From a virus, in the IMG/VR virus record IMGVR_UViG_3300006072_000018, positions 1 through 35,499 of that record: a stretch of DNA of 35,499 nucleotides; one strand, given 5' to 3'. Below are positions 1 through 35,499 of this stretch, piece by piece (position 1 is the first letter of the stretch; each line of letters opens with the position of its first letter). The notes below the pieces were generated by a model. The model worked only from the letters and a program-made list of their open reading frames with translations, had not been told where the DNA came from and did not search any database. Position numbers and translations under genes: made by a program.

Positions 1-116
1 CCATAGATGCAAGGATTGAATCAGCCTTTGGCCGAGACAGTTTGCACGAGGACATTGCCGAATACGAATGCAAGAAGGATCTTTATGTGGCGCTTGGTAT
101 TTGGGAGGAAGCATGA
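1..116 (+). CDS. C-terminal end of an unknown early phage protein (partial)
   Basis: An open frame enters from the left edge (first full codon at 3) and ends at the TGA at 114-116, giving 37 residues ending IWEEA. The stop overlaps the next start as ATGA (113-116), the packing used through this early region, which supports it being real. The fragment is charged and probably helical (REL-type acidic and basic mix, with a CKKDLYVALG stretch). No family is recognised and the function cannot be called from this fragment. Confidence 0.6.
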   Translation, partial: IDARIESAFGRDSLHEDIAEYECKKDLYVALGIWEEA

Positions 117-622
117 GTACTGCAACCGAACTGCTGAGACGGGCCGCTGAACGCTATGAATACGATGAATCAAGCCCAAGTTGCTTGGTTTGGAAAGTGG
201 ATAGCGGAAGGAATAAGAAGGGTAAACCAGCGGGATCGTTGGCTAGTCGAAAGAAATACTACAGCGTTCAAGCAATTCCGGGTAAATCAGTACGCGCACA
301 TCATGTCGTTTGGTTTTTGTTTCATGGTTCTGCGCCTGATGCCATTCTTGACCACATAAACGGGAACGGATTGGACAACAAAATTGAAAACTTAAGACCG
401 GCAAATTCAACAGAAAATAATTGGAACCGCAAAATTCAAACGACCAACATTTCTGGCATCAAAAACGTCTACTACAGAGAGAAATATGGCACATACAGGG
501 TTTCTATATGGAAACACAACAAGCAAATAAATATCGGAACATTTAAGACTGTTGAGGAAGCTGTGTTAGCCGCGCAAAAAGCCAGAGAGGAGCATCATGG
601 AAACTACGCAAGACAATCGTAA
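113..622 (+). CDS. HNH homing endonuclease with AP2 DNA-binding domain
   Basis: A 169-residue free-standing homing endonuclease, a selfish gene that cuts DNA at a target site lacking it. The HNH core lies at about residues 62-105 (AHHVVWFLFHG, then LDHINGNGLDNKIENLR, with D80, H81 and N-rich loop). An AP2-type DNA-binding domain follows at about 112-167 (SGIKNVYYREKYGTYRVSI, then IGTFKTVEEAVLAA). The start at 113 is chosen over an upstream ATG at 68 because GGGAGGAA sits just upstream and it forms an ATGA overlap with the preceding stop. The gene is visibly richer in A and T (many AAA and AAT codons) than its neighbours, as expected for a recent mobile arrival. The family call is firm; activity and target are unknown. 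Confidence 0.93.
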   Translation: MSTATELLRRAAERYEYDESSPSCLVWKVDSGRNKKGKPAGSLASRKKYYSVQAIPGKSVRAHHVVWFLFHGSAPDAILDHINGNGLDNKIENLRPANSTENNWNRKIQTTNISGIKNVYYREKYGTYRVSIWKHNKQINIGTFKTVEEAVLAAQKAREEHHGNYARQS

Positions 623-1010
623 GAACCTCGCCGCCGAGCCAGAAGCAGATAAGCCTGTGGCGTGGATGAGAACAACGCCTAATGGAGATCAGATAGTAGC
701 GTTTCATAAAACTGATGGGTTTGAACCCCTCTACACCAGACCAGAACCAGAAGCAGAGCCTGTGTATCAAATAGCAATGGCTGAAGGATCAACCAGCACT
801 GCGTGGATTGATGTAGCTAAGGACGTATTCGATGACGCCGGGATGTACCCAGAATATAAACGCCGCGCTCTCTACACCAGACCCTCGCCAGCAAGGAAGC
901 CGATGACGCAGGAGGAACTGCCTAACATGGGAACCCCAGAGTATTTAACATTTGTAGCTGGCGTCCGTTTCGCAGAAAAACACCACGAGATAGGAGGGGG
1001 TGATGAATGA
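597..1010 (+). CDS. Unknown early protein with repeated LYTRP motif
   Basis: A 137-residue acidic protein that begins inside the last 26 bases of the HNH gene, with AGAGGAG just upstream. It carries two copies of a phrase starting with AW and ending LYTRP: PVAWMRTT...EPLYTRP near residues 20-48 and STAWIDV...RALYTRP near 66-95. Proteins with W...LYT phrases of this sort are frequent in phage early regions, but no function is known to me. The C-terminus (TPEYLTFVAGVRFAEKHH) looks like a helix. It is probably an accessory early protein. Confidence 0.75.
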   Translation: METTQDNRKNLAAEPEADKPVAWMRTTPNGDQIVAFHKTDGFEPLYTRPEPEAEPVYQIAMAEGSTSTAWIDVAKDVFDDAGMYPEYKRRALYTRPSPARKPMTQEELPNMGTPEYLTFVAGVRFAEKHHEIGGGDE

Positions 1011-1224
1011 AGAGCTCTTCGAGCAATGGCGACAGCACCAAGAGGCCGAGATAAAACACATTAACGACGAGATATTTAAGGCTAGGAGCTATCTGCAGTG
1101 CCTTTATCAGCTTAGGGATGCGGCCATGCTTTCTAGCTACCCCGGTGGGTTCAAGCCGACTATGAAGGTGGAAAACGTGGAGCCGTGGGAACAATACTGG
1201 CGGGAGGAAAAAGACAATGGGTAA
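1003..1224 (+). CDS. Small charged helical protein, unknown
   Basis: A 73-residue protein (MNEELFEQWRQHQEAEIKH...) with a first half that looks like one long amphipathic helix, possibly a coiled coil. A GTG at 1000 is in frame, but the ATG at 1003 is preferred because TAGGAGG at 991-997 is then well spaced. It overlaps the previous stop by 8 bases and its own stop overlaps the next start. No family is recognised. Confidence 0.7.
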   Translation: MNEELFEQWRQHQEAEIKHINDEIFKARSYLQCLYQLRDAAMLSSYPGGFKPTMKVENVEPWEQYWREEKDNG

Positions 1225-1555
1225 CTACGCATGGACTACGGGAGAGGATCGCATACTCAAAGAGTGGTATCCCAAGGAAGGGCTCCCCGGCGCGATGGTC
1301 AGACTGCAGTTGGCAGGGTACTCAAGGACGAGCAATTCGGTAAGACAGAGAGCGCACCTTCTTAAACTCTTATCGCCCTATTGCAGTGCCAACTTTGGCC
1401 CCGGGCCCTATACACCAGACCCAAAATTTGAAGCGGCATTCCTTAGAGCCTGTTCGCTAATCAACGATGGAGTGAGGGTTTGCGATGCTATAAGAACTGC
1501 CGGTATCGAAAGGAGCCGGTACTACAGGACTAGGAAAGTGAGGGAGGGGAAATGA
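1217..1555 (+). CDS. Probable DNA-binding protein (SANT/GcrA-like plus HTH)
   Basis: A 112-residue protein with two likely DNA-binding parts. Residues 5-50 follow a SANT/Myb or GcrA-like pattern: AWTTGEDRILKEWYPKEG, a second helix, then RTSNSVRQRAHLLKL, the usual recognition-helix style of phage proteins that begin W(T/S)..E...L...Y...G. Residues 70-107 (KFEAAFLRACSLINDG, then AIRTAGIERSRYYRTRK) look like a second helix-turn-helix of the kind found in small terminase or transposase-type proteins. It could be an early transcription regulator; that role is inference from its fold and position only. Confidence 0.7.
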   Translation: MGNYAWTTGEDRILKEWYPKEGLPGAMVRLQLAGYSRTSNSVRQRAHLLKLLSPYCSANFGPGPYTPDPKFEAAFLRACSLINDGVRVCDAIRTAGIERSRYYRTRKVREGK

Positions 1556-1761
1556 ATGAAGCGCCGAAGAAGATTTGGGTTGATGGGGATGCAAACGTAT
1601 GGACAGCATCGCATCCAGAAGCAAAAGACGTTATATACATCCGCGCCGACCTTGTTGATGGGTTGGTTGAGGCGTTGGAAAAGATTGCAGGAGGATGGGT
1701 CTGCGTAGATGAAGCTGGATTAACAGCCCGAGCCGCGCTGAAAGCGTTGGAGGAAGAATGA
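1552..1761 (+). CDS. Small phage protein of the YIRADL type, unknown
   Basis: A 69-residue protein (APKKIWVDGDANVWT, then DVIYIRADLVDGLVEAL) that starts with an ATGA overlap with the gene before. The KIW...Y(I/V)RADL pattern, followed by a helix and an alanine-rich tail, is common in phages of proteobacteria, where these short genes sit among other early orphans. Its function is not known. The family resemblance is from memory of the pattern and is not proved here. Confidence 0.72.
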   Translation: MNEAPKKIWVDGDANVWTASHPEAKDVIYIRADLVDGLVEALEKIAGGWVCVDEAGLTARAALKALEEE

Positions 1762-1973
1762 AACCATTCAACTTAGAACCCGCTATATGGAAACCAAGCG
1801 CCTGTTGCAGCTTTAGGTGGGTGGAAAGGAAAAAGCAAAAACCTAGCGGCGATGCAAATGGCGGGTACTACGGGTACATAGAGAAAGTTCTGCAGCAACT
1901 GTACGTGAACCAACTGGAGCCAGAGTACGAATGGCGCGATGTGCCGATAGTGAAGGAGGACCCCGATGTATGA
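1758..1973 (+). CDS. Unknown small early protein
   Basis: A 71-residue protein starting with an ATGA overlap with the previous gene and preceded by GGAGGAAGA. It has aromatic-rich segments (SACCSFRWVERKK, then GGYYGYIEKVLQQLYVNQ) and an acidic end (VKEDPDV). Two adjacent cysteines near residue 16 are not part of a recognisable zinc site. No family is recognised. Confidence 0.65.
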   Translation: MKPFNLEPAIWKPSACCSFRWVERKKQKPSGDANGGYYGYIEKVLQQLYVNQLEPEYEWRDVPIVKEDPDV

Positions 1974-2190
1974 ACGCCCCGTACTGACTGCCGATGAGCC
2001 CAAGCTGAAGCTCGTCATGGACGAGAAGCCGCCGATGGGCACGAAGATTTACATGGTCAGCGAGTTCGGCAATGGGTTCATCGGGGACTATCACCCCGAG
2101 CTGGGTGTGATCGCATGGAGCGAGCTGCCTAAGTTGAGCAAAGAGCAGAGGAAACGTATACAGGAGAAGAAAGATGAATATGGGAGATAA
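1966..2190 (+). CDS. Unknown small early protein
   Basis: A 74-residue protein with a probable small beta fold: KLVMDEKPPMGTKIYMVSEF, then GNGFIGDYHPELGVIAWSEL, then a basic helical tail (KEQRKRIQEKK). The P.GTK.....G.G....Y.PE.G...W..LP pattern recurs in small proteins of many tailed phages, with no known role. It overlaps both neighbours by a few bases, and GAAGGAGGA lies upstream of the ATG. Confidence 0.7.
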   Translation: MYERPVLTADEPKLKLVMDEKPPMGTKIYMVSEFGNGFIGDYHPELGVIAWSELPKLSKEQRKRIQEKKDEYGR

Positions 2191-2362
2191 AAGTTTGAGC
2201 CCTATGATGAGCCCAGACGAGACGAGGGATTTCTTCGCCATCATAGCGGAGGGCATCATGCGGGAGTTGGAAGCTATGGAACCGGAAGAACGCGAAAAGG
2301 CTATGGATGCCTTGGAAGCGCGTGGAGTTAGGTTTAAGGGGAGGAAGAAAGATGGGAACTAA
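2174..2362 (+). CDS. Small acidic helical protein, unknown
   Basis: A 62-residue protein of two probable helices (SPDETRDFFAIIAEGIMREL and PEEREKAMDALEARG) and a basic end (RFKGRKKDGN). The ATG at 2174 has AGGAGAAG upstream at suitable spacing; an ATG at 2180 is in frame and cannot be excluded. It lies in a translationally coupled chain. The function is unknown. Confidence 0.62.
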   Translation: MNMGDKSLSPMMSPDETRDFFAIIAEGIMRELEAMEPEEREKAMDALEARGVRFKGRKKDGN

Positions 2363-2651
2363 ACACCGTCATTACGATGTGATCGTTGCGTGGGCGGCGG
2401 GTGAGGAGATTGAGATTAAGGACGATGATGGGGTATGGGTGTCATTTACAAATGCAAAACATGTGATCTTTTATGAGGATATGGAATACCGCATCAAACC
2501 AAAGCTCGTCAAGAAAGAGGGGTGGGTGAATATTTATCCGGGGAATTTTCTGTGTTATTTCCACAGCAAGGTTCATGCTGATAAATCGGATGAAGTTGGG
2601 AAAGACAAGAGAGTAGCCTGCATCCGCATCGAGTGGGAGGAAGAAGAATAG
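2352..2651 (+). CDS. Phage protein of the YRIKP family, unknown
   Basis: A 99-residue protein. The start at 2352 is taken, not an in-frame upstream one at 2307, because GGGGAGGAAG lies directly before it and it overlaps the previous stop by 11 bases. The first half matches a pattern widespread in tailed phages: a VIVAWAAGEEIE opening, a W.......F segment and a (D/E)YRIKP ending, here MEYRIKPKL. The second half (EGWVNIYPG, then ACIRIEWEEEE) is an additional beta segment. The function of this family is unknown. Confidence 0.75.
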   Translation: MGTKHRHYDVIVAWAAGEEIEIKDDDGVWVSFTNAKHVIFYEDMEYRIKPKLVKKEGWVNIYPGNFLCYFHSKVHADKSDEVGKDKRVACIRIEWEEEE

Positions 2652-2821
2652 TGAAAGCTGAAACCGAAACGACCAAGTGCAAGATCTGCGGTAGACAGCA
2701 CCCTGTGGATCACTATAGGGGTATGACTTTTTATGTGTGCCCGGAGACTATGCGGGTGTACCTTGTTGCTAAAGAGGACGACGATGTTGGAAGAAACCTG
2801 CAAGTGGACGAAGGTTGCTGA
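2651..2821 (+). CDS. Small zinc-ribbon-like protein with GTG start
   Basis: A 56-residue protein. A GTG at 2651 is preferred to one at 2633 because GGGAGGAAG precedes it and it overlaps the previous TAG by one base. It contains C-x2-C-x2-H (CKICGRQH) and a later YVC, which suggests half or all of a small zinc knuckle. The rest is acidic. No named family is recognised; a metal-binding structural role is inference. Confidence 0.6.
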   Translation: MKAETETTKCKICGRQHPVDHYRGMTFYVCPETMRVYLVAKEDDDVGRNLQVDEGC

Positions 2822-2951
2822 ATTGATCTGGGATACCGAGTGCAAGCATCAGATTGGCACACACAAGAAGTGGGAGCCCGAGGAAGGTCGAGAATGTATG
2901 TGTTGTAGAAAACCTGTGGAGGTAGAACATGAGCGTTCTGTGGATAATTAG
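2784..2951 (+). CDS. Small Cys-rich protein, unknown
   Basis: A 55-residue protein with five cysteines: ETCKW, TECKH and the pair of CxxC type in ECMCCRKPVEV. This suggests a metal-binding knuckle. The ATG at 2784 is chosen over an in-frame GTG at 2733 because AAAGAGG precedes it and the shorter version starts cleanly. It overlaps its upstream neighbour by 38 bases. The function is unknown. Confidence 0.6.
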   Translation: MLEETCKWTKVAELIWDTECKHQIGTHKKWEPEEGRECMCCRKPVEVEHERSVDN

Positions 2952-2991
2952 TCTTTTTGCTCTGGTGCAAACTCTCTATGGCTACTTATAA
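2929..2991 (+). CDS. Possible 20-residue hydrophobic peptide
   Basis: An ATG at 2929 preceded by GGAGG at 2918-2922 opens a 20-codon frame (MSVLWIISLFALVQTLYGYL) ending at TAA 2989-2991. The peptide is almost entirely hydrophobic and aromatic, so it could be a very small membrane peptide. It could equally be a coupling leader that brings ribosomes to the ATG at 2978 within it. The good ribosome binding site is the main support. Confidence 0.4.
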   Translation: MSVLWIISLFALVQTLYGYL

Positions 2992-3178
2992 ATTCAGATC
3001 CCTACCCTATGATGTGGCTCGATGCCGAGGAACCAACTGCAGAGTAAAAGAAACGTGTGCTAGGTTTCTGCAGATCGAGCTAGACAAGGCAAGTGAAGAT
3101 CGTAATAATTGGGTTGTTTATACCGACTCGCCACGGTCTGGCGATGAATGTGAAATACGACGAGGCGTTGACTTATGA
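2978..3178 (+). CDS. Small Cys-rich phage protein, unknown
   Basis: A 66-residue protein (MATYKFRSLPYDVARC...) with the cysteine pattern C-x5-C-x5-C near the N-terminus (ARCRGTNCRVKETCARF) and one more Cys near the end (GDECEIRRG). Short proteins with V.RC.G..C..R..C.R are frequent in early regions of tailed phages and look like small zinc or disulfide-bound folds. No function is known. Its start lies within the preceding 20-codon frame. Confidence 0.65.
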   Translation: MATYKFRSLPYDVARCRGTNCRVKETCARFLQIELDKASEDRNNWVVYTDSPRSGDECEIRRGVDL

Positions 3179-3402
3179 ACGGACTACTTCTAGCAGGTGC
3201 AATGATCGTCACTCCCGGTCAGGGCCTTGAGTACGTCGTGCCAACCACGGAGGGGTACAACGTAATTCGATTGGGGGAGAACGCAGGGGTCACGCAAGTG
3301 ATCCGCGTGGGCAACACGACGAACATCATCAGCCCGAACGAACCGACCACGTTTATTTATGGGAACGAAGAAGTGCTCCCAACTCTATCGGTGGACGAAT
3401 GA
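3175..3402 (+). CDS. Unknown small protein with beta-rich composition
   Basis: A 75-residue protein starting in an ATGA overlap. It begins with a short hydrophobic run (MNGLLLAGAMIV), too short and too weak to be sure of membrane insertion, and continues with alternating beta-type sequence (VIRLGENAGVTQVIRVG, then TTNIISPNEPTTFIYG). No family is recognised. Confidence 0.65.
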   Translation: MNGLLLAGAMIVTPGQGLEYVVPTTEGYNVIRLGENAGVTQVIRVGNTTNIISPNEPTTFIYGNEEVLPTLSVDE

Positions 3403-3711
3403 ATGACGCCAGAGGGAAAAATAAAAGCCAAGATAAAGAAGGTCCTCGAGTCTGTTCCCGGTTGCTATTTCTTCATGCCACCCGCCAATGGCTATGGCAG
3501 AGCTGGGATTCCAGATTTCGTTGGCTGTCTGAGTGGTCGGTTCTTTGCGATCGAGGCAAAGGCCGGAAAGGGGAAAACCACAGCACTACAGGACAGGGAG
3601 ATCGCCCAGATAAAAAGCTGTGGTGGCTTCGCTATCGTCGTTAACGAAGTGAATGTGGACGAATTAAAAACAATGCTCGACCAATGGAGCAGACAAGAAT
3701 GGATATTTTAA
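3403..3711 (+). CDS. VRR-NUC type PD-(D/E)XK nuclease
   Basis: A 102-residue protein with the signature of VRR-NUC, a stand-alone PD-(D/E)XK nuclease fold seen in phages and related to Holliday-junction-type and FAN1 nucleases. It has an early E (PEGKIKAKIKKVL), then AGIPDFVGC near residue 35, with the D of the PD motif, then FFAIEAKAGKGK near 48-58, which supplies E-x-K. Last is a helix with Q (LQDREIAQIKSCGG). The position directly before the DNA polymerase fits a role in processing branched replication or recombination intermediates. The family is clear; the exact substrate is inferred. Confidence 0.88.
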   Translation: MTPEGKIKAKIKKVLESVPGCYFFMPPANGYGRAGIPDFVGCLSGRFFAIEAKAGKGKTTALQDREIAQIKSCGGFAIVVNEVNVDELKTMLDQWSRQEWIF

Positions 3712-5531
3712 CGATCGACTTTGAGTCGTTCTATTCGCAAGAGTACAGCCTGACAAAGCTGACCACTCAGCAGTACCTAGATGACCCGCAGTTTGAAGTG
3801 ATCGGCGTAGCGGTCAAGAAGAACGATGAGCCGACCAAGCACTACACAGGGACGAAGCAGGGGACTGCCAACTTCCTAGATCAATTCGATTGGGCGAACT
3901 CAGCAATGCTCGCTCATAACTCCATGTTCGATGCCTCTATTCTTACGTGGCATTTCGGGCATAAGCCCAAGATGATTCTGGATACCCTGTCTATGGGTCG
4001 CGCTTTGCATGGCACGGAAGTAGGGGGCAGTCTCGATATGATGACCCGCTATTACGGCGTGGGGATCAAGGGTAAGGAAGTTCTCGATGCCAAGGGTAAG
4101 AAGCGGAAGGACTTCGCACCTGATGAGATGACTGCCTATATGGCCTACTGTCGTAATGACGTAGACCTGACCTATGCGCTATTCAAGAAGATGGCTCCCA
4201 AGTTCGATAAGACAGAGATCAAGCTGATTGATATGACCTGTCGAATGCACTCTGAGCCTAAGCTACAGCTAGACCTGCCTATCCTAGAAGAACACCTTTA
4301 CGCGGTGAAGGCGAAGAAAGTACAGCTACTCGCAGATGCCGGAGTAGCGCAAGCCTACTTCATGTCCAATGATAAGTTCGCTGATCTTCTGCGAGACATA
4401 GGGATCGAGCCTCCCATGAAAACGTCTCTCCGCACAGGCAAGCAAGCCTATGCGTTCGCCAAGACTGACGAAGGAATGAAGGCCCTGTTGGAGCACGAAG
4501 ACCTCCGTATTCAGACACTCGCCGCCGCGCGTGTGGGTGTTAAGTCTACGCTTGAGGAGACGCGCACCGAACGGTTCATTGAAATGGCGAAGATCGGTGG
4601 AGCACTGCCCGTACCGCTGAAATACTATGGAGCCATGACGGGCCGATGGTCAGCTACGGATAAAATTAACCTACAGAACGTACCGCGTGGGTCCACGCTG
4701 AAGAAGGCGATCGTTGCGCCTGACGGATACGTCATCGTGGGTGCTGACTTGTCGAACATCGAGCTCCGTGTGGGTCTCTACTTTGCCGGGCAGATGGACA
4801 AGGTGCAGTTACTTGCCGAAGGACGCGACCTCTATCGAGACTTCATTGCGCCGATTTTCGGCGTAGCCTACGAGGAAGTGGACGACGATCAACGCTTCAT
4901 CGGCAAGCAATCACAGCTCTCACTGATCTATGGCACCGGACATAAGAAGCTCAGGAATGCCATCAAGGTACTGTCAGGGAAAGACATTGGAGAAGACCTC
5001 GCACAAACTCTGGTTAACCGCTACCGTACCGAGTACACCAAGGTAAAAGAATCGTGGTATGAAGGCGAGAAGGTTCTACAGCACATACGCGATCACTACA
5101 TCTTCCAGTTTGGTGAGGTGCTACCCCTCGAAGTGATGGGCCAGCATGGTATAATACTGCCGTCTGGGTTGTCCTTACGCTATCCAGATTTACACCAAGT
5201 GGAAGAGAACGGGCGCACCGAGTGGCGCTACAAAGTACGCAAGAAACTTGAACGTATTCACGGGCCGAAGTGCTATCAGAATACAATTCAAGCGTTGGCT
5301 AGATGCGTAATGGGTGAAGCGATGGTACGGATCAACAAGAAGTACCCGGCGGCACTTACCATTCACGATGCGGTCTATTGCGTAGTGCCCGAGGACGAGG
5401 CTGATGAGGCCAGACGGTTTATCATCACCGAGCTTCGCGTTCCTCCCAAGTGGGCCGAGGGCCTACCCCTAGATGCCGAGGGTGGATACGGTAGAGACCT
5501 GTCATTCAAGATGAAGAAACTGGAAGCATGA
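3699..5531 (+). CDS. Family A DNA polymerase with 3'-5' exonuclease domain
   Basis: A replicative polymerase of 610 residues from the ATG at 3699, preferred to 3684 because GGAG lies nine bases before it. The N-terminal exonuclease starts with D-x-E at D7 and E9 (LTIDFESF). The polymerase domain shows MTGRWSATD, then motif A D350-LSNIELR, the O-helix RFIGKQSQLSLIYG with R399, K403 and Y411, and motif C H556-D557 (TIHDAVYCV). Motif C ends HDA instead of HDE. The position equal to E. coli Phe762 is Leu407. There is no 5'-nuclease domain. It is flanked by two nucleases and overlaps both neighbours, which indicates one replication operon. Confidence 0.97.
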   Translation: MDILTIDFESFYSQEYSLTKLTTQQYLDDPQFEVIGVAVKKNDEPTKHYTGTKQGTANFLDQFDWANSAMLAHNSMFDASILTWHFGHKPKMILDTLSMGRALHGTEVGGSLDMMTRYYGVGIKGKEVLDAKGKKRKDFAPDEMTAYMAYCRNDVDLTYALFKKMAPKFDKTEIKLIDMTCRMHSEPKLQLDLPILEEHLYAVKAKKVQLLADAGVAQAYFMSNDKFADLLRDIGIEPPMKTSLRTGKQAYAFAKTDEGMKALLEHEDLRIQTLAAARVGVKSTLEETRTERFIEMAKIGGALPVPLKYYGAMTGRWSATDKINLQNVPRGSTLKKAIVAPDGYVIVGADLSNIELRVGLYFAGQMDKVQLLAEGRDLYRDFIAPIFGVAYEEVDDDQRFIGKQSQLSLIYGTGHKKLRNAIKVLSGKDIGEDLAQTLVNRYRTEYTKVKESWYEGEKVLQHIRDHYIFQFGEVLPLEVMGQHGIILPSGLSLRYPDLHQVEENGRTEWRYKVRKKLERIHGPKCYQNTIQALARCVMGEAMVRINKKYPAALTIHDAVYCVVPEDEADEARRFIITELRVPPKWAEGLPLDAEGGYGRDLSFKMKKLEA

Positions 5532-6196
5532 AACAACCCGCATGGTCGTACAGCGCACTGAAGACGTTTGAGACTTGCCCTCGCAAGTATCAGGCGGAGA
5601 AGGTCACCAAGGAAGTTCCCTTCACGCAAGGAGAGAAGGCTATCTACGGCGAGCAACTGCATAAGGCGGCAGAGGAATACATTCGAGACGGCACTCCCAT
5701 TCCACAGAGGTTCAGCTTTATACAAGATTACCTCGATAAGCTCGTTGCCTATCCGGGCGAGAAGTTCTGTGAAATGAAATTGGGAGTGAAGAAAGTCGAT
5801 GGGCGGTTGGAAACGTGCGATTACTACGACCCTGAAGTTTGGTTTCGAGGTATTGCAGATTTGGTTATTGTCGATGGCAATCGGGCATGGGTACTGGATT
5901 ACAAGACAGGAGAAAGCCGATACGCCGACACTCGCCAGCTTGCTCTCATGGCCGCTGCCCTGTTTCTCAAATACCCAGAGATAGAAAAGATCAAAACCAT
6001 GCTACTCTTTGTAGTAAAGAAAGATCACAGGAAGCAAGACTTCTCGGCAGAGTATGGGTTGAGCATCTTCTCTGAATTGCATGGGCTGTTATCCGCTCTG
6101 GAAAATGCCTATCAGACTGATGTGTGGAACCCTCGCCCGAACGGTCTTTGCCGAAAGTGGTGCAACGTAACGAGTTGCCCTCATCAAGGAGACTAA
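5528..6196 (+). CDS. Cas4/RecB-like PD-(D/E)XK nuclease with Fe-S cysteines
   Basis: A 222-residue nuclease of the RecB/Cas4 group (PDDEXK_1-like). The opening SYSALKTFETCPRKY is the classic first motif with C17. H45 (YGEQLHKAAEEY), D111 (FRGIADLVIVDG) and D124-x-K126 (WVLDYKTG) form the active site, followed by a Q-containing helix (DTRQLALMAAAL). C208, C212 and C217 near the end (LCRKWCNVTSCPH) with C17 make the four-Cys set that binds a 4Fe-4S cluster in Cas4 and AddB. The start overlaps the polymerase stop as ATGA. A likely role is end resection in phage recombination and replication. Confidence 0.93.
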   Translation: MKQPAWSYSALKTFETCPRKYQAEKVTKEVPFTQGEKAIYGEQLHKAAEEYIRDGTPIPQRFSFIQDYLDKLVAYPGEKFCEMKLGVKKVDGRLETCDYYDPEVWFRGIADLVIVDGNRAWVLDYKTGESRYADTRQLALMAAALFLKYPEIEKIKTMLLFVVKKDHRKQDFSAEYGLSIFSELHGLLSALENAYQTDVWNPRPNGLCRKWCNVTSCPHQGD

Positions 6197-6197
6197 A

Positions 6198-6479
6198 ATG
6201 CCACGGAACTATAAGCAGGAATGGGTAACCGAAAAAGCTCGCCAGAAGAAAAAAGGCGGTGTACTTGAAGCTAAGCTAGAGCGCCAACGCGCTCGGCGTA
6301 AGCTAGACAAGGATGGTGTAGATCGTAAGGGCAAGGACATTGCCCATAGGAAGGCGCTATCCAAGGGCGGTTCCAACAAGACGGGGTACTTCCTAGAATC
6401 TCCCAGTGCCAATCGTAGTTTCAAACGGAATAGTGATGGCTCTATGAAGGGTACGTACGATAAGCCAGAGAAAAAATGA
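6198..6479 (+). CDS. Small basic HNH-like protein
   Basis: A 93-residue, strongly basic protein with AAGGAG before its ATG. The region KDIAHRKALSKGGSNKTGYF, then SPSANRSFKRNSDG, follows the H...L..GG.N...N.........N pattern of a reduced HNH/His-Me finger nuclease (H50, N60 and N72 would be the equivalents). Proteins of this kind are common near phage replication genes. The N-terminal 45 residues are a basic helix. It may be nicking or structural; catalysis is uncertain because the motif is degenerate. Confidence 0.6.
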   Translation: MPRNYKQEWVTEKARQKKKGGVLEAKLERQRARRKLDKDGVDRKGKDIAHRKALSKGGSNKTGYFLESPSANRSFKRNSDGSMKGTYDKPEKK

Positions 6480-6700
6480 GAGTAGCGACTAGAGCAGTTA
6501 AGGATATTGCGCGAGAGTCCGGCTTTCCCGAGGAGCTGATCGAACGTCATGTAGACGCGATGGTGCAGTTTACCTTCAAGATTGCCGCGCGTGAGCGCAA
6601 GTTCAACCTGACCAAGTTGAAGGCATGGTACTTCAACAAAAACCCTAACAAACCAACTCTGTTCGAGGTCTTTGACGGCGAAGACTACGACCTGCTTTAA
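6476..6700 (+). CDS. Unknown small protein
   Basis: A 74-residue protein with an ATGA overlap at its start. It looks all-helical in the first half (VKDIARESGFPEELIERHV) and ends with an acidic tail (FEVFDGEDYDLL) of the kind seen in proteins that bind DNA-replication partners. No family is recognised. Confidence 0.65.
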   Translation: MRVATRAVKDIARESGFPEELIERHVDAMVQFTFKIAARERKFNLTKLKAWYFNKNPNKPTLFEVFDGEDYDLL

Positions 6701-6705
6701 TGTTG

Positions 6706-6742
6706 GATAGGCTCCTGCCACGGCCTTAACGTGGTTGCTATC
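6706..6742 (+). promoter_or_regulatory. Interrupted stem-loop upstream of the SNF2 gene
   Basis: One of the few intergenic gaps (6701-6752). CCACG (6718-6722) pairs with CGTGG (6730-6734) around a 7-base loop, and GATAG (6706-6710) pairs with CTATC (6738-6742) outside it. The internal loop is 7 bases on one side and 3 on the other. No T-run follows, so it is not a terminator. It ends ten bases before the SNF2 ATG, so it could control translation or RNA processing. Confidence 0.35.
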
Positions 6743-6752
6743 AGAGGTACAC

Positions 6753-9248
6753 ATGGAAATCGTAGAGGACCGCGCACTCATCGTGCGCACCCGCAATCCA
6801 GAGAAGATCACCGAAGTGATTCCGAAGTCTGCGGTAGTGAAGGAAGTTTCGCTACCCAATGGCAACGGCTACGAGGTGGCAGTCAAATGGAACCTGCCTA
6901 ACACAAAGATCCTTCGCAATCTGGGCTTCAAGAAAGCACCGGCTCCTATCGTGCGTCAATACGATTGGCCGGGGAGATACACGCCCTTCGATCACCAGAA
7001 GGAAACCGCCGCCTTTCTGACCCTCAACCGTAGAGCATTTTGCTGGAACGAGCAGGGGCTAGGCAAAACCGTGTCCGTTATCTGGGCGGCTGACTATCTC
7101 ATGAAGCTCGGGTTCATTCGCAGGGTACTCGTCATTTGCCCTCTGTCTATCATGGACTCAGCATGGAGAGCAGATCTATTCAGGACGGTCATGAAGCGTA
7201 GGGTAGACATTGCCCACGGATCGAAAGCCAAGCGAGCCAAGGTGATCGACTCCAATGCCGAGTTCGTCATTATCAACTACGATGGTGTGGAGTCCGTGCG
7301 TAGCGAGCTGGCTCTGGGTGGGTTCGACCTTATTGTTCTGGATGAGGCCAACTACATCAAGACAGCAACGACCAAGCGTTGGAAGATGATCAATAGCCTG
7401 ATCGGACCGGACACATGGGTGTGGATGCTGACGGGCACACCTGCGGCACAGAGCCCACTCGATGCCTACGGCCTCGCCAAGATGATGAATCCCACGAGTG
7501 TTCCGCAGTTCGTAGGGTTGTTCCGCGATCGAGTCATGCTGAAGATCAGCGCGTTCAAATACATCCCCAAACCCGAGGCACAGCAGGTAGTCCATGAGGT
7601 GCTTCAGCCTGCCATCAGGTTCACCAAGGATGAGTGCCTCGATCTACCAGAGCTTCTTTACTCTGAGCGTGACACGCCCCTCACAGCGCAACAGGAGAAA
7701 TACTACAAGCTCCTCAAGAAAGAGATGCTGATCCAAGTTGCCAGTGCAGATATCACAGCGTTCAATGCGGCAGTGGGTATGAACAAACTGTTACAAATAT
7801 CTTGTATTGCGTATAATACACCTGTACTTACAGACGTTGGGTGGGTACCGATTCAAGAAGTAACCACAGCGCATAGAGTGTGGGATGGTGAAGAATGGGT
7901 AGCACATGATGGGCTGGCATGTCGTGGGCTTAAAGAAGTGCGCGAGTGCTACGGTGTACGTATGACTTCGGACCATAGGGTTCTCACCACCGCAGGATGG
8001 CAGACAGCGGAGGATATTATTTATGGCAAATCCAGCAAAAGATTTAATAGGACAGAAGTTCGGGTACCTGACAGTTATAGAGAGAGCTGGAACGACGAGC
8101 GGAATTTCGGTGCAATGCGCGACGTGGCTTTGCCTGTGCGATTGTGGGCGGCGCGTAATTCGCAGGAGTCAGTATCTAAGAGCAAAGCACAGGAAGCACC
8201 CAAGAAGTTGCGGATGCCACCACGGCAACGAGAAACACAAAATGAGCAAAAAGCCAGTGTATTCAAACTATCACAGCATGGTAGCGCGTTGTCACGATCC
8301 TTTAGACAAGGACTACAAAAATTACGGAGAACGTGGAATTGTGGTGTGCGAACGCTGGCGGTCTTCATTCGAGATGTTCTGGTCGGATATGGGGCCTATG
8401 CACAAGGACGGGCTTACGCTAGACAGGATAGACAACAACGGCCCGTATTCACCGGAGAATTGCCGGTGGGCTACACCCAAGGATCAGGGGCGCAACACGA
8501 GGGTGAACATTCTTATAGACACACCGAATGGAAAAATGACTGTAGCACAAGCAGCAGAGGAATACGGACTCAAGTCTGTCACCTTGAGAAGACGCCTGAA
8601 GGCGGGTTGGCCTATAGATTTGGCACTGAAAGCGTCCCCAAACAAAGGGAAGCAACTTACGACCTACTTAACTGCGGACCCCGGTCTAGGTTTGTTGTAG
8701 CGGGGAAAGAAGGTCCCGTCATCGTCCACAACTGTGGGTCGGTGTATTCGGATAGCGGCGAGGTTGTCGAGTTCGACTGTAAGAATAAGTTAGAGGAGAT
8801 GCTTGAGGTCGTACAGGAGAGTAGCCACAAGGTTCTGATCTTCTGCAACTTCAGACATTCAATCGACATGGTACAGACGTACCTTGAGAAGCAGGGCATC
8901 ACTACGGCCACCATACACGGCGGGGTGTCAGCCAAACGCAGGGCAGAGATTTTCAATGACTTCCAGACTACGCCCAACCCGCACGTTCTAATCATTCAGC
9001 CTCAGTCAGCCGCGCATGGTGTCACTTTGACAGCGGCCAATACGATCATCTGGTTCGGTCCTGTGACCTCCGCAGAAATCTGGCTACAAGCGAACGCCCG
9101 AGTGCATAGAGCGGGGCAGAGAAACCCGTGCCTTGTGGTGAAGTTGGTTAGCTCAGCCGTGGAGCGCCAGCTCTACAAAGCTTTGGAGGAAAGGACTCTG
9201 GCGCAAGAAACTTTGTTAGATATGTATCAACAGGAGTTGACAGGGTAA
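6753..9248 (+). CDS. SNF2-family DNA helicase/translocase interrupted by an intein
   Basis: A DEXH-type dsDNA translocase of the SNF2 class, 831 residues before splicing and about 521 after. The start at 6753 follows CAGAGG at good spacing. Motif I is GLGKT (102-106), motif II is DEAN (197-200, in LIVLDEANYIK) and motif III is LTGTP (226-230). After the intein (351-660), the second RecA-like lobe shows VLIFCNFRHSID, AAHGVTLTAANTIIWFG and motif VI ANARVHRAGQ. The extein joint reads KLLQIS/CGSVY, a well-conserved spot between the lobes. A likely role is phage replication or recombination, in the polymerase-nuclease unit. Removing residues 351-660 gives an uninterrupted family match by eye. Confidence 0.93.
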   Translation: MEIVEDRALIVRTRNPEKITEVIPKSAVVKEVSLPNGNGYEVAVKWNLPNTKILRNLGFKKAPAPIVRQYDWPGRYTPFDHQKETAAFLTLNRRAFCWNEQGLGKTVSVIWAADYLMKLGFIRRVLVICPLSIMDSAWRADLFRTVMKRRVDIAHGSKAKRAKVIDSNAEFVIINYDGVESVRSELALGGFDLIVLDEANYIKTATTKRWKMINSLIGPDTWVWMLTGTPAAQSPLDAYGLAKMMNPTSVPQFVGLFRDRVMLKISAFKYIPKPEAQQVVHEVLQPAIRFTKDECLDLPELLYSERDTPLTAQQEKYYKLLKKEMLIQVASADITAFNAAVGMNKLLQISCIAYNTPVLTDVGWVPIQEVTTAHRVWDGEEWVAHDGLACRGLKEVRECYGVRMTSDHRVLTTAGWQTAEDIIYGKSSKRFNRTEVRVPDSYRESWNDERNFGAMRDVALPVRLWAARNSQESVSKSKAQEAPKKLRMPPRQRETQNEQKASVFKLSQHGSALSRSFRQGLQKLRRTWNCGVRTLAVFIRDVLVGYGAYAQGRAYARQDRQQRPVFTGELPVGYTQGSGAQHEGEHSYRHTEWKNDCSTSSRGIRTQVCHLEKTPEGGLAYRFGTESVPKQREATYDLLNCGPRSRFVVAGKEGPVIVHNCGSVYSDSGEVVEFDCKNKLEEMLEVVQESSHKVLIFCNFRHSIDMVQTYLEKQGITTATIHGGVSAKRRAEIFNDFQTTPNPHVLIIQPQSAAHGVTLTAANTIIWFGPVTSAEIWLQANARVHRAGQRNPCLVVKLVSSAVERQLYKALEERTLAQETLLDMYQQELTG
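7803..8732 (+). mobile_element. Intein in the SNF2 helicase
   Basis: A protein-splicing element of 310 codons. Block A starts at Cys351 (CIAYNTPVLTDVGWVPI). Block B is GVRMTSDHRVLTTAGW, with T405 and H408 of the TxxH motif. Blocks F and G are YDLLNCGPRSRFVVAGKEG and IVHN, ending H659-N660, and the next extein residue is Cys661. All catalytic residues for class 1 splicing are visible. The splicing parts total about 74 residues at the N side and about 30 at the C side. The roughly 210 residues between them are not a recognisable in-frame endonuclease: that DNA encodes an HNH protein in the +1 frame. Confidence 0.93.
8023..8700 (+). CDS. HNH endonuclease nested out of frame inside the intein
   Basis: A 225-residue homing-type endonuclease read in the +1 frame relative to the SNF2 gene. 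GCGGAGGA at 8007-8014 precedes its ATG by 8 bases, so it can be translated independently. Domains: a Cys-rich zinc part at about 34-66 (WLCLCDCG, then RSCGC); the HNH core at about 79-160 (YSNYHSMVARCHDP, KNYGERGIVVCERW, LTLDRIDNNGPYSPENCRWA); and a NUMOD-like helix-turn-helix at about 170-205 (MTVAQAAEEYG, LRRRLKAGWP). This is a well-known free-standing phage HNH layout. Its last 15 residues overlap intein block F. It presumably spreads the intein by cutting intein-less helicase genes (inference). Confidence 0.92.
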   Translation: MANPAKDLIGQKFGYLTVIERAGTTSGISVQCATWLCLCDCGRRVIRRSQYLRAKHRKHPRSCGCHHGNEKHKMSKKPVYSNYHSMVARCHDPLDKDYKNYGERGIVVCERWRSSFEMFWSDMGPMHKDGLTLDRIDNNGPYSPENCRWATPKDQGRNTRVNILIDTPNGKMTVAQAAEEYGLKSVTLRRRLKAGWPIDLALKASPNKGKQLTTYLTADPGLGLL

Positions 9249-9264
9249 TATAAGTGTGTAAAAT
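9237..9264 (+). promoter_or_regulatory. Strong sigma70-type promoter
   Basis: TTGACA at 9237-9242 (perfect -35) and TAAAAT at 9259-9264 (5 of 6 for -10) are 16 bases apart. The predicted start near 9271 leaves a leader of about 36 bases to the ATG at 9307, with AGGAG at 9296-9300. It overlaps the end of the SNF2 gene and would let host RNA polymerase boost the genes for the unknown 130-residue protein, the HTH protein and the ssDNA-binding-like protein. Confidence 0.6.
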
Positions 9265-9306
9265 GACCATACGCCGTTAGTGTAGCGGTTGATTTAGGAG
9301 TGGACG

Positions 9307-9699
9307 ATGAGTGAAGTAACAGCAGACAAGCTGATCAGCGCATACATCAAGTTGCGCTCAGCGCGACAGAAACTGTCGCAGGACTTTGAAGCGGCAGACG
9401 CCGTGCTCAAGGAGAAGCAGACCAAGGTGAGCGATATGCTCCTCGAAATCTGCAAGGAGATGGGCGCAGACAGTGTCAAGACAGCCCACGGTACAGCAAC
9501 GCGCAAGCTGAGCGTCAGGTACAAGACCACCGATTGGGAGTCCATGTACCAGTTTATCAAGGAGCACGATGCGTACCACCTTCTGGAACAACGCATCCAT
9601 CAGACCAATATGAAGAACTTGTTGGAGGAGAACCCGGAGATGGTGCCTATGGGGCTGTCGAGTGACAGCGAGTACGTCATTAGCGTGAGGAAAAAGTGA
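9307..9699 (+). CDS. Unknown replication-module protein (coiled-coil N-terminus)
   Basis: A 130-residue protein that begins with a long charged helix (about 1-55: ADKLISAYIKLRSARQKLSQ, then KEKQTKVSDMLLEIC). A compact part follows: VKTAHGTATRKLSVRYKTTD, DWESMYQFIKEHDAYHLLEQ, and an end rich in charged residues (SEYVISVRKK). The KT.HGTA.R....Y...DW..M..FI...DA...LE.R..Q pattern recurs in phage replication clusters; I do not know a function for it. It is the first gene after the promoter at 9237-9264. Confidence 0.75.
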   Translation: MSEVTADKLISAYIKLRSARQKLSQDFEAADAVLKEKQTKVSDMLLEICKEMGADSVKTAHGTATRKLSVRYKTTDWESMYQFIKEHDAYHLLEQRIHQTNMKNLLEENPEMVPMGLSSDSEYVISVRKK

Positions 9700-9944
9700 T
9701 GGATGATTTTGATGAGATTGACGATGAATTTTTCGAGCCTTATGATCCTCCCCCTACGGAGGAAAATGTGATGACCACCGCTGAGGTTATGGCGGAGCTT
9801 GGGGTGTCCCGAGCAACCCTCCACAACTGGCGAAAGCGGGGGATTTTGACAGCCTACCGAGTGGGCTTTAACCAACAAGTGCGCTTCAAGCGAGCGGATG
9901 TGCTCGCTCTTGCAGAACAATCAAATACATTAACGAGGATTTGA
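9699..9944 (+). CDS. Helix-turn-helix DNA-binding protein (MerR/excisionase type)
   Basis: An 81-residue protein. The first 25 residues are very acidic (MDDFDEIDDEFFEPYDPPP). From about residue 26 there is a winged helix-turn-helix of the HTH_17 kind: MTTAEVMAELGVSRATLHNW, RKRGILTAYRVG, then VRFKRADVLALAE. This fold is used by excisionases and small phage regulators. The ATG at 9699 is preferred to the GTG at 9696 because GTGAGG is then better spaced. A regulatory or architectural role is inferred; there is no integrase nearby, so excision is unlikely. Confidence 0.82.
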   Translation: MDDFDEIDDEFFEPYDPPPTEENVMTTAEVMAELGVSRATLHNWRKRGILTAYRVGFNQQVRFKRADVLALAEQSNTLTRI

Positions 9945-9946
9945 AC

Positions 9947-10897
9947 ATGGCTGATTTGACCATTTTCCGTAATCAAAAAGCTGTTGTACCTAACCATGTC
10001 CGTAACAATACGGATGACCTGACCAAGCGCATGATCGGCTCGTCAGGGTCAGGCAACAAGCGTATCTCCATCCGTGGCAACGTCTTCCGTATGATTGTCG
10101 ATGGGCAGGAAGTCACCAAGAGCGACGATCGCTCTATGGATATCGTGATCGTCAACGCCGCTGAGAAGGTGAGCCGGACCTACTACGATGGTGTCTACAA
10201 GGAAGGTGAAGTCACACAGCCGACCTGTTTCTCCAACGATGGTACAAAGCCCGATGCTCGCGCGGCCAGCCCACAGTCTGCTTCCTGTGCTAACTGCCCA
10301 ATGAATGCCAAGGGATCAGGTCAAGGCACCTCCCGTGCCTGCCGCTTCAGTCAGCGTCTCGCAGTTGTATTGGCTAACAATAGTCAGGACCCTGAAGCTC
10401 TTACGGCTAACCTTGAAAACTCTGATGTGTATCAGCTCGTCCTGCCTTCGCAGTCCGTGTTCGGTGATCCCGTCAATGGCATGATGCCGTTCCGTGCGTA
10501 CCTCAAGTTCCTCTACGGTCATGGTGCGGGTATTCGTAACGTCATCACTGAGATGCGTTTCGATACTTCATCGGCTACGCCTAAACTGCTCTTCCGTCCT
10601 GTGGACTACCTGTCCGATGAACAGTACGCGATCATCATCGAAAAGGGGCAGGGTGAAGATGCACTAAACGCCATCAGCTATACTCCGGCAGCAATGGACG
10701 CACGTAAGACTGCGGCACCTACCATGCCTCCGCGCCCCGCTCCGGCGGCTATCGCTCCTCCGACTCCGGCTCCTGTAGAAGAAGCTGAGGTTGTGTCTGA
10801 ACCTGTCGTGAAAGAAAAGAAGTCCTCTGCACCTGCACCGAAAGCGGGTGAACAAGACCTGACCTCCATTCTGGCTGAGTGGGGAGACGACGACTAA
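9947..10897 (+). CDS. Probable single-stranded-DNA-binding protein
   Basis: A 316-residue protein. The ATG at 9947 follows AACGAGGA at 7-base spacing; an in-frame TTG at 9941 is rejected. The folded part spans about 1-240 and includes a probable metal site of four cysteines, C94, C114, C117 and C132 (SCANCPMN). A long Pro/Ala linker follows (residues about 245-290). The end is acidic with an aromatic residue (ILAEWGDDD), the tail type that SSB proteins such as T7 gp2.5 and bacterial SSB use to recruit partners. Function is inferred from that tail, from location before the primase and from the strong terminator right after it, which implies high expression. Confidence 0.6.
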   Translation: MADLTIFRNQKAVVPNHVRNNTDDLTKRMIGSSGSGNKRISIRGNVFRMIVDGQEVTKSDDRSMDIVIVNAAEKVSRTYYDGVYKEGEVTQPTCFSNDGTKPDARAASPQSASCANCPMNAKGSGQGTSRACRFSQRLAVVLANNSQDPEALTANLENSDVYQLVLPSQSVFGDPVNGMMPFRAYLKFLYGHGAGIRNVITEMRFDTSSATPKLLFRPVDYLSDEQYAIIIEKGQGEDALNAISYTPAAMDARKTAAPTMPPRPAPAAIAPPTPAPVEEAEVVSEPVVKEKKSSAPAPKAGEQDLTSILAEWGDDD

Positions 10898-10908
10898 GTT
10901 TCGTCGGT

Positions 10909-10934
10909 GGGGGCGGTTCGCCGCCCCTTTTCTT
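10909..10934 (+). terminator. Rho-independent terminator
   Basis: GGGGCGG (10910-10916) pairs perfectly with CCGCCCC (10921-10927) around a TTCG tetraloop, followed by TTTTCTT. It lies 12 bases after the stop of the ssDNA-binding-like gene and about 25 bases before the primase-helicase start, so part of the transcription should stop here. Confidence 0.88.
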
Positions 10935-10956
10935 CCACTTTAGTTCAGGCGGCGTT

Positions 10957-13881
10957 ATGTCAAGGAGTGAGTTTTTCCGTCTGGTTTTAGCCCCGACCGG
11001 ACATGTCTGCATCATGGGGCTGATGAGCGATAGCTCACAACCGCCCAAGCAAAGTTTTCATGCTTCCGTAGAAGAAGCAGAAGGCACGATCAACGCCCTG
11101 TCGGAAGCTGGGCGCGAAGTCTACTTTGGTTGCGCCACATTCAAGGACCCTGCCGGTAAGCGTAGCGCGAAGAATGCCGAGGGTTATAAATCTTTTTACA
11201 TGGATATCGACTGCGGCCCCGGCAAGCCGTATGAGAATCAGAAGGCAGGGATGCTTGCCCTGCAAACATTTCTAGAGGAGACTCGCCTCCCCTTACCCAC
11301 GATCGTCAATTCAGGGCGTGGGCTCCATCTGTATTGGGCGCTCGAAACACCGCTGACCTATAATGATTGGAAGCCAGTAGCTGATGCTCTGAAGCGTACG
11401 TCTGAAAACTACAGCTTCGATGCTGATCCCGTGGTCACGGCTGATGGTGCGCGTATCCTGCGTGTGCCCGGCACATTCAACAACAAGGATCGCTCGAACC
11501 CCAAAGAAGTCCGCGCCATTAAGCTCGCGGAGCCTGTCGATCTACCCCAATTCAAATTGCTGATAGGACTCGTCGAAGCACGGGAAATGTCCGGGCGCGA
11601 TGAGGCCATCATGAAGGCCGTCGTAGAGAAGGATATCGAGGCCAAGTTCTCGAAGATCGTAAAGAAAAGCCTGACCTACGAAGATGTGATCGAGACCGTA
11701 ACCGACAAAGACGGGAAGCAGGTCAAGCAGAAGATCTCCCGTAGCATGGGGTGCGAACAGATCGCCATGGCCGCTCGTGATCATGAGGGTACTCCAGAAC
11801 CAGTCTGGCGCAGTGTACTATCTATCGCTAGGCGTTGCGTGGATTGGGAGACTGCCATCCACAAGATCTCTAATCAGCACCCCGCCTATGACCCGGAAGA
11901 TACGATCGCCAAGGCCGAGGGTACGCTAGAAGCCTTTCCGCATAAGTGCAGTACCTTTCAGGCGCATCAAGGGCGCGCCGCTATATGCTTGGGTTGCCCC
12001 CTGAGAGGCAAAATCAACAGTCCGATCGCTTTGGGGATCATCATCACTCCGGCTACTGCTACGGATAATCTCAAGGAACAGATCTGGCACAAGGGCCTCA
12101 AGGAGTTCGTAGATATCGAAATCCCTCTGGAATACCCCAAGCCGTGGCTTCGCCCCAAGAACGGCGGTGTCGCAATCAAAGGCAAGCTAGGGAAAAGCAA
12201 GGATGATGACGGTGAGGAAACGGGGGATGAAGACCTCGATGAGACCCTGATCTATCCCTATGACCTGTGGGTGCAGAAACGTATTAACGACCCCGAGCGG
12301 GACGAAATGATTCAGATCGCGCACATCCTACCGAAAGACGGCATGGATGAATTCACTGCGGCGCTGAGCCAGATCACCAAGAAGGATAAGTGTCAGGAGA
12401 TTCTATCCAGTAAAGGTGTAGCCGAGATTGATCGGCGTATGGACCTAATTCGTCGATATATCAACGATTGGGTGCGGTTTCTACAGGAACAAGACAAAGC
12501 GGAGCAAGCGCGTATGCAATTCGGATGGCACGACAATGACACACGGTTCGTCATCGGCGGACGAGAAATCACCAATCAGGGCACAGTCGTTTATAGCCCA
12601 CCCTCATCAGCGACCAAGGAGATCGCGCCTATCTACCGATCAGAGGGCCGACTGGACGCATGGAAGCAAGTTATCAACACGTACAACAAGCCGGGGAACG
12701 AGGCGCGAGCACTGGCTCTCTTTATGAGCTTCGGGTCTGCTCTATACAAGTTCGCAGGGCTCGGCAGTATGATCACGCACCTGACCAACACAGCATCAGG
12801 TGTAGGTAAGTCTACGGCGCAGATGGCGGCGAATAGCGTCTGGGGGCACCCGCAGGAAGCCCTGCTCAACGAAAATGACACTCCGCTCTCACGAGAGAGC
12901 CGCATCGGTGTACTGAACCACATCATCATGACCGTGGACGAAATCACCAACATCGAGCCAGAGCAGGCCAGTGACTTCGTGTTCCGCATATCCTTCAACA
13001 GAGGGCGTAACCGTATGCAGGCTCAGGTTAATGCGGAGCGTAAGAACAACGCCTCATGGGCTACGATGGTGCTGACCTCGGGGAACAACAGCCTCTACGA
13101 TACGATCAAGTCGTTCAAGGCATCCTCAGACGGGGAACGGTATCGTATTCTTGAGATCGAGATTCAGAAGGATGAGACACTGACCAAGGAAGAATCTGAC
13201 TATCTGTTCAACCACCTGCTCCTCGGCAACTACGGCCTTGCGGGTGAGGAGTTCATGAAGTTCGTGGTGCCCAATCTGGAATCCGTACTGCTTCGCAGAA
13301 ACGAGATCAAGGTCCGTTTCGATAGAGAGGCTGAGTTCAGTCAGGAGCATCGCTTCTATTCAGCGGCTCTGTCCTGCGCCTTTACTGGGGCTGAGATCGC
13401 CAAGCAGTTGGGTCTGCATGATATCGACATTGAGCGCGTATGGAATTGGGCCTTGGAGCAGGTGAAGGATACGAAGGAAGTCATCGAGCAGGAGTCTAGC
13501 AACAACACCTACGAAGTCATCGGTGAATTCATCAACGAGCACCACAGGAACATCGTGGTCGTAGGGGGCAATCTAGACCCTGTGGACGGCGTATTAGCGG
13601 CATCGGTGCCACCTCAGTTAGCTACGGGTGAGTTGGTCGGGCGGTTCGAGCCAGACACCAAGATGCTCTACATCGCGTCGAATGTCCTGCGGAATTGGTG
13701 CAGCCTGCGGCGCTTGCCCTACGGCCCCTTCATCAACGGCCTGAGAGACGAGCAGGTGATCCTGCGCGATGAGCGGTGTCAGCTAGGTAAAGGCACCAAG
13801 CTCCCCGGCGGGTCTGTCCTCGCACATTGCTTCGACGCTACCCTGATCGGCCTGAATGAGAGCTCACTTCAGGAACATTGA
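10957..13881 (+). CDS. Bifunctional primase-helicase (AEP-like primase plus P-loop helicase)
   Basis: A 974-residue protein. The frame is open upstream through the terminator, but the ATG at 10957 (MSRSEFFRLVLAP) is the natural start. The N-terminal domain resembles archaeo-eukaryotic/RepB-like primases: D83-x-D85 in FYMDIDCGPGK, a histidine motif in NSGRGLHLYW, and DADPVVTADGARILRVPGT. A Cys cluster follows (HKCSTF, then ICLGCPLRGKI), probably zinc-binding. The C-terminal helicase part has Walker A ASGVGKST (K618) and Walker B IIMTVDEI, in the style of phage DUF927-type helicases. It should lay primers and unwind DNA for the PolA enzyme. It follows a terminator and ends at the close of the rightward module. 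Confidence 0.88.
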   Translation: MSRSEFFRLVLAPTGHVCIMGLMSDSSQPPKQSFHASVEEAEGTINALSEAGREVYFGCATFKDPAGKRSAKNAEGYKSFYMDIDCGPGKPYENQKAGMLALQTFLEETRLPLPTIVNSGRGLHLYWALETPLTYNDWKPVADALKRTSENYSFDADPVVTADGARILRVPGTFNNKDRSNPKEVRAIKLAEPVDLPQFKLLIGLVEAREMSGRDEAIMKAVVEKDIEAKFSKIVKKSLTYEDVIETVTDKDGKQVKQKISRSMGCEQIAMAARDHEGTPEPVWRSVLSIARRCVDWETAIHKISNQHPAYDPEDTIAKAEGTLEAFPHKCSTFQAHQGRAAICLGCPLRGKINSPIALGIIITPATATDNLKEQIWHKGLKEFVDIEIPLEYPKPWLRPKNGGVAIKGKLGKSKDDDGEETGDEDLDETLIYPYDLWVQKRINDPERDEMIQIAHILPKDGMDEFTAALSQITKKDKCQEILSSKGVAEIDRRMDLIRRYINDWVRFLQEQDKAEQARMQFGWHDNDTRFVIGGREITNQGTVVYSPPSSATKEIAPIYRSEGRLDAWKQVINTYNKPGNEARALALFMSFGSALYKFAGLGSMITHLTNTASGVGKSTAQMAANSVWGHPQEALLNENDTPLSRESRIGVLNHIIMTVDEITNIEPEQASDFVFRISFNRGRNRMQAQVNAERKNNASWATMVLTSGNNSLYDTIKSFKASSDGERYRILEIEIQKDETLTKEESDYLFNHLLLGNYGLAGEEFMKFVVPNLESVLLRRNEIKVRFDREAEFSQEHRFYSAALSCAFTGAEIAKQLGLHDIDIERVWNWALEQVKDTKEVIEQESSNNTYEVIGEFINEHHRNIVVVGGNLDPVDGVLAASVPPQLATGELVGRFEPDTKMLYIASNVLRNWCSLRRLPYGPFINGLRDEQVILRDERCQLGKGTKLPGGSVLAHCFDATLIGLNESSLQEH

Positions 13882-13906
13882 CAGCCTATAGACCGCCTCA
13901 TAAACT
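13878..13906 (+). promoter_or_regulatory. Possible rightward promoter at the end of the primase gene
   Basis: TTGACA (13878-13883), 17 bases, then TAAACT (13901-13906, 4 of 6 matches). It overlaps the primase stop codon, and a terminator begins about 38 bases after it, so any transcript would be very short. A GACCGC/GCGGTC inverted repeat (13891-13896 and 13911-13916) spans the -10 region. Weak evidence. Confidence 0.25.
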
Positions 13907-13944
13907 ACGCGCGGTCGAATCATTGTTCAATCCCCCCTTTTTAT

Positions 13945-13976
13945 ACCCCGCGCCTCACTCCCGCGGGGTTCTTTTT
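13945..13976 (+). terminator. Rho-independent terminator ending the rightward module
   Basis: An 8-bp perfect stem, ACCCCGCG (13945-13952) with CGCGGGGT (13962-13969), a 9-base loop, then TTCTTTTTATT. It sits in the 93-base gap between convergent modules and stops + strand transcription. On the minus strand the hairpin is not followed by a T-run, so leftward termination there is less certain. Confidence 0.9.
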
Positions 13977-16900
13977 ATTCTTCCGTATCACCTGTATTTT
14001 CCTTGAACTTACCTATCTCGCGTTCGAGGTCTTCAGGAGACACAGAGAGCTTCCAAGATTTCTCTACATCGTCCTTGAACTTCTTGTCCTGCATTAGGCC
14101 CTTGGAGAGCTCATTTACAGCAGTTCTAGCAAGTTCATTGCGATCCTTGATGCGGTCCCAGTAAAGTTTGCGCCTTTGCGCCTCAGTGAGATCCTGCCTG
14201 TTATCAAGCTGTTCGATCGCCTTTTCCAAAGCTGAAATCTTAGACCGATACTTAGCCGCCACTTTCGCCATACGGTAGCGTTGCATCACAACAGGATCAT
14301 TGCGTAACTCATCAAACCGTTCTACGGAGTCATCCATTTCTCCGTGTGCCGCCGCATTGACTGACTTGAGCGTTTCATAGAGCGGCTTGGCCATATCGTA
14401 GAAGCGCGGCGTAGCTGAGATGTTTCTCGGATTGCTGAAGAATGCCTTAGCGCCGGGGTACACTTCCGTGAAGTCTTTGTTGAAAGGCAGTTCAAACAGA
14501 CTGCGTTTGCCTGTATAGGCATCATGGATCATCGTCGCGGCCAGAGCAGAGTTATCCCAGATTGTAGTGAGATAGGAGCGCATAAAGCTGTCGAACTTAT
14601 CTGGTGAGAAGTCTTCCGACAACCCATACTTCTTGAGTTGATCACGCAGAGCCTTACTAAAGATAGTCGCTCTCTTGTCCCTGTCTTCTGGCAGGAGCAA
14701 CTGTTCCTGCGGGCTTTCAATCGGGAGGCCACTATGCAACTCGGTATTCGTCTGCATCTGCAACCAACCACGCACCGCGATACTGATCGGGTCAGCCAGA
14801 CCCGGAGGAAGCAATGTATCTATCGCCATACCGTGAAATGCCTTGCTCGCTTCAGGCTTATCACTAACGCCCATCAGCATACGGGTCATGAGCTCAGGAA
14901 CAAACTTGAACCAGAAGCCAATTTCCTGTGGTACAGGGATCTTGATTGCGCGCCCTTCATCATCAAATCCAGCAATGATGTTCTTGGACCACTCACCGAT
15001 AGGCAGGTCCCGGTATCGCTTGTCACGTATGTTAGCGAGAGTAATAGCCACTACAGCACTCGCCGCAAGCGTAGCGCCAGCGACAAACCGATCACGCTGA
15101 GCCTTACCTTCCTTGGAGTCCTTACCGTGCCCTGTAGCAGAGCGAAGCATTTTATCCAGACCCACAAAATGCGCGTGAAGGAACGGAGTCTGCTTACCTG
15201 CTATACGCACGAGCTGACTAGAGCCCTTGGCCGCAAAGTCAGCAAAGTCCCGAGCCTTAACAGCGGCGATATCGTTAATCACCTGCGGATCAGTGATGCC
15301 ATCCTTAGCCGCTTCCTTCTTAGCCGCCTCATAGACGATGGTACGCGTAGCGTCATCGAAAGAAGAGTGGACCTTATCAATGTACTGGAGCCACTTGTTA
15401 TATTTCGGTGAGTCGCCAAGAGCCCGCGCGAAACGGTGCATGTTGGCGTCCATGTTAGCGAGCCCGCTGATTCCGTAGTACTGCAGATCCTTAGCCGACT
15501 TATCAAAACCCGCAGCCCGCTTGCCTATCTGATACAGGGCATCTGCAGGAGTCACAGGGCCGATCGCGCCTTTAGCTGTCGTAGTCAGCGTAGCGGCGAG
15601 AGGATCATGGATCATCGTCCTGTAGTAGTAAGCAGGGTTCAGGAACAGCGCCGTACGGCGAACCACATTAGCCGGGATCGCCACTAGATCAAGGAACGGG
15701 TTGCTGTACATATTCGCCATCGTCAGCGAACGGAATGCCTCTTCGTCCTTCACTTTATAGAGGAAGTCTTTACCAGCGGCGCGCGCCTTTACAGCATCCT
15801 TACCCTTGTATGTGGGTGCAACGCGCTCTGCCAACCCTACCCGTTCAAGCTGCTGGAAGGCTCTATACTTGACGTTGTTCATCATGGAGTTGGTGATCAT
15901 CGACGTATAGTGCTGAGACAAGCTCTCAAAAACATTCACAGGGAATGCACTAGCCGCACCTGTCTTACCGAACAGCTTACCGACAGTCTTAGGACCACCA
16001 CCGGGGAATGCAGGTGTCTCGTCGCGCTCTGCTAGGATATCTTCCATCGGCTTATACATGGGGATGTATGAGGGCCGCTCCGACCATTCTTCATACTTCT
16101 CAGGAGTGATCCAGTTGGTGTCACGCGCAAAACGTAGCAGCTCTTGGTTAGTCTCACCCCAACGATCCAGAATATCCTGCACTCCCGGTACGTGTTGAAT
16201 CTCGTCATTAGCCCAGCGAATGTCTTCGCGGGTGACATTACGCTCACGACCAATGCCTCTTTCTTGATTAGTGATAAGCTCTTTAAGCCTATCCATTTCC
16301 GCCTTGGTGTCGGTCTGATTGCGCGTAGCTTCTGGCAACTGTTCGATTGCTCTTAGCTTAACCTTGGCTTCTTCGTATTCTTTGAGTTCCTGTTCACCCA
16401 TCTTGATACGGAAGATATCCGCCATGACTTCGAGCGGTTCCTTTTTCTGCCCGTCATAGGAGACTTTGAGCGGTAGCTTAGCTGCATCTGCCATGATGCG
16501 ATCGAGATTGGTACGAGTCGTCGGCTGAATACGCACAACACCCGTCTTAGGCTCAAGCACAGGCACACCATTGAACAGACCTTCCAGAGATAACTGATAG
16601 GCACTGTCGTATTGGTTCCGCAGATAGTCCACGCGAATGCCGGTATCAGGATCGTAGGTAGGCTCATTCTCGAGAGCTTTGGTCAGACCTGCAGACTCAG
16701 CGATCACCCGCCGCCGGAACTTGGCATACTCCTCAGACATAGCACTCGGATCACTAACCGCCAACGCCGCGCGCTTCAAAGTCTTAGCGATCGTCTTTAG
16801 GGTAGAGCTGCGATCAATCTTGGTTAGCGGGGGACGTTCTTCTTCCCCTTCAGGAGCACGCGAGTAGCGAATACCTTCAGCTTCAGTGCGCGGCACATTC

Positions 16901-19900
16901 TTACCCGCGATATGAACATTCTTGTCGCTAAAGATGACGTAGTTGTGGCCCGGACCCTGCCCTCCTTGGGTCGGGTACTTGATGCCTTTGATCCCTTGAG
17001 AGTCCAAATACTCAGATGCCGCCTTCTCTGCGTTAACGGCGCTCAAGTCATACAACTCTGGAATAGCATCGGTATCCCGTGCTTTACGCATCACATACCG
17101 ATAGAAGTCTCTACCTGAGATGTCTTCCCAATTTGAATTAAGCGTATCGACAACGTCGTCAAGCACTCCTTCTTTTTCCAGCTTCTTCTTTACGCGATTA
17201 GCTACGCGCTGTACGTCAGGGCTTTGCTCAGACAGGGGTTTTTCCCAGTCGATAAGCTCATGGTCGAAGGCGTTGATGCCGAGTTTATAGAGTGTGGGTT
17301 CTGGTTGCTCGCCCGGAATATACTCAGCTCCGTGCTTTTCAAACGTGTCTATAAACTGTAATGCGAGGTCACGTTCTTTCTCTGCCTGTTTTATAAGATC
17401 TGGAAGATTTTTAGGTGTGGGCCACACTCCATTTAGGGCATCAGTGAATTCTTGCGCGTGCAAACCTATGCGCCGCCTAGCCTTAATAAAATCCCCCCGA
17501 GTTTCATGTAAAATCTCATAGGCATCGCTAAAAGCGGTCGCTTTGTCAGTGCCTACATCAAAATCTTTTTTATAGTCTTTAAGGTCTAATGCTCCAGTAC
17601 CACGCTTAGCTTGCGCAGACAGGCGATCACGATATTCTTCAGCGATACCACGCCGACCGGACATGTAATGCCCCCAACCAATCATGTCGGTAAAGTGTTC
17701 AGCGTTTCTATCACCCGGCTCTAAGCCGCCTTCCCCAGTGCCGCGATACTTGAGCTGGAATTTTCTGAAGTCTTTAGGGGCACCATGCCAACGACTGCGC
17801 AACTCAAGGTGCGCCGCACCATAGGCCATATCTACGATATCTTGAGCAGACAGACGATCAACATTCTTGATACCGAGTTTGCGTAAGCCAGCTTTGAATG
17901 CAGCCAAGAGCTGACGGAACCAGACACTAAACCCAGAGTTCGGCTTCCATGCAGTGGGGTCAACGCCGTGGTTAACCGCTTCTTCTACAAAGTAAGCGAT
18001 GTGTTCTGATTCATCACCACGAGAACGTTCAATAGCAGCGCGAGCAACGTCACCTTCAAGACCTTTATGCGTCTTGGCCCAATCGGCAACTTTAGCTGCG
18101 AGTCTAGAGCGCTGTTCTGTACCCAACAGTTTTTCCATACCGAGGTGATCACCCACCTCATGCAGCATCACCCCAAGTTCCCGCCCTTTAGGGATGTTTT
18201 CTACAACGAAATGCGCTTTGTTCCCCAGCACGAAACCTCTAGCATCGGGCTCAAGTTTTAACCCCGTAAGCCCTTTAGCTTCAGCATTCTTGCGTATATC
18301 ACTGGCTATTCCGCGCAGGATATCTATATGCCGCTCACGAGATACAACACCACCACGAGGCAAGTAAGGATCATTAGGGTCTAGCTCTCCCGTGCGTTCA
18401 AAATGGTCAATAGCCCGCATAATAGCCGGGTAATCCCTATCCAGCTTTTCATAAACAGCCTCATTCAAATGATTCTGTGCATCTTCTACCGTGTCATGGA
18501 TTTTTACGCTCCAAGCGGTAGGCTTATCACCAGTGATGTTCTTGATCGTCTCATGGATCATCTCCCGGCTAGTTGCTTCTTTTGGTTTCTCACCGCGGCT
18601 ATAGAGGAACTCATCACCATCGTAGTCTTTTTTAGAAGGGGCAACGGCTTCTTCTGTCTCGCCAGCCTGCCTATCTGCTTCTGGAGTGATCGCGGTCTTT
18701 AGCTGATCGAAGAAAGCCTTGTCTGCAGCGCCGTCATCAAAGGCTCTTTTCCATGCAATCTGCGCTTCGCGCGGTAGGGCCTTATGGTCAGGATCGCCTT
18801 CACTACGCATGGCTTCCCACGCTTCGCGAGGGTTTTGCGGTTCTACCGCTGTGAGCTCTTCTTCCGTTTTAGGTGCTTCTTGTGCTCTAGTTATAGTAGC
18901 GCCGGGAGCGCTCTTACGTTCGCCTTCAGGCGTAAGATATTGGTATGGGGACAGCAGTGTATGTATAGAGAGCACGCCTTCACTACCTTCAGGAGAAGAA
19001 GTAGCCATCTTCGTAGGACCAAAATTGGGGTCATCAGGGTCACGCCATTCATACAACTGTGTGCCGTCTTTAAGCGTACCACCCAATTTCACGATCTCAA
19101 CTCTATCACCCATATCGTTGGCGATAATATCTCCCGGTTGGAGCGAACGCGCTTCTTGCTGGATGGCCTCTACTTCTTTCGGGGCTTCGACTTCAGCAGC
19201 TTGCTCCCCTTGTCCGCTTGGTTCCACTCCTTGGCCACTGACTGCTTGATCCCCACCTTCTTCGCGAAAGACGGGTTGTGCGCCGCTGCCGCCATCAGGC
19301 GTGCTTGAGATTTGCTTGTTGAGGGCATCTATTTCTCCTGCTTGTTTTGTTGGTAACACCTCGTGCATAAGCCTTTCGCTAGGTGCTTTCGCTCCTTGCT
19401 GTGGCATTTCAAGCACACCTCGTGGTTCTTGGCCCATTTCCCTAGAGGTAAGTGATGGTGCTCTTTCGCGTGGGCGCTGCTGCTCAGAAGCTCCAAGTTT
19501 TCGGGTGAGTTGTTCAAGCCGTCCCCGTCCTTGTGGTGAACGTGCTCCGATTTCAGTAATGATCTCCCTAGCAACTGCTCCATAATCACCCGATGCTCGT
19601 ACCGTTTCCCCGAGGGTGTCCAAATGACCCAATATGTCTTGTTGCAACTTTTGTGTAGGTATCGTTTGCCTAAGCAATTCTTGCGCCGGGTTTCGCCCCT
19701 CTTCTGTATAACTTCGGGCGACATCTTGTATCCTTTGGGTAAGGAGCTCCATCCCTCTTTGCGCTTCTGGGCTAAAGAGTTCTGTAGTTTTTCTTTGCGT
19801 TCCGAGGTCCACAGTTGGTGGCCTTTTTGGAATGATGTTCTGTTCGCCTTGCGCGCCATAAGCCTTCTGCTCTGTTGTTTTACTAGGCTTTATAATAGCA

Positions 19901-21912
19901 TCAAAATGATTTGACAGTGCAGCCAGCTTCTCAGGCTCGATCTGCACGCGTGTCTTGTTTAGCTCATCGGAAATAGCTTCGATGTGCTCTGGGTTATTCA
20001 TATCCAGCTTGGCGAGGCGCTTAGTCAGCGCGGCATTCGGTTTCAGCCCGAGAGCTTCTACAGGCCAAGGTGCGGCGGGAGCTTCGGGTGTAACAGCCTC
20101 AACCGGAGGCGGAGCTTCGGGTGTAACGACTGGAGCTTCGGGTGTAACGGCTTCCGGCGGCGCTTCGCCCGGCCAAGGCAACAACTCTGCTGACGGAGGA
20201 ATACCCGGAGGAGTCGGAGCCTCACCTTTCTGTGCGGTACGGCGAAGCGCCGTAAGTCTTTTGTTCGCTTCTTTAAGCGCACCTTCAATGGGTGCAGCAA
20301 CCTCTGGGTTACGGCGAGCCACCTCATTCTGTAGCTTGTCTTTATGGTGCGCGATGAAACCCTTCAACCCCTCGACCGTATTAGGGAACCCATCACCCGT
20401 AGGGTGCCAGTCAACAGGTTGAAGCAGGTTGATCTCGCCAGTCGGCGGTGCAGGCTCGGCTACGCCGGGAGTCTCAATATGCTCAGTACCCTGCGTTTGG
20501 TCAGCTCTTTGCCCTTCCGTACGCATTTCGGGCCATGTACGCTCCGCGTTCTCTTGGTTGATAGCGTCAACCTGTTGCTGCAGTCTCTGATCTTCTCTAT
20601 ATGCTCGCGCCGCGCCTTCTCTATAGCCTTTCTGTGCTTCCGCCGTTGCCGCGCGCCCGTGGAGAATACTCATAGGAGCACTGATAATCGCAGCGTCCTT
20701 AGCCATCTCTAGAGTTTCTTCAGGTGTAATCTGCGGTTGACCCAGCATGTGACGAGTTACCGCTTCCGTACCGGCCATAGCGGCAGTTCCGCCTACAACA
20801 CCTGAGCCATAGCTCTTGACGATATTGCCAGCCAAAGACCCTACAGCTTTCTGCGCAGCTTCTGCACCTTCCTTTTCATAGATATCGACAATGGCTTTAG
20901 CAGACGGAGCCAGCACATTGAGGGGCAAGCCCTTGGTTACGAAGTTGGGGGCCAACTGAAAAATAGCGGTGCTGATTGCGGCCCCTGCGTACTTCTCTGG
21001 CAATGAGAGTTCCACACCGGATTCTTCGGCACGACGAGACAGATCGCCATAAAGCTGTGCAAACGTCAGCCCACCACTGATAGCCCTACCCGGAGCACCT
21101 GCCCTACTGACAATACCGGGAACACCCCACTCACCAGCAAACCCACCTAGAATATCTCCGGCACGCGTAAGCTGAGCGCCAGCGTAAGGTACGAATCCTT
21201 TCTGTTTTGCTTCGGCAATCTCAATGTCAGAGATAGGCTGATGAAGTTCCTTGGCCTTAGCTTCCGCAGGTTGTGTGACTTCCTTGATGGTCTGCGCTAC
21301 ACCCGGAGCAAACGGTTGAGCACTTTCTGAAGCGAAGCGTCCTACACTCCCGATCTCACGAGCAAAGCCAGCTCCTACAGCGGGAATGAACCCCTGCTTT
21401 TCAGGATCACGAGGTTGCGCGGCGAGTGCTGCTTTTTCCTCTTGGCGTTTAACCTGAGCCGCCTGCGCTGGAGTCAGCGCATATTTATAGGCGCGGGGGA
21501 TTTCCTCGATCGAAGCGCGATCAAGCTGGTTCTCAGCGTTAAGCACTTCAGTGATAGGATCAAACGCTTCGTAGCGCGGCTCACGCTGCGCTTGCTTGAA
21601 TTCAGGCGCTACCGGCTCGCGTGCAGCCGCGTGCCCATGAGGGATCGGCTTATGCTGGGGATGCTGCGCCCCCTGCGCCGCTTGGTAAGCTGCAATAGCT
21701 TGCTCGTCGGTATGGTCCTTATAGGCAAAGACAAACCCACCATTAGGTAATGGTACGGGCCTATACCCCGGAGGAATCGCGGTAGCTGAAGAAGGCGCTT
21801 GAGGTTGAGCAGTGTAGCTGTCTCCCCCGCCATATATTTGCCCTAAGCCAGAGTCATCAGCGGGTATTGATTGACCAGCGAGAAGGTTAGCCAATCCGTA
21901 TTCTTCAGCCAT
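13975..21912 (-). CDS. Giant polyvalent virion protein with zincin-like and ADP-ribosyltransferase-like domains
   Basis: A 2645-residue protein with AGAGGAT before its ATG. The N-terminal ~80 residues include PPGYRPVPLPNGGF and a DEQAIAAY helix. Ala/Gly-rich hydrophobic stretches lie at about 250-420 and Pro/Glu/Ala repeats near 590-625. H1251-E-V-G-D-H1256 (VMLHEVGDHLG) is a zincin-like HExxxH. An ADP-ribosyltransferase-like unit of the ART-PolyVal kind runs about 1374-1672 (RWHGAPKDFRKFQL, GWGHYMSGRRGIAEEYRDRL, GIKGIKYPTQGG, HNYVIFSDKN). The C-terminal third resembles an LPD38-type polyvalent domain, with a hydrophobic segment near 2275-2295. Such proteins are packaged and injected with phage DNA. 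Residues 685-862 coincide with an HNH gene in another frame. Confidence 0.88.
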   Translation of the reverse strand: MAEEYGLANLLAGQSIPADDSGLGQIYGGGDSYTAQPQAPSSATAIPPGYRPVPLPNGGFVFAYKDHTDEQAIAAYQAAQGAQHPQHKPIPHGHAAAREPVAPEFKQAQREPRYEAFDPITEVLNAENQLDRASIEEIPRAYKYALTPAQAAQVKRQEEKAALAAQPRDPEKQGFIPAVGAGFAREIGSVGRFASESAQPFAPGVAQTIKEVTQPAEAKAKELHQPISDIEIAEAKQKGFVPYAGAQLTRAGDILGGFAGEWGVPGIVSRAGAPGRAISGGLTFAQLYGDLSRRAEESGVELSLPEKYAGAAISTAIFQLAPNFVTKGLPLNVLAPSAKAIVDIYEKEGAEAAQKAVGSLAGNIVKSYGSGVVGGTAAMAGTEAVTRHMLGQPQITPEETLEMAKDAAIISAPMSILHGRAATAEAQKGYREGAARAYREDQRLQQQVDAINQENAERTWPEMRTEGQRADQTQGTEHIETPGVAEPAPPTGEINLLQPVDWHPTGDGFPNTVEGLKGFIAHHKDKLQNEVARRNPEVAAPIEGALKEANKRLTALRRTAQKGEAPTPPGIPPSAELLPWPGEAPPEAVTPEAPVVTPEAPPPVEAVTPEAPAAPWPVEALGLKPNAALTKRLAKLDMNNPEHIEAISDELNKTRVQIEPEKLAALSNHFDAIIKPSKTTEQKAYGAQGEQNIIPKRPPTVDLGTQRKTTELFSPEAQRGMELLTQRIQDVARSYTEEGRNPAQELLRQTIPTQKLQQDILGHLDTLGETVRASGDYGAVAREIITEIGARSPQGRGRLEQLTRKLGASEQQRPRERAPSLTSREMGQEPRGVLEMPQQGAKAPSERLMHEVLPTKQAGEIDALNKQISSTPDGGSGAQPVFREEGGDQAVSGQGVEPSGQGEQAAEVEAPKEVEAIQQEARSLQPGDIIANDMGDRVEIVKLGGTLKDGTQLYEWRDPDDPNFGPTKMATSSPEGSEGVLSIHTLLSPYQYLTPEGERKSAPGATITRAQEAPKTEEELTAVEPQNPREAWEAMRSEGDPDHKALPREAQIAWKRAFDDGAADKAFFDQLKTAITPEADRQAGETEEAVAPSKKDYDGDEFLYSRGEKPKEATSREMIHETIKNITGDKPTAWSVKIHDTVEDAQNHLNEAVYEKLDRDYPAIMRAIDHFERTGELDPNDPYLPRGGVVSRERHIDILRGIASDIRKNAEAKGLTGLKLEPDARGFVLGNKAHFVVENIPKGRELGVMLHEVGDHLGMEKLLGTEQRSRLAAKVADWAKTHKGLEGDVARAAIERSRGDESEHIAYFVEEAVNHGVDPTAWKPNSGFSVWFRQLLAAFKAGLRKLGIKNVDRLSAQDIVDMAYGAAHLELRSRWHGAPKDFRKFQLKYRGTGEGGLEPGDRNAEHFTDMIGWGHYMSGRRGIAEEYRDRLSAQAKRGTGALDLKDYKKDFDVGTDKATAFSDAYEILHETRGDFIKARRRIGLHAQEFTDALNGVWPTPKNLPDLIKQAEKERDLALQFIDTFEKHGAEYIPGEQPEPTLYKLGINAFDHELIDWEKPLSEQSPDVQRVANRVKKKLEKEGVLDDVVDTLNSNWEDISGRDFYRYVMRKARDTDAIPELYDLSAVNAEKAASEYLDSQGIKGIKYPTQGGQGPGHNYVIFSDKNVHIAGKNVPRTEAEGIRYSRAPEGEEERPPLTKIDRSSTLKTIAKTLKRAALAVSDPSAMSEEYAKFRRRVIAESAGLTKALENEPTYDPDTGIRVDYLRNQYDSAYQLSLEGLFNGVPVLEPKTGVVRIQPTTRTNLDRIMADAAKLPLKVSYDGQKKEPLEVMADIFRIKMGEQELKEYEEAKVKLRAIEQLPEATRNQTDTKAEMDRLKELITNQERGIGRERNVTREDIRWANDEIQHVPGVQDILDRWGETNQELLRFARDTNWITPEKYEEWSERPSYIPMYKPMEDILAERDETPAFPGGGPKTVGKLFGKTGAASAFPVNVFESLSQHYTSMITNSMMNNVKYRAFQQLERVGLAERVAPTYKGKDAVKARAAGKDFLYKVKDEEAFRSLTMANMYSNPFLDLVAIPANVVRRTALFLNPAYYYRTMIHDPLAATLTTTAKGAIGPVTPADALYQIGKRAAGFDKSAKDLQYYGISGLANMDANMHRFARALGDSPKYNKWLQYIDKVHSSFDDATRTIVYEAAKKEAAKDGITDPQVINDIAAVKARDFADFAAKGSSQLVRIAGKQTPFLHAHFVGLDKMLRSATGHGKDSKEGKAQRDRFVAGATLAASAVVAITLANIRDKRYRDLPIGEWSKNIIAGFDDEGRAIKIPVPQEIGFWFKFVPELMTRMLMGVSDKPEASKAFHGMAIDTLLPPGLADPISIAVRGWLQMQTNTELHSGLPIESPQEQLLLPEDRDKRATIFSKALRDQLKKYGLSEDFSPDKFDSFMRSYLTTIWDNSALAATMIHDAYTGKRSLFELPFNKDFTEVYPGAKAFFSNPRNISATPRFYDMAKPLYETLKSVNAAAHGEMDDSVERFDELRNDPVVMQRYRMAKVAAKYRSKISALEKAIEQLDNRQDLTEAQRRKLYWDRIKDRNELARTAVNELSKGLMQDKKFKDDVEKSWKLSVSPEDLEREIGKFKENTGDTEE
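19329..19859 (-). CDS. HNH endonuclease nested out of frame inside the giant virion gene
   Basis: A 176-residue HNH homing endonuclease read at +1 relative to the giant gene and on the same strand. Residues 10-35 (FQKGHQLWTSERKEKLQNSL) look like a NUMOD3 DNA-binding repeat. The HNH core is at 86-134: YEHRVIMEQLLGRSLLKSE, then HVHHKDGDGLNNSPENLELL, with H108, H109, D111, N116, N121 and H134. A Cys4 zinc knuckle closes the protein (C149, C152, C165, C168). AAGG lies just before the ATG, rather close. The sequence is Lys-rich and clearly a real family member, while the giant frame remains open throughout. It probably arrived as an insertion in the giant gene. Confidence 0.9.
   Translation of the reverse strand: MARKANRTSFQKGHQLWTSERKEKLQNSLAQKRKEGWSSLPKGYKMSPEVIQKRGETRRKNCLGKRYLHKSCNKTYWVIWTPSGKRYEHRVIMEQLLGRSLLKSEHVHHKDGDGLNNSPENLELLSSSAHAKEHHHLPLGKWAKNHEVCLKCHSKERKHLAKGLCTRCYQQNKQEK
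20078..20148 (-). repeat. Three copies of a 17-base direct repeat in the giant gene
   Basis: GGAGCTTCGGGTGTAAC (+ strand reading) occurs at 20078-20094, 20111-20127 and 20132-20148. On the coding strand it makes VTPEAP units in a Pro/Glu/Ala-rich linker of the giant protein (about residues 588-612). Such repeats expand and contract easily; the linker is probably extended and flexible. Confidence 0.85.
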
Positions 21913-21922
21913 ATTTTATCCT

Positions 21923-23314
21923 CTAACGACCGCCTAGTGGGCCTCCGATGAATCCGTAAGCCTGCAGGGGATTATACGGTGCGGGATTAACTCCCTTCAA
22001 CGCTGAAGGTGCGCGGGCCATTTCTGCATCGACCTGCCTTTCGGCTTCCAATCGAATACGGTCAGGGCTCCATGCTTCTTGCAATGCCTGAGAAGAACTA
22101 GCGATCTGCTGGGCGGCTTCTTTGATGCGCTGACTGCGTTCATTGGGATCGACAACATTACCGGCAGCGCCGCGTCCCGCGAGAATAGAAGCCACCTGCA
22201 GATCGGTGTAGCCCTTAGCCTTGAGCTTATCCATTTCAAGCTCACGTTCACGCTGCGCTTTAAGCGTAGCTGCCTGCTGTGCAAGGATTGAATTAACTGC
22301 GGACCGTTTATCCGCGTGCGCTTCCTTCTCTGCAGCCATCTGAAGTTGTAGTGTCTGCTTTTCGATATCGCCTTCTTCCTTGGCACCCTGCTGGTATCCG
22401 GCGAGACCGCCGATAAGCCCTTGGCCCACAGCTTGGCTCATGTACGGAGTTTGCGCACTAAGTAAATTGCCAATACCCGAGGCCAGAGCACCAATCCATT
22501 TATCTCTGGTCGCCCCCTGTTGCATCTTATCTAGTTTGCTCAGGAGATCGGGAGAAATAGAATAAGACGGTCCATATACATCCAGCAATTCATTAGATGC
22601 TTTCTTGACGGCATCGGTAGCTGATTTTTTCTGCGCTTGCGCCGCAGAGCTCCCCGGAGCCGGAGTGTGAAGATCAGGGCCATCCTGTCGAGGAATGCGC
22701 GTCTTGGGTACGTCTTTATACTGTACATGCTGGTTTACAGGCTCGCCTGTATCTTCGTCGTACTGGTCTTCAGCAAGCTGACGCTCGTCAGCGGCTTCGC
22801 TTTCTTCCTCTTCTTCAGGCGCATCGTATGAGCCCAATTCAGGAACCGCATAGCTACCATCTAGCCCGCTAAACCCACGTACTGATCCACCATGCGCAAG
22901 AGCAACCAAACCGCCCGTCGCAGCCTGCTGCATAGGCGTATTCTCAGGAGCCGCACCGATACCTGCGTTGCGCATAGGATCTTGCGCTGCCGCCGCTTGT
23001 AGCGCGTATTGATTGGGTCCCGCAGCGGCGATGCCGCTCTGCATGGGGGCGGGCTGGGCGGGAGGCTGAATACTCTGCAAAAGCTGCGCGATATGTTTCT
23101 GATATACCGTTTGCTGCGGAGCCTGAGCCTGCCCTGAACGCATCTGCTGCTGGTAGTTCGTAGCCATAGCCAAAGCGGTAGCTTCCGGGCTTTGCGGGTT
23201 CTGTTGAACCGCCTGTGATACCTGAGCCAACTGCTGCGGCGAGGCGCTCTTCAGGAAGTCAAAGATTGACGTAACCTGCTGGTTGTAAGAGTCGTCCGTA
23301 ATTGCTGCGGTCAT
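21923..23314 (-). CDS. Gln/Ala-rich virion (internal/ejection-type) protein
   Basis: A 463-residue protein that begins at the ATG of a TAATG overlap at 23314 (a GTG nine bases upstream is rejected). The N-terminus is helical and Gln-rich (QQLAQVSQAVQQNPQS). A middle acidic patch (APEEEEESEAADERQ) follows the motif LVALAHGGSVRGFSG. The second half is a long coiled coil (QTLQLQMAAEKEAHADK, then LKAQRERELEMDKLKAKG) with a conserved-looking YTDLQVASILAG. Size, composition and placement just before the giant gene suggest an internal or DNA-ejection protein; this is inferred. Confidence 0.72.
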   Translation of the reverse strand: MTAAITDDSYNQQVTSIFDFLKSASPQQLAQVSQAVQQNPQSPEATALAMATNYQQQMRSGQAQAPQQTVYQKHIAQLLQSIQPPAQPAPMQSGIAAAGPNQYALQAAAAQDPMRNAGIGAAPENTPMQQAATGGLVALAHGGSVRGFSGLDGSYAVPELGSYDAPEEEEESEAADERQLAEDQYDEDTGEPVNQHVQYKDVPKTRIPRQDGPDLHTPAPGSSAAQAQKKSATDAVKKASNELLDVYGPSYSISPDLLSKLDKMQQGATRDKWIGALASGIGNLLSAQTPYMSQAVGQGLIGGLAGYQQGAKEEGDIEKQTLQLQMAAEKEAHADKRSAVNSILAQQAATLKAQRERELEMDKLKAKGYTDLQVASILAGRGAAGNVVDPNERSQRIKEAAQQIASSSQALQEAWSPDRIRLEAERQVDAEMARAPSALKGVNPAPYNPLQAYGFIGGPLGGR

Positions 23315-25251
23315 TAGTTCCACCCTTTAGATGCAATGCCTTTCTTCACAGTCTTACCGCCCTTGGCCTTATCCCATTCCTTATGCGCTTCGACCTCACC
23401 GCCATGCGCTTTACCGAACGGAGATGCCGGAGTAGACGTACCGAACGCGGTGTTGGTACCACCCGTAGAAGGCTGAGCATTGATCGCATTCAGCGCACCG
23501 CTATAGAGGCTGCTCGGGAAGTTGATGGCGTTCTGTGCGTTCTGTGTCTGCGTGTTGAGATACTGCTGCCCAAGATTCTGCCAAGCACTTGCACCCTGAC
23601 CGAGAGCCCCGATGTTGGCGAGGTTAGTGGACGCCTGCGAAGCGCCTAGGGAACCCAGACCCCCAGCTCCTGTTAGCATCTGCCCATAGGCACCGAGATT
23701 TTGCTGGTTAGCTTGCAGACCTGCGCTTTGGTTAGCCAATCCGGCTTGCAGAGACGCCTGCTGGTTTGCCAGATTGATCTGATTTTGCGACTGAGCATTG
23801 AACTGCGCTGCAGCATTCTGAGCCACTTGGTTCTGTTGAGCCGCGGTAAGCTGACCACCATAATTGGTTTGTGCTGCCTGCAGAGCTTGAGTGACGTACT
23901 GAGACCGCTGAGTATTGAGCGCGTTTTGATTCGCCAGTGCGGTCTGCTGCGCCGCCGACAGATTAGCTTGCCCCGTGGTGAGCCCTGCGGCCTGATTGAG
24001 CTGCTGAGCGGTCATACCCGCCTGCTGATTCGCAAGGTTTGCCTGCATCGCCGCTGAGAGATTTGCCTGACCTGCCTGAAGTCCCTGACCCTGCGCCGTG
24101 TTGAACTGGCCGAGCCCTGTGGTGTAGGCATTCGAGAGCCCTTGTGCCGCGAGGTTCTGATTGGCAATGTTCTGGTTTAACTGTGCGTTCTGTTCAGCAA
24201 GGGTTTCCCTCGCGCCGCCAAAGGCGTGCTGCCCGGTTGCCTGACTGCGAAGCTGGTTCTGCTGTTGCGCAAACTGCCGGTTAGCTAACCCTTGCTGCGA
24301 AGCAATGACGCTTTGAATATAAGGGTCCATGTACTGTTGTACAGTGCCCGGAGCGTTCCAAGACTGAGGTCCCTGCATTTGAGCCGCGCGTGTACGCACA
24401 GCCTGCACATCTTGGGGTTGATTCATCTGGGCGGCTTGCGCCTGCGCCGCATCATAACTTTGCGCGCTGATATCTGCAGGGGCATTCATTAGGGAGGCTT
24501 GATACTGCGCCGCCTGCTCCTGCATAGCTTGCACCTGTTGCGGGGTATAATTGGTCATCCCCTGTAGGCCAGATAGGGCCTGATTATAGGCATTCGTCGC
24601 CTGCCCAAATTGAGACGGTAGTTGCTGCGCCTGTTGAATTTCGCCTACTGCTTGGTTGAACAGCGGGTTGGTTGACTCAAGTGCGCCGGTTTGCGGGTTT
24701 ACCCGCGTGAAGGCGGTTTGCCCCATAGACTGATCGAGGAGCCCCTGCTGCGCCGTAGCGGTATTGTCCGTTTGCGTTTGCTGTTGGTTCTGGTAGTCGG
24801 TATACGCCTGACGGGTTTGAGTTAAGTAGTTATAGACGTTCTGGTCACTAGCACTGAGCGGTTTATTTGCGTCTACCCGTTTCTGAAGCTGAGCTAAATG
24901 ATTAGCCTGCCCTGAAGAAATGTCTTTAGGTGCCGTAGAGCTACCAGAGGCGAACTTACGCACCCCCATGATGCCGCCTTCAGCAGCTTTTTGTGTAGGT
25001 TGAAAGGACGTACCCGCGCCGCCTGCCGTGGGGTTAAATTGGTTGGAACGCACCACATCCATAGGCGTAACACCCTGAGCGAGCAGGTTGTTATATGCGT
25101 TCATCATTCCCGCGTTGCTGCGGAGGATATTGGTGACCGGACCCGGATTGTTTTGAGTACCTAGCATAAGCGCTTGGTACGTGGGATTTTGCCACGGTGA
25201 TTGATTGACCGTGGTTGTTGAAGTAGTACTTGCTGGTACGCCGCCGCCCAT
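23314..25251 (-). CDS. Gln/Asn/Ala-rich repetitive virion protein
   Basis: A 645-residue protein with AGAGGTG before its ATG. It opens with a Gly/Thr/Ser segment (MGGGVPASTTSTTTVNQ, then PWQNPTYQALMLG) typical of one class of podovirus internal proteins. The rest is dominated by Gln, Ala, Asn and Leu, with imperfect repeats such as AGQANLSAAMQ and TGQANLSAAQQ about 33 residues apart, and later ANQQASLQAGLANQSAGLQA. It should form long helical bundles or coiled coils. AAEGGIMGVRKFASG and KAHGGEVEAHKEW share a Gly-Gly motif with neighbouring proteins. It is likely virion-internal; catalytic residues are not visible. Confidence 0.72.
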   Translation of the reverse strand: MGGGVPASTTSTTTVNQSPWQNPTYQALMLGTQNNPGPVTNILRSNAGMMNAYNNLLAQGVTPMDVVRSNQFNPTAGGAGTSFQPTQKAAEGGIMGVRKFASGSSTAPKDISSGQANHLAQLQKRVDANKPLSASDQNVYNYLTQTRQAYTDYQNQQQTQTDNTATAQQGLLDQSMGQTAFTRVNPQTGALESTNPLFNQAVGEIQQAQQLPSQFGQATNAYNQALSGLQGMTNYTPQQVQAMQEQAAQYQASLMNAPADISAQSYDAAQAQAAQMNQPQDVQAVRTRAAQMQGPQSWNAPGTVQQYMDPYIQSVIASQQGLANRQFAQQQNQLRSQATGQHAFGGARETLAEQNAQLNQNIANQNLAAQGLSNAYTTGLGQFNTAQGQGLQAGQANLSAAMQANLANQQAGMTAQQLNQAAGLTTGQANLSAAQQTALANQNALNTQRSQYVTQALQAAQTNYGGQLTAAQQNQVAQNAAAQFNAQSQNQINLANQQASLQAGLANQSAGLQANQQNLGAYGQMLTGAGGLGSLGASQASTNLANIGALGQGASAWQNLGQQYLNTQTQNAQNAINFPSSLYSGALNAINAQPSTGGTNTAFGTSTPASPFGKAHGGEVEAHKEWDKAKGGKTVKKGIASKGWN

Positions 25252-25261
25252 AATGGCACCT

Positions 25262-25678
25262 CTACAGATCTTTGCCTACGATTGTGTATTTCGGCTCCAT
25301 TCCATAGCGCGACCATAGACGAACTATGGATTCTCTTGCTGCGCCTTCCAGATGGGTTGCCCCGTTAGCTTTAATTATAGCCTCAAACTGCGCCCAGTTT
25401 TCTCTACTCGCTATGTGTCGACCACCGATAGCCGCAACAAATGCAACACGCGCATGAGGCCGATTAAAATAAGACACTAAAAGCGCCCCGTGAACTAAGT
25501 TCTGATCATCTACACCGACAATGAGTGACCATTGCCCAAGGGTAGCGTAGACCCGTGCATCATCTACTGTGTAATCGCCATGCGCATAGTGCAAGGCATC
25601 GTCTATAAATCGTTCAACCTGCGGCCAGACTTGGTTTACATACTCCAGCGGAACCTGCTGAACATTAAGCAGCGTCAC
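25262..25678 (-). CDS. GNAT-fold protein of the phage gp13 type
   Basis: A 138-residue protein starting at a GTG (25678) that overlaps the end of the preceding gene. Its sequence follows the layout of small acyltransferase-like (GNAT-fold) proteins in podovirus virion modules, such as T7 gp13/DUF2833: VNQVWPQVERFIDDALHYA, then DARVYATLGQWSLIVGVD, VHGALLVSYF, VAFVAAIGGRHI and LWSRYGMEPKY at the end. The clear acetyl-CoA loop (Q/R-x-x-G-x-G/A) is not obvious, so enzyme activity is doubtful. In T7, gp13 is needed for particle assembly. Role by analogy only. Confidence 0.65.
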   Translation of the reverse strand: MTLLNVQQVPLEYVNQVWPQVERFIDDALHYAHGDYTVDDARVYATLGQWSLIVGVDDQNLVHGALLVSYFNRPHARVAFVAAIGGRHIASRENWAQFEAIIKANGATHLEGAARESIVRLWSRYGMEPKYTIVGKDL

Positions 25679-26183
25679 GCTTCACCGCTCCTAACCCGTG
25701 TCGGCCTACCGCATTGTGTTTCACTTCTTCCATGAGCCTGCGGAGGAATTCCGCGCCCGCCTTAGATGACCCGTTGCCTAGTGCGCTGACTACGTCCGCC
25801 GGGATGATGTACGCGCCATTCTTTAGTGGTACTTGCCCGCCGTGGGCCATACCCGGTGCTTTTTGTTGCCCGATGGAAGCGAGCCCGCTAAGGGGCGCTG
25901 CGGGAGCCGACGTATTGACTTGGCTTGCTGTCATGGCTGGAGAAAGCCCCGGAGCGAGCGTAGGGACATTTGGCGTGGACTTAGGAGGACCTTTCATCAT
26001 TTGACTAGCCCCATAACCTACCGCGCCTACTGTACCTGCGCCTAGTGCACCTGCCGTTAGCGCACCTGCTGTGGTTGCCGCTGCGGTTCCCGCTACTCCT
26101 GTGCCCGCTGCGACTGTGCCTCCTACTGCCGCCATAACTGATTCAGGCAAAATAGCTACTCCAATAGAAACAACCAAAGTCAT
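25665..26183 (-). CDS. Ala/Gly-rich virion-module protein with DGEFVVP-type tail
   Basis: A 172-residue protein starting in an ATGA overlap. Residues 5-70 are almost all small and hydrophobic (AAVGGTVAAGTGVAGTAAAT, then GALTAGALGAGTVGAVGYG), which suggests membrane or core packing. The end (about 105-172) carries MAHGGQVPLKNGAYIIPADV, then VSALGNGSSKAGAEFLRRL and a basic tail. The last module resembles the C-terminal part of the 466-residue protein at 26589-27989, so the two are probably partial paralogues. Likely a structural or ejection role. Confidence 0.7.
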   Translation of the reverse strand: MTLVVSIGVAILPESVMAAVGGTVAAGTGVAGTAAATTAGALTAGALGAGTVGAVGYGASQMMKGPPKSTPNVPTLAPGLSPAMTASQVNTSAPAAPLSGLASIGQQKAPGMAHGGQVPLKNGAYIIPADVVSALGNGSSKAGAEFLRRLMEEVKHNAVGRHGLGAVKRDAA

Positions 26184-26620
26184 GTCACTACTCCCAGCAA
26201 TTTAGTGGCTTCGTACTCAGCCATAGTCTCGAATCCCAGCGCGTCCTTAACCTTCTTATCGTCCTGCTCTGCACAGTGATGCACAGTGACCCATTCGCAT
26301 TCTTCAAGGACGGCGACCACTCGTTGCGTACCTGCTTTAGTCACCATTACTTCGGGCGCGCGCACGATATGCTCTATGCGATCTTGGTCATAGAAAGCTA
26401 TAACCCCCCGTAGCGCCACGGCAATATGATCCGTCTTGTGAACCATCGTGGTAAAAATAGATCCAGCAGGCACCACAATCCGACGAGCGTACAGGTCAGG
26501 AGTATGATAATGGGTAAGAGGAGTATCAACAGGAGCCAGCTCGCCTCGTTCGATAGCGGCGTCAATCGCATGACGAAACTCGTCAATACTAACCTGCTGC
26601 GATTCCTGAACTTCCTGCAT
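26180..26620 (-). CDS. Cupin-like protein in the virion module
   Basis: A 146-residue protein with AAAAGGAC before its ATG. Residues about 50-130 look like a single cupin barrel: RRIVVPAGSIFTTMVHKTDH, VALRGVIAFYDQDRIEHI, then VMVTKAGTQRVVAVLEECEW and VTVHHCAEQDD. Histidines at HKTDH and at VHHC could bind metal. The N-terminus is a helix rich in acidic residues. The start lies 32 bases inside the preceding gene, and the stop overlaps the next start. Cupin domains are seen now and then among podovirus structural genes; function there is unknown. Confidence 0.7.
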   Translation of the reverse strand: MQEVQESQQVSIDEFRHAIDAAIERGELAPVDTPLTHYHTPDLYARRIVVPAGSIFTTMVHKTDHIAVALRGVIAFYDQDRIEHIVRAPEVMVTKAGTQRVVAVLEECEWVTVHHCAEQDDKKVKDALGFETMAEYEATKLLGVVT

Positions 26621-27989
26621 GTCCTTTTCTTACCAAGAGTTTTTCTGCGGCTAGTTTACCTGCACCCTGCTTTATCTGCTCTTTCTTACCGTGCGCTGCC
26701 TGCCGCACCATGGGGAGAAGCTGATCAAGGAGTCGCTTACCCTCTTCAGGATCGCCACCACCAATGAGGCTGACAAGTTCTGGAGGCACAACAAACTCAC
26801 CATCTGCCAGACGTACTTCTTCCTGCCCATCAATGTTGGCAGGAATGTCATCGCTCATTCCATCGCCGGGGCCGTCGAGGAAACCGCCTTTATCGTAGGT
26901 TGAGCCACCTTCAGCGAAGCTCGCCCCGTGCGCGAGAGTGTTAATGACTCCGGTGTTTCCTGCAGCAGCATAAGGCTGCGCGCTCGCGATGCGAGACTGA
27001 GGGTAAAAATCTTGAGGGCTAAAGGGGTTTGTGTTCATGTACCCGCCAGTAGCGAAACCCTGCCCGCTCAGTTTCTGCTGCACACCCTGTGCGATCCCCT
27101 GTAGGTTCTGTAAAGCGGGGTCGAGATTGTCCTGCACATCAGAGTTTTCAAACTGCGACACATACTTCGGAGGGACAGTGGTGTGTATTGGCACTCCACC
27201 TACCGTACGCGACATTTCGATCGGCCCGCCCGCGGCCTTACCGTAGATTAGATTGCCAAAATAGTCACGCTGCTGGTTAGGGTCGGTAGAAGTGCCCGCG
27301 GTCCCAGAAGGAAGGGGGAAGCCCAGACTCGCGAAGTACTGCCGCTGTTCAGCATCTGCTTTTGCCTGCTGTAGCTTTTGATTACGTAGCTGCGTAGCGC
27401 CTGTGCTGGCTTGCTCCATTGTGCCCTGCGCCGTAGCGCCTAGCATCGTGCCTAACCCTACAGGCTGCATAAGGTATTCCATACCCGGCTTGGTGAGCAT
27501 GGCTGAGCCTTGCTGTGCCAGATTAGAGCCGTACTGATCCCATACCGATGGATTGTCTAGTTCTATAGAAGCGCCTGCGGTTTTTTCTGCTGCGCTAGCG
27601 ACTGGTCCGCCCGGAATATCAGCAGCGCCAAACCCTCCCATACCCCCACTAATCGCGCCTCCGACAGCGCCGGGACCAAAACCTTTACCCTGTGCAGAGC
27701 TCAATGCTCCACCAGCCAGAGCGCTTGTACCTGCGCCGACAATAGTGCTACCAATAGCCCCAAATGCAGGAGCCGCCGCGCCGCCAGTCAAAGCACCCGC
27801 AATACCTAAACCTAAAGAGGTCAAGATATCTGTCCAGTTAAAGGCTTCAGGAAGCCCCGTCTTGGGGTTGGTCGTAACAGGACCTAATAGCGCTTCGAGA
27901 CCCGCGAGCTCATCTTTCTTTACATGAAGAAGAGTGTCATCCCCATTACGCCCGAGAGCCGCGATGCCTTTAGATGTGGTGTGGTACAT
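26589..27989 (-). CDS. Gly/Ala-rich structural or ejection-type protein
   Basis: A 466-residue protein with AGGAGCG before its ATG. It begins with a folded part (DDTLLHVKKDELAGLEALLG, then TGLPEAFNWTDIL) and continues with a long Gly/Ala hydrophobic tract (about 57-140). A middle part has KQ-rich helices. The tail holds GGFLDGPGDGMSDDIPANID, then RLADGEFVVPPELVSLIGGG and a helix. The phrase GDGMSD.IPA.IDG...RL.DGEFVVP is one I know from many aquatic podovirus proteins without a firm function. Several Gly-Gly phrases (KAAGGPIEM, FATGGYMN, FAEGGSTYDKGGF) recur along it. Confidence 0.72.
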   Translation of the reverse strand: MYHTTSKGIAALGRNGDDTLLHVKKDELAGLEALLGPVTTNPKTGLPEAFNWTDILTSLGLGIAGALTGGAAAPAFGAIGSTIVGAGTSALAGGALSSAQGKGFGPGAVGGAISGGMGGFGAADIPGGPVASAAEKTAGASIELDNPSVWDQYGSNLAQQGSAMLTKPGMEYLMQPVGLGTMLGATAQGTMEQASTGATQLRNQKLQQAKADAEQRQYFASLGFPLPSGTAGTSTDPNQQRDYFGNLIYGKAAGGPIEMSRTVGGVPIHTTVPPKYVSQFENSDVQDNLDPALQNLQGIAQGVQQKLSGQGFATGGYMNTNPFSPQDFYPQSRIASAQPYAAAGNTGVINTLAHGASFAEGGSTYDKGGFLDGPGDGMSDDIPANIDGQEEVRLADGEFVVPPELVSLIGGGDPEEGKRLLDQLLPMVRQAAHGKKEQIKQGAGKLAAEKLLVRKGHAGSSGIAAG

Positions 27990-27997
27990 GCTCGCTC

Positions 27998-28312
27998 CTA
28001 CGGAGGCGTTATGTGAAGAATGTTGGTGGCAGGGTCACGCCAGACTTGGTTTTTAGCCAGACCCGTCGCGCTGGTCGGAAGCTCCGCAAGGATGAACACA
28101 TTTTCATCGACCATCTCGGCAGACTGTACGGATAATGCGAGCTTACCCTCTCTATCTGTAATTGTAACAGCAGTGCCGCGGATATCACCGGGGTTTTGAG
28201 TCTGCTGAATCCAGAAATTGAGCAGTCGAACCAAATTGTTCAGATACTGCACGTCATATTCCATCGGCGGCAGTGGGAGGACCGGGGCCGCGGTACGGTT
28301 AGCATTAGCCAT
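27998..28312 (-). CDS. Small virion-module protein
   Basis: A 104-residue protein. After a Pro-rich start (TAAPVLPLPPMEYDVQYLN) there is a helix (NNLVRLLNFWIQQTQNPGDI), then beta-type sequence, ending QVWRDPATNILHITPP. Its position between the 848-residue structural protein and the internal-protein block, and the YDV.YLN.L...L....Q pattern, match small structural proteins of podoviruses. No enzymatic motif is seen. Confidence 0.7.
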   Translation of the reverse strand: MANANRTAAPVLPLPPMEYDVQYLNNLVRLLNFWIQQTQNPGDIRGTAVTITDREGKLALSVQSAEMVDENVFILAELPTSATGLAKNQVWRDPATNILHITPP

Positions 28313-30858
28313 TACTTTCTCCCATCCGGCTGCAGCTCAAGACGGGGCGTACCCATCTGCCACTTAACACCAAGGTCCGTACTCTCAACACGGAACGAGA
28401 GCTGCCTGCCTCTGATACGCACCCAGATCATTTGTGTGTAATCGTAGACCTGCGTGGTGATTTCTTTACCAGCAACAGCGCCTGAAATGTTCTGCGCCGA
28501 TGTAGTACCCGCAACGCCTTGACCCGGATAGTTCCGCGCTTTGACTGTCATGGTTACTGACGGTGTGGCGTTCACAGACCCAATGAAGTCCATGTCAGGA
28601 ATAATGCGCTTGACGAAGCTGAACTGATAACCGCCTTCTCCGATGTCGAAGTCAGAAGTTTCAATGTAAGCGTCAATCGCCGCCGGAGGGTTTACAGACC
28701 CATCATCACATCCCGTTTCATGCTGCACTGTGATGTTGTTCACCGCGGCGACTGGATTTCCAATGATGTGCGAGTCATACCATGCGGAGCGTTCAACAAC
28801 CCCTAACCCATCCACATCCCAAATGCCGTAGTACCAGAGCTTTTCAAGGTAGTTATAGACGACGTACTTGTCGTTGATAACGGAACCCGCTGATGGGTAG
28901 TGCCACCAGACTTCGTTGTATTTTTCGTTCGTGCCACAGTAGACCAGCTCGAGCTGATCCGCATTGATATCATCAAAGACATACTGACGAAGTGCGCAAG
29001 GCAGTGTATCCACACGCCCAGAGTACGCATAGAACTTGTCTTGGCCCATCCAGTAGGTGATGCCGTTGGTTGATACCGCGGCATTTTGACTGACGATCGT
29101 GATGTCAACAGAAATTGGATTGAACCCATACACATAAGGCGCGCCCAGATACTGCTGGGAGTAGAGGGCCGTATCCGTGAAGACAAGGATTTCCTGACGA
29201 GTTTTGACTGCCGCAATGATACGGCTTCCGTAGGTCAGGCGGTATGAGCCTGCCGTGTTCGTCACTGTGGGATACCACACCTGCGGTTGTTCCTGATCAC
29301 ACCATGAAATAAACATGGGGTCCTGAGTCAGACTTCCTGAAACGGCGTCGTTGCATCCATAAGAAATTACATGGCGTTCGTCTGTTGTTAGAACGATTGC
29401 AGACACGACAGGAATTGCAGGATCGTAGACCACACCAGAACCATAGCCTGTAGCAATCGTAGCCGCACAGTTAAAGATATCGCCACCGGCGTAGGTTACG
29501 CCTGTAGTACCCGCCAACGTGTTCCATTGAGTCTGCGTGGTAGACCCCAAAGAGCGAATAGCATAAGTGTTACCTACGACGATGTCACCTAGAGTGACGT
29601 TAGAAAACGTCGTGCTGGTCATGTTGATACCGCGCCCAGTCACCTGCCCCGCGGCGTTTAAGCTCGTAGCGGCGTTCCAGTAATAAAGACCACCGTTTCT
29701 TGGGTTGAAGAACAGATCCTGACCAAAGTTACTGGCGCTCCAAAGGCGAAGCTCTTCTGCAAACCCCCCTCCGGAATAACCTGTGCCCCAGCCGCGCGAA
29801 CCCGCGCTGTAGACAACACCATTAACCCCAATGCCTACCATGTGCCCAGTTGCATTGCCTGAGATACCGCGCGTTACGCCAGTCAGAGTATTGCTGGTCT
29901 TGCCAGAGTACTGAATGATCTCAGACTCGATGATGGCATAGCCGGAAGAAGCAAAGGAAGACGCATCCACGACAGGGATAGTCGTTACGGAAGAGTTAAT
30001 GGTGGAAGACAGAGTCGTAGCACCTGCACCCAGAGGAAGCCCTACCCAAACCCCAGAACCCCAACCACTCAAAGTTTCGGTGTAGGGAAGACCCGTGTAA
30101 ATCTGATAGGCCGCTGTGACCGTACCGCCGCCATTGGTCGATGAAGTAGACTGCACCCCACAGTCAAAGCAAATGTACGACCCGCCAGCATCTTGAATCT
30201 GGAATTCTTTATTAAGCTGCGCTGCTGTATACGGACCAAAAGCGGTCGCCCCACTGAACGTAACAAAATCGCCGGGGGTAGCACCATTACCGGGATCATT
30301 CACCACCATCCAAGAGCTACTAACTACCGCACCTGAAGAATGTGCCGCCGCCGTGGTGCCGTTGTACCCGCGAATACAACCAGAAAGCGTCGTACCACCG
30401 GCGTAGGAAACGTAAATCTGCTCCGAGCCAATCAGAATGACAAATGGAGAGATAAAGTCGAACGACGTACCTGATGCGACGAAAATGGTCGTATCCGTAG
30501 CACCAATGTTTGAGGCCAGCGTAGAGTAGATAGGATAGAACGGATTGCTGAGACCCGTGTCCGTCTGCCTAATTGGCGTGATATCGAAGTAGGTGTTACC
30601 CGTAAGAATGTAGTATTTGAGATTGGTCCCTACACCCAACAGGTAATAGCCGGACAGCGAAACCCACTCAGCAAAATGTTTGCATGTGCCTACATAGCTT
30701 CCTGAACCATACGGCACCCAACCCCCCAGTTTTTCTGGAAGGCCCGAGCGAAAACGCACTTTGTCGCAGGCGTACCAACCACCTTCACCCGAATAAGACG
30801 TGCCTTCTCTGTTGCATCCAGGGCGGAGCTGGAGGACCTGAAGCTGTTGCTGTGCCAT
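28312..30858 (-). CDS. Large virion structural protein (tail-associated)
   Basis: An 848-residue protein. The N-terminus (LRPGCNREGTSYSGEGGWYA, then CDKVRFRSGLPEKLGGW) is a signature of a podovirus structural protein family. Two internal modules of about 65 residues resemble each other: about 112-179 (TDTTIFVASG, EQIYVSYAGGTTLSGCIRG) and about 282-346 (VTTIPVVDASSF, SEIIQYSGKTSNTLTGVTRG). The rest is beta-rich and Tyr/Trp-rich, like tail or stopper proteins (VIVLTTDERHVISYG, WYPTVTNTAGSYRLTYGSRI). It shares a 1-base overlap with the next gene. A role in the tail tube or neck is inferred. Confidence 0.78.
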   Translation of the reverse strand: MAQQQLQVLQLRPGCNREGTSYSGEGGWYACDKVRFRSGLPEKLGGWVPYGSGSYVGTCKHFAEWVSLSGYYLLGVGTNLKYYILTGNTYFDITPIRQTDTGLSNPFYPIYSTLASNIGATDTTIFVASGTSFDFISPFVILIGSEQIYVSYAGGTTLSGCIRGYNGTTAAAHSSGAVVSSSWMVVNDPGNGATPGDFVTFSGATAFGPYTAAQLNKEFQIQDAGGSYICFDCGVQSTSSTNGGGTVTAAYQIYTGLPYTETLSGWGSGVWVGLPLGAGATTLSSTINSSVTTIPVVDASSFASSGYAIIESEIIQYSGKTSNTLTGVTRGISGNATGHMVGIGVNGVVYSAGSRGWGTGYSGGGFAEELRLWSASNFGQDLFFNPRNGGLYYWNAATSLNAAGQVTGRGINMTSTTFSNVTLGDIVVGNTYAIRSLGSTTQTQWNTLAGTTGVTYAGGDIFNCAATIATGYGSGVVYDPAIPVVSAIVLTTDERHVISYGCNDAVSGSLTQDPMFISWCDQEQPQVWYPTVTNTAGSYRLTYGSRIIAAVKTRQEILVFTDTALYSQQYLGAPYVYGFNPISVDITIVSQNAAVSTNGITYWMGQDKFYAYSGRVDTLPCALRQYVFDDINADQLELVYCGTNEKYNEVWWHYPSAGSVINDKYVVYNYLEKLWYYGIWDVDGLGVVERSAWYDSHIIGNPVAAVNNITVQHETGCDDGSVNPPAAIDAYIETSDFDIGEGGYQFSFVKRIIPDMDFIGSVNATPSVTMTVKARNYPGQGVAGTTSAQNISGAVAGKEITTQVYDYTQMIWVRIRGRQLSFRVESTDLGVKWQMGTPRLELQPDGRK

Positions 30859-30859
30859 A

Positions 30860-31018
30860 TTATTCCCACTTCCCCTCAGGGCATTTGGATTTCTCGAACT
30901 TTACCTTGAGCTTCATGTAGCACCCACACTGGGTACATTGAGCTTGCTCTTTTTTGAAAAATTCGCAAGGTTTGCAGACATCGTAACGAGCTTGGGCTTT
31001 AGGTTTGTCAACGAACAT
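30860..31018 (-). CDS. 52-residue zinc-ribbon-like phage protein
   Basis: A small gene found directly in the gap between larger genes. Its ATG (31018) forms a TAATG overlap with the previous stop, and its TAA lies one base before the next ATG. The protein has the pattern ARYDVCKPCEFF, CTQCGCYMKLK, then KSKCPEGKW, with six cysteines fitting a zinc ribbon. The pattern R.D.C..C..........C..CGC.M..K......CP.GKW is one I know from many aquatic phages, cyanophages among them, without a known role. Confident as a gene because of exact packing and the motif. Confidence 0.85.
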   Translation of the reverse strand: MFVDKPKAQARYDVCKPCEFFKKEQAQCTQCGCYMKLKVKFEKSKCPEGKWE

Positions 31019-31296
31019 TAGCTTACTTCGTAGTCAGGGTAGCCTTCAGGAGCTTCAGGATCGTAGAAGCCATCTCTTTCTGCGTCATAAAAGAACCCAC
31101 GCCGGGCGTATTGATTCCTAAAATTATGGTTTATTGAAGTCTGTTTCCAGTTGGTTTCATGGCTAAAGAGAGACTTGCAGAACTCGATTCCTAGCGGTTC
31201 AGACTCAGGAAAAGGCAGATCATTGAGCACCTCGTTATTCACGACGATGACCATTTTAACCATGCTGTTTTCATCTAACTCTGCGAAATGGGACAT
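31018..31296 (-). CDS. Aquatic-phage small protein of the HFAELDENN type
   Basis: A 92-residue protein with GAGGAAGGT before its ATG. It begins SHFAELDENSMVKMVIVVNN, has LGIEFCKSLFSHETNWKQTS in the middle, then INHNFRNQYARRGFFYDAER and a Pro/Tyr-rich end. Proteins with this outline (MAHFAEL...V..VIVV.N..... TWVQTS.N...R..YA..G..YD) are very common in cyanophages and other aquatic phages, where they lie near tail genes. The function is unknown; it is a useful habitat marker. Confidence 0.85.
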   Translation of the reverse strand: MSHFAELDENSMVKMVIVVNNEVLNDLPFPESEPLGIEFCKSLFSHETNWKQTSINHNFRNQYARRGFFYDAERDGFYDPEAPEGYPDYEVS

Positions 31297-31305
31297 ACCT
31301 TCCTC

Positions 31306-32199
31306 TTAGAACGTAATTGTGCCGGAGCCGTTGAACGTGTACCAATAGTACCCGCCGGATTGCACAATAGATGGGGAGCCCGTAGTAGGGCACTGGGGGA
31401 ATGAATCTGGGGTACGGATGATAACGATACCAGAAGAACCGCCACCACCCGTATTAGGGCCAACACCCGCGCCATTAGCACCAATGTTACAGTTCACGCC
31501 GGGCCTACAAATAAAAGGTTGTCCACCCGTACCGCCACCATAGTAGATAGCTGATCCTGCATAGTTAAACGAAGACGTAACGCCGTTGCCCCCGGCACCC
31601 GATCCGTAGGATATGTTAGCCGAACCGCCCGGACTGCCTAGCCCTCCGCCTCCGCCACCTAAAGAGTCCTGATTAGGAAATCCGCCCCAGATACTAGCGC
31701 CGCCGCCGTAGCCATAATACCCAGTACCCGGAGAACACGCCCCAGCTTCATAAGCTACAACAGCCCCAGCACCACATGCTCCGTTACCCGGAGTGGCGCA
31801 ATAAGAAGCGTAGTACGAAGGCCCCGTACCGCCCGCTATGGCCGTAGCGCCCCAGCTTATGCTGGAAGACGCACCTGCTCCACCCACAACAACCGTGTAG
31901 GTGCCTGAAAGCGCTGTAGCCTGCGCTCCCGTATTTTGCCCGATCATCTGACCGCCGCCCGCGCCCGCGCTATTCCCACCGCCGCCCATCATAAAATAGT
32001 AGGCGCTATTTGCTGCGTATTTTTTACCCCAGAAATTGGCGGGCATTGTGATCTGCCCGGACGGAACTTGGGCCAGCGTGCGAACTTTTGAGTCGTTTAA
32101 AGAGACCTGAGTCGTAGCAGTCTGTAGGATCTCAAGATTGATGGACTGCCCGGTGACGGAGCCGCCAAGAGAGATCGGCCCTGAGCTATTCATCGTCAT
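31306..32199 (-). CDS. Glycine-rich tail protein, probable adhesin
   Basis: A 297-residue protein whose ATG overlaps the fibre stop (TAATG). The N-terminal ~60 residues (SGPISLGGSVTGQSINLE, then TMPANFWGK) form an attachment part typical of phage fibre-tip proteins. From about 70 to 265 the sequence is a Gly/Ala/Ser/Tyr-rich domain with runs such as GGGGNSAGAGGG, YYGYGGGASIWGGF and LGGGGGGLGSPGGSA, ending GGGGSSGIVIIR and a YWYTFNGSGTITF strand. Poly-Gly helical bundles of this type carry host recognition in T-even gp38 adhesins; by analogy it may bind the host surface. Located directly after the fibre gene. Confidence 0.78.
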   Translation of the reverse strand: MTMNSSGPISLGGSVTGQSINLEILQTATTQVSLNDSKVRTLAQVPSGQITMPANFWGKKYAANSAYYFMMGGGGNSAGAGGGQMIGQNTGAQATALSGTYTVVVGGAGASSSISWGATAIAGGTGPSYYASYCATPGNGACGAGAVVAYEAGACSPGTGYYGYGGGASIWGGFPNQDSLGGGGGGLGSPGGSANISYGSGAGGNGVTSSFNYAGSAIYYGGGTGGQPFICRPGVNCNIGANGAGVGPNTGGGGSSGIVIIRTPDSFPQCPTTGSPSIVQSGGYYWYTFNGSGTITF

Positions 32200-33284
32200 T
32201 AGCGGGCCTCCAGTTCCTCGATCTTGGTGGAGAGTTCTTTAATGGCTTCGATCAGCAGTGGAATGAGTTTGTCGTACTGCACGCCAAGGAAACCATCAGG
32301 CTTCTGCGCTACCGCTTCGGGTACGACTTTCTGCACCTGTTGAGCGATCACACCCACATCATGCTTACGTAGGAAGAACTTATCTTCGCCGCCATTACGG
32401 CGCAGGAACTCATCGTTCCAGTTGAACTCTATTCCGTCGAGAGACTTAACCTTGTCTAGCGGGCTGGTGATCTTCTTCTGGTCGTTTTTGAGGCGTGAGT
32501 CTGAAGTGTAGTATGCGGTCACATTGCCCGTTGCTCGAACGTCGCCTGAAGAACCTGAGGCCGCGGTTCCTACACCCACGCTGGTCGTGGTGACATTACC
32601 GCCTGAGACGACGTTGGTCGCATTGGTCGCGCTACTTGCGCTGCTAACACTTTGGCTTCCAATGTTAGATGAGGTGATGAAAGTTCCACCGCCAGAAGGA
32701 TAGATGGCATATCCCGCGGTTCCCGAGATACTGATCCCCCAAGTGCCCGAGGCGCCTACACCCAAATTAGTGGGGGCATACGAATTGAAGTTGCTTGCAT
32801 TGAGGACTGTGTACCCACCGCGCGTCAGCGTACCATCGACTTCAAGATTACCTGTGATCGTGCCGCCCGTAGTTGGCAGTGCGTCGCCTGATGCCGAGTA
32901 AAAGTTGGTCCCGTCTGAATAGACAATCGCAGCTAAACCGGGCATGACTGTATAAGAGTCGCCCAAAGCCGTCGTTTGAATATCCACATCCTGTGTGGAG
33001 TTGTTGGAGACGATATAAACTTTTGACGTTGTCGGGGCAAAAACTACACGCGGTGCGCTAGGCGTACCCGTTACGTTAATGATCATCTGCCTAGCTTGGT
33101 CAGACGCTCCGTTCAGAGAAATCAACGTGACGTTCGCTGCGGTGACATCCACCGATACAAGTCCCGCAATGGATTCCTCGATCAGCGTACCGATGTTGGT
33201 GTCGGTTGTGGTGCCCCACGTATTGGCCTGTTCACCGTTACCGATGAGCTCGAAACGCAGGTTGGAAGAATAAGTTGATGACAT
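32199..33284 (-). CDS. Tail fibre with C-terminal S74 self-cleaving chaperone
   Basis: A 361-residue protein. The N-terminus (NLRFELIGNGEQANTWGTTT, then NIGTLIEESIAG) is a common start of podovirus fibres that dock to the particle. A beta-rich, Thr/Ser-rich shaft follows with repeated VG/SG segments. At the end is an intramolecular chaperone of the peptidase S74 class: S261-D262-S-R264-L-K266 (YTSDSRLKND), I.F.WN.EF, HDVGVIAQQVQKVVPEAV, then a coiled coil (IKELSTKIEELEA). Such domains assist trimer folding and cut themselves off before the Ser. The cleavage residue Ser261 is present. Confidence 0.88.
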   Translation of the reverse strand: MSSTYSSNLRFELIGNGEQANTWGTTTDTNIGTLIEESIAGLVSVDVTAANVTLISLNGASDQARQMIINVTGTPSAPRVVFAPTTSKVYIVSNNSTQDVDIQTTALGDSYTVMPGLAAIVYSDGTNFYSASGDALPTTGGTITGNLEVDGTLTRGGYTVLNASNFNSYAPTNLGVGASGTWGISISGTAGYAIYPSGGGTFITSSNIGSQSVSSASSATNATNVVSGGNVTTTSVGVGTAASGSSGDVRATGNVTAYYTSDSRLKNDQKKITSPLDKVKSLDGIEFNWNDEFLRRNGGEDKFFLRKHDVGVIAQQVQKVVPEAVAQKPDGFLGVQYDKLIPLLIEAIKELSTKIEELEAR

Positions 33285-33287
33285 CTG

Positions 33288-33725
33288 TTAATCCTCGCTC
33301 AAATAGAGCTTGCGTTCCGCTTCGCGGCGTCTGGTTAAACCCTTGTTAGGTTGTCCGTTAGTTTTGTTCCACATGAGGATGGCATTAGCTGCTCCCGCAT
33401 GATCACCGATAATGTGTTTCCTAAGCGCTGTAGAGCCTTTGAGCGCTCCCATGCCGATATTGTACCCTAGAGATAACAAAGCATCGAATTGGTCCTGCGT
33501 CGTAGGCGCGCCGTCTAAAAAATCATTAAGCTGTTTCACTCTGATCTCAATGTCCTTATCGAAACGAGCATCGGCTTGGTCCTGCGTCCAATGTGTTCGC
33601 GCAGAAATATCGGGGCCTGTAGCGCCCCAGCCGCATGTCCAAATGCCTCGCTGATCCCGGTACGCGGTCAGCTTGCAGCTTTCAAAGCTCTTGATCAGAT
33701 CTTCGCCCTTGCGTCCTATGTCCAT
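33288..33725 (-). CDS. Endolysin, GH24 lysozyme
   Basis: A 145-residue phage lysozyme. The catalytic triad has the exact GH24 spacing of T4 lysozyme: E15, D24 and T30 (E-x8-D-x5-T, in KSFESCKLTAYRDQRGIWT). CGWGATG follows, then LLSLGYNIGMGAL, and RRREAERKLYL near the end, as in P22-like enzymes. It cuts the glycan chains of peptidoglycan. There is no signal or SAR segment at the N-terminus, so it should depend on a holin for release, and a holin gene lies in the same cassette. Confidence 0.96.
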   Translation of the reverse strand: MDIGRKGEDLIKSFESCKLTAYRDQRGIWTCGWGATGPDISARTHWTQDQADARFDKDIEIRVKQLNDFLDGAPTTQDQFDALLSLGYNIGMGALKGSTALRKHIIGDHAGAANAILMWNKTNGQPNKGLTRRREAERKLYLSED

Positions 33726-33870
33726 CTAAGTTTCCGTCAATGTCATATCGGCACGATGCTCCCGCAATCAGTCCTTTGTCAAAGCTCAAGTAGATCAACT
33801 GCCCGGAGGGTGTGCAATTAAGGTAGTTCGTTACCGTAGCGCAGCCCGGCAAGCTACATAACCCCGCAAT
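33682..33870 (-). CDS. Possible second small lipoprotein frame with a non-ATG start
   Basis: Between the lipoprotein and the lysozyme, a third frame reads VIAGLCSLPGCATVTNY, then NYLNCTPSGQLIYLSFDKGL and IAGASCRYDIDGN, and ends inside the lysozyme gene. SLPGC is lipobox-like after a short hydrophobic run, and the later part reads like real protein. There is no ATG/GTG in a suitable place; the best guess is ATT at 33870, with GGGGAG five bases before it. It could be an Rz1-like partner of the upstream lipoprotein; it may be a shadow. The 3' coordinate is fixed, the start is tentative. Confidence 0.35.
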   Translation of the reverse strand: MAGLCSLPGCATVTNYLNCTPSGQLIYLSFDKGLIAGASCRYDIDGNLDGHRTQGRRSDQEL

Positions 33871-34046
33871 AACTGCTCCCCGCCAGCATCGTAGACAATC
33901 TTGTCGCCTTGAATGTCGAGATAGGCTTTCTGCGGTACGGGCTTTATATCCAGCTTCGGACAGTTCTGCTCGGGCAGTTTCAGGTTCGGTGCTACAGGCG
34001 CGCTGACGCACCCAGAGAGGAGCAAAAAACCCAATAAGCGAATCAT
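33831..34046 (-). CDS. Small lipoprotein, probable outer-membrane spanin
   Basis: A 71-residue protein starting in an ATGA overlap with the holin. It opens with a hydrophobic signal sequence and lipobox (MIRLLGFLLLSGCVSAPVA), so Cys13 would be lipid-modified. The mature part is short and includes P-rich segments (APVAPNLKLPEQNCPKLDIK) and three more Cys. A lipoprotein between holin and lysozyme is the usual place of an o-spanin (Rz1 type) that disrupts the outer membrane. No inner-membrane spanin with an N-terminal membrane helix and coiled coil is visible, so the class is uncertain. Confidence 0.75.
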   Translation of the reverse strand: MIRLLGFLLLSGCVSAPVAPNLKLPEQNCPKLDIKPVPQKAYLDIQGDKIVYDAGGEQLLRGYVACRAALR

Positions 34047-34288
34047 TCCCGGCCTTCCTTCAAAATCTCTTCCAAAGGTTTGGAACTATCTACCCCCTGA
34101 ACGGCCTGCCCCTTGCTCCCCTTGATGAGATAGAGGTTGACGGAGATCGCAGTGACACATAGCCCCACCAGAATTTGCTTTGCCGTTCCTTCCGGCATAG
34201 AGAGCACATAGGTCAGCACCGGGGCAAGTACCGCGAGGATGTTAGTCCCCGTGTCCGTAGAAAGATTAAGGTCGTCTTTCAGGCTCAT
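34043..34288 (-). CDS. Holin with two membrane segments
   Basis: An 81-residue protein in an ATGA chain with its neighbours. Two hydrophobic segments stand out: ILAVLAPVLTYVLSM (about 17-31) and ILVGLCVTAISVNLYLI (about 39-55), followed by a charged tail (KPLEEILKEGRE). This is the layout of class II holins. It should form inner-membrane holes that let the lysozyme reach the cell wall. The assignment rests on topology and on the lysozyme and lipoprotein next door. Confidence 0.82.
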   Translation of the reverse strand: MSLKDDLNLSTDTGTNILAVLAPVLTYVLSMPEGTAKQILVGLCVTAISVNLYLIKGSKGQAVQGVDSSKPLEEILKEGRE

Positions 34289-34518
34289 GCTTTGGCCTTC
34301 AGATACTGTACCGCAGCTTCTACTGCGAAGTTGGCACCGGACTTGGTCAGGTTCAACCCGATGATTTCAAGTTCAGCAAGAACGCCCTGTTTCTTTTCAA
34401 GGCCGGAGATTTCTTTATCCGCCCAGCGCTCTACAGCAGCCAGCACGCGTTCAAAAACGTCGGAGCCAAGAATGAGATCAACAACCTGCTTGAGAAGAAA
34501 AAGTACGATTGGGTTCAT
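34285..34518 (-). CDS. Unknown lysis-cassette protein
   Basis: A 77-residue protein with AGGTGAC before its ATG. The first 18 residues (NPIVLFLLKQVVDLILG) are hydrophobic enough for a short membrane-associated helix. The rest is amphipathic helix (RVLAAVERWADKEISGLEKK, then FAVEAAVQYLKAKA). It overlaps the holin start by 4 bases, so it may be an antiholin, a pinholin-like helper or a structural protein. No family is recognised. Confidence 0.6.
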   Translation of the reverse strand: MNPIVLFLLKQVVDLILGSDVFERVLAAVERWADKEISGLEKKQGVLAELEIIGLNLTKSGANFAVEAAVQYLKAKA

Positions 34519-34526
34519 GGTGTCAC

Positions 34527-35429
34527 CTATTGTTTGTCAAAAATGTTTACCCAATTTGGCGTCTGGGCATCGTCTACAGGAGTCCAATTCGCGGTCTGAG
34601 TATCATTGATCGCCTGCCAGTTTGCGTTCTGATGGTCGGGGATCTTAATCCAGCCGTGAAGTTCTAGGTGCGTATTGATCGCAAAGGCTTCATTCTCAGC
34701 AACAACAAACTGGGCTGTGATCGTCGGCGTGTCTAGCGCGTTGAAAACCTCATACTGATGGAACGTAAACCCTGAATTGGCCACGCTCGAATCCGCAAGG
34801 CTCGTATTCTCGTTGATGGTGAACAACACCACAACACCCGCTTGATAGGCATCGAGTGAAGCCAGCGCTTCCGTTACCGACCCTTTGAACTGCGCGGTGA
34901 TAGTGATGGTGTCCGCGAGATTGATGCTCTCTGTTATGGACTGCGGGTACTGCGCCGTGATGGTCGGCGTGTCCTTGGAAGTAAACGCTTCCGTGATACC
35001 AAAGTACAGCACACCTGTGAATGAGAAGGTGTCCGCCAGAGTGATGTTTTCCGTCTGCGATTGGTTGAATGCAGAAACCTGCGTGCTGGAGTCGGCAAGT
35101 GTGACGTTCTCGGTACGAGAAACGGGGAAAGCCGCGGACGCGGTTTGGGTATCCGTCAGAGTGACGGGCTCCGTTAAAGACTGCAGGAAAGCCGAGTTGA
35201 CCGTCTCGATGTCAATCGTAGAGAAGACCGCATCCACGTTCCCGAAGTAGAAAACGTCCTGCTGCGCGTTGGTGTCGTTTACGGTGATGGTCTCAGTGAC
35301 CGAGAGCGAAGCGGTCGAAGTCGCTACGTATGAATCTGCAAGCCCTATGTTCTCGTTGCGCGTGAGCGCGTAGAAGTTACCCGATTGACCAGCAAACGGT
35401 GCTTGCGATATGGCGTAGCGACCAAACAT
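34527..35429 (-). CDS. Virion protein built from 20-residue repeats
   Basis: A 300-residue protein. After about 20 residues it is nearly all repeats of exactly 20 residues with E six residues before D: E87/D93, E107/D113, E127/D133, E147/D153, E167/D173, E187/D193, E207/D213 and E227/D233, with looser copies before (E26/D32, E46/D52) and after (E247). A typical unit reads RTENVTLADSSTQVSAFNQS. The last 43 residues are four shorter units of about 11, each with W and ending D-x-Q (NANWQAINDTQ, TANWTPVDDAQ, TPNWVNIFDKQ). It may be a decorating or fibre-like protein. No enzyme motif is present. Confidence 0.72.
   Translation of the reverse strand: MFGRYAISQAPFAGQSGNFYALTRNENIGLADSYVATSTASLSVTETITVNDTNAQQDVFYFGNVDAVFSTIDIETVNSAFLQSLTEPVTLTDTQTASAAFPVSRTENVTLADSSTQVSAFNQSQTENITLADTFSFTGVLYFGITEAFTSKDTPTITAQYPQSITESINLADTITITAQFKGSVTEALASLDAYQAGVVVLFTINENTSLADSSVANSGFTFHQYEVFNALDTPTITAQFVVAENEAFAINTHLELHGWIKIPDHQNANWQAINDTQTANWTPVDDAQTPNWVNIFDKQ
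34701..35366 (-). repeat. 60-bp periodic repeats inside the 300-residue gene
   Basis: About eleven protein-level repeats of 20 residues (60 bp) inside one gene. They are degenerate at base level, so the periodicity is visible mainly as E and D recurring every 20 residues. Copies are exactly 20 residues apart from residue 87 to 233. Confidence 0.8.
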
Positions 35430-35499
35430 TTAGCCTGTCTTCCAAGGTAGAGGCGGCTGCACGACTACAGGATGCTCCTGTGTCTCAATCTGCGCGTTG
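35430..35499 (-). CDS. C-terminal end of an unknown gene (partial)
   Basis: A minus-strand frame enters from the right edge (first full codon at 35498) and ends at TAA 35432-35430, directly before the ATG at 35429. Visible residues read AQIETQEHPVVVQPPLPWKTG. It is short, but the exact junction and the packing of the region support it. The identity cannot be called. Confidence 0.55.
   Translation of the reverse strand, partial: NAQIETQEHPVVVQPPLPWKTG

Follow-up and report, generated by a model that had tools for sequence, protein, structure and literature searches.

A phage helicase intein with a putative homing endonuclease gene nested in a second reading frame, and its many dual-coded relatives

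The stretch of viral DNA analysed here (IMG/VR record IMGVR_UViG_3300006072_000018, positions 1 to 35,499; 35,499 nucleotides, hereafter the window) contains an SNF2-family helicase gene interrupted by an intein, and raises the question of how one element can keep the frame of its host gene open while an endonuclease is encoded in another frame of the same DNA. A preliminary description had located the intein, with its conserved blocks, in an open helicase frame and had proposed a separate HNH gene with its own ribosome binding site in the +1 frame. Every coordinate of the intein proved exact, as did its 310 residues, Cys1, TxxH, His-Asn and Cys+1, and the HNH gene was recovered as proposed, with 225 amino acids and a GGAGG ribosome binding site (Table 1). 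Our analysis indicates that this locus is very probably a dual-coded mobile intein, in which splicing, synthesis of the HNH protein and homing are the predicted activities.

Table 1. Coordinates of the helicase, the intein and the nested gene in the window, and of the fractured relatives
Feature	Location	Strand	Basis or remark
SNF2-family helicase gene (host)	6753..9248	+	Pfam SNF2-rel_dom 6e-22, Helicase_C 7.8e-18
Helicase N-extein	6753-7802	+	
Intein, 310 residues, stop-free in helicase frame	7803..8732	+	Blocks A, B, F and G kept in relatives; AlphaFold2 and Foldseek match inteins
N-terminal splicing domain, residues 1-73	7803..8021	+	C1, T55 and H58 invariant in intein alignment; pLDDT 84-95 over residues 1-70; intein codon position 3 fastest
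Block A	7803-7841	+	Cys1 at 7803-7805
Block B	7953-8000	+	TxxH (T55-S-D-H58): T55 at 7965-7967, H58 at 7974-7976
Shine-Dalgarno GGAGG of nested gene, within codons after block B	8009..8013	+	Duplex energy -9.5 kcal/mol
Nested gene for HNH endonuclease (225 aa) in +1 frame, with its own ATG start and TAG stop	8023..8700	+	ORF, profile matches, alignment, predicted fold, substitution pattern
In-frame linker, about residues 75-280, no recognisable domain	8025..8642	+	pLDDT mostly <50; hydropathy equal to stop-free synonymous shuffles
Zn-ribbon-like cysteines of HNH protein (Cys39, Cys41, Cys63, Cys65)	8137..8217	+	HNH alignment: C39, C41 and C65 invariant, C63 nearly
HNH core of nested protein (YGxRG..VC..W ... 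LDRIDN..Y.P.NCRW...N)	8326..8502	+	Profile matches and alignment
C-terminal splicing domain, residues 281-310	8643..8732	+	pLDDT 84-93
Block F	ca. 8655-8702	+	
Block G, ends His309-Asn310	8709-8732	+	
Cys+1, first C-extein residue	8733-8735	+	
Helicase C-extein	8733-9245	+	
Fractured polymerase with split intein, HNH between halves	L396:1015-4226		
Fractured polymerase with split intein, GIY-YIG between halves	L401:1966-5545		
Fractured polymerase with split intein, HNH between halves	L046:973-4697		
Fractured polymerase with split intein, HNH between halves	L355:312-4018		

The helicase frame runs without a stop from 6735 to 9248, with a Shine-Dalgarno (SD) energy of -7.1 at its ATG (6753), and the insertion splits the SNF2 and helicase-C domains at NKLLQIS/C (the slash marks the insertion point here and below). 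The hallmarks of a class 1 intein are all present, namely Cys1, the TxxH of block B, His309-Asn310 and Cys+1, and C1, T55, H58 and H309 are invariant across the intein alignment. The host gene is unbroken between the intein halves, hence the element is not a split intein, and the endonuclease domain is outside the splicing-domain frame. In the AlphaFold2 model of the intein, both ends (residues 1-70 and 281-310) reached pLDDT values of 84-95 and the middle was low, mostly below 50, a value that for the linker is no proof of disorder. A Foldseek search with the splicing-domain model retrieved solved inteins, including the Ssp DnaB mini-intein, with probability 1.00, and the modelled splicing domains thus have the HINT fold. 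The window protein (P0001) falls below the intein cut-offs of Pfam (no match) and NCBIfam (TIGR01445, 14.2 bits versus 24.5, E 0.064), which reflects the sensitivity of these curated models rather than a defining chemical feature.

The nested gene begins 9 nt after its GGAGG, and its product matched the PHROG profiles phrog_374 (E 2.8e-60) and phrog_3377 (E 5e-53), with residues R135, Y142, N146 and W149 of the HNH core invariant in the HNH alignment. A confident fold was also predicted for it (mean pLDDT 82.6), except for the last 13 residues, which partly overlap block F and are below 50. The putative catalytic activity is based on the PHROG homology, since neither the fold model nor the profile of the HNH protein found a match in the PDB. 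As to a dedicated internal promoter for the nested gene, a single 10/12 match was found at 7790-7817, at the intein start, and it is not above chance. Upstream of the helicase, a small ORF (6198-6479) with an HRKALSKGG..N stretch possibly encodes a small nuclease-like protein. HNH genes of phages are common in group I introns, but an intron of this kind, removed from the RNA, is a vanishingly improbable explanation here, as an Rfam search over 7400-9300 gave no match even at E 1, the host frame is stop-free and the intein blocks are conserved at the protein level.

Relatives of the element were abundant. The intein-based search returned 55 viral loci and 195 phage records, and in the full-length relatives the intein frame was open and the HNH ORF lay in +1 or +2, with one exception, L015. 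In this locus (L015/L342) the intein frame is broken about 189 residues past the N domain and the HNH is altered too when compared with the near-identical L011, probably through a one-base indel or error. A total of 165 non-redundant inteins was extracted from phages, prophages and viral contigs, 160 of which hold an HNH gene that is out of frame and no shorter than 150 residues (82 in +1 and 78 in +2); an HNH in frame within the same intein family was looked for among the relatives and none was found. The search with the HNH proteins yielded 80 bacterial loci (9 nested) and 139 non-redundant viral loci (121 nested), the others being freestanding, in a sample that is conditioned on having an HNH and is corrected only in part by the HNH-blind sample described below. 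Among isolates, the dual-coded intein was identified in APSE-1, Caulobacter phage GB2A, Shewanella phage SFCi1, Salmonella phage LP31 and Gardnerella phage vB_Gva_AB1. The nested gene is annotated in the first and unannotated in the other four, as in most records examined here. In Salmonella phage SE2 (L065), unlike LP31, the polymerase frame is broken, through sequencing error or a real mutation; this locus was rejected as a broken intein gene, as the break sits in the extein just past an intact intein. Premature HNH stops in L074 and L077 were likewise rejected, being search extensions beyond a normal stop.

These relatives bear on two further readings of the window. In the first, the element would be an out-of-frame HNH insert whose in-frame product stays unspliced, and the resemblance to an intein would be coincidental or that of a dead intein; the same dual-frame layout has been published for the ShiLan domain, where splicing motifs are absent (PMC11855218). 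We consider it very unlikely here, because the splicing blocks are kept in the 165 relatives, both splicing domains are under purifying selection and their model matches the HINT fold, and mini-inteins of 121-168 aa that lack the HNH retain the splicing domains only. In the second, an indel (or an error of sequencing) would have shifted a once in-frame HNH out of frame and left it meaningless. The homing cycle is known to include a stage of endonuclease decay, and one relative of the APSE-1 type (L352) has an HNH truncated to 140 aa. Against it, the HNH is intact in 160 of the 161 long non-redundant inteins, its frame shows purifying selection, it has its own SD, its register is fixed in each subtype and many isolates carry it, and such decay is therefore extremely unlikely at this locus. 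Compensating indels or sequencing error, named in the preliminary description as what would overturn the dual-frame reading, are ruled out by many independent loci, including the isolates APSE-1, GB2A, SFCi1 and LP31.

Concerning the openness of the helicase frame, the null model was a set of 2000 synonymous shuffles of the HNH gene, which preserve the protein and the codon usage. Shuffled versions of the window gene put a mean of 11.4-12.6 stops into the helicase frame, which none of the 2000 left open, against 0 stops observed; the third frame of the real gene contains 21. The same was seen at the 44 nested loci tested, each with 0 stops in the intein frame against expectations of 0.8-12.7 (shuffled codons) or 2.7-20.7 (host codon usage), the probability of zero stops being mostly <0.001. 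Codon choice carries the trace of this rule: in +1 nested genes, T ends none of the 792 two-fold codons at risk, those preceding AA, AG or GA, compared with 41% elsewhere (P 2.6e-156), and in +2 nested genes A or G ends none of 458 Leu/Val codons preceding A. Freestanding HNH genes show neither signature. Furthermore, in every freestanding relative both alternate frames are interrupted by stops (71 bacterial loci, minimum 2; 18 viral loci, minimum 4), while nested genes have none in the intein frame (130/130), a contrast that persists at matched G+C. An open frame arising by chance from base composition is ruled out by the synonymous nulls and the G+C-matched freestanding genes. Beyond the absence of stops, no extra constraint on the linker was detected, its hydropathy being no different from that of stop-free synonymous shuffles, which agrees with the earlier suggestion that the in-frame middle is a tolerated linker.

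Substitution patterns point to selection on both proteins, as the fastest-changing site is the third HNH codon position in the middle of the element and the third intein position in its N zone and, less clearly, in its C zone. Between the window and its relative L001, identity was 88% in the HNH reading and 68% in frame 0. On this comparative evidence, purifying selection maintains both readings, intein and HNH. Moreover, SD duplex energies at the nested starts of the family had a median of -7.0 versus -3.0 at internal start-like codons (P 5e-19), and the N-terminus of the HNH protein aligns with the start of freestanding relatives; the SD is weak or the start unclear in some nested genes, mostly of the +2 type. 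In some members (e.g., L003 and L026) the HNH reading frame stays open for some distance before its ATG, as it should if programmed ribosomal frameshifting produced an intein-HNH fusion with the endonuclease attached to the splicing domain. Such a fusion is nonetheless very improbable, given that the SD and start sit where freestanding homologues start, and that the two groups, with their different registers, would each require a shift of a different kind. The claim of an unbroken splicing polypeptide together with a separately initiated, out-of-frame HNH protein is hence the one that the comparative data favour.

Three HNH subtypes were recognised, each with a constant register: the type of the window (n=77, always +1), a second (n=78, always +2) and a third (n=8 including remnants, +1). 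On the splicing-domain tree these types cluster strongly, with 6 changes versus 59.8 when shuffled, which suggests few capture events followed by wide spread to several polymerase sites and to the helicase site. The same insertion site is used in diverged helicases. The exteins of the window and of L001/L068 share 57-58% identity, with third positions near saturation (0.62-0.66), and are far less alike than the intein N-zone (75-79%) and the HNH (87-88%); the element would therefore have moved more recently than the host helicases diverged. Intein-less homologues, anticipated in the preliminary description, do exist in the helicases of Pseudomonas phage Rollin and Rhizobium phages, and their +1 residue is L or T, not C. 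Neighbouring sites are also occupied: in L054, L011 and L263 the insertion point is shifted upstream by a few codons, within the helicase motif that also holds the window's site (LTNK/CLQF, CLQI/CNGS), and polymerases have alternative adjacent sites as well (GGKL/CENI versus LVEN/CVQA). A relative of the window phage (L004) carries two elements, a +1 type in its SNF2 helicase and a +2 type in its polymerase, and another helicase (L078:963-4253) has, close to its Walker A motif (CVSADTEYLTPTGW...), an additional intein-like insert of a different kind.

A search blind to the HNH, using the N-terminal splicing domain alone, recovered 61 non-redundant loci. Of the 56 complete ones, about 50 have an HNH that is intact and out of frame and one has a remnant; three are mini-inteins and two are fractured genes. 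Forms with and without the HNH, which had been proposed as worth seeking, are thus both present in viral and phage sequences. The four short inteins of the 165-member set (L062, L051, L092 and L094; 121-168 aa) are mini-inteins that keep the splicing domains and have no intact HNH. One of them, from Streptococcus phage Javan422 (L062), retains an HNH remnant of 91 aa and an undisturbed intein frame, and in L092 and L094 there are two inteins in one polymerase. Across the endonuclease gene of the four fractured loci there is no open host frame. In L396, the polymerase N part and intein N half end at 3339, the intein C half and polymerase C part form a separate ORF, and the gap is spanned by an HNH gene whose SD is very strong. 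In L046 and L355 the polymerase with the fractured site has a contiguous dual-coded intein as well. Contiguous inteins, fractured genes and mini-inteins are thus found side by side in one family. Consequently, the suspected link to fractured genes with split inteins is real, L396, L401, L046 and L355 being of the same family, whichever form came first. Likewise, of the suggestion that the window represents a different or intermediate state, "different" holds, as the arrangement is stable and common (>160 non-redundant inteins, two registers); it is neither an oddity nor a clear intermediate.

Taken together, one mRNA most likely gives two products, a splicing precursor and a separately initiated HNH homing endonuclease. 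A ribosome in the helicase frame would make one long precursor, in which the N domain (1-73) and the C domain (281-310) would fold into a HINT splicing domain with the 200-residue linker looped out, and the intein would excise itself, leaving an active helicase. A second ribosome would start at ATG 8023 and produce the HNH protein, which may cut or nick helicase genes free of the insert, so that recombination copies in the whole 930-bp element. The likely reason for the out-of-frame layout is that a gene with its own stop fits a continuous intein only in +1 or +2, with the host frame stop-free. More tentatively, dual coding might be adaptive for the selfish element: entanglement with an essential host protein (polymerase or helicase) could shield the endonuclease from decay, since a frameshifting indel in its gene would destroy the host protein too, and a later loss of the linker frame could then lead to fractured genes and split inteins. 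This possibility, which we hold to be doubtful, is consistent with the intact HNH in about 50 of the 56 complete HNH-blind elements, with only one remnant, and with the four related fractured loci.

An intein with an out-of-frame endonuclease was not found described in the literature searched, and priority is uncertain, since a preprint on actinophage inteins of "non-canonical architecture" (10.1101/2025.01.02.630785) is cited for overlapping frames in PMC11855218, the part of that source available to us being this citation. The family therefore appears to be a widespread, apparently undescribed variant of the homing-endonuclease intein, whose closest publication is the ShiLan element, which has no intein. 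As the same double-coded design recurs in >160 distinct phage inteins, comparative evidence argues that it is real, common and almost unannotated. It would add a third common arrangement of intein and endonuclease to the in-frame domain and the fractured gene, and it would explain an apparently meaningless 200-residue insert in many phage polymerases and helicases. Moreover, it provides a natural long gene entanglement (about 200 codons) with two registers and a clean codon-level signature, and makes testable how homing endonucleases escape decay and how split inteins arise.

Large inteins such as Sce VMA, which has an in-frame LAGLIDADG endonuclease, share with the window a HINT splicing domain and an endonuclease region between blocks B and F; in those inteins the endonuclease is part of the same polypeptide, whereas the window family encodes it as a gene of its own in +1 or +2. 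A separate, free-standing endonuclease ORF between the splicing halves is also seen in the fractured genes with split inteins that Dassa et al. reportedly described in 2009, but there host gene and intein are broken and in the window both are continuous. An in-frame HNH_3 intein is found in the dCTP deaminase of cyanophage CL131 (PMC6293099). A direct relative is APSE-1 (NC_000935.1), with an intein in the DNA polymerase P45 and the HNH gene P46 annotated inside it; its host is a polymerase, the site is another one, and the annotated P46 of 140 aa starts later than the 216-aa reading from an upstream GTG. The ShiLan domain and the Pacc40 gp60 insert are out-of-frame HNH elements in actinophage DNA methylases (Arsenault, Gosselin, Gogarten 2025, PMC11855218). 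Like the window family, they have a disjunct distribution and hide an HNH in another frame while the host frame is open through the insert; they differ from it in having no splicing motifs, a predicted retention in the protein and no detectable ribosome binding site, whereas in the window a full intein surrounds an HNH gene with an SD. Finally, in the STALEMATE system (PMC12455656) a second coding frame also overlaps an intein-containing gene, deliberately and for protection from mutation; that system is engineered, with a LAGLIDADG nuclease and a colicin immunity gene, and the arrangement in the window is natural.
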